A stretch of 42,697 nt of DNA, from IMG/VR virus record IMGVR_UViG_3300030106_006588, positions 26,432-69,128 of that record, one strand, 5' to 3'. The notes under the pieces are model-generated. The model did not search any database, was not told the DNA's origin, and saw nothing but the letters and a program-made list of their open reading frames with translations. Positions 1 through 42,697 of the stretch are shown here, piece by piece. The stretch is from a virus. Position numbers and translations under genes: made by a program. How positions within the stretch are numbered: the stretch's first letter is position 1; each line of letters starts with the position of its first letter.

Positions 1-832
1 CCCCATCAATCCCCTCCATCTCAATCTCTGATTGCTTTTCTGAGGGGAGAACTTCTTCGTAATACTTTGTAACTATACCTTTCCATTTTTGTTTATACTT
101 CTCAATAGTATGTTTTTGAATAACAAATACCTGAGAAATTTCTCTTGTTGCAACGAAAGTCATACATAAGTCAGGAATTATATTTATTGTGTGTTCAAGA
201 CCTAACGCATAAGCAGCGAGTTGTAGTTGACATTTTTGATATTTCATAAATCCTGATCTTTTTTTTCCATATTCACTTTTAGGAGTGCTCGAATCAGGCC
301 ATTTAGAACAGTATGGATTGGTAGAGGTTTTTAAATCACCTAATACAATTTGTCCTTTGTATTCGGCTACAATATCAGGTGCTCCTGCCCATCCATAATT
401 TTTATTTTCATGAAAACCAGGATGCCATACACGAGATATGCCATCAGATCCTTTTGTCCAAGCATAGTCATCAACATTTGCTGGATTCTCAGCCCATATT
501 ACGTTACTTAATTTACTTAAATTTGCAGGTAATCCATCCCAATACTCTGCAATTTCTTTGTTTTCTATTACAGGATCTTTATCAATGCCTAATAAATATT
601 CTTCCATTAAGGAGTGAACCTTAGTGCCTCTTGCAGCTGCAGCTTCCCGACCCCCAGGATTTTTTTTTGCCCATCTTTCTAAAGCAGCTTTGTTGCCTTG
701 AGTTGCAGAGAGAATAGTAGTTACAGATGGTAGAGCACCATAAGGAGTCTTATAGTGCCTTGACCCATTTATAGTAACTCTTGTGTCGCCTTGAGAACGA
801 TAATCCAAGAATAAATAGTCAGCTGATGACAG
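1..832 (-). CDS. PD-(D/E)XK-family exonuclease (RecB/Cas4-like fold), 3' end beyond window
   Basis: The minus-strand frame stays open from about 832 to the window edge, about 277 residues. The core reads GAPDIVAEYKG followed by VLGDLKTS, the G-x-x-D ... (D/E)-x-K signature of PD-(D/E)XK nucleases. It is followed by a Q-x-Q-L-A-A-Y helix typical of RecB/Cas4-like members, and the N-terminal half has a conserved PSVTTIL segment. In phages such enzymes degrade host DNA or process ends for recombination and replication, which fits the SSB and polymerase downstream. There is no ATG near the 5' end. A CTG at 832-830 has AGGGGG 8 nt upstream, and a TTG at 808-806 is the alternative, so the start is uncertain. 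The nuclease family is a confident call; substrate and direction of digestion are not. Confidence 0.8.
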   Translation of the reverse strand, partial: MSSADYLFLDYRSQGDTRVTINGSRHYKTPYGALPSVTTILSATQGNKAALERWAKKNPGGREAAAARGTKVHSLMEEYLLGIDKDPVIENKEIAEYWDGLPANLSKLSNVIWAENPANVDDYAWTKGSDGISRVWHPGFHENKNYGWAGAPDIVAEYKGQIVLGDLKTSTNPYCSKWPDSSTPKSEYGKKRSGFMKYQKCQLQLAAYALGLEHTINIIPDLCMTFVATREISQVFVIQKHTIEKYKQKWKGIVTKYYEEVLPSEKQSEIEMEGIDG

Positions 833-843
833 GATATCGCCCC

Positions 844-1155
844 CTAATCTTGCTCTACTTCTGGCGGTCTTTCCTCAAAACAATTATCAATTTTAGATGC
901 AAAAGTAATATTCTGATAATTAGCTACATGACCTTGAATTCTTTTATGAATATCAAAGGCTGATTTAATAGCATCATCAGGGCTAATCATTAATTTAGAG
1001 TTAGCTAAAAGACCAGCTGTAAGCATAGTAATTGCTAGTTCTTGAGGATTTATGGTGAATCCTCTTAATGATTTACCATTATCGGTAAAAGAGGATAGTA
1101 AAAAATCAAGATGCTCAATGTATGGGTCTTGTCTTGGGTTGCCTCCGGTAGTCAT
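844..1155 (-). CDS. hypothetical protein, 103 aa
   Basis: I recognise no family. The middle part (about residues 35-75) is predicted helical, with alternating hydrophobic residues (ELAITMLTAGLLA). The start is secure: an AGGAGG sits just upstream of the ATG, inside the last codons of the gene at 1155-1394, and stop and start overlap as TAATG. The exonuclease frame begins about 12 nt after its stop, so the three genes are probably translated from one message. Confidence 0.75.
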   Translation of the reverse strand: MTTGGNPRQDPYIEHLDFLLSSFTDNGKSLRGFTINPQELAITMLTAGLLANSKLMISPDDAIKSAFDIHKRIQGHVANYQNITFASKIDNCFEERPPEVEQD

Positions 1156-1394
1156 TATTCCTCCTGATTGAGTATTTGATAAAGAGTAATTGTGTTTCTC
1201 TTTATTATGGGTATAAGTAATCCCTCATCTTTCAATGCAGAGATTCTTCTTTGAATTGTTCTATGATTTCGCTGAAACTTTTTTACAACATCAGTGATAG
1301 GTACTAAAACAAAATGATTACCTTCAAATTCTGTTGAAGATTCATAAAGATATTTATAAATACCCTTAGCTAAATCATCCATCAAGTTACTCAT
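1155..1394 (-). CDS. small winged-helix DNA-binding protein
   Basis: The 79-residue product starting MSNLMDDL has a helix-turn-helix/winged-helix layout: VPITDVVKKFQRNHRTIQRR (helix, turn, recognition helix), then ISALKDEGLL and a short beta-wing ending LYQILN. This matches small MarR/Lrp-like transcription factors. The ATG at 1394 has AAAGG 8 nt upstream and is preferred over an in-frame start at 1418. It probably regulates phage or host transcription; its operator is unknown. It lies immediately upstream of the hypothetical gene and exonuclease in the same operon. Confidence 0.65.
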   Translation of the reverse strand: MSNLMDDLAKGIYKYLYESSTEFEGNHFVLVPITDVVKKFQRNHRTIQRRISALKDEGLLIPIIKRNTITLYQILNQEE

Positions 1395-1417
1395 GAGTGA
1401 CCTTTCTATAGTTAACA

Positions 1418-1654
1418 TTATTTAGAAGTTTTTTTGTTTTTGGTTTGTTGTAAAAATTTTTCTACTCCTGTTTTAGCACTTTCTAAACAGCTAGTCCAAC
1501 AACCTTCCCAGTTGTACATCTTACTTGGATATTTATATAAGACTAATCCTGTATTCCCATGTTTTAAACTTTTAATTTTATAGCCTTCATGGACAATAGA
1601 TTCTAGTGGTAATGAGGTACCACCAAATGTTTTGGACTTTTTCTGACCAGACAT
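1418..1654 (-). CDS. hypothetical protein, 78 aa
   Basis: A basic protein (many Lys, calculated by eye) with two Cys in a WEGCWTSCLE segment and a lysine-rich C-terminus. No family recognised. It directly precedes the winged-helix gene on the same strand. The SW/GC-rich central segment is the only feature that could be functional. Confidence 0.65.
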   Translation of the reverse strand: MSGQKKSKTFGGTSLPLESIVHEGYKIKSLKHGNTGLVLYKYPSKMYNWEGCWTSCLESAKTGVEKFLQQTKNKKTSK

Positions 1655-1700
1655 GTTACTTAGGTAAGTATGTCTAGGATATCCGCCCTGTATCTAGGAA

Positions 1701-1844
1701 TTATCTATCAAATAGTTGATAGTTTTCCATAGTTCCTTTTTTTAAATTTTCTTTATGTCCTTTTAACATATTTTCTATTTTTACAGCTTCTACATTGAGA
1801 GCTGCATTTTCGATAAATTTGTTAAATTTTTCTTTTTTTGTCAT
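1701..1844 (-). CDS. hypothetical small basic protein, 47 aa
   Basis: A 47-residue frame (MTKKEKFNKFIENAALNVEA...) with 12 lysines and a helical, amphipathic pattern. It fills the gap between the Gp157-like gene and the 78-aa gene on the same strand. The ribosome binding site is weak (AAGAA). It could be a real helper peptide or chance coding in an AT-rich gap. Confidence 0.5.
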   Translation of the reverse strand: MTKKEKFNKFIENAALNVEAVKIENMLKGHKENLKKGTMENYQLFDR

Positions 1845-1887
1845 AATTTTTTTTCTTATTTTAGTAGTAGTTAATGTAAATTCAAGT

Positions 1888-2487
1888 TTATATACCTGTT
1901 TTTAATCTTTTTCTTAAGTTATATGTCAGCGACACTCTCTGGACTAATTTCGCCTTCGAAGGGGCAGTTGTTGGGTTTTCGACTAATGCTTTTCTTAAAT
2001 ACTCTTTATCCGGTAATTTTTCTGCTGATTTTTTTAATACTTCACCATTAAAAATTCTTTTTAAAAAAGTTTCTTTTACAAGTCCAAATTTTACTTTTTC
2101 TTCTGCAGACCAACTTTCAAAATCATCAACTAACTTTGATTTTACAGATTTAATTGTTGCTTGATATTTATTTCCCGTAGGCATAGAAGTTATTAAGTTG
2201 TTTTCGTAAGCAGTCTTAATAATGTTAATAATAGATTTTCTTTTATTTTTCCAAAAATTTTGATTTTTTTTCAACTCTATAATTTCTTTTTCTCTATTTG
2301 AAATTTGTTTATCACAATCTTTTATTACACTAATTATTGCATCAAATTTTGATTCCTCTCTAGATTTAAGACAATTCCAAATATATTCCAGTTCCTCTTT
2401 TTCTTCAATGTCAACTGAAGATTGTAATAATTCATCGATTTCTTTACTTTTTTCCAGTAACTGATTGTAACTTAGAGGATCTGCCAT
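1888..2487 (-). CDS. Gp157-like coiled-coil protein
   Basis: The 199-residue protein follows the plan of the siphovirus Gp157 family (Pfam PF05565). An N-terminal helical segment (about 1-60) leads into a long coiled coil, about 60-95 (KQISNREKEIIELKKNQNFW...). Then comes a short basic beta region (NKYQATIKSVKSKLVDDF) and a C-terminal PDKEYLRKALVENP helix with a final VSLTYNLRKRLK strand. Gp157 proteins are usually found among phage recombination genes beside SSB or Erf/RecT-type proteins, and here the SSB and an exonuclease are close by. Their biochemical role is unsettled. The assignment rests on pattern similarity only. Confidence 0.65.
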   Translation of the reverse strand: MADPLSYNQLLEKSKEIDELLQSSVDIEEKEELEYIWNCLKSREESKFDAIISVIKDCDKQISNREKEIIELKKNQNFWKNKRKSIINIIKTAYENNLITSMPTGNKYQATIKSVKSKLVDDFESWSAEEKVKFGLVKETFLKRIFNGEVLKKSAEKLPDKEYLRKALVENPTTAPSKAKLVQRVSLTYNLRKRLKTGI

Positions 2488-2570
2488 AATTACATGTTTT
2501 GGTCAAATTGTAAGTTGTGTACGGTTTCTGTCAATAACTGAAGTAGAATAAGTAAAGAATCCTCATACTT

Positions 2571-2822
2571 ATGGCATCTTTTGATTTAATCGAATTGTCT
2601 ATTGATCCTTTAGATATGGAACCAACACTAGAGGATGAGTTCACAGCTACTGTGGTTAAAAATCAAATTGACGATTTAGATGACATTGATCATGTAAAAA
2701 TTGCTACAAAGCAATTAGTCAACATAGTGATGCAAAGACAGGCAATGATAAGAGCGTTATGTAAGCGACTATCTGATATAGAAAAAGGGGATAACATACG
2801 AATACAAAGATTTAAGGGGTAA
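2571..2822 (+). CDS. hypothetical acidic protein, 83 aa
   Basis: A plus-strand gene in an otherwise minus-strand arm. The N-terminal half is acidic (DLIELSIDPLDMEPTLEDEF) and the C-terminal half is helical (KQLVNIVMQRQAMIRALCKRL). No family recognised. It diverges from the Gp157-like gene, with 83 nt between the two start codons that must hold both promoters. It is followed after one base by a TTG-initiated small frame. Confidence 0.6.
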   Translation: MASFDLIELSIDPLDMEPTLEDEFTATVVKNQIDDLDDIDHVKIATKQLVNIVMQRQAMIRALCKRLSDIEKGDNIRIQRFKG

Positions 2823-2823
2823 C

Positions 2824-2964
2824 TTGTCTATTGAATTAAAAACATCGAAACTATTAAAAATTTTGGAGCAAGCTACTGTATGTGAGGACAGAGAAAAAGC
2901 ACAAAAGCTCATAAAAAAAGCGGATAAAGTTTCTAGGAAACTCTCCGCCTTATCAGATTTTTAA
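2824..2964 (+). CDS. hypothetical small basic protein, 46 aa, TTG start
   Basis: The frame begins TTG one base after the stop of the preceding gene, with AAGGGG of that gene placed as its ribosome binding site. It encodes an amphipathic basic helix (KLLKILEQATVCEDREKA...KVSRKLSAL). It ends 6 nt before the stop of the convergent DUF5895-like gene. The good Shine-Dalgarno spacing and clean packing argue that it is real. Confidence 0.5.
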   Translation: MSIELKTSKLLKILEQATVCEDREKAQKLIKKADKVSRKLSALSDF

Positions 2965-2970
2965 TTAGTA

Positions 2971-3909
2971 CTAGGTTAATCCACCAACTAATTCCCCTGT
3001 TTCGGTACTTCTTTTTCCTAAGTCATCCGCAGCTGGAAGGATTGGAGCTGCACTCAGATCGACCCCTGGGGCTAATGCATTAATTCCTACCTCTTCCTGC
3101 ATCTGCTTGAAGAAGTTCTTACCGTATGCCTCTACAGGGAAACATTCATAGATGTTTTCATAGTTATCTATGTCTTCATCTTTTTTCGGCCAGAAGTTTT
3201 CAATGGTTTTTGGTGTAGGTTCTAGCCATTTATTTGGGGATAAAACTTTTGCACCAAAGTCACCAAATTTTGTAACTCCAAAGGTTGGTGTCCATATTAC
3301 GGAGGCACACATTTTTTCACCAAAGCCCTCAGCGTTTGTATCTCCAGTGGCCTTTGCATAAGAACTTTCTAGTTGTTCTAAGAATTGTGAATATTTTTGT
3401 ACAAAATTCTTTTGTGCTCCACCACCAAGGGATAGTACTACAGGTTTGCTATGAACCGCCTTACCATTTTTATCTACTAAGTAGACAAGCATAATTCTTC
3501 TAACCTTATAAGGAGAAGATTTAGGACCACCTGCGTTTTCTGTTTTCCAGTTGTCCCAAAGGTATTTAGCATCTTCATAGAATCCCATAATGGTGCTTTT
3601 GTTTTTGCCATCAGGACCTTCTTCATTTTTTTCTAAAAAGGTTGGATCAGTATTTTGAGCACCCCGAAGTAAAATTAGTCGAGGAGTTCTAAACATGATT
3701 CCCTCTTTAACAGTCCCATCACGAAACTCGTATGTTTCTTCAGAAGCGTTAGGAAAATCATCTACATCGCCATGCCATCCACAGCGATCCATTTCTTCTT
3801 TTTTAAGAAATAAAGCCTTTTCATCACTTAAACCAATAAAGGTTGCGAACTTTTCTCTTAAGCGACGAGGATACTTATCAGTATCTTTAAAGCGATCTAA
3901 TACAGTCAT
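2971..3909 (-). CDS. DUF5895-like protein, possibly DNA-binding
   Basis: This 312-residue protein resembles the cyanobacterial/cyanophage DUF5895 family. The conserved points are a G-x(2)-F/S-x-x-x-RL-x-LL strand (EGIMFRTPRLILLRG), a YLVDKNGKAVHSKPVVLSLGGG strand pair, and the helical segment FVQKYSQFLEQLESSYAKA. The N-terminus contains a KYPRRLREKFATFIGL helix. It lies directly downstream of the SSB gene in the same direction, so it probably belongs to the replication/recombination set. Its function is unknown in the family. The start has an AATTATG context with no clear Shine-Dalgarno. Confidence 0.55.
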   Translation of the reverse strand: MTVLDRFKDTDKYPRRLREKFATFIGLSDEKALFLKKEEMDRCGWHGDVDDFPNASEETYEFRDGTVKEGIMFRTPRLILLRGAQNTDPTFLEKNEEGPDGKNKSTIMGFYEDAKYLWDNWKTENAGGPKSSPYKVRRIMLVYLVDKNGKAVHSKPVVLSLGGGAQKNFVQKYSQFLEQLESSYAKATGDTNAEGFGEKMCASVIWTPTFGVTKFGDFGAKVLSPNKWLEPTPKTIENFWPKKDEDIDNYENIYECFPVEAYGKNFFKQMQEEVGINALAPGVDLSAAPILPAADDLGKRSTETGELVGGLT

Positions 3910-3955
3910 AATTTACAAAAGTAAAGTTTTTGTTAAGGTCATCGAACACACCATA

Positions 3956-4651
3956 TCAAAATGGTACATCTTCGGCAACAGGTTCTTTTTTATCTGAAAC
4001 ATCAGATTTTTTAGCATCAATCTGCTTATTAAGCCTTGCTTTTACATCTTCTTCGGTTTGATTCTTACCAAAGAAAGAATATTGTTGAGATCTAATTTTT
4101 ACTTTATATTTAGACCTAAGAGTTCCATCTTTATCTTTCCAAGCTTCAAACTTAAGAACTCCACCCAAAGATAATTGACGACCTACAAATAAGAATTTTT
4201 TCATCCTATCTGCATCATTACTCCAACTTTCAACATTAAAAGCTAAGCTATCTTGCCATGTATGACCGATTCCTTTTTGTGGAGGTGCCTGACATAAAAC
4301 CATAAAGTTAAATGCATCCGGTCTATTTTGTTTTCCTATATAACCTACACCACCAGCAAGTGCTAATTGGTTTAGCTTTATAGATTTATTTACCCCAATT
4401 AGCGGTTGTGTAGGGACAATGTACATGTTGCCTTCACTTGTGGGATAAAGACGACCATTGATAAGTACATTAGTTTCCCTTTCAAACGCATTAGGAGCTG
4501 TGGTTTCGCCTGCTGCAAAGCTAGGTAACAGTTGTATTGGGATGTTCAAAGGCTTTTTACCAGCCCCTGGAATCTCAAATGACATGGTTCTAAGACCACG
4601 ATCAGTGACTGTATCTCCTTTGTATACAGCACAGCACATAATTAAATTCAT
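3956..4651 (-). CDS. ssb: single-stranded DNA-binding protein
   Basis: The 231-residue protein is read as an OB-fold SSB. It has N-terminal strands rich in beta residues (NVLINGRLYPTSEGNMYIVP), a central RKFLFVGRQLSLGGVLKFEAW-type strand block (about 150-175), a charged linker and the C-terminal tip EDVPF. Bacterial SSBs end in the consensus DDDIPF, which docks replication and recombination partners such as exonuclease I, RecO and PriA. The protein probably coats ssDNA during phage replication. The ATG at 4651 is preceded by AGG at correct spacing and overlaps the previous gene's stop by 4 nt (ATGA), so translation is coupled. Confidence 0.75.
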   Translation of the reverse strand: MNLIMCCAVYKGDTVTDRGLRTMSFEIPGAGKKPLNIPIQLLPSFAAGETTAPNAFERETNVLINGRLYPTSEGNMYIVPTQPLIGVNKSIKLNQLALAGGVGYIGKQNRPDAFNFMVLCQAPPQKGIGHTWQDSLAFNVESWSNDADRMKKFLFVGRQLSLGGVLKFEAWKDKDGTLRSKYKVKIRSQQYSFFGKNQTEEDVKARLNKQIDAKKSDVSDKKEPVAEDVPF

Positions 4652-4812
4652 GATTTGACCTGATTTTCTAAACGGTCATGCATAATACTTACGATCCTTT
4701 CCAGACCACGATTAGCATGCGACCTGAGCTGAATAAAGCCATCCTGCAAGGCGAGTAGTTCATCGTTAGACATGTCTTCTAACTTCTCTTGGTTTTCTAA
4801 ATTTTGCTTCAT
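4648..4812 (-). CDS. hypothetical protein, 54 aa, coupled to SSB
   Basis: A 54-residue helical protein (MKQNLENQEKLEDMSNDELL...RIVSIMHDRLENQVKS). Its TGA overlaps the SSB ATG in an ATGA, so the two are co-translated. An acidic/amphipathic helix pattern runs through the whole length. It may act with SSB; no family recognised. Confidence 0.65.
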   Translation of the reverse strand: MKQNLENQEKLEDMSNDELLALQDGFIQLRSHANRGLERIVSIMHDRLENQVKS

Positions 4813-4890
4813 AAGCTTCACTCTGGCGGTTCTACTATACTTACATATCTTAAGATGACAAGGTAGTGTTTTATTCTATTAAGTATTATT

Positions 4891-5268
4891 ATGATTTCAC
4901 AATATGATGATCTCACTGGAAGAGGGGGCGCTATCCAAGATTTTTTAAAGATGATTAAAGAAAAAAATAATGAGGATGGTAAATTTGAAGGTATCTTAGA
5001 AAAAATGTCTCCAGCAACTAAAAAAGTTGAAAATTTTTTAAGAGAAAACAGACCAACTTCCCCCCAAGATTTTATGGGAGGAGAAGTAAAACCAACTGAA
5101 TTTATGGGAGAACAAATGATGGCACATGACTACGATACTGATCCTCAGTATAGAAAAAATGTTATGGAAATTATCAATACGCCAGGCTATGACATCGATT
5201 CCGTCAGAGAGGCACAGAGACAATTACTTCGAATGAATGCAGGTTTACCTAGATTTCCTAAAGTCTAA
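4891..5268 (+). CDS. hypothetical protein, 125 aa
   Basis: A plus-strand gene between minus-strand neighbours, with a complete, well-composed sequence: N-terminal RGGAIQDFLKMIKEK helix, FMGGE and FMGEQ repeats about 10 residues apart, and a C-terminal DIDSVREAQRQLLRMNAGLPRF segment. The composition resembles small cyanophage virion or scaffold-associated proteins, but I recognise no family. Its stop overlaps the stop of the convergent membrane-protein gene by 4 nt. Confidence 0.65.
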   Translation: MISQYDDLTGRGGAIQDFLKMIKEKNNEDGKFEGILEKMSPATKKVENFLRENRPTSPQDFMGGEVKPTEFMGEQMMAHDYDTDPQYRKNVMEIINTPGYDIDSVREAQRQLLRMNAGLPRFPKV

Positions 5269-5480
5269 ACAGAGAGTTTTTCTGACAATTGAGTAATAAT
5301 ACTGACATCTATGTCCATGAAGGGTGGTATTACTCCTAATACTCTAAACAAACCATCTGCAAAAGCCCCCATAAATATAAATCCTAATGTGGCACTAATC
5401 ATTGAAGCGTTTCGATTGTGCCTGTTGATTGCTATTGCAATGGATTGATCAATCAATTCCTGTATTTCTTGGTTAGACAT
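5265..5480 (-). CDS. small one-TM membrane protein, holin candidate
   Basis: The 71-residue product has an N-terminal amphipathic helix with basic residues (AIAINRHNRNAS). One membrane span follows at about residues 28-50 (ISATLGFIFMGAFADGLFRV), and the C-terminal part is short and polar. From memory, proteins of this pattern are common in marine cyanophages. Size and topology fit a holin or an inner-membrane accessory protein, but no endolysin lies next to it. The membrane span is seen; the lysis role is inference. Confidence 0.65.
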   Translation of the reverse strand: MSNQEIQELIDQSIAIAINRHNRNASMISATLGFIFMGAFADGLFRVLGVIPPFMDIDVSIITQLSEKLSV

Positions 5481-5491
5481 GGACTTTGTTT

Positions 5492-5523
5492 AAAAATTAG
5501 ATCAGCCCAAAATGAGCTGACCT
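5492..5523 (-). terminator. intrinsic terminator after the porin-like gene
   Basis: On the minus strand the sequence GGTCAGC ... GCTGATC forms a 7-bp stem (one G-U pair) with a 9-nt loop, followed by CTAATTTTTAA. It lies just downstream of the stop of the porin-like gene and fits a rho-independent terminator, though the T-run is short. Confidence 0.5.
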
Positions 5524-5542
5524 ATGAGAATTAGGGTGTTAT

Positions 5543-5908
5543 TTAAAAATTATATTTTACCCCTAGTTTTGTACCCCAAGTATTGTCTGTTGTATCGTTT
5601 GTTACTACAGAAAATTCACCATAGACATTAGTGCTATCAGCTATCTCATAGCCACCACCAATTTTACCTGAGCCTTTTGTTTCTGAGTCAGCATCTTTTG
5701 GATTAGAAAGGTAAGGACCACCTTGTACGTAGAAAGAACCCTTTTCTCCGACTGATCTTTCATAACCGACATGTAAATCTACACCGTTACCGTTCCATTC
5801 TGAACCGACGTTAGTTTGATTAAATTCACCATTTAAATAAAAACCAGCAAAAGCAGGAGTTGACAGAGTACAGCAAGCTGCACCTGCCATTAGAAGTTTG
5901 TTAAACAT
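5543..5908 (-). CDS. secreted porin-like outer-membrane beta-barrel protein
   Basis: The 121-residue protein starts with a signal peptide (MFNKLLMAGAACCTLSTPAFA) with a likely signal peptidase I site after AFA. The mature part alternates polar and hydrophobic residues in short strands separated by G/N/D-rich turns (GVDLHVGYERSVG, SFYVQGGPYL, GKIGGGYEIADSTNVYGEFSV). It ends LGVKYNF: a C-terminal aromatic Phe is the recognition signal for outer-membrane assembly by BamA. Two Cys occur only in the signal region. It probably sits in the host outer membrane or periplasm, perhaps altering permeability or excluding superinfecting phage; that role is inference. It has its own downstream terminator. 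Confidence 0.7.
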   Translation of the reverse strand: MFNKLLMAGAACCTLSTPAFAGFYLNGEFNQTNVGSEWNGNGVDLHVGYERSVGEKGSFYVQGGPYLSNPKDADSETKGSGKIGGGYEIADSTNVYGEFSVVTNDTTDNTWGTKLGVKYNF

Positions 5909-5975
5909 AATTGATTTGTGTTTTAAGAAATTGTACTCAATGTATTTTTAATGTGCATGGTAGTAAAGTGTTGAT

Positions 5976-6110
5976 ATGCAAACAAAAGACCCTATTGATT
6001 TATATTTTGAATGTGTATCATCTTGCTCAATCCAAGATGACGACAGGGAGTGCGTAAATAGGTGTGTTGAAAAACTAAAAATTCAAGACGTAAAAAGTGA
6101 CAATAATTAA
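5976..6110 (+). CDS. twin CX3C small protein, 44 aa
   Basis: The frame MQTKDPIDLYFECVSSC... contains two CX3C motifs, CVSSC and CVNRC, separated by 11 residues on a predicted helical hairpin. Spaced CX3C pairs can form two parallel disulfides or bind metal. Short proteins of this pattern occur in T4-like cyanophages as far as I recall. Its stop overlaps the polymerase stop codon from the opposite strand. The coding potential is good for its size. Function unknown. Confidence 0.65.
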   Translation: MQTKDPIDLYFECVSSCSIQDDDRECVNRCVEKLKIQDVKSDNN

Positions 6111-7942
6111 TGTGTCTCCATCCAATTTTTTCCCTCTCTTGCTTCCCCTGTCATAGGACATTTCAATTTAAAATATTCTCCAGACTTTCTAAAACAATCT
6201 ATTGCAAGTTTTTTATATAAACTTACATGTTGAGGTTTTACTAAAGCTTGTATCTCATCATGGATATGAGCTACAAAGGCATAATGGATACCCCATCTTA
6301 AATAATTTTTTTTACAATCTTCGTAAAGGATGCATGTCGCTTTTTTTACACATAGGCTTCCGGTAGATTGTAGTAATTGATTTAAGGCTGAATGTCTAGA
6401 CCTAATTTGCAAATGTCTACCATCAACACCGATTAGGTATCCTCTTTGTGTTACTTTCTCATCAACCTTGTCTTTTAATTTTTTTATTGCAGGTAAATTC
6501 TTGTAAAAAGTATCAATAGTTTCTCTCCCTATTTCCTGTCGGTCTTGTTGATTTAAACTTGTATTAAGGATTGACCCGATACGATTTGGACCACCACCAT
6601 AAAGAACTGCGTAAATTAGTGTTTTTGCTAATTCTCTTGTCCGTTTTTCTATTTTTCCTTGACCATCATATATTCCAAACAATTTGGCGTTATGAGTATG
6701 AATATCAAAGCCTTCAGTACTAACTAACTTTGCATATTCTCCACCATCAAAGTAAGCTAATTGAGCACCTAACGCCCTAAGTTCTAATCCAGATGCATCA
6801 CAGCCTACTTGTCTCCACCCCGTAGGAGCATAAAATAACGATCTACATTCTGCACCATAAGGTTGACCTACTCTAGGAATTTGAGCTACATTCGGACCCC
6901 GATGGGAACACCTTCCGCTGACACAAGCATTTGTGATTACTGACCCATGTATTCTTCCATCCTGATATCTTTGGCAATGTTTAAGCCAGGCTTCCTTACC
7001 TTCAGATATCTGTCCCAGTCTTTTATTTAATAATTGATATTTTGATAACAATGCAGCTTCAGGATATTTTTTCCCTAAATCATCTAATACATCATCATCT
7101 AGTTTCACATTACCTTTTTCAGTTTTATTAAAAGTAATAGCAGGATATTTTTCTTTTAATCTTTCAGATGTTTGTTTTCTTGATGCTGGATTAAATTTAG
7201 TTACTTTAGTTTTTAATTGTTTTCCTGTTTTTTCTGAAAATCTTTCTTCTGATATTGGGGGGAATACTTTTTGTAATTGATCATCTATCTCACTTCTTTC
7301 TTTTTTTAATTCATTTACTAAAGCAAAAGCTTTTCTTTCATCGAATGGGAAACCAAAAGCTTCCTGTCTAGCCATGACTCTAGCGAAATCATGTTCTAAA
7401 TCAAAACATCTTGGATCTAAGGTTTGAGTCTCAAAGTATTTATATAGCTCTAAAGATACTAAAGTATCTCCCTCACAGTACTTTTGCATTTCTTCAGACC
7501 ATACATCCCACCTTTCTTCATACTTATCAGCTCCCTCAAAGTTTATTTTTTTTACATTTAATCTTTCACCCCAAGCTCCCAAACTATGTTTACCTTTGTA
7601 TTTAGGAGGTATGTGAGAAAATTTAGCCTCATCTACAGGTTCTAATTCTGGTGAGAGAACCCTACTAACAATTAATGTGTCATATATTTTGCAATTTTTC
7701 TTTAATTTAAAACTTTTATAAACTTTTTTAAGAGCTCTAAAATCGAAATTAATTATATTATGGCCGACAAGTAGATCAGCTTTAGACAACATATAAAGTC
7801 CATTAACAATAGGTTCATAATCCTTTTGATCTGCACAACTAGTGACATCTCCATCATCAATATCTCTTAACACCAAAGAATGAACAGTATTTAACTCGTG
7901 GAGAAGACCATTAGTTTCACAGTCAAATACGAACCTTAACAT
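6107..7942 (-). CDS. DNA polymerase, family A, T7-like, with 3'-5' exonuclease
   Basis: The 611-residue replicative polymerase copies phage DNA with proofreading. The exonuclease domain has Exo I (D7, E9 in FDCETNGL), Exo II (GHNIINFD, D67) and Exo III (Y155-x3-D159). The polymerase domain has CVSGRCSHRGPNVAQIPR (about 340-357), motif A D382 in CDASGLELRA, motif B R436-x3-K440-x7-Y448G, and motif C H561-D562-E563. Motif B has Tyr444 at the T7 Tyr526 position. The exonuclease spacing and the HSLGAWG segment match T7 gp5. It is shorter than T7 gp5 (704 aa), and I cannot locate a thioredoxin-binding loop by eye. It overlaps the 75-aa gene upstream by TGATG coupling. Confidence 0.95.
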   Translation of the reverse strand: MLRFVFDCETNGLLHELNTVHSLVLRDIDDGDVTSCADQKDYEPIVNGLYMLSKADLLVGHNIINFDFRALKKVYKSFKLKKNCKIYDTLIVSRVLSPELEPVDEAKFSHIPPKYKGKHSLGAWGERLNVKKINFEGADKYEERWDVWSEEMQKYCEGDTLVSLELYKYFETQTLDPRCFDLEHDFARVMARQEAFGFPFDERKAFALVNELKKERSEIDDQLQKVFPPISEERFSEKTGKQLKTKVTKFNPASRKQTSERLKEKYPAITFNKTEKGNVKLDDDVLDDLGKKYPEAALLSKYQLLNKRLGQISEGKEAWLKHCQRYQDGRIHGSVITNACVSGRCSHRGPNVAQIPRVGQPYGAECRSLFYAPTGWRQVGCDASGLELRALGAQLAYFDGGEYAKLVSTEGFDIHTHNAKLFGIYDGQGKIEKRTRELAKTLIYAVLYGGGPNRIGSILNTSLNQQDRQEIGRETIDTFYKNLPAIKKLKDKVDEKVTQRGYLIGVDGRHLQIRSRHSALNQLLQSTGSLCVKKATCILYEDCKKNYLRWGIHYAFVAHIHDEIQALVKPQHVSLYKKLAIDCFRKSGEYFKLKCPMTGEAREGKNWMETH

Positions 7943-8169
7943 CAGTTCTTACCATAAAGTTCTTGTATATCTACTATATCCATTTGACCAACCAACTTTT
8001 TTTCTTTTAATGATTTGTATAATTGTTTCATTGTGGATATATCACGTAAACAGAATGATTTATTTATGTTTTCTTTGTTGTTAGTCTTTACAAATTCAAC
8101 ATCACCATTCTTTTTAAGTACCAGAATTTTTGACCGTTTCGGGTCACACAATACGTAACCAAATTTCAT
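7942..8169 (-). CDS. hypothetical protein upstream of DNA polymerase, 75 aa
   Basis: A short basic protein with a beta-rich N-terminus (KFGYVLCDPKRSKILVLKKNGDVEFV) and a helical C-terminus (TMKQLYKSLKEKKLVG). The TGA-ATG overlap with the polymerase start couples translation, which suggests a replication-related accessory. No family recognised. Confidence 0.7.
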   Translation of the reverse strand: MKFGYVLCDPKRSKILVLKKNGDVEFVKTNNKENINKSFCLRDISTMKQLYKSLKEKKLVGQMDIVDIQELYGKN

Positions 8170-8171
8170 TT

Positions 8172-8459
8172 TTAATAATCCTTTATTGATTTTTCATCCA
8201 TACTTGCTTTTAATAAGAACATATCTAAAGCAATATGCAAAAGATAAGGAGCCATAAGGTATGCCTTTTTAGGTAATCCACCAAAGAGCCCAGCTAGTTT
8301 ATCTTTTAAATCTGTCCTATGCAATTCTTCAAATTCTATTGCAAGCATTGCAGCAACACTTTCAAAAAATTCCATTGGTTCCTGATCAGGATGTTTTGCG
8401 TTTTCCACAATCTCCCATAATTCAGGATCTTGTTGAATCATTTTTATTAATTCTTCCAT
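8172..8459 (-). CDS. hypothetical helical protein, 95 aa
   Basis: An acidic, helical protein (ELIKMIQQDPELWEIVENA...PMEFFESVAAMLAIEFEELH) with a hydrophobic C-terminal stretch (KKAYLMAPYLLHIALDMFLLKA) that could lie on a membrane or form a helical bundle. It is first in the polymerase operon. Its start codon is one base from the start of the divergent plus-strand gene, and no Shine-Dalgarno is visible, so the message is leaderless or the true start differs. Confidence 0.65.
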   Translation of the reverse strand: MEELIKMIQQDPELWEIVENAKHPDQEPMEFFESVAAMLAIEFEELHRTDLKDKLAGLFGGLPKKAYLMAPYLLHIALDMFLLKASMDEKSIKDY

Positions 8460-8460
8460 A

Positions 8461-9030
8461 ATGAAAAATTATCGTCGTCGCAAGTTTACTACCTATAAGT
8501 TTTTTGTCGAGGGGCAAATTTGTAAAATCTTCTTTCAACCACAAAAGGAATTTGAAAAAGGGTTTTGGATTTGGAATGTAGGATTTGCTGTTGGTAAATC
8601 AAACAGACAGCTAAATGACTGGTATTGGAAGAGAAAAAATAAAAGATCTAGATCATTACACAGACAAATTACAGGCAAATCAGGAATAAAAACATATTTA
8701 AGATGTTTTCAAGGAGTTTTAAAATTACGTTGGATATTACACCCTGGAGATGTTCTTTATTGTGATTGCACTTCTTTAAAACCTAAAGCTCAATTTACTG
8801 CAGGTATTCGATGGCATAAAAATCATCCTGATTGGACTATTGATTATGATAAAAAAATATTTTTTTGGCATAGGCCACCATACTCTAATGATCCTATTTG
8901 GAACGACCATATAATTATTCCAAAAACACCAACTAATCCTCTACAGAACATGGTGAACAATCGATATTTTGATTGTTTTTCTGCTCTTCCAAAAGATCTA
9001 CATACGGCCAGATCCAAGCATCAAAATTAA
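8461..9030 (+). CDS. hypothetical basic/aromatic protein, 189 aa
   Basis: A Trp-rich protein with WIWNVGFAVG, WYWKRKNKRS, LHPGDVLYCDC, WHKNHPDWTIDYDKKIFFWH and a C-terminal PIWNDHIIIP. The HPGDVLYCDC segment resembles a beta-turn in a small beta-domain, but I recognise no family. The reading frame overlaps the C-terminal coding part of the minus-strand gene at 8933-9265 by 98 nt, tail to tail. The regular aromatic spacing supports a real gene. It is possibly leaderless, because no Shine-Dalgarno precedes the ATG. Confidence 0.55.
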   Translation: MKNYRRRKFTTYKFFVEGQICKIFFQPQKEFEKGFWIWNVGFAVGKSNRQLNDWYWKRKNKRSRSLHRQITGKSGIKTYLRCFQGVLKLRWILHPGDVLYCDCTSLKPKAQFTAGIRWHKNHPDWTIDYDKKIFFWHRPPYSNDPIWNDHIIIPKTPTNPLQNMVNNRYFDCFSALPKDLHTARSKHQN

Positions 9031-9265
9031 TTTTTATATCTTCTTCTTTTGACCAAAGACATAAGCTACTTATTGCTGTCTTTACAAAGTTTTTAGCTCC
9101 ATCATCTCCTTTTACTGCATCATCTAAAACAGCATGTAATGTATTTCTTAACCACTGACGATAATCTGCTCTAGGATCCATCCCAGCTGTTTTATTGGAT
9201 ATCAATAATGATTTTTCGAAGTCCTCCTTTGTCATCTCTGCATTCGTAGATGTTGTACTCTCCAT
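8933..9265 (-). CDS. hypothetical helical protein, 110 aa
   Basis: A helical protein with DFEKSLLISNKTAGMDPRAD, then RQWLRNTLHAVLDDAVKGDDG and a final WIWPYVDLLEEQ. The ATG at 9265 has GGA about 10 nt upstream. A start at 9235 would shorten the overlap with the preceding gene. It overlaps the end of the 76-aa gene by 74 nt in another frame, a larger overlap than elsewhere in the genome, so one of the two starts may be wrong. No family recognised. Confidence 0.6.
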   Translation of the reverse strand: MESTTSTNAEMTKEDFEKSLLISNKTAGMDPRADYRQWLRNTLHAVLDDAVKGDDGAKNFVKTAISSLCLWSKEEDIKINFDAWIWPYVDLLEEQKNNQNIDCSPCSVED

Positions 9266-9422
9266 CACCAAGTTCCGTATTTATAGCTGTATACAAATTA
9301 TAACTAGGAAGATTTATTTCACCATCATTGTTTACTTTTATATGTGAAACGTCAACAACAGAAATTACCCCAGAATCTACAGAGACTTTTCCTATACATT
9401 TTGGTTTGTAAATAGTAGTCAC
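9192..9422 (-). CDS. hypothetical beta-rich protein, 76 aa, GTG start
   Basis: A beta-rich protein (CIGKVSVDSGVISVVDVSHIKV...YNLYTAINTEL) beginning GTG ACT ACT (MTT), an N-terminus repeated in many genes of this phage. It is the most upstream gene of the minus-strand arm, so its promoter must lie within the structured region at 9423-9736, on the opposite strand. No family recognised. Confidence 0.6.
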   Translation of the reverse strand: MTTIYKPKCIGKVSVDSGVISVVDVSHIKVNNDGEINLPSYNLYTAINTELGDGEYNIYECRDDKGGLRKIIIDIQ

Positions 9423-9428
9423 TAGAGG

Positions 9429-9456
9429 TGGATAATATTTATATCGGTATTATTAT
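9429..9456 (+). promoter_or_regulatory. predicted sigma-70-type promoter of the structured RNA
   Basis: TGGATA (9429-9434) and TATTAT (9451-9456) are separated by 16 bp, a -35/-10 arrangement. Initiation would fall at about 9462, exactly the first base of the first predicted hairpin. The -35 match is moderate. Confidence 0.45.
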
Positions 9457-9461
9457 AGGAC

Positions 9462-9736
9462 AGGGGCGAAGAAGAACAGTGTCAGCCCTTGAGGAGAGTG
9501 TAATTTTTACTGTTTCTTACACTCAGTAAACGATCGCATTGCCAGAGAGACAGGGGTGATGCGACTCCTCTTTATTACATATTGTTAATTAGAGTTTTAC
9601 TTTTAAACTTTTCTTGCCAATATGTATTTATTCACAGCTACCTCCTAGTATTTGTGATACTGAGTTTTGTTGCATGGACTCAGGATTCTTTTAAGTTTCC
9701 CCTTTCTGCCTGAACACCAGAGAGGGGATTCTTTTT
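9462..9736 (+). ncRNA. candidate structured non-coding RNA upstream of psbA
   Basis: No ORF fills this stretch, but it is nearly contiguous helix on the plus strand. P0 is 9462-9467/9485-9490. P1 GAGGAG/CTCCTC (9491-9496/9565-9570) closes a three-way junction. P2 is 9497-9503/9517-9523. P3 TCGCATTGCC/GGTGATGCGA (9534-9543/9555-9564) has two G-U pairs. P4 TACATATTG/CAATATGTA (9576-9584/9618-9626) follows, then AGTAT/ATACT (9647-9651/9657-9661) or the overlapping CTGAGTTT/GGACTCAG (9660-9667/9676-9683). A terminator closes the transcript. The G-U pairs would be A-C mismatches on the other strand, so plus is the likely sense. It resembles no RNA family I can name. Alternatives are a long leader of the DUF4278 gene or unrelated regulatory DNA. 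Confidence 0.5.
9699..9736 (+). terminator. intrinsic terminator ending the structured RNA
   Basis: CCCCTTTCTG (9699-9708) pairs with CAGAGAGGGG (9718-9727), 10 bp with one G-U pair and a 9-nt loop, followed by ATTCTTTTT. No gene ends just upstream on this strand, so it must terminate an RNA that starts between 9423 and 9699. Confidence 0.8.
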
Positions 9737-9842
9737 GATATATAAGATATCTTAATGTTTTCTTAATATTTACTGTATCGTTACAAACGGTAGCGGTTGA
9801 TACAAAAATGCTATATTAAGTACTGTCTACAGGGTGCAACCT

Positions 9843-9995
9843 ATGAAAAAACTAATTTATCGTGGTATTGCTTATCAGAAAAAGGATCAAAGTGACTCAA
9901 AACTAGTCCTTGTACCTGGAAGAAATACACATGTCTATCGTGGTTCTGTTTATCACTACGAAACTAAAAACAAAGACCAAAAGTCATCTGTGTAA
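9843..9995 (+). CDS. DUF4278-like small protein, 50 aa
   Basis: MKKLIYRGIAYQ at the N-terminus and a second YRG (HVYRGSVYHY) about 25 residues later match DUF4278 (Pfam PF14105), a short domain found mainly in cyanobacteria and their phages. Its function is unknown; the paired YRG-x-x-Y strands suggest a small beta-sheet. The ATG follows AGGGTGCAACCT, a moderate ribosome binding site. It has its own terminator 24 nt after the stop, so it is a monocistronic gene between the RNA candidate and psbA. Confidence 0.75.
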   Translation: MKKLIYRGIAYQKKDQSDSKLVLVPGRNTHVYRGSVYHYETKNKDQKSSV

Positions 9996-10018
9996 TCGTT
10001 GATTGACACTGTAAAACT

Positions 10019-10040
10019 GAGGGGTTAGCCCCTCTTTTTT
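10019..10040 (+). terminator. intrinsic terminator after the DUF4278 gene
   Basis: GAGGGG (10019-10024), TTAG loop, CCCCTC (10029-10034), then TTTTTT. This is a classic GC stem with a T-run and separates the DUF4278 gene from psbA. Confidence 0.9.
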
Positions 10041-10126
10041 ATGTCACGAGTTCAAGACATCTGTATTGTATAGTTATGTTAAGTCATCTCGGATGGCTTT
10101 TTTTATATTCATTACAACGGACTATT

Positions 10127-11218
10127 ATGGCGACATCAGTTCTACAGCGTCGGAGACAATCCGAGTTGCTAGGCGGTTGGCAGTCCCTCTGTGAGTGGGT
10201 TACATCAACAGATAACAGACTATACGTTGGTTGGTTTGGTGTGTTAATGATCCCTTGCTTACTTACAGCAGCGACATGCTTCATAATTGCGTTCATAGCA
10301 GCTCCTCCTGTAGACATAGACGGTATACGTGAACCAGTAGCAGGTTCTTTCTTATATGGAAACAACATCATCTCAGGAGCAGTCGTTCCAAGCTCAAACG
10401 CAATCGGACTCCACTTCTACCCAATATGGGAAGCCCTCACAGTTGACGAGTGGCTATACAACGGAGGACCATATCAATTGGTCATCTTTCACTTCCTCAT
10501 CGGTATCTCAGCTTACATGGGACGACAGTGGGAACTTAGTTACAGATTAGGCATGCGTCCTTGGATCTGTGTTGCATACTCTGCACCAGTTTCAGCAGCT
10601 TTCGCAGTATTCCTAGTTTATCCATTTGGACAGGGATCTTTCTCTGACGGAATGCCTTTAGGTATTTCTGGTACATTCAACTTTATGTTTGTATTCCAAG
10701 CAGAACACAACATTCTTATGCACCCACTTCACATGGCTGGTGTTGCAGGTATGTTCGGTGGAGCATTATTCTCTGCTATGCATGGATCATTGGTAACATC
10801 ATCTCTTATTAGAGAAACAACTGGTCTTGAGTCACAAAACTATGGCTACAAGTTCGGTCAAGAAGAAGAAACATACAACATCGTTGCAGCTCATGGCTAC
10901 TTCGGTCGTTTGATCTTCCAGTATGCAAGTTTCAATAACAGCAGAAGTCTTCACTTCTTCCTAGCAGTATTCCCAGTAGTTTGTATTTGGCTAACTTCAA
11001 TGGGTATCTGCACAATGGCATTTAACTTAAACGGTTTCAACTTCAACCAGTCAATTGTTGACACTAACGGTAAGATCGTTCCTACATGGGCTGACGTTCT
11101 TAACAGAGCTAACTTAGGCTTTGAAGTAATGCATGAAAGAAATGCTCACAACTTCCCATTAGATCTAGCTTGTGCTGAATCTACTCAAGTTGCTCTATCA
11201 GCTCCAGCTATAGGTTGA
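10127..11218 (+). CDS. psbA: photosystem II D1 protein
   Basis: The 363-residue protein is a complete D1 reaction-centre subunit that keeps host photosynthesis running during infection by replacing photodamaged D1. It has five membrane spans. Intact ligand motifs include [13 protein letters not shown] (Tyr-Z and Asp170 region), [11 protein letters not shown] (Glu189, His190), the HMAG/His198 chlorophyll ligand region, and [14 protein letters not shown] (His332, Glu333, His337, Asp342, Ala344). The DLA before CAEST is the CtpA processing site. The residue equivalent to position 130 is Gln, as in the standard-light D1 form. The ATG at 10127 is chosen because the 17 residues upstream are not D1. 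The GC content looks higher than the surrounding genes. A terminator follows. Confidence 0.99.
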
Positions 11219-11298
11219 CTTTAAAGGTTTACTACCGCTAGTGTAAGTAAGTGCATGGTTCATCGAAACATGTATGTGTGCAAAGTAAAGTGATTTTC

Positions 11299-11330
11299 GA
11301 CCTAGAGGTGGTGCTCTAGGTCTTTTTTTT
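11299..11330 (+). terminator. intrinsic terminator of psbA
   Basis: GACCTAGAG (11299-11307), GTGGTG loop, CTCTAGGTC (11314-11322), then eight Ts. A perfect 9-bp stem. The 80-nt untranslated tail between the psbA stop and the stem has no other feature. Confidence 0.95.
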
Positions 11331-11374
11331 ATGTGAATACTACTAGTAGAATTAAAAAAACATTAGTAATAACA

Positions 11375-11581
11375 ATGCCAGGCATCACAAGTCAGTCTTA
11401 CGAAGACAATCTACGTAAAATGAATGGACAGACATTTAGCAATCCACCAATAGGAAGTTTATCTATGCGTAGTCCTGGTGATCAACAATTAGCTCAAAGA
11501 CAGGTAGAAAATGCAAAAACAAGTGTTGGTCAAAGAGCTGCACAATTTCTTACAATGATGAAGGGACAAGGAATGGGATGA
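11375..11581 (+). CDS. hypothetical protein, 68 aa
   Basis: MPGITSQSYEDNLRKMNG is followed by a Q/S/A-rich helical tail (QLAQRQVENAKTSVGQRAAQ) and FLTMMKGQGMG. The ATG at 11375 is preferred over an in-frame GTG at 11333, which lies right against the psbA terminator. Its stop overlaps the next start by 4 nt (GATGA). The composition resembles small cyanophage virion-associated proteins. No family recognised. Confidence 0.65.
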   Translation: MPGITSQSYEDNLRKMNGQTFSNPPIGSLSMRSPGDQQLAQRQVENAKTSVGQRAAQFLTMMKGQGMG

Positions 11582-11952
11582 AATTTTTACAAGATTTTAA
11601 AAATAAAAACCTTGGAGGAGGGATGTTAGCTCATCATGTAAATCCTAACGCTCCAGCTGGAGACATACCTTTTACTGAACCATCATTAGAAGATTTAGTA
11701 GAGATGGTAAAACAAGGTAAACTTGGAAAAGAAGTATTAGGTGATGATGCAGATATTATGCTTCAATATGGGACTCCATCTCAAAGACGTAAACAGTTTG
11801 AAAGTACAGGTTCTTTAGAGATACCTGTAATACCTTTTCCACAGGAGCCGGAATTAAAAAGGAAGAGTTCTCCAAACAAAAGAGATGACGAACCAAATGA
11901 AGATGATTTAGCTTTTCTTCAATCTTTTATGAAAAATAAAAATTTATCTTAA
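11578..11952 (+). CDS. hypothetical protein, 124 aa
   Basis: The protein has a short basic N-terminus, a Pro/Ala segment (HHVNPNAPAGDIPFTEPSLED), a central helical region and a charged, disordered C-terminus (KRKSSPNKRDDEPNEDDLAFLQSFMKNK). It is coupled by overlap to the preceding 68-aa gene. Its stop overlaps the stop of the convergent metalloprotease gene by 4 nt. No family recognised. Confidence 0.65.
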   Translation: MKFLQDFKNKNLGGGMLAHHVNPNAPAGDIPFTEPSLEDLVEMVKQGKLGKEVLGDDADIMLQYGTPSQRRKQFESTGSLEIPVIPFPQEPELKRKSSPNKRDDEPNEDDLAFLQSFMKNKNLS

Positions 11953-12902
11953 TTTTGTCTAAATCTACCTAAACCTTTTGATTTACTGTAAGCTTTAGCT
12001 CGTTCAATAAGATTTTCTTTTGCATCTATAAAGTTTGTATCTTTTTGTAGTTGTCTAACAGCTGGATTATACTTACCTTCGCTACCTTGTGCTTGTTCAT
12101 ATTTTGCTGTATTAAAACCTTTTATAAAATCTCTAATGTATGATGCTGGATAAGCTTCAAGATCGGCCTGTTCACTAAAATAACCTTTATAACCTAGATC
12201 TCTATAATCAGCTAGTGCTCCACTTTGAGCATCTATTTCTCTTTGAAATCGATTCATTGCTCCTTTACTTGCATCAGTAAATTGCTCAGCTACTGATAAC
12301 TCATCAAAGTTATTGGGCATAGGAGATCGAGATCTTCTATCAAAATCAGTTTTACCAGCAGTCAAGAAATCGGCCAGACCACCTGCCATTCGTTGAAAAC
12401 CTGTGGGAGTTTTTTTACCAGTATATGGATTCGTTGTTAAGCTAGGGTCATATGCATGATAAGCTTCATGAGCTAATGTAAATAAACCAGGTTTTCCTTT
12501 TACTAAACCAACTTCGTTCTTTTCTCTGACTTCATTAGGATTTAAATAAACATATTTTCGAAATGGATCATTAGTTCCTCCTATAAAAGCTTGACTTTTA
12601 AATAAACCTTGAAGTCCACTTTTTTGATTAAACTCAGCCTTTTCTTTTCCCATCGTAGCTGATAATGGTAAGACTACTAGAGGTTTTCCATATTGCTCTT
12701 TATATTTATTTAACAAGGCTCTACCTTTTTCGTTTGGAACAAATTTTTTAGAACTAAAAGGAGTAAATGGATTAATACGATCTAAAAATGATCTATCTTC
12801 AAAAGTACCAGCAGACAATTTTTTATAAAATTTATCTGGGTATTTATTAGCTAATTCATTAAGAGTTAAATTTTTTAACTCTTCTTTAGTTGGTGCCATC
12901 AT
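11949..12902 (-). CDS. HExxH zinc metalloprotease-like protein
   Basis: The 317-residue protein carries FTLAHEAYHAYDP with H145, E146 and H149, the zincin HExxH motif. Acidic segments downstream (AQSGALADY about 225-232, SEQADLEAYPASY about 243-255) could supply the third zinc ligand. Before the motif the protein is basic and lacks a signal peptide. It may cleave a phage structural protein during maturation or a host protein; both are inference. It shares GLADFLTAGKTDFDRR (residues 175-190) with the virion-region protein at 38663-39517 (12 of 16 identical). It is the only minus-strand gene between 9423 and 15952. M1 and M2 are equivalent starts. Confidence 0.6.
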   Translation of the reverse strand: MMAPTKEELKNLTLNELANKYPDKFYKKLSAGTFEDRSFLDRINPFTPFSSKKFVPNEKGRALLNKYKEQYGKPLVVLPLSATMGKEKAEFNQKSGLQGLFKSQAFIGGTNDPFRKYVYLNPNEVREKNEVGLVKGKPGLFTLAHEAYHAYDPSLTTNPYTGKKTPTGFQRMAGGLADFLTAGKTDFDRRSRSPMPNNFDELSVAEQFTDASKGAMNRFQREIDAQSGALADYRDLGYKGYFSEQADLEAYPASYIRDFIKGFNTAKYEQAQGSEGKYNPAVRQLQKDTNFIDAKENLIERAKAYSKSKGLGRFRQN

Positions 12903-12929
12903 TTAATTATATCTCGTATACTAGTAAGT

Positions 12930-13211
12930 ATGAGATTTGCTGGTGCCCAAGGCTATTATCCTAGTTTTCCTGTTAAATATTCGAATATGTATAATGATTA
13001 TTCGATGGTAACAGCTGGACTATCTGACCCTTTTTTACCCCAAAAGAAAGAAAAATCCGATAAATGTAAATTTGTTGTTTCATATATAGGAAAAAATATA
13101 CCAAAATTTGAAATGAACAATCCTCATTATATGAGAGAGGTTTCAAGATCTTATTCTGATAGTATTCCCCCTGTTATTCTTAATAAAGAGCCAATACAGA
13201 ATAGATTTTAA
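12930..13211 (+). CDS. hypothetical protein, 93 aa
   Basis: An aromatic-rich N-terminus (GAQGYYPSFPVKYSNMYNDY) and a basic middle with one Cys. The last base of its stop codon is the first base of the next ATG (TAATG), so it is coupled to the DUF5872-like gene. No family recognised. Confidence 0.6.
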   Translation: MRFAGAQGYYPSFPVKYSNMYNDYSMVTAGLSDPFLPQKKEKSDKCKFVVSYIGKNIPKFEMNNPHYMREVSRSYSDSIPPVILNKEPIQNRF

Positions 13212-13462
13212 TGGCACAAGACGATTCAAAATACACTAAACCCGGCCTGAGAAAAAGAATATTTAATCAGGTTAAAGCAGGATCAAAAGGCGGTAAGCCA
13301 GGCCAGTGGTCAGCTAGAAAAGCACAATTAGTAGCACAAAAATATAAAGCAGCTGGAGGAGGTTATAAAGGAGGAAAGGGTAAGAAACAAAAGGATCTTA
13401 AGCGTTGGGGTAAAGAGAAATGGATGACCAGAAAAGAATATGAGAAAAAGAAGAAAGATTAG
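13211..13462 (+). CDS. DUF5872-like basic protein, 83 aa
   Basis: The sequence KYTKPGLRKRIFNQVKAGSK followed by GGKPGQWSARKAQLVAQKYK matches my memory of DUF5872 (Pfam PF19189), known from phages and large DNA viruses: GGKPGQWSARKAQL and the AGGGYKG run are its core. The protein is strongly basic and ends KKKKD. It is probably nucleic-acid-binding. It is first in a group of lysine-rich genes that ends at 15309. Confidence 0.7.
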   Translation: MAQDDSKYTKPGLRKRIFNQVKAGSKGGKPGQWSARKAQLVAQKYKAAGGGYKGGKGKKQKDLKRWGKEKWMTRKEYEKKKKD

Positions 13463-13471
13463 AATATAAGA

Positions 13472-13894
13472 ATGAAAACTAAAGTAGTAATCCTTCTCAA
13501 TAAAACTGCGTCAAAAGTTGGAAAATCTTGTCCGACTGCAACAAAAGATGTAGATGAGAATGTAAAAAATAGAAATTACACCATTAGAAAGTATGGTTAC
13601 GGTCCTTTAAATCCAGCTAATCCAGACCCAGGATTTTGGGAAAAAAAGGCAAAATTATGGAAAAGTGATCTTGATACGGTAAAGACAGCTTTATGTGCTA
13701 ACTGCTCTGCTTTTGACCAATCTGACAAAATAATTGATTGTATCATTGAAGGTATAAATGAGACAAAAGCAGCTGATCCTTATGATGTTCAGAAAAGAGC
13801 TGACTTAGGTTACTGTCAATTGTTTAAGTTTAAATGTGCCAGTGCTCGAACATGCGATGCTTGGCTATTTGGCGGACCTATTAAGGATTGTTAA
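13472..13894 (+). CDS. conserved cysteine-rich phage protein, 140 aa
   Basis: The C-terminal half carries CANCSAF (C-x2-C), then C in IDCIIEG, then LGYCQLFKFKCASARTCDAW and a final GGPIKDC, at least seven Cys. The YCQLFKFKCASARTCDAW core with GGPI is a pattern I recall from many marine phages, without a proven function. The Cys spacing could bind zinc or an Fe-S cluster, or form disulfides in the virion. The Cys pattern is what I see; the role is open. Confidence 0.7.
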   Translation: MKTKVVILLNKTASKVGKSCPTATKDVDENVKNRNYTIRKYGYGPLNPANPDPGFWEKKAKLWKSDLDTVKTALCANCSAFDQSDKIIDCIIEGINETKAADPYDVQKRADLGYCQLFKFKCASARTCDAWLFGGPIKDC

Positions 13895-13896
13895 TT

Positions 13897-14037
13897 ATGC
13901 ATCAAACTCCAAAAATAAAAAAAATTATTGGCGAATTGCATAAAGCATCAAGGACTCATAAAGGTCAAGCTGTAAGACTTGAAAAAATTTTAAAAGTCAT
14001 GGAAAACGTAGATAAAAGGAATAAGAAAGATGGCTGA
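13897..14037 (+). CDS. hypothetical basic protein, 46 aa
   Basis: MHQTPKIKKIIGELHKASRTHKGQAVRLEK... is a Lys/His-rich helix with several hydrophobic positions. Its TGA lies 8 nt inside the next gene. It fills the space between the Cys-rich gene and the next basic gene with no gap, which supports it. Confidence 0.6.
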   Translation: MHQTPKIKKIIGELHKASRTHKGQAVRLEKILKVMENVDKRNKKDG

Positions 14038-14242
14038 TAAAGCAATTAAAAAAGGTAGTAAAAGCACTGCAAGGTACTTACCGAAGGCTGCTTGGGCTGC
14101 TATGTCTAAAGCTGAAAGAAAAAAAACTGATGATAAAAAGAAACGTGAGAGTCGTAAGGGTAAACAGTTTGTAAAAAATACAAAAAAAGCTAGAAAAGCT
14201 AGGAAAATGGCAAGTAAAAGAGCTGCTAGGAGTATGAAATGA
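14030..14242 (+). CDS. lysine-rich histone-like protein, 70 aa
   Basis: Over a third of the 70 residues are Lys or Arg, in blocks (DDKKKRESRKGK, KNTKKARKARKM), with a short central PKAAWAAMSKAERKK segment. The composition resembles histone H1-type or DNA-condensing tails. AAGAAAG lies directly upstream of the ATG. It overlaps both neighbours by 4-8 nt. Confidence 0.65.
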   Translation: MADKAIKKGSKSTARYLPKAAWAAMSKAERKKTDDKKKRESRKGKQFVKNTKKARKARKMASKRAARSMK

Positions 14243-14874
14243 GTAAAAAAGAAAAATTTAAAAATTTTGCATCTTCTGCCTTAAATAAATTACCACCAAA
14301 TGCAAACTTATTTTTGCGTTATTATACTGGTTTGGGATCTAAAGGATTGGATTTAAGTGACGAATACTTATCTAATGTAAGAGAGTCTACTAAATCAGCT
14401 GATATGGGTAGCGGTAGATTTAACAGAGAATTTATTAACGAACAAGGAGATAGAGTAATGGGTCATGTTCCAAGTTTTCTTGATTTTCCTAGCGAATTAC
14501 CTAGATATGGAGCAGTAAATCCTTACGGATCAGGAAATAAACAGGTTATACAAACTTTAGGGAGATTTCAATCAACTCCAAAACCTGGTGGCGAGTTTGT
14601 AAATATACGAGATACATATGACATGGTAAATCCACAAGAAGACCCAGACTTAGTATCAGGCAAATTTCAACCTGTAAAAGGTTTACAGGAATTAGGGATG
14701 GCTTTAGGTGGATCTGTCACAGGTAATAAAGGTCGATACGGTTTTGAAGTATCACCTAAGACTCGTTTAGCTCGTGCTGCGATGTATCTGACACCTAAAA
14801 AGTTTAAACCTTTTGGTATTGATATAGATATTCCTATGACTGGAGATATAAAAAATAGAGAAAGATATAATTAA
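14239..14874 (+). CDS. hypothetical protein, 211 aa, possible virion protein
   Basis: N-terminal basic segment (KKEKFKNFASSALNKL) and a Gly/Asn/Pro-rich body (GAVNPYGSGNKQVIQTLGRF, MALGGSVTGNKGRYGFEVSPKTRLARAAMYL) ending FGIDIDIPMTGD. The alternation of turns and short strands suggests a virion or scaffold protein; no family recognised. Overlaps in ATGA fashion with both neighbours. Confidence 0.55.
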   Translation: MSKKEKFKNFASSALNKLPPNANLFLRYYTGLGSKGLDLSDEYLSNVRESTKSADMGSGRFNREFINEQGDRVMGHVPSFLDFPSELPRYGAVNPYGSGNKQVIQTLGRFQSTPKPGGEFVNIRDTYDMVNPQEDPDLVSGKFQPVKGLQELGMALGGSVTGNKGRYGFEVSPKTRLARAAMYLTPKKFKPFGIDIDIPMTGDIKNRERYN

Positions 14875-15170
14875 TGGCTGCTCGTATTCCTAGAAAAAAA
14901 GGTCAACCTGCTAAGAGTAACAAACATAGTGATCTTTATACAGATGAAGATCCGAAAGGAACAATAAAAGGTCTTGGATTTAAAGATAAAAGAACAGCTG
15001 CATTAAGTATTGCCAAGATAAAACGCAGTGGTAGAAGTCATAATCATAAGACACAGGCTGCCATAGCGATGGAACAAAGAGCAGAAGTTGCAGGAAAAGA
15101 TGGAGCTGCTAGTGTTTATAGAAAGTTTATTGAAGAACAAAAGAAAAAGACCAAGGAGAAAAATGCTTAG
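14874..15170 (+). CDS. conserved cyanophage basic protein, 98 aa
   Basis: The core HSDLYTDEDPKGTIKGLGFK followed by AKIKRSGRSHNHKTQAAIAM and a GKDGAASVYRKFI helix is a pattern I recall from marine phage genomes, function unknown. It is Lys/Arg-rich throughout and ends KKKTKEKNA. The repeated basic helix suggests nucleic-acid contact. The start overlaps the preceding stop (TAATG). Confidence 0.7.
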   Translation: MAARIPRKKGQPAKSNKHSDLYTDEDPKGTIKGLGFKDKRTAALSIAKIKRSGRSHNHKTQAAIAMEQRAEVAGKDGAASVYRKFIEEQKKKTKEKNA

Positions 15171-15309
15171 ACCAAATACCGAATTACTCAAAGAGGATGT
15201 AATGCAAGGACAACCTAGATTTGTCGATGTATCCAAAGGCACTCTTACGTCAAAAACAAAAAGAGCAGAGGCTGTAAACAAAGCTACTTTAAGAAAAAAA
15301 AATAAGTGA
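15163..15309 (+). CDS. hypothetical basic protein, 48 aa
   Basis: The start is ATG 15163 because AAGGAG lies 5 nt upstream and the frame begins LRPNTELLKED. The body is basic (TSKTKRAEAVNKATLRKKNK). It overlaps the preceding gene by 8 nt. Extending the frame upstream would only add residues read from the other gene. Confidence 0.7.
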   Translation: MLRPNTELLKEDVMQGQPRFVDVSKGTLTSKTKRAEAVNKATLRKKNK

Positions 15310-15358
15310 CTAGATCTATTTAATAGATATAATTAAATTAAACAATTAAATAAATTTC

Positions 15359-15952
15359 ATGATTGATAAAGGTGGAATTTTAGTAATAGATGATTTTATA
15401 GATAAAGAATATCAACAGGATATAAGAGATTATTTGATGGGAGATTATGAATACAATGATCAACAGTTTCCTTGGTATTATATTGATGATGTAACAGCAG
15501 CATATGAAGAGGGGAATCAAGGTCGTGCTGGTCTTTCGCACGTATATGTTGAATATCTTGATGATAAATCAAGTGAAATAATTAGTGATTTTCATGATTT
15601 ATTTGTACCTTTATTAAGTAAAGCTTGTGAAACTTTACAAGTTCCTACAGCTAAGATTGTTCAAGGTAGATCATTCTTACAATTTCCTTTAAATTTAAAT
15701 AGTGTTGATGATGATACACCTCATATAGATCTTGATGAAGGTGAAAGACATATAGTTGTTTTATATTATGTAGTTACAAGCGATGGAGATACTATTATAT
15801 ACAATGAAAGAACAGAGTCAGATGTCTATACAGTTAAACAAAAAGTTACTCCAAAACAAGGAAGAGTAGTTATTTTTGATGGAGGGTTATATCACACTGC
15901 ACAACAATCTTTAAATCAAATTAGATGCGTAGTAAATTATAATTTAGCCTAA
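15359..15952 (+). CDS. 2OG-Fe(II) dioxygenase-like protein
   Basis: The 197-residue protein has the facial triad of the 2-oxoglutarate/Fe(II) oxygenase superfamily: H122-x-D124 in TPHIDLDEGERHIVVLYYV and H179 in GGLYHTAQQS, with Arg189 (NQIRCVVNY) to bind 2-oxoglutarate. The strands ILVIDDFI at the start and RVVIFDGG before the second His fit the jelly-roll. Cyanophages often encode such enzymes, with substrates mostly unknown. The upstream 49 nt are AT-rich with a short palindrome (ATCTATT/AATAGAT) that could be an operator. It is the last plus-strand gene of the cluster. Confidence 0.85.
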   Translation: MIDKGGILVIDDFIDKEYQQDIRDYLMGDYEYNDQQFPWYYIDDVTAAYEEGNQGRAGLSHVYVEYLDDKSSEIISDFHDLFVPLLSKACETLQVPTAKIVQGRSFLQFPLNLNSVDDDTPHIDLDEGERHIVVLYYVVTSDGDTIIYNERTESDVYTVKQKVTPKQGRVVIFDGGLYHTAQQSLNQIRCVVNYNLA

Positions 15953-15955
15953 AAA

Positions 15956-16108
15956 TTAAGTTTTTTTTGATTTTTTTCCGTGTGCTTTGTAATCCATAGC
16001 AAGACCTATAGCTACTGCCTGTTTTCTTTTCTTTACTGTCTTATCTCCCCCTGATTTTAGTTTGCCTGCTTTAAATTCAGACATAACTTTTTCCATTTTA
16101 TGAGGCAT
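15956..16108 (-). CDS. DUF6496-like protein, 50 aa
   Basis: KVMSEFKAGKLKSGGDKTVK followed by KRKQAVAIGLAM matches the DUF6496 pattern of small phage and bacterial proteins (KVMREFKxGxLKSG...KQAIAIALSEA). It is basic and about the usual length. Convergent with the oxygenase gene, 3 nt between the stops. No function known. Confidence 0.7.
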   Translation of the reverse strand: MPHKMEKVMSEFKAGKLKSGGDKTVKKRKQAVAIGLAMDYKAHGKKSKKT

Positions 16109-16128
16109 TTTTTCTTAAAATTCTTTAA

Positions 16129-16275
16129 TTATTTTAATTTATCTATGTTTTTCATAACTTTTTTATAAAGTTTAATTTTAATTTTTTTATGTTTTAAAAG
16201 AATTAATTTTGTTTCTGTCATTTCCTCACAATAAAAAATAATTGGTTCATTATGTAAACCTAAATCTCCACTCAC
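16129..16275 (-). CDS. hypothetical basic protein, 48 aa, GTG start
   Basis: A GTG at 16275 has a perfect AGGAGG 5 nt upstream, better than almost any other start here, so I call the gene despite its length. The protein MSGDLGLHNEPIIFYCEEMT... has a lysine-rich C-terminus (KHKKIKIKLYKKVMKNIDK). It sits 24 nt after the stop of the SR/RG protein and may be part of that operon. Confidence 0.6.
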   Translation of the reverse strand: MSGDLGLHNEPIIFYCEEMTETKLILLKHKKIKIKLYKKVMKNIDKLK

Positions 16276-16299
16276 AACCACCTCCTAAGAGATTAGATG

Positions 16300-17373
16300 T
16301 TAATCAATCTCTTGTAATTCCTTTACAAAATATGCTACTTCAGCTAAGTCATCACGCATTAAATTCATGCTTGTAAGTAATGAAATATTAACTTTACACC
16401 TTAAATCACACCTTCTTCCGCCTCTCCTACCTCTTCTTCCACCTCTTCTACCTCTTCTTCCCCTAGAAACACCACCTCTAGATCTAGATGTAGACCTTCC
16501 ACTTCTCCGACTCCTACTTGTATTAGAGCTTCTGCTCCTAGATGTTGATCTCCTGCTTGCACTTCCTGTTGCTCCCCTAGATCTACTACCACGAGTTCCT
16601 GCAGATCCACCTCTTCTTCCACCTCTTCCTACACTACTACCAAATCCTCTTCCTGCAGTACTAGACCTTCTTTTTCTAGCTAAAGCTTTTGCTTTATTTT
16701 GTCGTGCTGTTCTTTTTGCCCTAGATTGGACGGTAGTATATCTACCACCACTACCAGTTTTTCTAGTTGATGCTTCTTCTTTAGCCTTGGTAGCTACCTC
16801 GACTGCTTTTTTTGGAGTATTTGTTGTTTTAATTTGTTTTTTTACTTCACCAAGCTGAGTCCCAACGGTAGAGACTTGATCTCTAACTGATTTAATATCA
16901 CCTTTAAGAGCACCATACTGTTTATCTCTTTCTGCTTTATCTGCAGAGAATCGTTTATCAAATGATTGAGAAATTCCTGCAATTTGTTCTGATGTTGATT
17001 GTCTATCCTTTCTATATTGGTCAGCTGCCTCACCTGCTGCACTGGTGACTTGAGAGATACCTCTACCTATAGCATCTTGTGCTGCACCAGCTATTTTACT
17101 TAAACGATCATCTTTTTTCTCTGTCATAGGAGCATAAAAAGATGCTTGGGCTGATCTAGTGGGATCTTCAGTTTTACGCATTTCTGCTTTTCTAGCACCA
17201 ACTCTTTGAGCAGTACCTCCTACTCCACTACCTATATCTGATAATCTCTTTTTAACTTCAGCTCCATATTTACCAGACACTGGTGTTTGTGCAGCTGCAT
17301 ATCTTATCTGTGTGCCCTCAGTCATAGGGGCATAAAAATCTCTTTGTGCTCTTAAACTATCTCTTCTTAGCAT
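16300..17373 (-). CDS. SR/RG-rich protein with S74-like Cys tail, paralogue 1
   Basis: 357 residues. The N-terminal part contains FYAPMTEG and FYAPMTEK about 65 residues apart, then a coiled-coil segment (about 120-185, DKQYGALKGDIKSVRDQVST). Residues about 200-320 are low-complexity Arg/Ser/Gly (SRGGVSRGRRGRRGGRRGRR). The last 37 residues carry RCDLRCK ... DDLAEVAYFVKEL, a module shared with the next gene and with the virion-region protein at 36998. The SR/RG stretch is likely disordered and RNA- or DNA-binding. CDLRCK has Cys and Lys at the spacing of the S74 Ser-Lys dyad. The stop of the 544-aa paralogue is directly adjacent. Function unknown. Confidence 0.65.
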   Translation of the reverse strand: MLRRDSLRAQRDFYAPMTEGTQIRYAAAQTPVSGKYGAEVKKRLSDIGSGVGGTAQRVGARKAEMRKTEDPTRSAQASFYAPMTEKKDDRLSKIAGAAQDAIGRGISQVTSAAGEAADQYRKDRQSTSEQIAGISQSFDKRFSADKAERDKQYGALKGDIKSVRDQVSTVGTQLGEVKKQIKTTNTPKKAVEVATKAKEEASTRKTGSGGRYTTVQSRAKRTARQNKAKALARKRRSSTAGRGFGSSVGRGGRRGGSAGTRGSRSRGATGSASRRSTSRSRSSNTSRSRRSGRSTSRSRGGVSRGRRGRRGGRRGRRGGRRCDLRCKVNISLLTSMNLMRDDLAEVAYFVKELQEID

Positions 17374-19008
17374 TTATTTAATCTCCTTGACGAAGTATGC
17401 TAATTCAGCTAAGTCATCCCTAACTAAATTAGTATTTATTAATGGAGATATATTTATTTTACACCTGATATCACAACGTCTTCCGCCTCTTCTACCTCTT
17501 CTACCACCTCTTCTTCTAGACCCTCTAGAAACACCACCTCTAGATCTGCTTGTACTTCTTGATCTACTTCCCTGTCCCCTAGAACTTGAAGAACGTGTTC
17601 CGCTTCTAGAACTACCTCTTGATGTTCCACCTCTAGATCTGCTACCTGCACTACCTGCTGATCCACCTCTTCTACCTGCTCTACCTGTAGAACTACGACT
17701 ACTACTTGTTGATCTACCGAAACCTGTACCTGAAGATGTCGATTTTTTCTTTCTTGCTATCCTTGCCCTTGCTAGTGCCTTTGCTCTATCAGCCCCAGAC
17801 ATTGAAGGAGATGCAGTACCTGATTCTTTAGCTGCGTTTCTCGCTTTTGCCATTGCTCTAGCTTTAGCTGCTCCAGGACCCATGCCAGCTTCCATAGGGG
17901 ATTGGACACGAGGTTGTGGCCTACCAAGAGTTCTAACTCTACTAGATTGAGCAGAAGAACCTAAACCACCCATACCACCAGCTTCAACTGCTGCTCCAAT
18001 ATTACTGACCATATCACCAACACTAGGTGTACTCATAGAAGGGACATTAGATTCGCCCATAGTGAAGCGTGTAGGTTTACCTTCTAAAGTGCCTGCTTCT
18101 ACTTTTGGAGTAAATATTTTACTAACATTATCAACAACATTACCTACATTATCCGCTACACCACTTAAAAAATTCTGAGTTCTTTCCATAAGATTTGGAT
18201 TAGGTGACATTCCAGCTTGTTCTCTAAATATTTTTCTTCGCTCTATATTTTCTTTAGCTTTAAAATCTTTTACTGATAATTCAGACGTAGGTTTTTGTTC
18301 TCCTAAATTTCTTCTTGTCAAAACTCCATAAGGGTCTACTGATATTCCAGGTTCGTTATAAACTCTTTGAACTCCTCTCAAGGTACTAATACGCTCGTCC
18401 TTACTTAAAATATTTGGATTTCTAGGATCTGGTTTGCCTTTAAGATCAGTACCAAAAACAAAATTAGAGACTCTTTGTGTAATGCTAGGTTTATCAAATT
18501 TTTGCATTGCTCTTACATATGCCTTATCGTCTATATTTTTTCTTTCTTGTTTAGCTATTCTTCTAGCTTCATTTAATTGTTTTTCTCTTTCAAATGCTTG
18601 ATCTTTTTCGTAGTTTTCTTTTGCATCTGTAGATATATATCTTTTTATAGTTTCTGGCGAATAATCTACTTTATCTCCAAAGAAGTCAGTGCCTGTTTTA
18701 TAATCGAGAGTTTTTCTTTTAAATTTATCTATATCACCATCATACATTTTTTCTGCCATTCTGCTTTGAATATAAGTTTTTTTGTCAACTTTTTTTGGTT
18801 TATCAGTTTCTCTTAATGCATCTCTATAAGGGTCACCAGGATAACTCGGTGTAAAAGTCGAGTCGGTGTAAGACTTTACATTTGCTACTTGAACAGAGGG
18901 TGATTCTACTTTTAGATTAGATGTATCTGTATTTTCTTTATCTCCAGCAAATCTTGTTGTTCTTTTTTCAGCAGAAGCACTACCACTAAAAAACCCTTGA
19001 CTGACCAT
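17374..19008 (-). CDS. SR/RG-rich protein with S74-like Cys tail, paralogue 2
   Basis: 544 residues. The N-terminal 250 residues are charged and helical (KENYEKDQAFEREKQLNEAR) with many Lys. A middle segment (about 255-380) contains PNPNLMERTQNFLSGVADNV and small repeats. Residues about 415-510 are SR/RG-rich (SRGGTSRGSSRSGTRSSSSR). The C-terminus RCDIRCKINISPL ... DDLAELAYFVKEI is homologous to the paralogue at 16300. The paralogues abut with no spacer, which suggests tandem duplication of the C-terminal half followed by divergence. The N-terminal region shows no recognisable catalytic motif. It may be a virion or DNA-associated protein; uncertain. Confidence 0.65.
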   Translation of the reverse strand: MVSQGFFSGSASAEKRTTRFAGDKENTDTSNLKVESPSVQVANVKSYTDSTFTPSYPGDPYRDALRETDKPKKVDKKTYIQSRMAEKMYDGDIDKFKRKTLDYKTGTDFFGDKVDYSPETIKRYISTDAKENYEKDQAFEREKQLNEARRIAKQERKNIDDKAYVRAMQKFDKPSITQRVSNFVFGTDLKGKPDPRNPNILSKDERISTLRGVQRVYNEPGISVDPYGVLTRRNLGEQKPTSELSVKDFKAKENIERRKIFREQAGMSPNPNLMERTQNFLSGVADNVGNVVDNVSKIFTPKVEAGTLEGKPTRFTMGESNVPSMSTPSVGDMVSNIGAAVEAGGMGGLGSSAQSSRVRTLGRPQPRVQSPMEAGMGPGAAKARAMAKARNAAKESGTASPSMSGADRAKALARARIARKKKSTSSGTGFGRSTSSSRSSTGRAGRRGGSAGSAGSRSRGGTSRGSSRSGTRSSSSRGQGSRSRSTSRSRGGVSRGSRRRGGRRGRRGGRRCDIRCKINISPLINTNLVRDDLAELAYFVKEIK

Positions 19009-19054
19009 TTTTTCTTGCTAACTTAGCTTGCTGTTAGATATATTCTATCTTTAC

Positions 19055-19249
19055 TCAACAATCAAATATTCTAAGATCTTTCCTATATTCATTAAGTCCT
19101 CTTTCATAACACAGTAATTTAAAGTCCGATATGCTTATGTGGGGTGCTAATAACCTCTCCTCTTTTAAATCCACCAGAATATCATTTAGCTGTAGTAGCT
19201 CTTCTTGGTTAGATGTTTGTGGGAAAGAAGGAGTGATCACTACTTTCAT
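19055..19249 (-). CDS. hypothetical protein, 64 aa
   Basis: MKVVITPSFPQTSNQEELLQ is followed by a helical segment (LNDILVDLKEERLL) and a basic, one-Cys tail ending RIFDC. No family recognised. It lies between the RHH gene and the SR/RG gene on the same strand. Confidence 0.55.
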   Translation of the reverse strand: MKVVITPSFPQTSNQEELLQLNDILVDLKEERLLAPHISISDFKLLCYERGLNEYRKDLRIFDC

Positions 19250-19281
19250 ACAAGAACTTTTGATGTTGATCCTATTGTAAC

Positions 19282-19533
19282 CTAATCATCATTTTCAAAC
19301 CACGCAAACTTCTTCACTTCTTTATCATTTGCACCAACCATTGCCTGTATTAATTTAAGTTTTTTCTCAGCTGCTAAAGCTCTAGAACTCCAATGTTGTA
19401 GATGTTTATTTTTACCATCTAGTTGTGTCTCTAAAGCTATCTGAAATATTTGAGATGGACTTATCTTTAAGTTTGATTGTTTCCATTTAGCATTTAAGTC
19501 ATCGGGAACGGAAACACTTACAACTACTGCCAT
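19282..19533 (-). CDS. ribbon-helix-helix-like DNA-binding protein, 83 aa
   Basis: The N-terminal strand VVVSVSVPDDLNAKWKQ followed by ISPSQIFQIALETQL fits the ribbon-helix-helix (CopG/MetJ-like) fold: one strand, then two helices with the typical VPDDL pattern. The C-terminus is a helix with KKLKLIQAMVG. RHH proteins are small regulators or antitoxins that bind operators as dimers. No toxin gene is next to it, so a transcription regulator is more likely. Confidence 0.65.
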   Translation of the reverse strand: MAVVVSVSVPDDLNAKWKQSNLKISPSQIFQIALETQLDGKNKHLQHWSSRALAAEKKLKLIQAMVGANDKEVKKFAWFENDD

Positions 19534-19575
19534 CTGCTTAAATACATTCTATAAGTCAAGATAGCATAAAAATTA

Positions 19576-19773
19576 TTAATCACCAGTATTAACTTTAGTT
19601 TTAACTTTTTCTGTAATAACCACCGGTATTGGTTCACTTACTATGCAGTTTGTAACAGCTCTCATAGCATTAGCAAAATTTTCTGCATCATCCATGTTCT
19701 CAAATTGTGGAGCATGAGCACCTATCCTATGATCATGAACAAAAACCACGTAAGAAGTTATTTTAGGATTCAT
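19576..19773 (-). CDS. hypothetical protein, 65 aa
   Basis: Starts MNPKITSYVVFVHDHRIGAH. The middle ENMDDAENFANAMRAV is helical and the end beta (CIVSEPIPVVITEKV). Two strands and a helix suggest a ferredoxin-like small domain. An in-frame TTG start 11 codons upstream is possible but less likely than the ATG. Confidence 0.55.
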   Translation of the reverse strand: MNPKITSYVVFVHDHRIGAHAPQFENMDDAENFANAMRAVTNCIVSEPIPVVITEKVKTKVNTGD

Positions 19774-19820
19774 TAAATTTTTATTTACCTTATGCAACAG
19801 TAGCAACTTTTATAAGAATT

Positions 19821-19994
19821 TCAACTTATATAAAAAGGTCCTGACTTATAAAATTTATCTGGAGCTTCGGCTACAGTTTGATCTGCATCCTGATAGCCTG
19901 TTACCTTAATTACTTGACTCAACTGAGTACCATTAGCTTTTGATAGCACTGCCCAAGCTAGTTCTTTTTTGTTAATTTGATTTGCGTTTTCCAT
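19821..19994 (-). CDS. hypothetical protein, 57 aa
   Basis: MENANQINKKELAWAVLSKANGTQ... is a small helical protein with a TVAEAPDKFYKS tail. It starts with the AATTATG context shared by many genes here. Between it and the next gene (19995-20141) there is a short spacer in which I see no gene. Confidence 0.55.
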   Translation of the reverse strand: MENANQINKKELAWAVLSKANGTQLSQVIKVTGYQDADQTVAEAPDKFYKSGPFYIS

Positions 19995-20141
19995 AATTAT
20001 TTTTTATCAGCGTAATTCATTATGGAGTAGATATACTTGCATCGCACAAGCATTTGTACATAAGAAAACCACTGCTATTACTGATGTCTGGAACTTCAGC
20101 TTAGCAATGGCAAGGGTTCTTGAAAAGGTCTGTTATAAAAT

Positions 20142-20306
20142 TTAATAATCTATTAAGAAGTCATCATAATTAGTCTTCATTAACTGAGATGCTATAGCTC
20201 CGTACTTATAGTCACCTTCAGCCATAGCGTTGTAAACTTCATGTCTCAACCTTGTGTGGTGGACAGTATGATCATCCATAAAAGGATCAAATAAGGGATT
20301 AAACAT
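20142..20306 (-). CDS. hypothetical protein, 54 aa
   Basis: MFNPLFDPFMDDHTVHHTRL is followed by a helical EVYNAMAEGDYKYGAIASQLM segment and an acidic YDDFLIDY end. The protein is complete and well composed. No family recognised; downstream of the 91-aa gene on the same strand. Confidence 0.6.
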   Translation of the reverse strand: MFNPLFDPFMDDHTVHHTRLRHEVYNAMAEGDYKYGAIASQLMKTNYDDFLIDY

Positions 20307-20329
20307 TGGTAAAAATGTAAAGTGTTTAC

Positions 20330-20605
20330 TTATGATACATCAAAAGAGCTAGTTTCGAAACCAGCTGCTAATTCTGGTGGAGTATTTAGTGGTAAAAAAT
20401 GTGATCTAATTCCATTAAATAATTCAATAGTTTGATCAAGACTTAACTCTTGCTCACCATGAATAGTATCAATAAAAAGAGGATCTTCTCTTAATCCATC
20501 AATAGTGGAGAGAATACCATCTAATTTTTTTAAGATACTTGCATGATGCTTTTTTAAATCTGTTTTTTCTTTCAGTTTCATAACAAAATAGGTATGTATA
20601 TTCAT
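20330..20605 (-). CDS. hypothetical helical protein, 91 aa
   Basis: A helical protein (LKKHHASILKKLDGILSTID) with an acidic/hydrophobic middle (EQELSLDQTIELFNGI) and an AAGFETSSFDVS tail. The first codons are weak and the second Met (MKLKEK, 20581) could be the true start. No family recognised. Confidence 0.55.
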   Translation of the reverse strand: MNIHTYFVMKLKEKTDLKKHHASILKKLDGILSTIDGLREDPLFIDTIHGEQELSLDQTIELFNGIRSHFLPLNTPPELAAGFETSSFDVS

Positions 20606-20650
20606 ACTAAAGGTATTTATTCTATTAAAACACTTTTTTACAGTTTGTCT

Positions 20651-21427
20651 TTACCTAAGTGTTGAAACGTATTGATCTCGAAATGCTGCCATCTCTCTAC
20701 CAGATCTACCTCTTCTACCTCCTTCCATTCGTGATCTCCTCCTTGTAAAGTCTCTACGTCTACCTCTCCTTCTTCTCCTACCACCACCCCTTCTTCTTCT
20801 TCTCCTACCTTCTCCAGCTCTCTCATCGCGAGGGCCAGCATCCTCACTTCCTCTTAAGCCTCTTTCACTTCTTAATGAATCTCTTACATTATCTTTTTCT
20901 TCTCTTTCCATAGACCTCTGCTGTCTTCTCTCATCGGATTTTTCAAACATTTTTTCGAAGAATCTATCTCTTGCCATAGCTCTCTCATCAGGAGAAAAGG
21001 GAGCACGACCACGAGGATCAGATCTTCTTGATATTCTCTGTCTTCTTTCTCTTGGTATAGGAACTTCTCTTTCTGGCGGACCACCAAGTGTTGGGTCTTG
21101 GACGTTAACTCTTGTAGACTCCATTGTGGCACTTGGTTTAGATGGGTCAAAACTCGATGGGCGATCTCCTATAGATCTTTCTAGAGGTGGACTTACAGTT
21201 GGGATACCAACATTTCGTCTATCAGGAGTTCCAGTTAATTGTTGTGTTTGTCCTGTTTCAGGATCTCTCGTAGTAACTTGCATTATTTGCCTTCTTAATC
21301 CTCTCCTACTACCACGTTGATCTCTAAATCTTCCTCTTCTTCTCTTACGTATAGGACCAGAAACCATTCCTACATTTTCAGTAGGCATTATTGGAGATAT
21401 CGTAGCTCTTGGTTTACTTCTTCCCAT
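20651..21427 (-). CDS. arginine-rich basic protein, 258 aa
   Basis: About a quarter of the residues are Arg, in blocks such as KRRRGRFRDQRGSRRGLRRQ and GRRRRRRGGGRRRRRGRRR, with short Pro-rich stretches between. It lacks the Cys tail of the SR/RG paralogues but has a similar composition. It is probably nucleic-acid-binding and disordered, and could be packaged with DNA. Low-complexity sequence gives no fold. Antisense frames over the arginine region are shadows. Confidence 0.55.
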   Translation of the reverse strand: MGRSKPRATISPIMPTENVGMVSGPIRKRRRGRFRDQRGSRRGLRRQIMQVTTRDPETGQTQQLTGTPDRRNVGIPTVSPPLERSIGDRPSSFDPSKPSATMESTRVNVQDPTLGGPPEREVPIPRERRQRISRRSDPRGRAPFSPDERAMARDRFFEKMFEKSDERRQQRSMEREEKDNVRDSLRSERGLRGSEDAGPRDERAGEGRRRRRRGGGRRRRRGRRRDFTRRRSRMEGGRRGRSGREMAAFRDQYVSTLR

Positions 21428-21452
21428 TTAAATAAACAAACTTTTTATTATT

Positions 21453-21647
21453 CTAATCTGCCTCTTCTTCGATTTTAAATACAAGCAATTCTTCTCCAGG
21501 TTTAATGTCTCGTAGTTCTGGATGTATATTTTTGACTTTATCAAAATCATTTAAAGTCAATGTCATCATTCTCCAAGTAAAGGCAAAGGTGGCACCTGAG
21601 ACTCCTGCAAAGAATAATAAGTAGATAAAAATAGTTATTTCGTTCAT
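21453..21647 (-). CDS. small membrane protein, 64 aa
   Basis: One transmembrane helix at about 5-25 (TIFIYLLFFAGVSGATFAFTW) and a soluble acidic C-terminus (MMTLTLNDFDKVKNIHPELR ... EELLVFKIEEEAD). From memory, proteins with the TWRMMTLTLNDFD ... GEELLVF pattern occur in cyanophages; function unknown. The helix would place the acidic tail in the cytoplasm. Confidence 0.65.
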   Translation of the reverse strand: MNEITIFIYLLFFAGVSGATFAFTWRMMTLTLNDFDKVKNIHPELRDIKPGEELLVFKIEEEAD

Positions 21648-21687
21648 TTAGTTAACTTAAAATATATAATAATATTCTAGAACAGGT

Positions 21688-22842
21688 GTGGACAGAGAAT
21701 TTTTAGAAAAGTTTACTGAAGATGTAGCCCCTCGAATGGCTTACCTAGGAAGGTCAATGGCTGAGAGTGATATGGTTCGTAACTATTTAGGAGCAGATTC
21801 AGATGAATTAATACCTGATATGGCTACTCAACCAAAAGAATTCATGGAACTTAGGGATAAAGCATTAGAAAAAAAACATGGAAGAAGATTTGCTGATCAA
21901 TATATACAAAATAAATTAATAGGTCAAGGTGGAACTGGATCTGTATTTGAAAAACAAGGAGATCCATCAAGAGTTCTGAAAGTACAAAGAATAACAGACG
22001 ATCCCATGTTTGAAGAACCTGCAGTTGGGATACAACCTAAGTTTGTTGTAGATAAAGAAATAGATATACAATCACGAGCAGGTGAAGCAGGATTATCTCC
22101 TAGATTGCGTTCAGTTGAAAGTTATCCAATACCTAAAAGAAAATATCATCAGGGATATCCCAATCCTAGTAAGCAAGATGAAATTATGAATATTATGGAG
22201 ATGGATAGAGTATCTACTGTTGAAGATCAAGGCGGATTCGATGAAATTATTGATAGAAAAGTAAAAAATTTTGGATTTTCTAATTTTAAAGACTATCCAT
22301 ATAAAGGAACACAAGAACAGAAAGGTACATATATAAATAAAAAATCTCAGATGATTAAATCAGAGAATGCAAAGAAAGCCTTGGCTTTATCCAAATTACA
22401 TTTAGGATTAGCTGATCAAGGAGTAATTCATACTGATTTAGGTTATGGAGGTGAAAGAGCAGATCATTTAGTTTATGATCCATATTCTAATAAAATGCAA
22501 GCTATAGATTTTAATCAGGTACAAACATTTAAACATTCTAATAATCTTCATAAACATACTAGAAATCAAAATTTATTATCAGAAGAATTACAAGAGTATT
22601 CTCCACAAGCACAAGCAATGCACTTTCTAGATCATAAATCTAAATCTATATTTAATGGGATGATGGCTGTTGGAAATTCAGAGGAAGCTCATCTATATAA
22701 TAATTTATATAAAGAAGTTAGAGGTACTGGTGATTTAGTTGCTACGGAAGATTTAGTTAATCAAGGTCAGGAAATTATAAATAGACATACTATGAAAGAT
22801 GTAGATAACTTTCATTTAGATTTTTTAAAAAAACGAAAGTAA
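21688..22842 (+). CDS. protein-kinase-like protein, 384 aa
   Basis: A kinase-like fold is suggested by a glycine-rich loop IGQGGTGSVF (about 78-87), VLKV with Lys98, an acidic hinge NIMEMDRV (about 168-175), a catalytic loop VIHTDL (H248, D250) and an IDFNQ segment (D274) at the DFG position. Two departures reduce confidence in catalysis: the catalytic-loop Asn is not where expected, and the DFG Gly is Asn. It starts with GTG at 21688 because upstream residues are poor. It could phosphorylate host or virion proteins, or be a pseudokinase. It is a single plus-strand gene between minus-strand blocks, preceded by AT-rich DNA that may contain its promoter. Confidence 0.6.
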   Translation: MDREFLEKFTEDVAPRMAYLGRSMAESDMVRNYLGADSDELIPDMATQPKEFMELRDKALEKKHGRRFADQYIQNKLIGQGGTGSVFEKQGDPSRVLKVQRITDDPMFEEPAVGIQPKFVVDKEIDIQSRAGEAGLSPRLRSVESYPIPKRKYHQGYPNPSKQDEIMNIMEMDRVSTVEDQGGFDEIIDRKVKNFGFSNFKDYPYKGTQEQKGTYINKKSQMIKSENAKKALALSKLHLGLADQGVIHTDLGYGGERADHLVYDPYSNKMQAIDFNQVQTFKHSNNLHKHTRNQNLLSEELQEYSPQAQAMHFLDHKSKSIFNGMMAVGNSEEAHLYNNLYKEVRGTGDLVATEDLVNQGQEIINRHTMKDVDNFHLDFLKKRK

Positions 22843-22863
22843 AACAGCTAAAACGAAAGTAAA

Positions 22864-22944
22864 TTAATGCGGATTATAAATCCTCATAAGAATAAGAACT
22901 CCTATCACACCTAAAGTTACAAGCAATCCAATAAGTAATACCAT
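22864..22944 (-). CDS. tiny single-span membrane peptide, 26 aa
   Basis: MVLLIGLLVTLGVIGVLILM ends RIYNPH: one hydrophobic helix with a positive end. It is complete with start and stop and lies between the kinase-like gene and the zinc-ribbon gene. No Shine-Dalgarno is visible. It could be a real membrane peptide or chance. Confidence 0.35.
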   Translation of the reverse strand: MVLLIGLLVTLGVIGVLILMRIYNPH

Positions 22945-22974
22945 TTTTTTTAATAAGTTTATTAATTATAGGGT

Positions 22975-23247
22975 TTATACCCCCTCCCAAATTTTAGAAT
23001 CTTTGCTTTTTTCTAAATATGTTCGACCTTCTAAATCCTCTATTAATTGAATTAATACTTTTCTATAGTATTCTTTTTTCTTTTGTTTAGAGTGTTGACC
23101 AAAATCTTGTTTGTCTTCTTCAATTCTTTCATAAGTTATAAATTTATAACCACATTCACAGGTTCTAATTCTCCTTTGTGAATTACTATATTCAATATAT
23201 TTTGTACCACTTGCAAAAGCTTTTTTCTTACATTTTGGGCATTTCAT
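22975..23247 (-). CDS. NrdR-type zinc ribbon protein, 90 aa
   Basis: Starts MKCPKCKKKAF and continues RRIRTCECGYKFITYERIEE. This is the CxxC...RxRxCxxCGxxFxTYE zinc ribbon of NrdR, which represses ribonucleotide reductase genes. The ATP-cone domain that follows in NrdR is absent; the rest is a basic helix. The zinc knuckle fits; the target is unknown. Its ATG shares a base with the stop of the preceding gene. Confidence 0.65.
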   Translation of the reverse strand: MKCPKCKKKAFASGTKYIEYSNSQRRIRTCECGYKFITYERIEEDKQDFGQHSKQKKKEYYRKVLIQLIEDLEGRTYLEKSKDSKIWEGV

Positions 23248-23492
23248 TATGAAACCTCACGTTCAATTCTGTGTGCTTGGATTTCAGTCAAGCGTGATTG
23301 ATTATCCCAGAGTACTTGATAATGAGTCACGTTTGCTCCAACACTATTCTTTTTAACATTCATTCCCTTTACTATTCCTCTTCTTGTTTTAATTAATTTT
23401 TGCCTACCATTGTTATCTATATATCCACCATGAATACGATTGGAGTTTCTCTCTTTTACTCTATCGTTAACCTTGTACTTGAATGTTGTCAT
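23247..23492 (-). CDS. hypothetical beta-rich protein, 81 aa
   Basis: TFKYKVNDRVKERNSNRIHG and HYQVLWDNQSRLTEIQAHRI suggest a small SH3/KOW-like beta barrel: VNDRV ... GIVKG ... YQVLWDN ... IQAHRI fits the KOW layout. Start in AATTATG context. Function unknown; it may bind nucleic acid. Confidence 0.55.
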   Translation of the reverse strand: MTTFKYKVNDRVKERNSNRIHGGYIDNNGRQKLIKTRRGIVKGMNVKKNSVGANVTHYQVLWDNQSRLTEIQAHRIEREVS

Positions 23493-23545
23493 AATTAAAG
23501 TGTGTAAAGGACTATAGTGGTTTGGGGTCTTACGAGATCATACTT

Positions 23546-23708
23546 AATAACAGCCATGAAAAGGACTCTCAACCTCCTGGTACTACTGTTATTCCTCGAT
23601 GGGAACCTAATATCGTGATTAAATAAAGTAGAAGGAAACCGCTTAGACCGAGCAGTCTCATTATTTAATCAAGGCAGTACGACTGAAGCACTAACGGACT
23701 CCTCTGCC
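23546..23708. other. contiguous inverted-repeat array in operon spacer
   Basis: No ORF of note. Pairs in order: AATAACAG/CTGTTATT (23546-23553/23586-23593), CGAT/ATCG (23597-23600/23612-23615), TGATTAAATAA/TTATTTAATCA (23616-23626/23661-23671, perfect 11 bp), GGCAG/CTGCC (23673-23677/23704-23708). They are nearly back-to-back. Strand of any RNA is not determined. It could be a structured leader, an operator region or an RNA gene. Confidence 0.4.
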
Positions 23709-23715
23709 CCAAGGA

Positions 23716-23907
23716 TTACCATTTATCTTCGTGAGTGTGAATCTTACCCTCAACATGATTATGATCTATTTGATCGATGTGTGCATGATCAATGTTGATG
23801 TGTACATCTTTTTCTAATACAGTTGCGATTCTTTCTAGTGCATCCGCTATTCTTTTAGCGTGTAGAACTAAAGATGTTTGAGTTTTAAATTCTTGTGCGG
23901 TAGTCAT
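23716..23907 (-). CDS. histidine-rich small protein, 63 aa
   Basis: MTTAQEFKTQTSLVLHAKRIADALERI is helical, followed by a His-rich C-terminus (INIDHAHIDQIDHNHVEGKIHTHED) with eight His, a plausible metal-binding tail. Start in AATTATG context. It is followed upstream (on the minus strand) by the HTH gene. Confidence 0.6.
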   Translation of the reverse strand: MTTAQEFKTQTSLVLHAKRIADALERIATVLEKDVHINIDHAHIDQIDHNHVEGKIHTHEDKW

Positions 23908-23909
23908 AA

Positions 23910-24374
23910 TTAAAAAGGCATCTCCTCATCTGTGTCTGTACCATCTAGTGCATCAAGGTCACTATGTTTAATTTTTTTCTTAGCTTCTGAAAAATTTCTA
24001 TATAGATAACTATCTTGGGCATCATCCCAACAACCAACCTGATCAATTGATGTTATCATTCCGACCATCTTGACCATGTTCCCTGTAGCTTTTCCTTGTT
24101 CTTTTATATTCTCTTGATCTCTCGCATCTAACCTATCCTGTTCTAAACAACTCATTACTTTAGAGAAAATAAATGCACGATCATTTGGTGCAATAGAACT
24201 AGTTAAAACTTTTCTAGCTTCCCTTACATAATCCCTAGATTGTTGAAGACTTACACCATATTTCTTTGCAAGTTTTTTTACTATAACCATTGATCTTTCA
24301 CCCTTGGCTAATTGATCAGCAGCATAATTAATACGTTGTTCTAATTCTTCATTAGTTGCTCTTGTGTTTGTCAT
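23910..24374 (-). CDS. helix-turn-helix protein with SSB-like acidic tip
   Basis: The start is ATG 24374, overlapping the preceding stop by 4 nt; a longer N-terminus would run into the other gene. Residues about 10-60 contain a helix-turn-helix-like stretch (LAKGERSMVIVKKLAKKYGV then SLQQSRDYVREARKVL) as in small terminase or resolvase-type HTH. The rest is helical and the protein ends DTDEEMPF, like the acidic Pro-Phe tip of SSB proteins. It may be a DNA-binding partner for the same replication factors that dock SSB, or a terminase-like regulator. Inference beyond the motifs is weak. Confidence 0.6.
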   Translation of the reverse strand: MTNTRATNEELEQRINYAADQLAKGERSMVIVKKLAKKYGVSLQQSRDYVREARKVLTSSIAPNDRAFIFSKVMSCLEQDRLDARDQENIKEQGKATGNMVKMVGMITSIDQVGCWDDAQDSYLYRNFSEAKKKIKHSDLDALDGTDTDEEMPF

Positions 24375-24649
24375 GATACTTGTTGTGTTGGTAAAGGACA
24401 ATAACCATCTTCGCATTTATCAAAGAGGTCATGAGGTTTTGACTCCTCAAATTGATTTTTAGCATCCTCTGTAGAAATAATTTCACATCGGATTATTTTT
24501 GCTTGATCTCCATGTTTAGGAAATAAATTAGTTAAGGCTGATCTTGCACCATAGCAAGCACCTTCAACATCTTTGTAGACTCCATGAATCTCTTCGACTT
24601 TATCGTCAGAACCAGAGATCACTACATATGAAAATTCTTTTTTAGTCAT
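24371..24649 (-). CDS. hypothetical protein, 92 aa
   Basis: An alpha/beta protein (FSYVVISGSDDKVEEIHGVY, helical ACYGARSALTNLF) with a Cys pair at the end (CEDGYCPLP). No family recognised. Linked by short overlaps to the HTH gene and to the 69-aa gene. Confidence 0.6.
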   Translation of the reverse strand: MTKKEFSYVVISGSDDKVEEIHGVYKDVEGACYGARSALTNLFPKHGDQAKIIRCEIISTEDAKNQFEESKPHDLFDKCEDGYCPLPTQQVS

Positions 24650-24851
24650 TAAATTTTTCTGGAGTAAATGTCCAATGTGTGTGCTTTAAATGCTCATGAA
24701 ATAGATCAACAGACTCTAATGAAATTACTGTCCAACCTACATCTTTTCTGTAGACCATTACTTTCCCATACTCATCAGCCTGAGTTTCATTAGGTAGCTC
24801 ATCTCTTTTTAGAGTAAAGATGTTTTCTGGTATTTTGGTTTTTAGTTTCAT
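24642..24851 (-). CDS. hypothetical protein, 69 aa
   Basis: MKLKTKIPENIFTLKRDELP with a beta-rich middle (KVMVYRKDVGWTVISLESVD) and a His/Trp-rich end (LFHEHLKHTHWTF). No family recognised; overlaps both neighbours by 4-8 nt. Confidence 0.6.
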   Translation of the reverse strand: MKLKTKIPENIFTLKRDELPNETQADEYGKVMVYRKDVGWTVISLESVDLFHEHLKHTHWTFTPEKFND

Positions 24852-25288
24852 CTTTTAGTTTGTGTGTGATTTTTTACAAAAGATAAGTGATCATCAATAT
24901 ATTTATTTATATTGAGAAAGTTTGCCTGTAGTTCAGCCCTTCTTACTATTGCATCTTCAAAAGCTATTTGACTATCATAATCTCTTCTAGTAAGAGCAGT
25001 AGCTGAGATTAGCTTCTTAGCATCTACCAGTATCTTTCTGGCTTGCCATAGATTAGCTTTATAATCATTTAGATCTCTTGGAGCAGTAGCTTCAAAGGTT
25101 GGTGGTGCATCCATAATAACTTCTTCGGTGGAGGTGGACAGAATGTCGTACTCTTTTATTAGTTGATCTGATTCTTCATCAGTAAAGTTAAAAATTTCAG
25201 TAAGATGAAAACTTGCATCTTCATATGTCCATTTGATTAAATCGCTGAATACATGATTAATGATTAGTTGTGCATCTTCTTTAGGCAT
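24848..25288 (-). CDS. hypothetical helical protein, about 146 aa
   Basis: The start is ATG 25288 (MPKEDAQLII), overlapping the previous stop by 8 nt, with GGAG just upstream. A start at 25357 is possible. The body is helical and ends in long amphipathic helices (NLWQARKILVDAKKLISATA and IAFEDAIVRRAELQANFLNI), suggesting a coiled-coil or helical-bundle protein. No family recognised. Confidence 0.6.
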   Translation of the reverse strand: MPKEDAQLIINHVFSDLIKWTYEDASFHLTEIFNFTDEESDQLIKEYDILSTSTEEVIMDAPPTFEATAPRDLNDYKANLWQARKILVDAKKLISATALTRRDYDSQIAFEDAIVRRAELQANFLNINKYIDDHLSFVKNHTQTKR

Positions 25289-25652
25289 CTTCTCCGATAG
25301 TAATCTTCTGAGTAGTTTCTCGTCCGATTTGTCGCTTTCTGTCTGCCTGTAGCTCATCAACTTCTTCTGGAGTAAACTCATACTCATTCTGAAGCCAATA
25401 ATCAAATTTGCAAGTCCATTGCTGTGGAGTGTTACATGATTGATATTCAGTTTTAGTATTCACATAATCAGCAAATACAGGTTTTAGCTCAGATAACTTA
25501 CCTTTACTTCTTTTAATTTTTGCGATCAATCCAGGGCCACCCTTTAACTTGGCTAACTGCCTAGCTGATAGCCACCTCCTAGGGTGTATATCATTATCTG
25601 AGTAGATGTCATATAGCTTTATAGCTATGTCTAAGTATTCTGATTGAAGCAT
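25281..25652 (-). CDS. hypothetical protein, 123 aa
   Basis: The N-terminal helix (YLDIAIKLYDIYSDNDIHPR) is followed by a basic, Arg/Lys-rich segment (ARQLAKLKGGPGLIAKIKRS) and a Trp-containing WTCKFDYWLQNEYEFTPEEV. The RQLAKLKG-x-x-GLIAKIKRSKG segment resembles a DNA-binding helix-hairpin. No family recognised. Stop overlaps the next gene's start. Confidence 0.6.
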   Translation of the reverse strand: MLQSEYLDIAIKLYDIYSDNDIHPRRWLSARQLAKLKGGPGLIAKIKRSKGKLSELKPVFADYVNTKTEYQSCNTPQQWTCKFDYWLQNEYEFTPEEVDELQADRKRQIGRETTQKITIGEDA

Positions 25653-25837
25653 TAGCTATTCTCCTCGATAAATTTTATTCTTTCAATTTGTGCTTGCAAA
25701 GGTGTACAAGATTGTGTACCATCTTCCCAAGTGTAATTATCTGGATGCATAGGCCACCAATCATAAGTTTTACCATTGTATTCAAAGGTAAGAGGATGAT
25801 CCCTATTAGACCAATGTTTTGGGTCTGGATGTCTCAT
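25652..25837 (-). CDS. hypothetical protein, 61 aa
   Basis: A Trp- and His-rich short protein (PDPKHWSNRDHPLTFEYNGK, YDWWPMHPDNYTWEDGTQSC). The stop shares its last base with the next start. No family recognised. Confidence 0.6.
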   Translation of the reverse strand: MRHPDPKHWSNRDHPLTFEYNGKTYDWWPMHPDNYTWEDGTQSCTPLQAQIERIKFIEENS

Positions 25838-25959
25838 TACTTTTTCCTCCTTAGTTTTCTTTTACGTTTTTTAATTGCTTTTAAATCTAAAAGATTAGCC
25901 ATTAGATAAAAGTAATAAAGAATAGACGCTCCGCAAGCTATGCCTATTAATAAGTGCAT
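25837..25959 (-). CDS. small membrane protein with basic tail, 40 aa
   Basis: MHLLIGIACGASILYYFYLM is a transmembrane helix, followed by ANLLDLKAIKKRKRKLRRKK, a strongly basic cytoplasmic tail. TAATG junctions on both sides, and its own AGGAGG-containing end forms the ribosome binding site of the next gene. The fit at both ends supports a real gene. Confidence 0.6.
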   Translation of the reverse strand: MHLLIGIACGASILYYFYLMANLLDLKAIKKRKRKLRRKK

Positions 25960-26285
25960 TAGTTTTCCTCCTCAAAATTAAAGTGTTTATTTAATTCATC
26001 AATGTCATTATTTATATCATGAAGTAGATCACCGATAGCAGTCGTGCTACTTTTAAAACCTCCATCATCATCTTTTGGAACATCTAATAAAGATAAAAAT
26101 TTACCATTTCTTGGAGAATCATCTTTGATTTGATCCCAGTCATCTTTATTACATTCAATAGAAATATTACATTGAAGTGTGACAGTTCCATCGCCATTGT
26201 CTATGACATTAATTGATTCACCTTTCAATGTCTCAATAACATCTGTGATGTTGAATTGCATATTTGACATAAAATTGTAATTCAT
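25959..26285 (-). CDS. hypothetical acidic protein, 108 aa
   Basis: Beta-rich, acidic protein (ESINVIDNGDGTVTLQCNIS) with a helical acidic tail (DINNDIDELNKHFNFEEEN). Its ATG overlaps the previous stop in ATGA; its GAGGAGGAAAAC end doubles as the ribosome binding site of the next gene. No family recognised. Confidence 0.65.
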   Translation of the reverse strand: MNYNFMSNMQFNITDVIETLKGESINVIDNGDGTVTLQCNISIECNKDDWDQIKDDSPRNGKFLSLLDVPKDDDGGFKSSTTAIGDLLHDINNDIDELNKHFNFEEEN

Positions 26286-26509
26286 TGGTTTACCTCCATA
26301 GCTTTTTTATATTCATCATCTAATTGATCTGATATTTCTTTCCATTCATCAGGCCAACCTAAATATGGGGTGTTGTGTTCACAGCTATGTTCGTTAAAGA
26401 CCCAATCAAATCCTTCTTTTAAAACCATTTGTAGCATCTGTTCTACAGGTCTTGCATCAGCTTTAGCTAATATTTTTAAAGCTTTAGTTTGAGTTTCAGT
26501 TAATTGCAT
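26282..26509 (-). CDS. hypothetical protein, 75 aa
   Basis: The N-terminal QLTETQTKALKILAKADARP and EQMLQMVLKEGFDWVF is a helical unit that could be a small ribbon-helix-helix-like domain, followed by HSCEHNTPYLGWPDEW. No firm family. Coupled by overlap at both ends. Confidence 0.6.
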   Translation of the reverse strand: MQLTETQTKALKILAKADARPVEQMLQMVLKEGFDWVFNEHSCEHNTPYLGWPDEWKEISDQLDDEYKKAMEVNQ

Positions 26510-26832
26510 TAGTTTTCCTCCTCCTCATCCTCAAGACCTTTGATGTTTGAGAAAAGATCACCTAATTCTCCATCTTCTATTTCTGATTGATCTAAACAAA
26601 ATTTATCGCCAACAATCTCATATTTTTTAAAATAAAGATCAAATTTTTCTTGATTAGTTTTCATTTCTTGTGCTTCTATTAAGCATGATAATAAAAATTT
26701 ATTGGCAAAAACTTTACCTATAACTTTTGATTGTTCATCTACAATATCAGGGATGGCTACTCCTGATTCTCTGTCTTTGTTTGATTGGAACAGAGCCATT
26801 ACTGAGACTGTTCTGATTTCTTCGATGGTCAT
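26509..26832 (-). CDS. hypothetical acidic protein, 107 aa
   Basis: Helical protein (KVFANKFLLSCLIEAQEMKT) ending in a run of acidic residues (IKGLEDEEEEN), whose GAGGAGGAA coding end is the Shine-Dalgarno of the next gene. The start (AATTATCATG) follows a terminator-like hairpin, so this gene may begin a transcript. Confidence 0.65.
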   Translation of the reverse strand: MTIEEIRTVSVMALFQSNKDRESGVAIPDIVDEQSKVIGKVFANKFLLSCLIEAQEMKTNQEKFDLYFKKYEIVGDKFCLDQSEIEDGELGDLFSNIKGLEDEEEEN

Positions 26833-26857
26833 GATAATTGTAAAAAATAAAGTGAAT

Positions 26858-26890
26858 AAATAAAAGGGATTTGAAAAACTTCAAACCCCC
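26858..26890 (-). terminator. terminator-like hairpin downstream of the 114-aa gene
   Basis: On the minus strand GGG-TTTGAA (26870-26888 region) pairs with TTCAAA-CCC through a 4-nt loop, with a single bulged base, followed by TTTTATTT. It lies just after the stop of the 26899-27243 gene and before the next start. Confidence 0.55.
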
Positions 26891-26898
26891 TGGAATGA

Positions 26899-27243
26899 CT
26901 AGCGTTCCGATGGGAACATGATTACTGTGTGATTGTAATCTTCTACTTTATGGTTCTTGAGATCCATTGATTCTCTTGGTAATTTGTAGCCATTTGTTTC
27001 TATGCAAATGTCTTTACCTTTGTAAGCATTCTTGTAGACGGAATACATCCAATAAGTCTGACCCTTTACAAAGGCTCGATCATTGGTTGCTTTGTCGCTG
27101 TCACAGAGGTCACCCCAATCGCCACTAACATGACGAGTTAATAGACGCTCCCAAATCTCTTGAGGAACATCTCTAATGCCTACTGTGATGGCACAAGAGC
27201 CGAAGTCAGATAATTCTGATGGCATATGAACTGGAAATAACAT
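26899..27243 (-). CDS. conserved plasmid/phage-type protein, 114 aa
   Basis: The segment LTRHVSGDWGDLCDSDKATN and a beta-rich NGYKLPRES with HTVIMFPSER at the end resemble a widespread small family from plasmids and phages (RHxxGDWGDL...N...). Function unknown in the family. The similarity is a memory of pattern only. AATTATG start context. Confidence 0.6.
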   Translation of the reverse strand: MLFPVHMPSELSDFGSCAITVGIRDVPQEIWERLLTRHVSGDWGDLCDSDKATNDRAFVKGQTYWMYSVYKNAYKGKDICIETNGYKLPRESMDLKNHKVEDYNHTVIMFPSER

Positions 27244-27245
27244 AA

Positions 27246-27704
27246 TTAACCTTTGAAAACTACTGAATAATCTTTTTTAATTAGAGAAGCTTTACCATCT
27301 CTAACAGCTTTCTCTTCCATTGCTTTTAAATCAGCTTGAAGATTCTTAATTCTTGTACGCTTTTCTACAAGTTGCTGAGAATATTCATATGTCTTTCTTA
27401 TTTGTAAAAAGACTTTCATATTCTTATCGTTAGTGTGAGTGATCATAGGTCTACTATCATCGTCATCATCTAAGAAGGATGTTAGATCATCCATAAAAGT
27501 TTCTTTAATGGATTCTATCTTTGTCTTTGTGTCTTTCATCATTGCAACTAAGTTAGATAGTTCTTCTAACCTGTCATTGATTGAGACTAATGGATCGGAG
27601 ATAACTGATCTTTTAGGACTAGATACATTTCTTCTCTGAGGTTTATCAAAGAGTTCTGAATTAACTGTTCCTTTTTCAGTTGATGTGCGATTGCTTGTGG
27701 TCAT
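27246..27704 (-). CDS. coiled-coil protein, 152 aa
   Basis: Start at ATG 27704 (MTTSNRTSTEK); an upstream extension is less likely. A disordered N-terminus, then long helices (NDRLEELSNLVAMMKDTKTK, LVEKRTRIKNLQADLKAMEE) typical of a coiled coil. No family recognised. It lies downstream of a predicted promoter at 27767-27795. Confidence 0.6.
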   Translation of the reverse strand: MTTSNRTSTEKGTVNSELFDKPQRRNVSSPKRSVISDPLVSINDRLEELSNLVAMMKDTKTKIESIKETFMDDLTSFLDDDDDSRPMITHTNDKNMKVFLQIRKTYEYSQQLVEKRTRIKNLQADLKAMEEKAVRDGKASLIKKDYSVVFKG

Positions 27705-27766
27705 TGTGATAATGAATAAGGTGTGCAATTGATGAGTTTAAGGACTTCTCAGGTCGCATGATTTAA

Positions 27767-27795
27767 AGTGTACCTCACGCTGTGGTACTTGTCTA
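27767..27795 (-). promoter_or_regulatory. predicted minus-strand promoter (TAGACA-17-TACACT)
   Basis: On the minus strand TAGACA (27795-27790) and TACACT (27772-27767) are separated by 17 bp. The -35 overlaps the stop codon of the upstream gene. An almost identical element lies at 31612-31640. Confidence 0.5.
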
Positions 27796-28047
27796 TATAT
27801 CTACTCCTCTTTCTTTTAGATAATTGAGCATGGCGGTGGAGGCAAAAGCCGTTGATTTGTTCTTTGAAGTTGATTCCAGTATTAATTCAAGAATTAATCT
27901 TTTATCACTCATTGCATCCTTAACTAACTCAGGGTGCATCTTATCGAAAAAGGAATTAAGAAGTGCTGTTCCGTTTTCTTTGTCTCCTCTACCAAATGCA
28001 TCGAAGGCTTCCTTTACAAGTGTTTCTAAAAATTTAATGTTGTACAT
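27793..28047 (-). CDS. hypothetical helical protein, 84 aa
   Basis: Helical protein (MYNIKFLETLVKEAFDAFGR) with a middle ALLNSFFDKMHPELVKDA and a C-terminal AMLNYLKERGVDI. Possible helical-bundle fold. No family recognised. Confidence 0.6.
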   Translation of the reverse strand: MYNIKFLETLVKEAFDAFGRGDKENGTALLNSFFDKMHPELVKDAMSDKRLILELILESTSKNKSTAFASTAMLNYLKERGVDI

Positions 28048-28177
28048 GGCAAATTAAGTAATTTTGGGGGATGTCATAGTACCTGAGACTTGCTTTCCGC
28101 TTGTCTGAGGCGATTTTGAGAGGGCAATTTTAGGAACTTTTTAAAAATTTTTTCAAATTCCAGGCAGAGACTAGGTT

Positions 28178-28378
28178 TTAGCAGTCATCGTTAAATTCCT
28201 CATGGTTGTCTGCTTTCGATTCAAGTTCAGTAAATATCTCACCAAGATCTTTTTGCAATTGTGGATCTTTAATGATTTTTTCTTGGGGTATTAACTCTAA
28301 TTGATAGAGAATAATACTAATTTGTGAGCCTGATAACTGGCAGTAAAATTTACTATCTAAATAATTATTTGTAGTCAT
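28178..28378 (-). CDS. hypothetical protein, 66 aa
   Basis: Start MTTNNYLDSKFYCQLSGSQI in AATTATG context; then a helical middle (ISIILYQLELIPQEKIIKD) and an acidic tail. The stop of the upstream gene is 3 nt from this ATG. No family recognised. Confidence 0.6.
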   Translation of the reverse strand: MTTNNYLDSKFYCQLSGSQISIILYQLELIPQEKIIKDPQLQKDLGEIFTELESKADNHEEFNDDC

Positions 28379-28380
28379 AA

Positions 28381-28614
28381 TTAGCTCCACATATCTTTAC
28401 TGGTAGCTCTTTTAGGAGCTTGGTTAATGATCTTCCTAGTTACTTGGAACTGATACTGATCTAAATCATCATGCTCCTTGTCTAAGACCCATCCACAGTC
28501 CTCCATGAGTTCATCATCAGGGAGTTGATCATAGATGGAGGAGATACCATCATCCCCCATGTATCTAAGGATTTCACATCTATGTAAAATCTTGTCTCTT
28601 GTTTTTGAATCCAT
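28381..28614 (-). CDS. hypothetical protein, 77 aa
   Basis: Helical, acidic protein (DDGISSIYDQLPDDELMEDC) with a basic C-terminus (VTRKIINQAPKRATSKDMW). Coupled by TAATG to the next upstream gene. No family recognised. Confidence 0.6.
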   Translation of the reverse strand: MDSKTRDKILHRCEILRYMGDDGISSIYDQLPDDELMEDCGWVLDKEHDDLDQYQFQVTRKIINQAPKRATSKDMWS

Positions 28615-28745
28615 TAGTTTTGCTCCGATTGTTTTACTAAAGTTTTAATTTTTTTAAGGGCATCATCATAGGAAAACCCCTCATATTCATATTCATCTCC
28701 ATAAAGAGCTTTGAATACTTCATGTATAAAAGATTCCCCCATCAT
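28614..28745 (-). CDS. hypothetical small acidic protein, 43 aa
   Basis: Starts ATGATGGGG; either Met is possible. The frame reads GESFIHEVFKALYGDEYEYE and ends KTLVKQSEQN, with GGAG in its end as ribosome binding site for the next gene. TAATG overlap on its 3' side and ATGA on its 5' side support it. Confidence 0.6.
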   Translation of the reverse strand: MMGESFIHEVFKALYGDEYEYEGFSYDDALKKIKTLVKQSEQN

Positions 28746-28999
28746 CTTTTCCTCATTACTGGAATAGTTTCTTCTTCACCGCCAAGGTGACATAATGCCC
28801 CAGCATTGTTGCCCTCATCATCTGACATAGGGCAGAGAGCTGTTCCATCATCAAGTATTAATAGAACTGGCTGATAATCCCAATAGTTTTCATCAGCTTC
28901 TTTCTTAGTCATCCATCGTACTTCTACGATCTTTCTTCCGACTAATTGTTTTGAGATTCTTTGTTCCCAAGTTTGTGGTTTTGATTTTGTTTTAGGCAT
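28742..28999 (-). CDS. hypothetical protein, 85 aa
   Basis: A basic N-terminus (MPKTKSKPQTWEQRISKQLV), a beta segment (IVEVRWMTKKEADENYW) and LLILDDGTALCPMSDDEGNNAG, which looks like a short beta-hairpin with Cys. No family recognised. Short overlap with both neighbours. Confidence 0.6.
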   Translation of the reverse strand: MPKTKSKPQTWEQRISKQLVGRKIVEVRWMTKKEADENYWDYQPVLLILDDGTALCPMSDDEGNNAGALCHLGGEEETIPVMRKR

Positions 29000-29174
29000 T
29001 GGTTAAATCCTCCTCTGGTGTACCAATAATTTTGCAAATTTTGTCATATGTTTCTTGTCCTGATGATGAGAATCTATCGTAATCCCATCCCATGTCATCA
29101 ATTAGCTTTAGTAATCTGTGACCCTTTTCACAGGCTCTAAATTCGCCTTGTACATCTGTTGATTGAATAAACAT
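28992..29174 (-). CDS. hypothetical protein, 60 aa
   Basis: FIQSTDVQGEFRACEKGHRL with a helical end (GQETYDKICKIIGTPEEDL). No family recognised. Overlap with neighbours at both ends. Confidence 0.6.
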   Translation of the reverse strand: MFIQSTDVQGEFRACEKGHRLLKLIDDMGWDYDRFSSSGQETYDKICKIIGTPEEDLTNA

Positions 29175-29320
29175 TACTTAGAATCCTCCTTTAATTTTTT
29201 TCCAATATCTTGAAAAATTTTCTGATCTTTTTCATACATTTGAGAAACATCAAAATAGTAATAGAAATCATTCCATTTATCATCAAGCCATTTGGCTTGT
29301 TCCTTAGTTAGATGTGTCAT
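29174..29320 (-). CDS. hypothetical protein, 48 aa
   Basis: MTHLTKEQAKWLDDKWNDFYYYFDVSQ... is helical and ends KKLKEDSK with AAGGAGG coding the ribosome binding site of the next gene. TAATG junction on both sides. No family recognised. Confidence 0.6.
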   Translation of the reverse strand: MTHLTKEQAKWLDDKWNDFYYYFDVSQMYEKDQKIFQDIGKKLKEDSK

Positions 29321-29568
29321 TACTTGACCTCCTTAAATGTCATAAGTTGTGGTGGACGATTAGTTTCAGAAGAAACTTTAAAAGATTCATCTTTAGTCAA
29401 ATTTTCTCTTTCAGCTAACATTTGAGTGTAAGAAATAATCTCTTTATTTATAGTTTCTCCAAGAAAAGTTACGACTCTTAAACGATGTAAGTCAAGTAAC
29501 TTTCTTGTAGGAGTCATGATCGGATAATAATCAACGTACATAGAATCATTTTTAGATTTAATCTGCAT
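29320..29568 (-). CDS. hypothetical protein, 82 aa
   Basis: Beta-rich N-terminus (SKNDSMYVDYYPIMTPTRKL) and a basic segment (LHRLRVVTFLGETINKEI). Ends FKEVK*, whose AAGGAGG supplies the next Shine-Dalgarno. No family recognised. Confidence 0.6.
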   Translation of the reverse strand: MQIKSKNDSMYVDYYPIMTPTRKLLDLHRLRVVTFLGETINKEIISYTQMLAERENLTKDESFKVSSETNRPPQLMTFKEVK

Positions 29569-29777
29569 TAGATGTTCTCCCCTCCGTTAGTTTCTTCCCA
29601 TAGTTTGATATAGTTTTCTAACCATTCTTTTTGATATATAGTTAAATTGATTTCCATATACCTATAAGAATATAAAATGTCATCGGCCGATTGATATGCA
29701 TCATCTTCGTTTTTAGGCATATCATGTTTTATACAAAAATCTTTGTAGATTTCTTTTAAAAATTCATGTGGGTTCAT
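29568..29777 (-). CDS. hypothetical protein, 69 aa
   Basis: Helical, acidic protein (PHEFLKEIYKDFCIKHDMPK) with aromatic residues in the second half (YMEINLTIYQKEWLENYIKL). Coupled to both neighbours. No family recognised. Confidence 0.6.
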   Translation of the reverse strand: MNPHEFLKEIYKDFCIKHDMPKNEDDAYQSADDILYSYRYMEINLTIYQKEWLENYIKLWEETNGGENI

Positions 29778-30040
29778 TAGTTCTTCACCTCGATTAGTGC
29801 AAATGGAACATTGTAATCATGTGGTTTATTTTCTATAGAAACTACTGCTCTAGTTTTATTTACTTTCTTAATTACTCCATTCTCTCTTTTGTTTTGGGTA
29901 ACTATATAGACCTCTTGATCTACATATAAAGAAGTTTTAATTTTTGATTCAATGATGTTAGAAATTGAATTTTTAATCTTATGTAAATCTTTTACAGGTA
30001 AAGACCATAATTGCTCTGAAATTGTGCCGTAGTTTGACAT
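29777..30040 (-). CDS. hypothetical protein, 87 aa
   Basis: A helical N-terminus (GTISEQLWSLPVKDLHKIKN) and a KOW-like beta segment (YVDQEVYIVTQNKRENGVIK, TRAVVSIENKPHDYNVPFAL). It could be a small beta-barrel protein. Ends at a TAATG junction with AGGTGAAG as ribosome binding site. Confidence 0.55.
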   Translation of the reverse strand: MSNYGTISEQLWSLPVKDLHKIKNSISNIIESKIKTSLYVDQEVYIVTQNKRENGVIKKVNKTRAVVSIENKPHDYNVPFALIEVKN

Positions 30041-30105
30041 TAGTTTTGGTGTAAATAAAAGTGTAAAAAGATCAGTTTAACGACTAAATAATCAGGTCAA
30101 AAGGT

Positions 30106-30693
30106 TTACTGCCATTGTTGGCTCATGGCATCTGCAATGCCTTGAAAGGTTGTTGAACGTATTTTCCACCTATCTTTTGATGGAGGTAGCCAATGAAGTC
30201 TCTGTCTTTCCTTATCAGGTAGCCCTGAGACATCAATGAATTTAGTTCCTTTTAGTTTGGGTAACCCTTTTAGCCATAAGCCTGTCTTCTTCTGCTCAGG
30301 GTGTCCAAATTCATAAGGTTGAATATATTGTGTAGCCTTACCTAATTTTGATCTACTAGATAATGCTCCTACAGGATTCTCAATACAGATCTTCGGGCAA
30401 TCTGCATCCCATATATCCTCAACAAATTTGATAGCAGCAGGCTGTCTACCATCGGCTACTTTCTCAGCCCATCTAGATGCTCCACTAACTGATAGATGAG
30501 TGCATGGAGGATGAGCAATAATTAAATCCCATCCATCATTAATAATTTTTAGGACATCTCCTTGAATGTGTTTATCACTTGGTTGATCTGTAGGTAATAA
30601 ATCACATGACCATGCATCATGGCCTTTAGCATTGAATGCTTCTCGCACAATACCCGAATATTCGCAGGCTACCAATACTTTCATTAATTTCAT
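30106..30693 (-). CDS. DNA methyltransferase-like protein, cytosine-C5-type motifs
   Basis: The N-terminal Rossmann motif VLVACEYSGIVREAFNAKGH (SAM-binding region) is followed by IIAHPPCTHLS (PPC, residues 62-64, catalytic loop of C5 methyltransferases) and CIENP (about 104-107, ENV/ENP motif). At 195 residues it lacks the large target-recognition domain of a full C5 enzyme. Its Shine-Dalgarno is excellent (GGAGG, 4 nt before ATG 30693). It may modify phage DNA or tRNA-like substrates; the exact substrate is unknown, and it could be a compact SAM-dependent enzyme of another sort. Confidence 0.65.
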   Translation of the reverse strand: MKLMKVLVACEYSGIVREAFNAKGHDAWSCDLLPTDQPSDKHIQGDVLKIINDGWDLIIAHPPCTHLSVSGASRWAEKVADGRQPAAIKFVEDIWDADCPKICIENPVGALSSRSKLGKATQYIQPYEFGHPEQKKTGLWLKGLPKLKGTKFIDVSGLPDKERQRLHWLPPSKDRWKIRSTTFQGIADAMSQQWQ

Positions 30694-30819
30694 CTAACCT
30701 CCCTCCGTAAATCTATGTTCAGCTAATGCTGCCCAATCTTTTGGGCATAACTCAGGCCATTCTTCTTGAATCTCTTCATAAATTCTTTCAAGAATTTCTT
30801 CATTAATTAAATCTTCCAT
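30694..30819 (-). CDS. hypothetical acidic protein, 41 aa
   Basis: Starts ATG 30819 (MEDLINEEILERIYEEIQEE), coupled by TAATG to the preceding gene, and encodes an acidic helix with two Trp near the end. Extending upstream would overlap the 74-aa gene in another frame. Its end (GAGGGAGG) supplies the ribosome binding site of the methyltransferase. Confidence 0.65.
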   Translation of the reverse strand: MEDLINEEILERIYEEIQEEWPELCPKDWAALAEHRFTEGG

Positions 30820-31043
30820 TAATTTTCCTCCTCGAAATAATCCATAGCTTTTTGAGCCTTGTAAATCATGTGCCTTTCCCATGATAATTCTTGACCCCAT
30901 ACAACCATTCTTTCAGGGTCTATAAAGGCTCTATTTTCAGGATTTCCTCTATAAATTTCATTGTATCTAAGTTGTTCTTTCTCAACTTCTCTTTCCTTAT
31001 CGGCTAAAAGAGTGTTGACGTATTGTGCAATTTCTTTATCCAT
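30819..31043 (-). CDS. hypothetical protein, 74 aa
   Basis: A charged helix (YVNTLLADKEREVEKEQLRY) followed by RGNPENRAFIDPERMVVWGQ and ELSWERHMIYKAQKAMDYFE. Ends EEEN, whose codons GAGGAGGAAAAT are the next gene's Shine-Dalgarno. No family recognised. Confidence 0.65.
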   Translation of the reverse strand: MDKEIAQYVNTLLADKEREVEKEQLRYNEIYRGNPENRAFIDPERMVVWGQELSWERHMIYKAQKAMDYFEEEN

Positions 31044-31197
31044 TTTTGTTATGCTCCTGTATTGCGGTGATTAAGTACTGATCAAATTCAGCAAAAGTTA
31101 TTTTGCCATTGTCATAGGCATTCATAACTTGATAACCTACAAGATTATAGATTTGTGTGTAGGAAAGGTTGTATCTATGAATATATTTTTTTGCCAT
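31036..31197 (-). CDS. hypothetical protein, 53 aa
   Basis: MAKKYIHRYNLSYTQIYNLV continues into GYQVMNAYDNGKITFAEFDQ. It ends 8 nt inside the next gene and its start overlaps the upstream stop in TAATG. No family recognised. Confidence 0.6.
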   Translation of the reverse strand: MAKKYIHRYNLSYTQIYNLVGYQVMNAYDNGKITFAEFDQYLITAIQEHNKNG

Positions 31198-31553
31198 TAT
31201 TTTTTCTCCATTAAATAAACTGTACCCATATTGTCTTTATCTTCTTCTTTATCTACTGACCAACAGAGACAGCTTGAGCCGAAGCTATACAGCGACCCAT
31301 GCATTGACACATTTAAAGATGTTTTGTTTGTCTCAGGGTCAGCAAACTCTTTTATATACTCAATGTCTTCTTCAGTATTAAATTCTTTATTTGTATAGTA
31401 TTCGACAATCTTGTCGTAAATTTCCCTAGTGAATAAAGGATTACCTACCCACCCATTCCATGTGTGGGAGGGGTCATAGTAACCTTCAAAACTTGGGGGG
31501 TACTCATCCCCATTTCTAGAGGGGCATGGCAAATAAAAAGTTGCCTTTTCCAT
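31197..31553 (-). CDS. hypothetical protein, 118 aa
   Basis: Aromatic-rich first half (FYLPCPSRNGDEYPPSFEGY, TWNGWVGNPLFTREIYDK), acidic helical middle, then SSCLCWSVDKEEDKD with several Cys. It follows a predicted promoter (31612-31640) and starts after AGGAGATTACACAAC. No family recognised. Confidence 0.65.
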   Translation of the reverse strand: MEKATFYLPCPSRNGDEYPPSFEGYYDPSHTWNGWVGNPLFTREIYDKIVEYYTNKEFNTEEDIEYIKEFADPETNKTSLNVSMHGSLYSFGSSCLCWSVDKEEDKDNMGTVYLMEKK

Positions 31554-31611
31554 GTTGTGTAATCTCCTAATAAAGTGATTTAAAAATAAGGCGGTGTAAC
31601 CTTTGATTATT

Positions 31612-31640
31612 AATGTACCACGTAATGTAGTACTTGTCTA
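31612..31640 (-). promoter_or_regulatory. predicted minus-strand promoter (TAGACA-17-TACATT)
   Basis: On the minus strand TAGACA (31640-31635) and TACATT (31617-31612) are 17 bp apart, with the same AGTAC after the -35 and GG before the -10 as the promoter at 27767-27795. A weak hairpin followed by GTTTTT (CCAG/CTGG, about 31662-31676) lies just upstream and may end the previous transcript. Confidence 0.5.
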
Positions 31641-31750
31641 GTAATTAGATTTTTTAAAAACCCAGTCCCAGCCTGGAAAATTTGGCAGGGGGGTCTATCA
31701 GAATAATTTGTAAATTTCTGATTTAAATTTTTTATCTTGGTGGTTAGGGT

Positions 31751-31948
31751 TTAACTCTTCCTATCCTCAAGTTTTGTTAGTTCGATGTTTTGTTCATAGA
31801 TTGGGGTGTCCCTCCATTGCTTAGTCTTGTTGAAAGTAATTTCAAAATTTTTGAAGTGGGCATGGCCTTCGATAGTGGAATAGAGGGAGTTTAAATCCTC
31901 CCACCCTGCGGTAATTTTTACCCTTATCTTGTTAGCTTTCTTAGTCAT
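31751..31948 (-). CDS. hypothetical protein, 65 aa
   Basis: A basic beta-rich protein (MTKKANKIRVKITAGWEDLN, HFKNFEITFNKTKQWRDTPI) with a short acidic end. Overlaps the next gene's end by 8 nt. No family recognised. Confidence 0.6.
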   Translation of the reverse strand: MTKKANKIRVKITAGWEDLNSLYSTIEGHAHFKNFEITFNKTKQWRDTPIYEQNIELTKLEDRKS

Positions 31949-32351
31949 GGTCTAAACACTCGCAGCCATAGCCATTGTGAAAGGCATTTATAAGGTCTAA
32001 AGTTTCTCCCTCGATTTCTTCGCTAGGGTCTTGATTCCAAATAGTGTCTTTAATTTTTTCTAATTCTTCTAGACTCTCGGCATCCTCATACAAACAATAT
32101 TCTTTAGTAATCATGTAGGGGCATCCATCCATTTTGTACTCTAGTTCCACAAATAAAGTGGGACATAGGCACTTGTAACCAGTGCCCCCATAGTTATAAG
32201 ATTCTTCTTCAATGTTGCTTATATGCTCTTTTAAAGAGCCATCATCATTGTATAAATGTTCCTTATTAAAATATCTTTGTAAGACTGTTTTAATGTGAAC
32301 GTGGGGAAAAGCAGTTAAAAAACACTCCCCATAATCGGTTAATGTAGTCAT
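31941..32351 (-). CDS. hypothetical Cys-containing protein, 136 aa
   Basis: Contains CLCP and CECLDHD-type Cys pairs (GYKCLCPTLF, YGCECLDHD) and an acidic C-terminal half. The Cys positions are compatible with a metal site. No family recognised. Starts MTTLTDYGE. Confidence 0.6.
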   Translation of the reverse strand: MTTLTDYGECFLTAFPHVHIKTVLQRYFNKEHLYNDDGSLKEHISNIEEESYNYGGTGYKCLCPTLFVELEYKMDGCPYMITKEYCLYEDAESLEELEKIKDTIWNQDPSEEIEGETLDLINAFHNGYGCECLDHD

Positions 32352-32446
32352 AAATAAATTGACCTATAAGTGAATAATGAAAGGTATGTAAACCCTTCAG
32401 TATGCCCACACTATGGAGGGCATAAGGAAAGGATTAAACCACTTAA

Positions 32447-32653
32447 TTAATTTTTGGGTTTATAGTATCCTTCAAAATTTCTAAAACCATAATCAGCAAT
32501 TACTAAGTCAATTGCTTTTAATTGTTTTGGTGTTAATGTCTCTGTTAAATCAGCTAAAAATATATAAATTCTATCTAAATCATTTGTTTGACACATAGCA
32601 ATTAATTTTTCATTAACTGTATGCTCTAACTTTTTACGCTCTGATTTTTTCAT
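32447..32653 (-). CDS. hypothetical protein, 68 aa
   Basis: Helical basic protein (MKKSERKKLEHTVNEKLIAM) followed by RIYIFLADLTETLTPKQLKA. No family recognised. It is preceded upstream by the tandem palindromes at 32695-32753, which may control it. Confidence 0.6.
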   Translation of the reverse strand: MKKSERKKLEHTVNEKLIAMCQTNDLDRIYIFLADLTETLTPKQLKAIDLVIADYGFRNFEGYYKPKN

Positions 32654-32694
32654 AATAAATAAAAAATAATTTTAAGTGAGATAGCTTTTAAAGC

Positions 32695-32753
32695 CACTCT
32701 GAGAGTATTTAAACCAATAGATGATTAAACACTCTGAGAGTGGTATTAAACCA
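32695..32753. repeat. tandem direct repeats with ACTCTGAGAGT palindrome
   Basis: The core palindrome ACTCTGAGAGT occurs twice (within 32695-32716 and 32730-32753), each followed by TTAAACCA after a short spacer that differs by two bases; a third partial CCACTCT follows. They lie in the 102-nt spacer between two minus-strand genes. The paired palindromes look like tandem operator half-sites. Confidence 0.55.
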
Positions 32754-32755
32754 CT

Positions 32756-33463
32756 CTAATGAGCTATTATTACAACACCTTTAGGACGTGAAACACCATC
32801 ACATGAAGTGCAATCCGCACAGGTAACTTTACGGCCTGCTTCAGCGGATGCAGGGCAAATTAATGCACCTTTTGGAGCTTCATCGGTAGATTTTCTAACT
32901 AAAAATGGTGTCCAACCTTGGCTAGTTGATTCGATATAATCTCTCATACCATCAGCGGACGCCATACAAATGCCTTTTAAATGTTGGCCGTATGGCTTAC
33001 GCCACTGGTGAGTATAACCAGTATGTTTTGAACACCTTGAAATAATATTTTTAAGTATCTCTACTGGTATGCAACAAGGATCACCAAATGATCCCAACCT
33101 TACAGGCAAATTATTAAATAAATGCCAATCATTTTCTATATGTGGATAGTTTCCCTTTTTATAACACTCATAAACGGATCTAGGAGCGTGGTAGGTTCTA
33201 ACGTAGCAAGGAGCAAAACCATTCTTTTTAGGATTATTATATAGAGCGTGTGGGCAATCCCCACAAACGCTCTCACCATAACCATTCTCATTAGTTTTAA
33301 ATGCTTCATTTGGTTTTAACTCAGCGGATAGAATCCACGTTTGAAGCATAAATCCTGTCTTTGGATTTGCTGAGTTTTCTTTAAAACCAGTAGCAATAAT
33401 TACAATAGGTTTCCCATTAATTGGGGATAAACCTTCCCATAATATACGGCCGTTTAAATTCAT
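32756..33463 (-). CDS. conserved cysteine-rich protein, 235 aa
   Basis: A Cys-rich protein: VCGDCPHALY and PCYVRTYHAP in the first half, CKKGNY in the middle, then RLGSFGDPCCIPVEILKNII and THQWRKPYGQHLKG, ending CPASAEAGRKVTCADCTSC and KGVVIIAH. The C-x-x-C and C-x-x-C-x-x-C groups fit zinc or Fe-S binding. The pattern (CGDCP, GSFGDP, GYTHQW, CPAS, C-x-x-C) is that of a conserved phage/plasmid family of unknown function. First gene of the minus-strand array, next to the divergent intergenic region. Confidence 0.7.
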   Translation of the reverse strand: MNLNGRILWEGLSPINGKPIVIIATGFKENSANPKTGFMLQTWILSAELKPNEAFKTNENGYGESVCGDCPHALYNNPKKNGFAPCYVRTYHAPRSVYECYKKGNYPHIENDWHLFNNLPVRLGSFGDPCCIPVEILKNIISRCSKHTGYTHQWRKPYGQHLKGICMASADGMRDYIESTSQGWTPFLVRKSTDEAPKGALICPASAEAGRKVTCADCTSCDGVSRPKGVVIIAH

Positions 33464-34071
33464 TTTGAAGTCCTCTAATAAATAGGATTAATTGAGCTTT
33501 AAAAACTCTATACATATAGTTTAGCAAACTTAATAACAATTTCTAAACTTATTAAAAAATTTATATATAAGTTTTCAACAGTTTTTTTCCACACTCGGAT
33601 AATAAGGCCGTAAGGCTAAGATTCTTTACAATTTTTCATAAAAAAGGGATAAAAAGAGGGTAATTTGTCAATATTTCGGGCAAAATTTTTACAAAACCGG
33701 GAAAAACTTTACATTTTGTTGTAAATCCCCTTATTTCGTGGAGAAAAAACAAAATGTTACGGAAAAAAATTTACACAAATTAAAAAAGTTTACAAATTTA
33801 ATCTATTTTGTAATATTTAGCTAGAAAAATGTAATAATTCTGTAATCTTTCGCCATCGGACCTTAATATTTTGTCAAATTTCTGTAATTTTTAGTTACAA
33901 ACTGTAATAACCCCCTATATATTTCTTTTTTTTGTTACAATGCAACAATTTGTTAAGGGCGGGCCTGATACCTACAATTTTTTTTTCCCAAAAATGAGGG
34001 TTTTTAAGGCGTTCTAGGGGGAGAATGTATAGAACTTAAAATTAGGTCTATAAATGTCATGATTTTTTATA
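33464..34071. promoter_or_regulatory. divergent AT-rich intergenic region, candidate origin or control region
   Basis: No ORF longer than short shadows occurs. The left gene set runs minus and the right set runs plus, so it holds the two divergent promoters. It contains five TTTACA words (33625, 33688, 33708, 33770, 33789) and five TGTAAT words (33809, 33830, 33841, 33883, 33903). The two words lie in opposite orientations on either side of about 33800. A TATAAA word at 34049-34054 lies 18 nt before the first virion gene and may be its -10. A replication origin is possible but unproven; the region could also be promoters only. Confidence 0.5.
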
Positions 34072-35706
34072 ATGCCTGTTTCGCCACGAGATTTTGAACT
34101 ATATTCCCGAATGACTGGTGCTCCAATGCCTTCTGACCCTATGTCACGTATGCAAATGGCTCCTGCGGTATATGATTTCACGAAAAATTTTGCAAGAAAA
34201 CCAAATTTATTAGAAAAAACAGGGAATTTAGCAAAAACTGTAGGGAAAATAGGTCTTATGGGGCTTGGTCAGGGATTTAAACAGTCTCAGGCTAATGAAC
34301 AAAGAGCCATACAGGAACAATTACGTGCTCAATCCGAAGCAAGGCAGGCAGAGTCACGAGTTACTGGAGATTCAGAGGAATCAAAAGTAGAAAGAGAGAA
34401 AACACCTGCAGAAATAATCGAAGATAAGAGAATGGCTCGATTAGAGCGTACAAGTGAACTGAAACAGCAAGAAAGAGATGATAAACAGCAAAAAGCTATG
34501 GATTTGTTAAAGGCTAAGAAGGAAGATTTAGTAGATACTCCAACAAAAGGAAGTTATACGAGAACAAAAATGCTTATGACGGATCCACCTCAGTTTGAAG
34601 AGGAGGTAATAGATCCATCTCAGTTTGAGTTCGTTGGTAAACAAGAAGAAGTCCAACAACCAACCACTGCTGATGAATACGATCAAAATCGACAAAATAA
34701 TCAAACAGCAATTGGTTTAATTGATAGAAAAAATGAACAAGCTGCAAAGTTAGCTACAACTGAGACTGTTGCAGATACTCTCGCTAAGTCTCAGGATAGT
34801 TCCCCTTCTCCTCTTTCTGCTAAATATGGTTCAGAACTTGATCCTGCTGACCGTAAACAAATTGGTAGTGGTGATGTTACATCTAGAACAGGTGAATTTT
34901 TCGACAAACTTAGAACTGATCCTTTATTAGCTTTGGCGTTTAGTCAAAGAGGTAAAAAGGAGGAATTAGTAGATGATAGTTCGATTCTTAGTGACAATGT
35001 AGATTCAGCAGCAGACGGTGGCGAAGATATGAGTAATATTCCTGGCCAAAATAATTATCGTTCATCCGGAGTAAATACAGGGGCAACAGTAAATTTAAAT
35101 CAAAGAAAACAAGAAATTGAAGAAACTGTTAGAAAAGGTTTAGGTACATTATCACAAGAACAACAAGAAAAAATTGTTGAGTCGATGATGTCTCCAAGTG
35201 ACAAACAGGTAAATTTATTAGAACAAAGAGAGATTGATAATGAAAATGCCATTAAAAGTGATTTTATGAAGTTAGATGATGAGGGTAGAAAAAAAGAATC
35301 AATTCGACTTGGAAGTAATTATGGGATACCAAATAAAACTGATATGCAAGAAATAAGAAAAGATCCTGAATATATAGCTGCTCAAGAATCCATGAAACCT
35401 AAGTCTGTAACATCTAGAGTAGATGAATTCACTAATAGATTTATGCCTAACAAACCAAGTTCTATTGTAGAATCTATGTCTTTAGATCCATCTCCAAATA
35501 AAGCTCCTACAGCTACTTTTAATCTTTATCAGAAAGATGGATCCACAAAACCATACACCTATGGAATAAGTAGTCCAATGCTTGTATCTTTAAATGAAAT
35601 GGCTGAAGATGAGTCTTTAAAAGACGAATCCTTTGGTAAGATAATGAATCTTATTAAAAAATCCGCAAAAGATGGAACAGGAATGGGTTTTAGTGTAGAT
35701 CAATAA
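34072..35706 (+). CDS. virion-module protein, 544 aa, disordered and helical
   Basis: First gene of the plus-strand structural module. The N-terminus contains NLLEKTGNLAKTVGKIGLMG, a Gly/helix segment, followed by Glu/Gln/Arg-rich charged sequence (ANEQRAIQEQLRAQSEARQA) and long disordered stretches. The C-terminal 100 residues have beta-like stretches (TATFNLYQKDGSTKPYTYGI). There is no signal peptide or catalytic motif. It is probably a virion or ejection-associated protein by position; no family recognised. AT-rich DNA upstream includes a possible -10. Confidence 0.5.
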   Translation: MPVSPRDFELYSRMTGAPMPSDPMSRMQMAPAVYDFTKNFARKPNLLEKTGNLAKTVGKIGLMGLGQGFKQSQANEQRAIQEQLRAQSEARQAESRVTGDSEESKVEREKTPAEIIEDKRMARLERTSELKQQERDDKQQKAMDLLKAKKEDLVDTPTKGSYTRTKMLMTDPPQFEEEVIDPSQFEFVGKQEEVQQPTTADEYDQNRQNNQTAIGLIDRKNEQAAKLATTETVADTLAKSQDSSPSPLSAKYGSELDPADRKQIGSGDVTSRTGEFFDKLRTDPLLALAFSQRGKKEELVDDSSILSDNVDSAADGGEDMSNIPGQNNYRSSGVNTGATVNLNQRKQEIEETVRKGLGTLSQEQQEKIVESMMSPSDKQVNLLEQREIDNENAIKSDFMKLDDEGRKKESIRLGSNYGIPNKTDMQEIRKDPEYIAAQESMKPKSVTSRVDEFTNRFMPNKPSSIVESMSLDPSPNKAPTATFNLYQKDGSTKPYTYGISSPMLVSLNEMAEDESLKDESFGKIMNLIKKSAKDGTGMGFSVDQ

Positions 35707-35741
35707 ACCTTTGCTAAATTAAGAGTATTAAAGAAAAAACT

Positions 35742-35930
35742 ATGACTAAATTTTTACTACCAATTGCAATCAATGTAATTAACAAAGCAGTTGATAAAAT
35801 TCCCGAAGATTTAGATGAACTTCTAAAAAAATTTGTGGTTTCTATTTTAAAAAAAGCTGCTGCCAAAAGTGGTAACAAAGTAGATGATTTACTTGTTGCA
35901 CAATTAGAGAAAGCACTCTTCGAATCCTAA
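35742..35930 (+). CDS. small amphipathic helical protein, 62 aa
   Basis: FLLPIAINVINKAVDKIPED is followed by LDELLKKFVVSILKKAAAKS: two amphipathic helices, the first membrane-attracting. From memory it resembles short cyanophage proteins next to virion genes. It could bind membrane or DNA. Ends 3 nt before the next gene. Confidence 0.6.
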   Translation: MTKFLLPIAINVINKAVDKIPEDLDELLKKFVVSILKKAAAKSGNKVDDLLVAQLEKALFES

Positions 35931-35933
35931 ACT

Positions 35934-36401
35934 ATGGTTCTTGTTACTAACCTAAACAGAAGATTAACTAGTCCAGCCGACAAAGCTTTTCAGGAGGGTA
36001 AACCTGTTGCAAAGTTTATTACAGGACCTACAAGATCTGCACAGGATTTTCAGGCACCTGATCCATTTTTAGGAAAGTTTAAAACAAATCCTAGAAGTGA
36101 TAGTTTTTATCAGATGTTTGCAGATCCTGAAATATCTCAAGCAGATATTGATAATAAAGTTGGATTTTACGGTAATACTTTTGAAGGGGAAAACAATACA
36201 AGAGCTCAAGAATTTTTAACCAAATATCATCAAAATCTAGGGGGAGTCAACACTGCTGAAGGTAAAGGACTGATTGAGCCTGATAGAATAGTAAGACCAG
36301 AGAATTTAGCTCAGTTGTCTTCACAACCAGCAGCTTCTTCAAGTGGATTTGCAGATCCTAATGTAACTGGTAAATTCCCAAGTAATTCGGTGGCAGTGTA
36401 A
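35934..36401 (+). CDS. virion-module protein, 155 aa
   Basis: The sequence FITGPTRSAQDFQAPDPFLG and a disordered, Gly/Ser/Pro-rich tail (SSQPAASSSGFADPNVTGKF) suggest a virion or adaptor protein. No family recognised. Its stop overlaps the next gene's ATG by one base (TAATG). Confidence 0.55.
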   Translation: MVLVTNLNRRLTSPADKAFQEGKPVAKFITGPTRSAQDFQAPDPFLGKFKTNPRSDSFYQMFADPEISQADIDNKVGFYGNTFEGENNTRAQEFLTKYHQNLGGVNTAEGKGLIEPDRIVRPENLAQLSSQPAASSSGFADPNVTGKFPSNSVAV

Positions 36402-36964
36402 TGGTAGCAGCAACAGCAGCAGGTAAACTAGGAGCACAGATAATGGCTGGTCAACAGCTAGGTAAGTATTTTGACATAATCTCAGGTGCAGCCGGAAAGT
36501 TAGCTACAAAGGGTGCTCAAGCTGGATTAGGTAAAGTAACTGATACCTTTTTTAAAGGAGTTGCTCAAGAAAACTTACCTATGGCATTAAGAAGCTCGGC
36601 TACAAGTTTATTACCGAAGGCAGCTGGAGCAGCAGCACAACTTGGTGTTGCTGGCTTAGGGGCATATGGTTTAGATAGAGCATTTGATCAACAATCCCAA
36701 TACAGTCAACCAATGTCAAGTGGTACAGGTGATAGAGGAATGGATCAGTTCTTAATGAGTCAACAACTACAAAATCAAAAATTCATGCACGACATGATGT
36801 TGGTACAGGCTAGGGCTGAGTCCAGAATACCGGGTGCTCAATATGCAGGATCTTTACTTGATCAGGCTAGAGCAGAAAAAGAAATTACAGATGCTGGAGA
36901 AATAACAAATAGAGAAGTACAGGGTATAGGCAGAATGATATACGGTACAGGACTCCGTGCATAG
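36401..36964 (+). CDS. Ala/Gly-rich virion-module protein, 187 aa
   Basis: Ala/Gly-rich, amphipathic helices at the start (AATAAGKLGAQIMAGQQLGK) and in the middle (AGAAAQLGVAGLGAYGL), then Gln-rich coiled segments (FMHDMMLVQARAESRIPG). Composition resembles ejection or membrane-active virion proteins of podophages. Function is inferred from composition and position only. Confidence 0.5.
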   Translation: MVAATAAGKLGAQIMAGQQLGKYFDIISGAAGKLATKGAQAGLGKVTDTFFKGVAQENLPMALRSSATSLLPKAAGAAAQLGVAGLGAYGLDRAFDQQSQYSQPMSSGTGDRGMDQFLMSQQLQNQKFMHDMMLVQARAESRIPGAQYAGSLLDQARAEKEITDAGEITNREVQGIGRMIYGTGLRA

Positions 36965-36997
36965 TTCTTTTATAATTATGAAAAAAGGTATAAATTA

Positions 36998-37600
36998 ATG
37001 GGTTTTCTTGGTGGTGGTGATCAATTCGGATTTTTAAAGAACAAAAGTTCAGGATCAACAAACCCTTTTTCTCCAGATTTTAAAAGTCCAGTACCACCTA
37101 GTTTTGGATATACCTCTAAGGTAGGTAGTATGTCGGGAATTAATCCTGCGGATTATATGATGAAGAAAAATCCTTTTGAAAAAGAAAAAAAAGGTAATTT
37201 TTTATCACGATTTATTGATGATATGCCAAAATTTGGGAGTGATAAAGAAGGTAAAAGTTTTCTAGATAGATTTAAAGAAGGATATTCTTACAGACCTAAA
37301 GAACAGTCAGGACAAGAACAATTCTACGGAGAACTTGCTAAGAGAATGGGGACTAGTGGGATGGTAGCACCTGTAGCTGAAGGATTAACTTTAACTCAGA
37401 ATGAAACCGGCTCACCAATAGTAGCTCCCGGAACACCAGGATCTCCTGGACTTCTTCAAACAGTTGGTGTACCTCTTTTAGGAGCTTACTTATGTGATAT
37501 AAAAACAAAAGAAGATATAGCTCCACTCTGTACTTCAGAAATTAATGACGTATTATCAGAGTGTGCATACTTTGTAAAAGATTTAAATGAGTGCTCTTGA
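36998..37600 (+). CDS. virion protein with truncated S74-like Cys tail, 200 aa
   Basis: The N-terminal 130 residues are Gly/Ser/Pro-rich with LSRFIDD and LDRFKEG. The C-terminal 36 residues read LCDIKTKEDIAPL ... NDVLSECAYFVKDLNECS. The start resembles the S74 endosialidase-type intramolecular chaperone domain (SDxxLKxDI...PL), with Cys instead of the catalytic Ser and Lys kept at +5. The rest of the S74 domain is in the overlapping ORF at 37587 in a +1 frame. Two other proteins (16300, 17374) carry the same tail. A +1 frameshift, a split domain or a sequencing slip are all possible. Confidence 0.6.
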   Translation: MGFLGGGDQFGFLKNKSSGSTNPFSPDFKSPVPPSFGYTSKVGSMSGINPADYMMKKNPFEKEKKGNFLSRFIDDMPKFGSDKEGKSFLDRFKEGYSYRPKEQSGQEQFYGELAKRMGTSGMVAPVAEGLTLTQNETGSPIVAPGTPGSPGLLQTVGVPLLGAYLCDIKTKEDIAPLCTSEINDVLSECAYFVKDLNECS

Positions 37601-37811
37601 GAAGTTAAAACAACTTGAACCTATACAATTTAGGTATAAAAAAGAATTTGATCCAGAACAGAAGTTGAGAGCTGGATTTTCTGCACAGCAAGTACAAAAG
37701 ATTATTCCAGAGGCCGTTGTAGAGGAAGATGGTTTTTTAATGTTAGATATGAATGTTTTAAACAAATATATGCGTCAGGCAAAAAGAGAGTTAAAGGCAA
37801 AGAATAGTTAA
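37587..37811 (+). CDS. C-terminal half of an S74-type intramolecular chaperone domain
   Basis: 74 residues: SALEKLKQLEPIQFRYKKEF, then KLRAGFSAQQVQKIIPEAVV and a final VLNKYMRQAKRELKAK. This matches the second half of Peptidase_S74 (ALEKLxxLxPxxFxYK...GFxAQxVxxxxPEAV...), which trimerises spike and fibre proteins and then cleaves itself off. The ATG at 37587 lies 14 nt inside the previous gene in the +1 frame. The codon pair TCT TGA at the end of that gene resembles shift-prone sites, but a separately translated subunit is equally possible. Confidence 0.65.
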   Translation: MSALEKLKQLEPIQFRYKKEFDPEQKLRAGFSAQQVQKIIPEAVVEEDGFLMLDMNVLNKYMRQAKRELKAKNS

Positions 37812-37848
37812 TTTAGAATATTGCTAACAAGTATTTAAGAAGTTAGAG

Positions 37849-38661
37849 ATGGTGTTACCTCAACTGTTAATGGCTGGTAAGCTAGGTTTGAAATTCTTAC
37901 CAGTTATTGGTGCTACTGCAGGAGCACTTCCAGGATTAAGAAAAGGAAATTTAGGTGAAGCTGCATTAGGTGCAGGAGTAGGAGCTTTAACAGGAGGAGT
38001 CGGAACTGGAGGAGCTATAAAAAGTCTAGCGAATAGAGGTTCGAGAATGGCAGGCAGTATGGGACTTCAAAATATTCTAGGAACAACTGCGGGTCAATTA
38101 GGTGGATTAGGGGCACAGAAAGCTGTAATGGGAGCATTAACACCGCAAGCTTTAGCTAAAGCAGCAAAAGTCGGAATACCTTTAGCTGGAATAGGTGCAG
38201 TAGCAAAAGCATCTAGTGGTCTTGGAGGAGGTGGATCTGCAGCTGCAGCACCAACTCTTGGAGGAGCTGCCGGATTAATTGGTTATGGTGCAATAGGTAA
38301 TGAAGGTATGGGAGGAGTTCCCTTACCACTAGGAATGGGTCCTTATGGAAATATAGGTCCTTCAGGATATCCTCTTGATGTAATAAGTCCTCTTGGTTTA
38401 GATGCAGGTAGACGACTTAGAACTCAGAAAGATGCTGAAGCTTTAAGAGATGCAACAAATATTGTTCTTCCAACAATACGTAAATTCTCAGAGCAAGCTA
38501 AGAAAGACGACTTTGCAAGAAGCATGGCTGCAAGAGGTATTGCTCAAAATATTGCAACAAATGCAGCATTAACTCAAGGAATGGCTGCAGCTACAAGACA
38601 AATGGGTACAACAGCTGCACAGCAAGCTGGTACAGCTCTAACAACTCAGTACAACTACTAA
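37849..38661 (+). CDS. Gly/Ala-rich membrane-active virion protein, 270 aa
   Basis: Hydrophobic, Gly/Ala-rich N-terminus with repeated small-residue stretches (GKLGLKFLPVIGATAGALPG, ALGAGVGALTGGVGTGGAIK) and a polar, Ala-rich helical C-terminus (MAARGIAQNIATNAALTQGM). The composition fits ejected or pore-associated virion proteins of cyanophages. No domain can be named. Separated by one base from the next gene. Confidence 0.55.
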   Translation: MVLPQLLMAGKLGLKFLPVIGATAGALPGLRKGNLGEAALGAGVGALTGGVGTGGAIKSLANRGSRMAGSMGLQNILGTTAGQLGGLGAQKAVMGALTPQALAKAAKVGIPLAGIGAVAKASSGLGGGGSAAAAPTLGGAAGLIGYGAIGNEGMGGVPLPLGMGPYGNIGPSGYPLDVISPLGLDAGRRLRTQKDAEALRDATNIVLPTIRKFSEQAKKDDFARSMAARGIAQNIATNAALTQGMAAATRQMGTTAAQQAGTALTTQYNY

Positions 38662-38662
38662 G

Positions 38663-39517
38663 ATGCCAAATCACGATCTAAAAGGTATTGACACCAGAAA
38701 AATAGGTAATAACAAAAATGTTGATTATACTTTTAAAGATTATCAGCGAGATTTTGGTCTTTCTAGATCAGGGGCAATCAAAAGTTTACCACAAGGAGTT
38801 AGCTTATCCGATTTTCAAGCAATAGCCCCAACAATAGAGCAACCTAATACTGTTCTTGGTAAGGTAGCACAATTCTTAGGAGCAGGCCCTGGCGTTACAG
38901 GAGAAACAGAAATTATTGGTGGAAAAGTTGTTGCTAAAGAAAGACCCAAAGGACTTGCAGGTGTAGGCAGGTTTACTAGCGGATTAGCGGATTTTGCTAC
39001 TTTTGGACTTACAGATTTTGATAAAAGAGGTAATCTTTTTGGAGGTACACACTCCCTTAGTGGATATGGTGGAGGTCAAGAGTTAGATTACAAATTACCA
39101 AAAACTATAGTAGATGCAATTAAAGCTGATAAGAAAAAATCTGAAGTAGATGAAGGAAGTAAAAATCCAGTTGACAATATAAAAGAACTATATGAAGCAC
39201 AGATGGAATATGAAAAAGCAATGGATCCATTTAATAGAAAAGGAAGAATATTAGATGCTGCAATAGAGTCCGCTAATATGAGAGCGAATATGCCTTTCAT
39301 CACAAATACGATGAAAGATTTAGCTACATTTAAACAGCGTCAGCTTTTAGATGCAGAAAAGATTAAACAAAGTCTACCAAATGCAGTTCAGGCACGTTTG
39401 TTAGCAGGAGATACTGGATTTAAAGCACAAGCTGATGCTATTTCTGGACAACAAGATGCAGCTACAAGATTTGCTGGGCTAGGAATGCGTCCAAGTAATG
39501 TAAGTTTTAGTGCGTAA
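38663..39517 (+). CDS. virion-module protein with GLADF motif, 284 aa
   Basis: Contains GLADFATFGLTDFDKR (residues 107-122), 12 of 16 identical to a segment of the metalloprotease at 11949-12902. Other parts are disordered, with coiled-coil segments near 170-230. No family recognised. The shared motif could be a protease recognition site or a common fold element. It follows the Gly/Ala-rich protein directly in the module. Confidence 0.55.
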   Translation: MPNHDLKGIDTRKIGNNKNVDYTFKDYQRDFGLSRSGAIKSLPQGVSLSDFQAIAPTIEQPNTVLGKVAQFLGAGPGVTGETEIIGGKVVAKERPKGLAGVGRFTSGLADFATFGLTDFDKRGNLFGGTHSLSGYGGGQELDYKLPKTIVDAIKADKKKSEVDEGSKNPVDNIKELYEAQMEYEKAMDPFNRKGRILDAAIESANMRANMPFITNTMKDLATFKQRQLLDAEKIKQSLPNAVQARLLAGDTGFKAQADAISGQQDAATRFAGLGMRPSNVSFSA

Positions 39518-39558
39518 AATAGTCTGGGCTAAAATTTAAATAACACTTTTTTAAAAGA

Positions 39559-40305
39559 ATGGGAAGAAGATCTGCTCCACCACCAAATATTATTAAAGCT
39601 CCTCCTGCTAAGACACCTACACTTACTCAAGTTCCTACGCAATCTTTGGCTACACAGACTGCTTTAAATGAAGCATCTAATAGACAGCAAAGATTAAACA
39701 TGGAGAAAGGAGCAGAATTAGATAGGGTAAATGCAGAGTTTTTTGCAGGGCAAGATATTAGAAGAACTCAGGCGACTGCAGCAGAAAATAGATTATCAAC
39801 AAGAGTAGCAGGTGAGGAGAGTAGAGCAAATATAAGAACTCAAGGACAAGAAGATCGAGCTCAGATTGCTACTACTGGTCTTGAGTACAGAAGAGGATTA
39901 GAGACTGCCGGTTCACAGGATAGAGCATTAACAAGAGTCACTGGACAGGAAACCAGAGCTACTAGAGGTGAAGAGGGTAGACAAACAAGGGCTACACAAG
40001 GACAACTACTAAGAGGTCAGGAAAGACAAATAGGACAAAGAGGATTACAGGAAAGAGCAGCAATTAGAACTACTGGTCAAGAGACTAGAGATCTTAGAAG
40101 AACTGAAGGAGCTCAGACACGTTTAACTGAACAAAGAAGAGGTATAGAGCAAAGAGCTGGTATCAGAACTACAGGTGAGCAAGAACGTGCAGGAACAAGA
40201 GAAAGAGGTAGAGAGCAGAGAGCAACAGACTTGCAACAAGAGATGTTTAGACGCTATAAAGAGAATAGAGATTTCGAACAGGCAACTGGTTCTTATAGAG
40301 TATGA
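39559..40305 (+). CDS. 11-residue-repeat virion protein, 248 aa
   Basis: Residues 1-81 are disordered/Pro-Ala-rich. Residues 82-224 are thirteen 11-residue repeats in perfect register, consensus xxxG-x-E/Q-xRAxx, with Gly at position 4 in 12 and Arg at position 8 in 12. The C-terminus is LQQEMFRRYKENRDFEQATG. An 11-residue period fits a hendecad (right-handed) coiled coil or a helical rod. It lies directly upstream of the terminase genes and overlaps the next start by 4 nt. Function inferred: virion or DNA-binding rod. Confidence 0.65.
   Translation: MGRRSAPPPNIIKAPPAKTPTLTQVPTQSLATQTALNEASNRQQRLNMEKGAELDRVNAEFFAGQDIRRTQATAAENRLSTRVAGEESRANIRTQGQEDRAQIATTGLEYRRGLETAGSQDRALTRVTGQETRATRGEEGRQTRATQGQLLRGQERQIGQRGLQERAAIRTTGQETRDLRRTEGAQTRLTEQRRGIEQRAGIRTTGEQERAGTRERGREQRATDLQQEMFRRYKENRDFEQATGSYRV
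39802..40230 (+). repeat. thirteen tandem 33-bp coding repeats
   Basis: The DNA coding the 11-residue repeats: 13 units of 33 bp (429 bp). The amino-acid pattern is better kept than the nucleotide sequence, so selection acts on the protein rather than recent expansion. Confidence 0.65.
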
Positions 40306-40787
40306 CAAAATGGATTCAGTCTTTAAATAACAAAGATCGTGAATCATTTCTTGAGTTTTGCAAAAAGACAGCTTCCCCAGTACAGATATATTTATTTTCT
40401 CGATTTTTAGGTTTTCAAGGGACAATAGTGGACTGTTATGAATGGTCAGAAAAAGAATTTAAAAAACGAAATTTTAATCAAGTTTTAGAAAAAGAAGTTG
40501 ATAATATGCAAGATGATATTTCTAAATTAAGACAAGCAATTGATATGGGTTTGGTAAAACAAGATATGGGAGCTGCACGAATTGCAATGCTACAAAAAGA
40601 ATTACGTGGAGCTATAAAACAAATTGAAGATAAAAAGATTTTACAAGATAAACAAGGATTAATTCTTGCTGGTGCAGATAGAGCATTAAGAGAAATGTTA
40701 TCTATTTTTAGAGATGATCCAATTGAAGGTCCTTTACAGGAAGCATCAATGGGAGTCTGGACAAAAATACTTCAAGAAGAATCTTAA
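40302..40787 (+). CDS. candidate small terminase subunit, 161 aa
   Basis: Directly upstream of the large terminase subunit, overlapping the repeat protein by ATGA. The N-terminal helical part (TKWIQSLNNKDRESFLEFCK, GFQGTIVDCYEWSEKEFKKR) could hold a helix-turn-helix. A long helix (DNMQDDISKLRQAIDMGLVK to LQKELRGAIKQIEDKK) fits the oligomerisation core, with an acidic C-terminus. Order and size match TerS-TerL; sequence identity to known TerS is not seen. Function is to recognise phage DNA for packaging. Confidence 0.6.
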   Translation: MTKWIQSLNNKDRESFLEFCKKTASPVQIYLFSRFLGFQGTIVDCYEWSEKEFKKRNFNQVLEKEVDNMQDDISKLRQAIDMGLVKQDMGAARIAMLQKELRGAIKQIEDKKILQDKQGLILAGADRALREMLSIFRDDPIEGPLQEASMGVWTKILQEES

Positions 40788-40811
40788 GAGAAAATACGCT
40801 ATGCTACGTTC

Positions 40812-42335
40812 ATGGCAGGTACAAGTATTTATAGCGTTTATAGACGCACAGCTAGAGCAGCTGCGAAACAACAAGTTGTTAAAAAAACTTCGAATGTAGA
40901 TGTCGAAAAGGCTAGAAAAAATTTTGCATATTTTTGTGATGTTGTAGGGGGAAAACCTCCAGCTAAACATCATCTTGAGTGGCATAAGTATCTTTGTACA
41001 AACGATGACAGTGTTTGTCTAAAAGGTATAGCCGGTCCAAATATAGATATTCTTGCTCCACGAGGTTCTGCAAAATCTACAGTTTTAGGTTTATATACAG
41101 CCTGGGCTATTGGCATACATGCTTTAAACAAAATGCCTTTAAAAATTTTATATATTTCTTACACAGTTGATGTTGCTAGGCCAAAGAGTGCAGCAATAAA
41201 AAGAATTATAGAAGAAAGTAAAATTTATAAAGAAATTTTTCCTATGGTTAAGATTGCTAAAGGAATAAATTCTAACGAATATTGGAGTATTGATTGGAAA
41301 TTTGCAGGAATAAAATCTACCGGTGAAGAAGAATTTAGTGTATGTTGTGCAGGATTGAAAGGTGCTGTTACTTCGAAAAGATCACATCTTTGTATAATTG
41401 ATGACGCAATAAAAAGTTCTGATGATATTAAAAATAAAGACATAAGACAAGCTATGGAAGATAACTGGAATGCAGTTATTGTTCCCACTATGTTTGAAGG
41501 TGCAAGAGCTATTTGTTTAGGAACTAGATTTAGACATGATGATATTCATAACACAACTTTTTTACCAGCTGGTGGTTGGAAACAAATAGTGCAATCAGCA
41601 ATAACTGTTGATGAAGAAGGAGAAGAGATATCTTATTGGCCTGATATGTGGTCACTTGAATATCTTAGTGAAAGAAGAAGAACAGCTCCGATTGCTTTTA
41701 GTTTTCAGTATCAAAATCAGATTGTACAAACAAGTGAATTATCTCTTTCTCCAGATCTAATTGTTAAAGGAAATATATCAACAGAATTTGATACTTTAGG
41801 AGTTGGCGTAGATTTATCTGCTGGTGTTAGAGAACAGAATGATTACACAGTTTTTGTCATGGGTGGAAGAGTAAAAGACAAGATTCACATCATAGATTGT
41901 AAAAGAGTAAGAGTTATGGGAAATTTAGAAAAATTAGAACTTTTAATGGAAATGATGGAAGAATGGGGAATAATTCATAAAGATGGTAAAAATTATTTTC
42001 CTACAGGTAGTTCTATAGATGTGTGGTCAGAAGCAGTTGCATATCAAGCTTCTTTAGAGGCAGATTTTAAAAGAATATGTTTACAGGAACAAGGTTTATA
42101 TAATTTAATTTGGCATCCTGTAAAAGGTTTCCGTGGAGATAAAGTTGCAAGATTTAGAGGAATTATGGGACTTTTTGAACAAAGAAAAATTATTTTTAAT
42201 AAATATAGAAAGATGGGTCATTTGACAGATGAGATTATAAATTTTGGCGTTAGCTCACATGACGATTGTGTAGATGCGTTAGTGTGGCTATGTAATGGGT
42301 TAATGACTCGTGGAAAACTTGAGTTAGAGTATTGA
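40812..42335 (+). CDS. terL: terminase large subunit
   Basis: The 507-residue packaging motor and nuclease has Walker A APRGSAKST (82-90), Walker B LCIIDD (193-198) with the acidic pair before AIKSSDD, a motif III CLGTRFRHDD (235-244), and the RNase-H-like nuclease: VGVDLSAG with D334 and a final SHDDCVDAL with HDD at 483-485. These match TerL ATPase-nuclease proteins. The first 50 residues are basic. It cuts the concatemer and pumps DNA into the prohead. The ATG at 40812 follows a 24-nt gap after the TerS candidate. Confidence 0.9.
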   Translation: MAGTSIYSVYRRTARAAAKQQVVKKTSNVDVEKARKNFAYFCDVVGGKPPAKHHLEWHKYLCTNDDSVCLKGIAGPNIDILAPRGSAKSTVLGLYTAWAIGIHALNKMPLKILYISYTVDVARPKSAAIKRIIEESKIYKEIFPMVKIAKGINSNEYWSIDWKFAGIKSTGEEEFSVCCAGLKGAVTSKRSHLCIIDDAIKSSDDIKNKDIRQAMEDNWNAVIVPTMFEGARAICLGTRFRHDDIHNTTFLPAGGWKQIVQSAITVDEEGEEISYWPDMWSLEYLSERRRTAPIAFSFQYQNQIVQTSELSLSPDLIVKGNISTEFDTLGVGVDLSAGVREQNDYTVFVMGGRVKDKIHIIDCKRVRVMGNLEKLELLMEMMEEWGIIHKDGKNYFPTGSSIDVWSEAVAYQASLEADFKRICLQEQGLYNLIWHPVKGFRGDKVARFRGIMGLFEQRKIIFNKYRKMGHLTDEIINFGVSSHDDCVDALVWLCNGLMTRGKLELEY

Positions 42336-42363
42336 CCAATTAAACTATTAGTATTAACAAACA

Positions 42364-42546
42364 ATGGCACCAACGTATTACAAAATTGAATTAGAGCAAG
42401 ATGCTTATGGATCTGCTGTAATTCCCTTACCTGATGAGCTATGCCACGATTTGGCACTTGAACCTAATGAGAGGTTTGAAGTAGAATGTGAGGGAGATGT
42501 GATTACGTTTAAACGTGTTCACGCTGGGTACACCATTGATCAGTAA
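42364..42546 (+). CDS. AbrB/SpoVT-like swapped-hairpin protein, 60 aa
   Basis: SAVIPLPDELCHDLALEPNE followed by RFEVECEGDVITFKRV fits the AbrB/MazE swapped-hairpin: a strand, PLPDELxxxLxL, then NE-RFEVE-x-EGDVITFKR. Such proteins bind DNA as dimers and act as transition-state regulators or antitoxins. No toxin is visible next to it. Follows the terminase with its own start. Confidence 0.65.
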   Translation: MAPTYYKIELEQDAYGSAVIPLPDELCHDLALEPNERFEVECEGDVITFKRVHAGYTIDQ

Positions 42547-42563
42547 ACTAGGTTCTTAATCTA

Positions 42564-42697
42564 ATGAGTGAAAGTAATAGCAAATCTGTTCTGGAGGATA
42601 TGATCAAATCCGTCATTACAAGGGACGGTAAGGGAACTGCAGACACCATGCTAATTAGTTCTCATTTATCCCAGATGAAGATGTTTGGGATTAGACA
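42564..42697 (+). CDS. hypothetical protein, 5' part only
   Basis: Begins MSESNSKSVLEDMIKSVITR and runs off the window end after 44 codons. It lies 17 nt after the AbrB-like gene. Too little sequence to name a family. Confidence 0.5.
   Translation, partial: MSESNSKSVLEDMIKSVITRDGKGTADTMLISSHLSQMKMFGIR

Follow-up and report, generated by a model that had tools for sequence, protein, structure and literature searches.

What does the gene-free stretch upstream of psbA in this phage DNA specify? The window, i.e. the whole stretch of 42,697 nucleotides analysed here, corresponds to positions 26432-69128 in an IMG/VR virus record of 69 kb. An original prediction, made from the sequence letters, placed at 9462-9736 a structured sense-strand RNA of ~275 nt with its own promoter and terminator, and proposed a comparison of its fold with shuffled sequence and a covariance search in cyanophage genomes. 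Our comparison of related sequences confirms a structured RNA at 9462-9573(+), predicted to fold as listed in Table 1. As to its role, we lean, if only slightly, towards a stand-alone trans-acting phage sRNA gene, which would be built on a kissing-hairpin module like that of the cyanobacterial sRNA CyVA-1 in a rearranged topology.

Table 1. The RNA and its neighbours, in window coordinates
Feature	Position	Strand	Basis or remark
76-aa protein gene	9192..9422	-	divergent neighbour in the window's clade; putative protein without Pfam family
-10 box TATTAT, putative promoter of the RNA	9451..9456	+	fixed spacing in the S-EIV1-like clade
Conserved core RNA, ~112 nt	9462..9573	+	covariance model matches in ~52 contigs; covariation
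Hairpin P0	9462..9490 (stem 9462-9467/9485-9490)	+	17-nt loop GAAGAAGAACAGUGUCA; 5/5 conserved pairs covary
P0-loop half of putative kissing helix, AACAGU	9475..9480	+	complementary to 9509-9514 in 29/29 sequences
P1, closing stem of the three-way junction	9491..9570 (9491-9495/9566-9570)	+	double-sided changes in 4/5 pairs
Hairpin P2	9496..9524 (9496-9503/9517-9524)	+	loop UUUUUACUGUUUC; 8/8 pairs covary
P2-loop half of putative kissing helix, ACUGUU	9509..9514	+	complementary to the P0-loop half, 29/29 sequences
Hairpin P3	9534..9564 (9534-9543/9555-9564)	+	10/10 pairs covary
Lineage-specific filler	9574..9698	+	P4 (9576-9584/9618-9626) and smaller hairpins; unalignable or missing in relatives
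Intrinsic terminator	9699..9736	+	fold; present in the nearest clade (window, L001-L005)
DUF4278 small protein gene	9843..9995	+	PF14105, 25.6 bits against a cut-off of 25.3
psbA (D1 protein)	10127..11218	+	83-95% identity to psbA from picocyanobacteria and other cyanobacteria

The conserved core and its loop-loop contact

The core begins with hairpin P0 and continues with a three-way junction of P1, P2 and P3; all four helices agree with the original description and are part of the minimum-free-energy structure. The whole stretch reaches -85.8 kcal/mol against -63.2 for dinucleotide shuffles (z -5.3), none of the 200 shuffles being as good, and the reverse strand folds less well (z -3.6). When the two parts were folded separately, z was -1.9 for the first 112 nt and -5.96 for the downstream part (9574-9736). 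Since the excess stability lies mostly downstream, the core is proven by covariation rather than by energy, which taken alone would indicate the wrong half of the stretch.

Both-sided changes were found in 28 of the 34 pairs among 29 distinct sequences. Fitting the alignment to the covariance model favours the structure, yet the difference from the controls is wide: 97.2% of the cells are paired versus 71.5% in the shuffled data, with a covariation score of 0.713 versus 0.200 and 236 double-change cells versus 57.8. The slid controls all drop to 41-50% paired.

The loops are nearly invariant across the 29 sequences (GAAGAAGAACAGYGNCA in P0 and UUUUURCUGUUUC in P2), and their consensus segments AACAGY and RCUGUU are exact complements. 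A P0-P2 kissing helix, which the original prediction did not contain, is supported by these sequences but not proven. Loop complementarity within a single sequence is not significant (p 0.07-0.24), so the case for the helix depends on two variants. One is a double change, AACAGU/ACUGUU versus AACAGC/GCUGUU, by which the last pair goes from U-A to C-G in L045 and L046, probably as one event in the tree; this compensated pair was not imposed by the search, because both loci were found through the neighbouring protein. The other is L248, found by the P0 loop alone, where AACAGC/GUUGUU maintains the pairing via G-U. Against the helix, five of the six kissing pairs show no variation, and most family members were found by patterns that demand both loops. 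A short form in L066 and L071 is without P1 and P3 and keeps only the two kissing hairpins, which suggests that these two hairpins are the essential part. We propose that the transcript would fold into P0 and the three-way junction and be locked in this shape by the contact between the P0 and P2 loops.

Promoter region, filler and terminator

Most members have a -10-like or T4-late-like box immediately upstream of P0, and the promoter types vary. The TATTAT box of the window has TATAAT as its counterpart in L111, and (A/G)ATAAATA or CTAAATA, assigned to the T4 late type by eye, at the same place in L056, L100, L105 and L248. No -10 box was found upstream of P0 in L066 and L071, and promoter-like matches in the region are not above chance frequency. 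The -10 half of the promoter originally claimed is conserved in the S-EIV1-like clade, but a conserved -35 was not found among the compared relatives. The predicted start of transcription is at P0 or immediately upstream of it.

In the window's clade the transcript would continue through a replaceable filler to the terminator at ~9736, at a length of ~275 nt as had been predicted; only the first 112 nt of it are conserved, and the part from P4 to 9698 is specific to the lineage. P4 has to be dropped from the conserved RNA, as the core is joined straight to the terminator in L005 and the filler is replaced by a manA RNA in L004. This manA RNA (RF01745, 172 bits; L004 1685-1876, minus strand) is complete, lies between core and terminator and is an element distinct from the adjacent core. 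A hairpin loop of the window's filler, CUACCUCCUAG, is common to L001-L003 and contains CCUCCU, which is complementary to the Shine-Dalgarno sequence. The strong terminator of the original prediction is real and conserved, but it is restricted to the nearest clade; none was found after the core in L015, L017, L026, L045 and L046.

Distribution and genomic settings

A search with the 76-aa neighbour protein gave five loci (L001-L005), and their comparison indicates that the core is kept far beyond its surroundings. The two-loop pattern together with an alignment of the 76-aa protein added L015, L017, L026, L045 and L046, the last four of them found via the protein, as were the first five loci. 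Covariance model R1, trained on five sequences, recovers the untrained L015, L026, L045 and L046 with E-values of 1e-12 to 1e-21, and the patterns and covariance models R2 and R3 raise the total to ~52 IMG/VR contigs, which are fragments. This wide distribution among cyanophages was not part of the original prediction. Its carriers are S-EIV1-like psbA phages, T4-like cyanophages and a few others, mostly viruses of cyanobacteria.

One 106-kb contig (3300050343_000255) has two slightly differing copies, L075 5716-5826 and L078 5774-5884, so that the RNA is either present twice or repeated by the assembly. L274, from a different metagenome, has at ~6941-6995 (minus strand) the loops GAACAGU and UUUUUACUGUUUC with plausible stems; it has no model match at E 0.01 and is possibly a more distant relative.

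No covariance model match to the core was found in 17 sequenced phage records. BLAST with a few cores gave no long DNA similarity in sequenced phages, the short matches lying within coding sequence, and 48 psbA loci of host genomes and ~292 cyanobacterial genomes gave no match under strict filters. Besides L248, the extra matches in a scan with the P0 loop alone are due to chance and mostly coding. A tRNA or tmRNA identity was rejected, the search having found none, and in Rfam no family passed its threshold at the core, either in the window or in 18 relatives. We regard this as a new RNA family, absent from Rfam and with strong covariation, in phages of major ocean photosynthesizers, where it often stands beside photosynthesis genes.

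The order in the window's clade is the 76-aa gene on the opposite strand, the RNA, a second promoter-like region, DUF4278 and psbA, and a DNA polymerase of S-EIV1 type (39.5% identical) lies upstream. The RNA is thus separated from psbA by the DUF4278 gene, which has this separate promoter-like region upstream of it. The position upstream of psbA that had been emphasized holds for this clade and is a trait of it; outside it, the RNA stands before petF, an hli gene or a tRNA, lies near talC or gp6, or has only opposite-strand genes behind it. All members of the psbA clade keep a stretch before DUF4278 (TTTCTTAA..TTTAATGT...AAACGGTA...TATAAT-like; 9760-9815 in the window), which is probably a phage promoter. 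Riboswitches are also present before DUF4278 in this psbA-DUF4278 intergenic region, Glutamine-II in L004 (996-1053) and L005 (5324-5382) and glutamine in L045 (4703-4783), all on the minus strand; the Rfam scan found neither type at this place in the window. The glutamine and Glutamine-II riboswitches (RF01739 and RF01704, respectively) are separate from the core and lie downstream of the second promoter-like region.

Could the RNA be a cis-acting 5' leader, i.e. a riboswitch or attenuator that detects a signal through its fold and thereby regulates either the terminator or read-through into the next gene (DUF4278/psbA in the window, petF or hli in other phages)? We consider this unlikely for the family. 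The terminator behind the core in the window's clade would suit such a role, and phages of this clade do place riboswitches before DUF4278. Several phages have a same-strand gene next, i.e. DUF4278, petF (PF00111) in L075, an hli gene in L100 and a holin-like gene in L066/L071, and in such phages a leader role is possible. But the downstream ORFs of annotated size in L068, L073 and L111 are on the opposite strand for ~1.1, 2 and 1.8 kb, respectively, the gene converging on the RNA in L073 being NrdR-like, and no same-strand gene follows; in these three phages the RNA therefore appears to be its own unit and not simply a leader. Also against a leader are the lack of a terminator after the core outside the nearest clade, the promoter-like region that the downstream gene of the psbA clade has for itself, the unrelatedness of the downstream genes from phage to phage, and the whole manA RNA between core and terminator in L004. 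We infer instead that the RNA most likely acts in trans, as a free structured molecule whose partner would be a protein or RNA of either the host or the phage. With its fold and invariant loops defined, the binding partner is directly addressable by pull-downs and loop-swap mutants.

Among phage RNAs, paired hairpins or loop-loop contacts are also a feature of HK022 put and phi29 pRNA. In a put-like mechanism the nascent RNA would modify the RNA polymerase and thereby let it read through terminators further downstream. Given the promoter-like boxes upstream of it, our RNA would form the 5' end of the transcript in phages that are unrelated to one another, a terminator lies closely behind it in the window's clade, and its minimal form in L066/L071 has two hairpins, all of which would fit such processive antitermination. 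We nevertheless think it improbable from a comparison by description, as the genomic contexts speak against it: three phages have only opposite-strand genes within 1.1-2 kb, and the predicted promoters in front of the RNA are phage-specific in some members and of host type in others.

A transcript that primes DNA synthesis from an R-loop at a replication origin might likewise be a single-copy RNA, as this one usually is, with its own promoter and near a DNA polymerase gene, as in the S-EIV1-like phages. However, in five contigs the cumulative GC skew does not consistently reach a maximum or minimum at the RNA, and stems conserved as RNA pairs with invariant loops are unlike a primer, which makes an origin role very improbable.

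CyVA-1 and other known RNAs

Marine cyanophages also have the structured RNAs manA (RF01745), wcaG and PhotoRC-II, located close to genes for metabolism or photosynthesis (Weinberg 2010, PMC2864571). Their setting is alike, but the core is without similarity to any of them, and neither these three nor the glutamine riboswitches gave a gathering-score match at the core of the window and 15 relatives. CfrI of S-PM2 is also a non-coding phage RNA near psbA (PMC9602691); it runs antisense to the 3' end of this gene, whereas the RNA of the window is sense and upstream, and S-PM2 has no match to covariance models R2 or R3.

The best weak Rfam match on P0 is hairpin 2 of CyVA-1 (RF02965), with an E-value of 0.079 in the window and 0.25 in L081; this resemblance was likewise outside the original prediction. 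CyVA-1 is said to have been described by Weinberg in 2017. Cyanobacteria from halite express it as an sRNA (PMC7002113). When 18 phage records were searched with RF02965, the top match fell on P0 in nine, namely G000, G005, G009, G010, G309, G310, G311, G313 and G315 (in G309, G313 and G315 it was placed on the RNA by the locus offset). The best E-value is 1.5e-6 in G311, and the scores, 27.3 bits at best (G311) and 18.6 in the window, are all below the gathering cut-off of 41.4 bits. Because 6 of 14 control genomes likewise give weak matches at E<=1, it is the position of the match and not its score that counts as evidence. The match in G315, which has the short form, covers model positions 40-66 and then 9-32, i.e. 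hairpin 2 before hairpin 1, the reverse of CyVA-1.

Both RNAs have two hairpins and an outer stem, one loop being of 17 nt (GAAGGAGAACGACGUCA-like in CyVA-1, GAAGAAGAACAGCGUCA in the phages) and the other U-rich with a GUU segment, and in CyVA-1 too the loops may be partly complementary. Like CyVA-1, the phage RNA would be an sRNA gene of its own in a cyanobacterial setting. In CyVA-1 the U-rich loop precedes the purine-rich one within one closing stem, whereas the phage RNA has the P0 loop first, with P0 outside the P1 junction and P3 in its place, and its core is ~112 nt versus 77. The comparison supports a two-loop module that would be common to both RNAs but in which the hairpins have changed places.

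Eight CyVA-1 sequences were inspected by eye for the loop-loop fit. The cyanobacterial copy L295 (loop UUUUUGCUGUUUU) has loops nearly identical to those of the phages, and its AACGGC/GCUGUU would form six pairs, one of them G-U. L297 is changed on both sides (GGCG/CGCC versus AACG or AGCG/CGUU elsewhere), and L293 has no good fit. Through the proposed link, an orphan and poorly understood bacterial sRNA would gain a tertiary contact and a testable core, i.e. two near-constant loops amid changing order and scaffold.

A three-way junction with complementary loops might also suggest a structural or packaging RNA like the pRNA, in which the P0 and P2 loops would pair between molecules; the T4-late-like boxes in L056, L100, L105 and L248 would fit this. 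We find it hardly credible, as the carrier phages have unrelated replication and packaging backgrounds and the same loops are present in a cellular sRNA. To our knowledge, T4-like packaging does not require an RNA.

CyVA-1 was found in 8 of 98 cyanobacterial genomes, all of at least 3.5 Mb and often in tandem, and the marine picocyanobacteria, the likely hosts, seem to be without it, which counts against our preferred reading. The phage RNA therefore probably does not just compete with a host copy of CyVA-1, and a shared protein partner would fit better. We speculate, with more doubt than conviction, that several cyanophage lineages, unrelated to one another, each produce a rearranged CyVA-1 module as a kissing-hairpin RNA, which would bind the same cellular partner and so rewire a host process during infection, in which case CyVA-1 and the phage RNA would be one superfamily with the loop-loop helix as its functional part. 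One family of predicted membrane proteins of ~230 aa, without a Pfam match, lies near four of the eight CyVA-1 loci (L294, L295, L298 and L299).

Follow-up and report, generated by a model that had tools for sequence, protein, structure and literature searches.

The C-terminal tails of three proteins encoded in a 42,697-nt stretch of viral DNA (hereafter the window; part of a 69,128-nt IMG/VR record, G000) are, as judged from profile comparisons, the detached N-terminal piece of a bipartite Cys-S74/ICA domain with the catalytic-type motif Cys-Asp-x3-Lys. The genome codes for three such tails and one free half of 74 residues, so that the Ser/Cys-Lys segment appears to reside on one protein and the chaperone body on another (Table 1). 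S74 domains are intramolecular chaperones that lie on the same chain as their client, and the ICA domain cleaves itself before its nucleophile after trimerisation.

Table 1. Tails, free half, client proteins and complete S74 proteins of the genome; positions are those of the window unless a contig is named
Feature	Position	Strand	Remarks
Tail of 357-aa SR/RG protein	16303..16410	-	CDLRCKVNISLLTSMNLMRDDLAEVAYFVKELQEID; type B; orphan, no half after it
Tail of 544-aa SR/RG protein	17377..17475	-	CDIRCKINISPLINTNLVRDDLAELAYFVKEIK; type B; orphan
Tail of 36998 protein	37493..37597	+	CDIKTKEDIAPLCTSEINDVLSECAYFVKDLNECS; type A; S74 positions 1-15 plus ~20-residue extra segment
Free S74 half, 74 aa	37587..37811	+	own ATG; 14-nt overlap with tail ORF
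SR/RG client 1, 357 aa	16300..17373	-	own N-terminus, R/S/G-rich spacer, tail
SR/RG client 2, 544 aa	17374..19008	-	body, R/S/G-rich spacer, tail
Client 3, 200 aa	36998..37600	+	in structural gene block; type A tail at end
Complete S74 fibre-like protein	C1:2815-4560 (L007:2815-4560)		SDIKLK
Complete S74 fibre-like protein	about C1:20125-21981 (L008:6626-8482)		SDYRLK

A preliminary description of this DNA had aligned the ends of the 16300, 17374 and 36998 proteins, noting that C, D and K of a CD-x3-K motif are kept in all three and that neither SR/RG protein has the second S74 half. These observations hold throughout. Pairwise alignments of the three window tails beat composition-matched shuffles by a wide margin (Gumbel p 1.4e-15, 9e-8 and 2.6e-8), the C, D and K are invariant in these and in 22 diverse tails, and no half lies downstream of either SR/RG tail. 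By these comparisons the three tails are homologous. The window's tails are 33-36 aa in length. Across dozens of tail homologs the residues C, D, K, L, D and L are invariant, and the nucleophile position is occupied by Cys in every tail of the split family seen. The SR/RG tails represent a sub-type with one extra residue, termed type B here; they resemble tails from other phages more closely than the 36998 tail of the same genome, and the tails of one genome are in general not notably alike (about 43-47% in the window).

Compared as profiles with ordinary S74 domains, the tails fall in S74 columns 1-15 (E 3e-6, and 6e-5 when type B is taken by itself); this comparison could have separated the tails from S74 or from each other, and it found them related. 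Taken singly, the tails give a weak match to Pfam S74 or none, the best E being 0.058. The 37587 ORF, on the other hand, covers positions 16-57 of the 58 in Pfam Peptidase_S74 (E 5e-11, 43 bits versus a cut-off of 22) and columns 14-75 in the profile-profile comparison (E 3e-21). Placed end to end, tail and half match S74 throughout (E 4e-23) apart from one insertion of ~20 residues, which is the second part of the tail, and the joined tail and half of a relative (L147) match Pfam S74 over 1-58 of 58, beginning at the Cys (E 3e-13). Folded alone, the tail gives a moderate model (pLDDT 77) with a helix at residues 21-35, where the pLDDT is about 82-86.

A model of the half folded alone, built with 32 sequences, has a pLDDT of 93 and superposes on the ICA domains of MyRF, K1F, GA-1 and T5. 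The four ICA structures score Z 7.7, 7.1, 6.2 and 5.6 against it, the first unrelated chain Z 2.2, and by this model the half has the ICA fold. It also has a long C-terminal helix resembling the trimer-forming helices of the known structures. The modelled half starts at MyRF 601, K1F 924 and T5 1277, and begins 13-14 residues past the cleavage serine of the superposed structures. As the T5 protein is cut at Ser1264 and its residues 1265-1276 form a loop into the body (PMC4690869), the natural split falls within the loop that follows the catalytic motif. The preliminary description had called the half at 37587 the single free copy; this is right for free halves, but the same record encodes, outside the window and beside the split Cys version, two fibre-like proteins that have an ordinary, complete S74 domain and its usual Ser.

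The split system is S74-derived by sequence and fold, but it has neither the catalytic Ser nor the intramolecular arrangement, both of them defining features. As in Peptidase_S74/ICA (PF13884; K1F endosialidase 3GW6, GA-1 gp12 3GUD, T5 pb1 4UW8, MyRF 7DC3), whose fold the half shares, the tails display the motif spacing (nucleophile, D, and K at +5) and sit at the C-terminus of virion-type proteins. Ser and Lys are reported to be absolutely conserved in MyRF and its phage relatives, the Lys lying five residues after the catalytic Ser (PMC3742443); the tails retain the Lys and its spacing, but the Ser has given way to Cys, so that there is no Ser-Lys dyad. Unlike the known domains, the split system is spread over two genes, with the break in the loop after the catalytic motif, has a ~20-residue extra segment at the split, and includes half-less tails on several unrelated clients. 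Further, its clients have no evident upstream triple beta-helix, the segments before the tails being, by eye, Gly-rich/hydrophobic or R/S/G-rich.

The half also matches the C-terminal part of two fused, S74-terminated families, phrog_4287 ("DNA ejection protein") and phrog_6121 ("virion structural protein"); in the former the match is confined to the S74 end (340-390 of 392) and does not extend over the full length. Fused IMG/VR proteins with a comparable ending, [S/C]D.R.K, exist, and one of them (L192) has Cys (LCDERAK). In contrast to the split system, fused S74-terminated proteins form one continuous chain with neither an extra helix at the split point nor a free half. The tail fibre chaperones of Alteromonas phage V22 (PMC7289586) and cyanophage Pam3 (PMC9608196) are, as outlined in their published descriptions, likewise small separate proteins that aid assembly in trans; going by those descriptions, the difference is that here the separate protein is itself a piece of S74, with the other piece on the clients. 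No description of a split S74 was found in the open-access literature searched, though this says little about whether one exists.

At least five types of client, spread over three loci, bear tails, and the N-termini of the clients are unrelated to each other. Client 1 gave no Pfam domain above the cut-off and the 36998 protein no PHROG match; matches of clients to Spb1_C, phage scaffold, phrog_9427 and Borrelia_orfA were dropped as below the cut-off or composition-driven. The body of client 2 has relatives only in G002 and G001 among the 19 records searched. The C-terminal ~200 aa of client 1 can be aligned to client 2, and the two proteins share the R/S/G-rich spacer (44% over the aligned 260 residues). 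As the spacer is shared as well as the tail, the C-terminal parts of the two seem to have arisen by local duplication, behind N-termini that are unrelated. In a further record (L043) the tail-bearing protein at the SR/RG position is similar, over its first 57 residues, to an annotated Synechococcus phage tail fibre protein. The client at the third locus (L220:1222-2313(-) of G032, also L242 and L247) shows a Hint/intein-like N-terminal domain ahead of its body and S74 tail, though the matches are weak (Pfam Hint E 0.046; phmmer against PDB E 4e-4 to 6y75/6tmm, and about 0.1-0.7 to inteins). A third Arg/Gly-rich protein of 258 aa (window 20651-21427(-)), near the SR/RG genes, has no tail.

Comparison across records shows that tail and half are modules that can be inherited separately. 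In two of them (L017, L020) the 36998-type protein ends where the tail would start and the half is intact with an ATG, and in a 60-kb record (G002) the 36998-type protein lacks a tail, and the sole tail and half of that record sit on the SR/RG homolog, overlapping by 4 nt in another frame. In G032, a genome of another lineage, there are two tails and a single half; the half is at the 36998 locus, and the second tail is on a 363-aa protein at the third locus with no half there. This second tail ends in the same overlap bases, after which the sequence diverges. A type B tail (L014) is found on a homolog of the third-locus protein that is tail-less in the window's genome, and a scan of downstream genes, which otherwise brought up mainly other phages, revealed a short, tail-less protein at the SR/RG locus of G008. 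Exactly one half is present in each of the 11 half-bearing records above 55 kb (G000, G002, G007-G011, G031-G034), a count biased by nearly all long records having been fetched through the half; tails outnumber halves in only 2 of these 11. A 55-kb record (G041), 94% identical to G032 over the compared stretch and also keeping the third-locus tail, was considered as a case of a tail without a half and rejected: colinear with G032, it breaks off about 2 kb before reaching the position of the half, and is therefore not counted against trans action. A free half was not found in GTDB genomes, isolated phages gave no tblastn match to the joined tail and half consensus or to the tail consensus, and a DNA pattern for type B tails had no match, but was too strict for this to carry weight.

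These separable modules, and the two tails with one half in G032, are as predicted by the earlier suggestion of a trans-acting chaperone subunit or a shared docking tag. We lean towards a bipartite Cys-S74 whose single half acts in trans on several clients that bear the tag. The extra helix of the tail would act as a docking handle that replaces the lost covalent link, allowing the free half to bind any tail-bearing client in trans; half and tail would then rebuild the trimeric S74 chaperone body, with one half gene serving every tagged client, three of them in the window's phage. Less securely, the clients may thereby gain trimerisation or assembly control and, speculatively, the rebuilt domain may cut before the Cys. 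Cleavage in known ICA domains needs an oxyanion Arg from the triple beta-helix before the cut (PMC4690869); since this Arg-supplying element is not evident in the clients, the domain may serve assembly without cutting. It is conceivable, though we think it rather unlikely, that the half, on binding the Cys-Asp-x3-Lys tag, sets off either cutting or a thioester transfer at the Cys, by which one small protein would control the maturation of several clients.

The most serious alternative, to which we give a real but minor chance, is that the tail would be a self-sufficient C-terminal tag for docking or oligomerisation, with another virion component as its partner, and the half would be needed only by the adjacent 36998-type protein. 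At the 36998 locus, nine type B records retain a well-conserved tail but have no half beside it, and it is on their account that a tag working without the half retains weight. The half was not found in these records, which are fragments of 9-35 kb; the longest ends before the SR/RG locus, where G002 carries its half. The window's SR/RG tails are also of type B, and tails without an adjacent half are found on SR/RG, tail-fibre-like and third-locus proteins. Such orphan tails, with dN/dS of 0.04-0.43 where computable by simple Nei-Gojobori counts on these short sequences, are under purifying selection while the bodies of their clients diverge (identity 0.26-0.65), a pattern that counts in favour of the trans-acting half as well as of the self-sufficient tag. 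However, C, D and K of S74 are invariant in the orphan tails, although a tag that only docks would have no use for them. Moreover, the half persists where the adjacent tail is gone, and in G002 the tail-half pair belongs to the SR/RG protein.

A further alternative is that programmed +1 frameshifting within the 14-nt overlap usually joins the half to the tail, the orphan tails being remnants of recombination. Two profile scans of IMG/VR turned up 41 close relatives of the window's half that are free, which makes 42 in all, and no close one that is fused. At all 42 loci the half is a separate ORF with its own start, off the chain of its client. The overlap with the tail ORF is exactly 14 nt at 39 of the 42 loci, down to 46% identity (L168), and this constancy, like the overlap bases at the end of the second G032 tail, is what frameshifting would lead one to expect. 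The start codon of the half is nevertheless always kept: the 39 halves adjoining a type A tail begin with GTG (31) or ATG (8), and the Arg of the tail at the overlap has the codon CGT in 31 of 31 cases as against a usage of 23% (the lineages being related), CGT being the sole Arg codon that makes a GTG. In contrast, the tail stop codon (TGA 33, TAA 5, TAG 1) and the P-site codon before it (TCT, GCT, AGT, AAT) vary, and this variation speaks against +1 shifting as a programmed event. One locus (L010) has another frame relation, in L017 and L020 there is no tail with which the half could be fused, and the orphan tails are not decaying. Fusion by frameshifting is hence improbable, and these codon patterns are more simply read as the half being translated separately. 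The split does not look like an error; rather, its recurrence marks it as real and old. That the tails are merely chance or low-complexity likenesses of unrelated C-termini, as their shortness and poor single matches to Pfam might suggest, is negligible in view of the shuffle tests, the six residues invariant in dozens of homologs and the profile-profile matches in register with S74.

A naturally split S74 domain, stable across many marine phages and with several clients per genome, would show an intramolecular chaperone becoming trans-acting. It could serve as a test system for whether the nucleophile segment can reside on another chain, and whether Cys can take the place of Ser. The small C-terminal tag with its 74-aa partner is a candidate trimerisation or release tool, and the split domain offers a handle on the virion proteins of an uncultured group of cyanophages.

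The carriers of the split S74 are a family of marine cyanobacterial viruses. The window's genome has a psbA-like gene (window 10190-11218) with about 82% nucleotide identity to cyanophage psbA, and by terminase its nearest isolate is Synechococcus phage S-EIV1 (67.5%), which gave no tail match and among whose structural genes no half was recognised. The S-EIV1 terminase CDS (L219:14081-16621) is about 340 codons longer than that of the window and aligns to it in two segments; an insertion, for instance an intein, may be present. Directly before the terminase genes of the window lies a degenerate TTGQETR-type repeat protein (39559-40302), which is longer in relatives (558 aa in G032, L261).

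Follow-up and report, generated by a model that had tools for sequence, protein, structure and literature searches.

S74/ICA domains are known as single-chain chaperones that cleave themselves by means of a Ser and that occur in trimeric fibres and in the myelin factor MYRF. Proteins of the S74 type are cut on the N-terminal side of the catalytic Ser, and the Lys located five residues later acts as the base (PMC3828593; PMC4690869). Searches of the open literature found neither a split or trans-acting S74 domain nor a Ser-to-Cys mutant. Here, we report that a DNA stretch of 42,697 nucleotides from a marine cyanophage (positions 26,432 to 69,128 of IMG/VR record IMGVR_UViG_3300030106_006588; hereafter, the window) encodes an S74-type domain in two overlapping genes, with Cys at the position of the Ser. 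We consider it probable that the pair is a split self-cleaving chaperone of the S74 (ICA) type that acts in trans, with its 74-residue C-terminal half (C-half) serving tagged virion-type proteins.

A divided S74-type domain

The first gene, ORF1 (positions 36998 to 37600, plus strand), encodes a carrier of 200 residues, in which a C-terminal stretch rich in Gly (..GSPGLLQTVGVPLLGAYL) precedes the N-terminal half of the S74 domain. This half, referred to as the tag, is specified by 35 codons (positions 37493 to 37597, plus strand; CDIKTKEDIAPLCTSEINDVLSECAYFVKDLNECS) and comprises CDIKTKEDIAPL and a helix, 35 residues in all; ORF1 ends with ..LLGAYLCDIKTKEDIAPLCTSEINDVLSECAYFVKDLNECS and its stop codon. 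ORF2 (positions 37587 to 37811, plus strand) encodes the C-half in the +1 frame relative to ORF1. The overlap is 14 nt long (positions 37587 to 37600, plus strand): the ATG of ORF2 lies inside the ORF1 codons AAT-GAG, and the overlap ends with the TGA stop codon of ORF1.

ORF2 alone matched the Pfam profile PF13884 (Peptidase_S74) over positions 16 to 57 of 58 (E = 5.4e-11) and was modeled by AlphaFold with a mean pLDDT of 93.6. In Foldseek searches, the best PDB match of this model was the MYRF ICA domain (7dc3; TM, 0.81; E = 2e-4), and a weak match was obtained with the GA-1 neck-appendage chaperone (3gud; TM, 0.64). Comparison of the ORF2 sequence profile with the PDB also retrieved 7dc3 (E = 6e-5), in addition to 8jov, a phage tail fibre. 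The structure prediction of ORF2 alone, which an earlier sequence-only reading of the locus had suggested, thus returned an S74-type fold, that of the chaperone body.

Profile-profile alignment with hhalign placed the CD.R.K.DI.PL motif of the tag on the SD.RLK.NI.P motif of canonical fused S74 domains. Residues 1 to 12 of the tag came first in this alignment, residues 13 to 34 formed an insertion, and ORF2 covered the remainder, indicating that the tag contains the first twelve residues of the S74 domain, including both catalytic positions, and a helix of its own, and that ORF2 contains the rest. The joined halves matched canonical fused S74 domains with an E value of 2.5e-22; the hhalign scores were 109 for the C-half alone, 121 for both halves, and 128 for the first 12 tag residues plus the C-half. 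The additional helix (residues 20 to 34 in the AlphaFold model) amounts to ~23 residues in comparison to canonical S74 domains and has no counterpart in them, an observation that we counted against the interpretation of a trans-acting split S74 domain. Ser was absent from the scissile position, which was occupied by Cys in all tags, and the Lys located five residues past the nucleophile position (Lys6) was present in 32 of 32 tags. No member combines dyad and body in one polypeptide, the two being encoded by separate ORFs throughout. On the basis of the tag alignments and of the S74 profile alignment, the cleavage site is predicted to be directly before the Cys codon at position 37493.

ORF1 belongs to a gene block located upstream of the terminase gene, with ORF2 and four more genes in between, and its neighbors include other Gly-rich proteins. 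Judged by the terminase, the nearest named phage is S-EIV1 (67%). S-EIV1 contained no tag, and the 49 kb examined showed no S74-like motif and little synteny with the window. A psbA gene (photosystem II D1), full-length by eye, is present at positions 10076 to 11218 (plus strand) and is 97% identical to the copy of the sister phage G007. Together, psbA and the terminase similarity mark the window as that of a cyanophage. Inspection by eye also revealed a protein-kinase-like motif set (GQGGTGSVFEK.., HTDLGYGGE..) at positions 21688 to 22842 (plus strand), kept in G007 at 38%, and a DNA cytosine methyltransferase look-alike (..HPPCTHLSVSG.., ..ENPVG..) at positions 30106 to 30693 (minus strand). 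The family A DNA polymerase is encoded by one ORF in the window (positions 6107 to 7942) and by two overlapping ORFs in G007 (G007:C1:47363-47782 and 47736-49211; L170).

Recurrence of the split pair and translation of the C-half

The same split, which the sequence-only reading had proposed to seek in related phages, was found at 54 further loci, in IMG/VR contigs and one bacterial-bin contig; these loci include near-duplicates, and 45 distinct tag sequences were tabulated. An ordinary fused gene with an error in sequencing or assembly would typically also appear as neighboring frames that overlap, but this explanation, to which we attach a negligible probability, is refuted by the recurrence of the junction in 54 other contigs that were assembled independently. 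That reading had claimed a split S74 domain with its second half in an overlapping +1 ORF, as borne out by the Pfam match, the profile alignment, and the 54 contigs, and the replacement of Ser by Cys with conservation of Lys five residues later, which proved invariant in all tags. The fused Ser-type homologues that we detected were only remote S74 tail-fibre or virion proteins (one in the same genome), never members of the split pair.

In every adjacent pair except one (L040), the tag has 35 codons and the overlap is 14 nt; in L040, the tag has 34 codons and the overlap is 4 nt (ATGA), in the other frame. Cys1, Asp2, Lys6, Leu12, Asp19, Leu21, and Ala25 are invariant in alignment A2 and in the wider alignment A5, and no tag found deviates from Cys, Asp, and Lys at the first three of these positions. 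The carriers fall into about 18 groups without BLAST links between them; in most of them, the residues immediately preceding the Cys form a hydrophobic stretch rich in Gly and Ala, and a few end in an Arg-rich stretch. The tag could be a functionless C-terminal appendage, and the C-half a moron gene or a remnant undergoing decay, as might be suggested by the lack of the tag in some relatives (the ORF1 orthologue of G007, G004, and L007). This is very improbable, because purifying selection acts on both halves (dN/dS of about 0.24 for the tag and about 0.12 for the C-half), tag length is nearly constant over very diverged members, the tag is reused on many unrelated carriers, and the C-half model is well folded.

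A search of 50,697 named phage records with ORF1, ORF2, and the tags and C-halves of distant members revealed no split pair; both parts would therefore probably be recorded as hypothetical proteins by annotation pipelines. ORF1 of the window had no match among the named phages, and ORF2 had weak matches, all below 60% identity; the matches listed were tail-fibre-type proteins.

The codon for tag residue 32 conceals the start of ORF2 in the other frame. In the 45 distinct sequences, this residue is Arg encoded by CGT (36 of 36), Asn encoded by AAT (8 of 8), or His encoded by CAT (1 of 1), always followed by G, so that a start codon, GTG or ATG, is preserved for ORF2 in each of the 45 distinct junctions. 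CGT accounts for 17% of the Arg codons in the same ORFs, a figure from which a nominal probability would be too small because of shared ancestry, although the use of all six Arg codons at residue 4 indicates that the sample is diverged enough. The last sense codon of ORF1 varies (TCT, GCT, AGT, AAT, TCG, or CCT), as does its stop codon (TGA, TAA, or TAG).

These data bear on the possibility that ribosomes undergo a programmed +1 frameshift at the stop codon of ORF1, similar to that in genes of the prfB or antizyme type, and thereby produce a single S74 domain from the two halves. A +1 relation and a short overlap that are both constant in nearly all members, and a junction that is usually NCT-TGA, are in keeping with such a mechanism. 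However, the conserved shift-prone codon and stop of prfB- or antizyme-type sites are lacking, and the downstream frame is not one that does without its own start: the stop and the preceding codon vary, while the in-frame ATG or GTG, which a shift does not need, is always kept. Furthermore, L040 is in the other frame, the C-half of L007 starts at a TAATG overlap, that of L005 follows a gap, and two tags of the window have no C-half nearby. We therefore consider frameshifting improbable. The sequence-only reading had left the choice between frameshifting and separate chains; the second option is supported, since the ORF2 start is conserved, the junction geometry changes, three tags coexist with one C-half, and the C-half is behind another carrier in the sister phage (see below). 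ORF2 is thus most likely translated as a separate chain from its own start, although rare slippage may occur.

Tagged carriers and mobility of the C-half

The carrier part of ORF1 matched no Pfam or PHROG family, and orthologues of ORF1 occupy the corresponding position in G008, G015, G004, and G007. The carriers of three other loci (L047 to L049) lie behind a tail-protein gene (phrog_457), with an 885-residue ORF after the C-half in L048, the flank of which is long enough. They match the cyanopodovirus protein whose gene follows that of tail tubular protein B and precedes the next large gene. Homologues were found in the Synechococcus podoviruses S-CBP1, S-SRP01, and DSL-LC07; the DSL-LC07 protein is annotated as internal virion protein gp14 and the others as hypothetical, and those of S-CBP1 and S-SRP01 are tagless. 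The L047 to L049 carriers are thus T7 gp14-like by homology as well as by the order of the genes (tail tubular protein B, carrier, next large gene). For ORF1 of the window, which matched no family, the comparison yielded only a hydrophobic, Gly-rich end resembling theirs and the location of the gene in the block upstream of the terminase. This position and the Gly-rich neighbors make an ejection role of ORF1 no more than plausible; as most carriers match no family, the argument comes mainly from L047 to L049 and gene order. That the Arg-rich carriers may be internal, DNA-binding proteins is a guess from their composition.

Searching the window genome with the tag profile revealed three tags, two more than the sequence-only reading had described, and one C-half. 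The second tagged carrier (positions 17374 to 19008, minus strand; 544 residues) and the third (positions 16300 to 17373, minus strand; 357 residues) both have an Arg/Gly/Ser-rich C-terminal region and matched the tag profile with E values of 3e-16 and 1.6e-15, respectively. Their tags, CDIRCKINISPLINTNLVRDDLAELAYFVKEIK (positions 17377 to 17475) and CDLRCKVNISLLTSMNLMRDDLAEVAYFVKELQEID (positions 16303 to 16410), have no C-half behind or near them, and the window genome contains no second one. The only other ORF2-like match in that genome was an ordinary fused Ser-type fibre (SDYRLK), indicating that both S74 types coexist there. This S74 tail fibre (SDYRLKENI..) occupies positions 1 to 1779 of L002 (G000:C1, about 20 to 22 kb, outside the window).

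G001 similarly contains two tags and one C-half. A survey of 50 records revealed exactly one C-half in 46 of them and no fused version in any. Four fragments contain tags but no C-half, and G004 contains a C-half but no tag, for which incomplete contigs could be the cause. We counted two observations against the trans-acting interpretation: surplus tags occur in two genomes only (the window genome and G001), and most contigs contain one tag and one C-half, adjacent to each other.

Comparison with G007, the terminase of which is 91% identical and which is colinear with the window, shows that the C-half moves between carriers at the level of gene arrangement: the only C-half of G007 is directly behind the orthologue of the 544-residue Arg-rich carrier, and that of the window is behind ORF1. 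Two other loci, L164 and L165, contain tagged carriers without a C-half behind, at apparently the same locus as the Arg-rich carrier of G007. Conversely, the C-half is kept where the adjacent carrier has lost its tag (L005 in G004, and L007). By eye, the N-terminal part of the tagged product of L165 (positions 11 to 1477) resembles a cyanophage tail-fibre or collar protein (..SSAPTGWSQITSHNNKAFRVVSGTG..). Tagged carriers of about 366 residues without a C-half were also observed in L071 (positions 2011 to 3108), L079 (positions 2008 to 3108), and L077; they appear by eye to start with a Hint (intein-like) domain (..GVRVPDMEVLLAGG.. ..HTYVCDGVLLHNG), a stretch that had no Pfam match at E 0.01.

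The three tagless ORF1 orthologues (G007, G004, and L007) terminate with ..VVGGLA, ..LIGGLF, and ..GGLFG, i.e., either immediately ahead of the Cys position or one residue farther on. Because S74 proteins are cut on the N-terminal side of the Ser, these orthologues resemble the predicted mature product of ORF1. The pair might instead act in trans as an assembly clamp that does not cleave, the complex staying in the particle and the Cys having a structural or redox role. Cys replaces Ser throughout, and the conserved extra helix could serve as a permanent docking element, both as expected for a clamp; the invariance of Cys1 and Lys6, the known dyad positions, in all tags and the ends of the tagless orthologues at the predicted cut make it unlikely.

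Putative function and comparison with known systems

The self-cleaving reading, which we favor, could operate as follows. Several virion-type carriers end in a 35-residue tag that would bring the catalytic pair, Cys1 and Lys6, and a docking helix, and ORF2, translated from its own start and coupled to the carrier gene, would supply the rest of the fold. The C-half would dock on the Cys-Asp-x-x-x-Lys tags, probably as three tags and three C-halves as in the S74 trimer, thereby gathering the carrier chains and shielding their hydrophobic or Arg-rich ends. The completed fold would let Cys1 attack the preceding peptide bond with Lys6 alongside; the tag and the C-half would then leave, and the mature carrier would end just before the Cys. 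The binding of the C-half to the tag, the stoichiometry, the cleavage, the nucleophilic role of Cys, and the participation in the assembly of DNA-ejection proteins are what we infer from the comparisons above. Extended to the whole genome, one cofactor would oligomerize several unrelated tagged virion proteins (ejection-type and Arg-rich) and trigger their self-cleavage as a trans-activated Cys-type S74 system, a tentative extension about which we are nearly evenly divided, with some leaning to doubt. In that case, the tag would act as a portable signal to "assemble, then cut." A natural two-gene Cys-type S74 domain that acts on several carriers would mean that the dyad and the body are separable, would provide a natural split self-processing tag of 35 plus 74 residues, and would direct attention to an assembly and maturation step of proteins ejected by phages into marine cyanobacteria.

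The S74/ICA domains of tailspikes and fibres (K1F endosialidase, 3GW6; T5 pb1; GA-1 neck appendage, 3GUD) share with the split pair the fold of the C-half, the Asp and Lys of the SDxxxK motif, and the C-terminal position on the carrier. The split pair differs from them by its two genes, the replacement of Ser by Cys, the extra 23-residue tag helix, carriers that are mostly not beta-helical fibres, and a single C-half for several carriers. The closest solved structure to the C-half, by both sequence and fold, is the ICA domain of MYRF/MrfA (7dc3), which resembles the proposed system in releasing a protein rather than making a fibre, but which is a single chain with a Ser nucleophile in eukaryotic transcription factors. 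Fused S74 tails of virion or DNA-ejection proteins (phrog_6121 and phrog_4287; L124 and L125) are likewise located behind an Ala/Gly-rich hydrophobic stretch on non-fibre proteins, although in one chain, with Ser (SDRRLK) and no extra helix. Split inteins offer an analogy only: two genes likewise encode a self-processing domain in two parts, which have to come together, with Cys at the scissile bond, whereas their fold is unrelated, the S74 pair implies no ligation, and one S74 half would serve several partners. Since Ser is replaced and the domain is not in one chain, we refer to the pair as a split Cys-type relative of the S74/ICA domains rather than as a member of that family.
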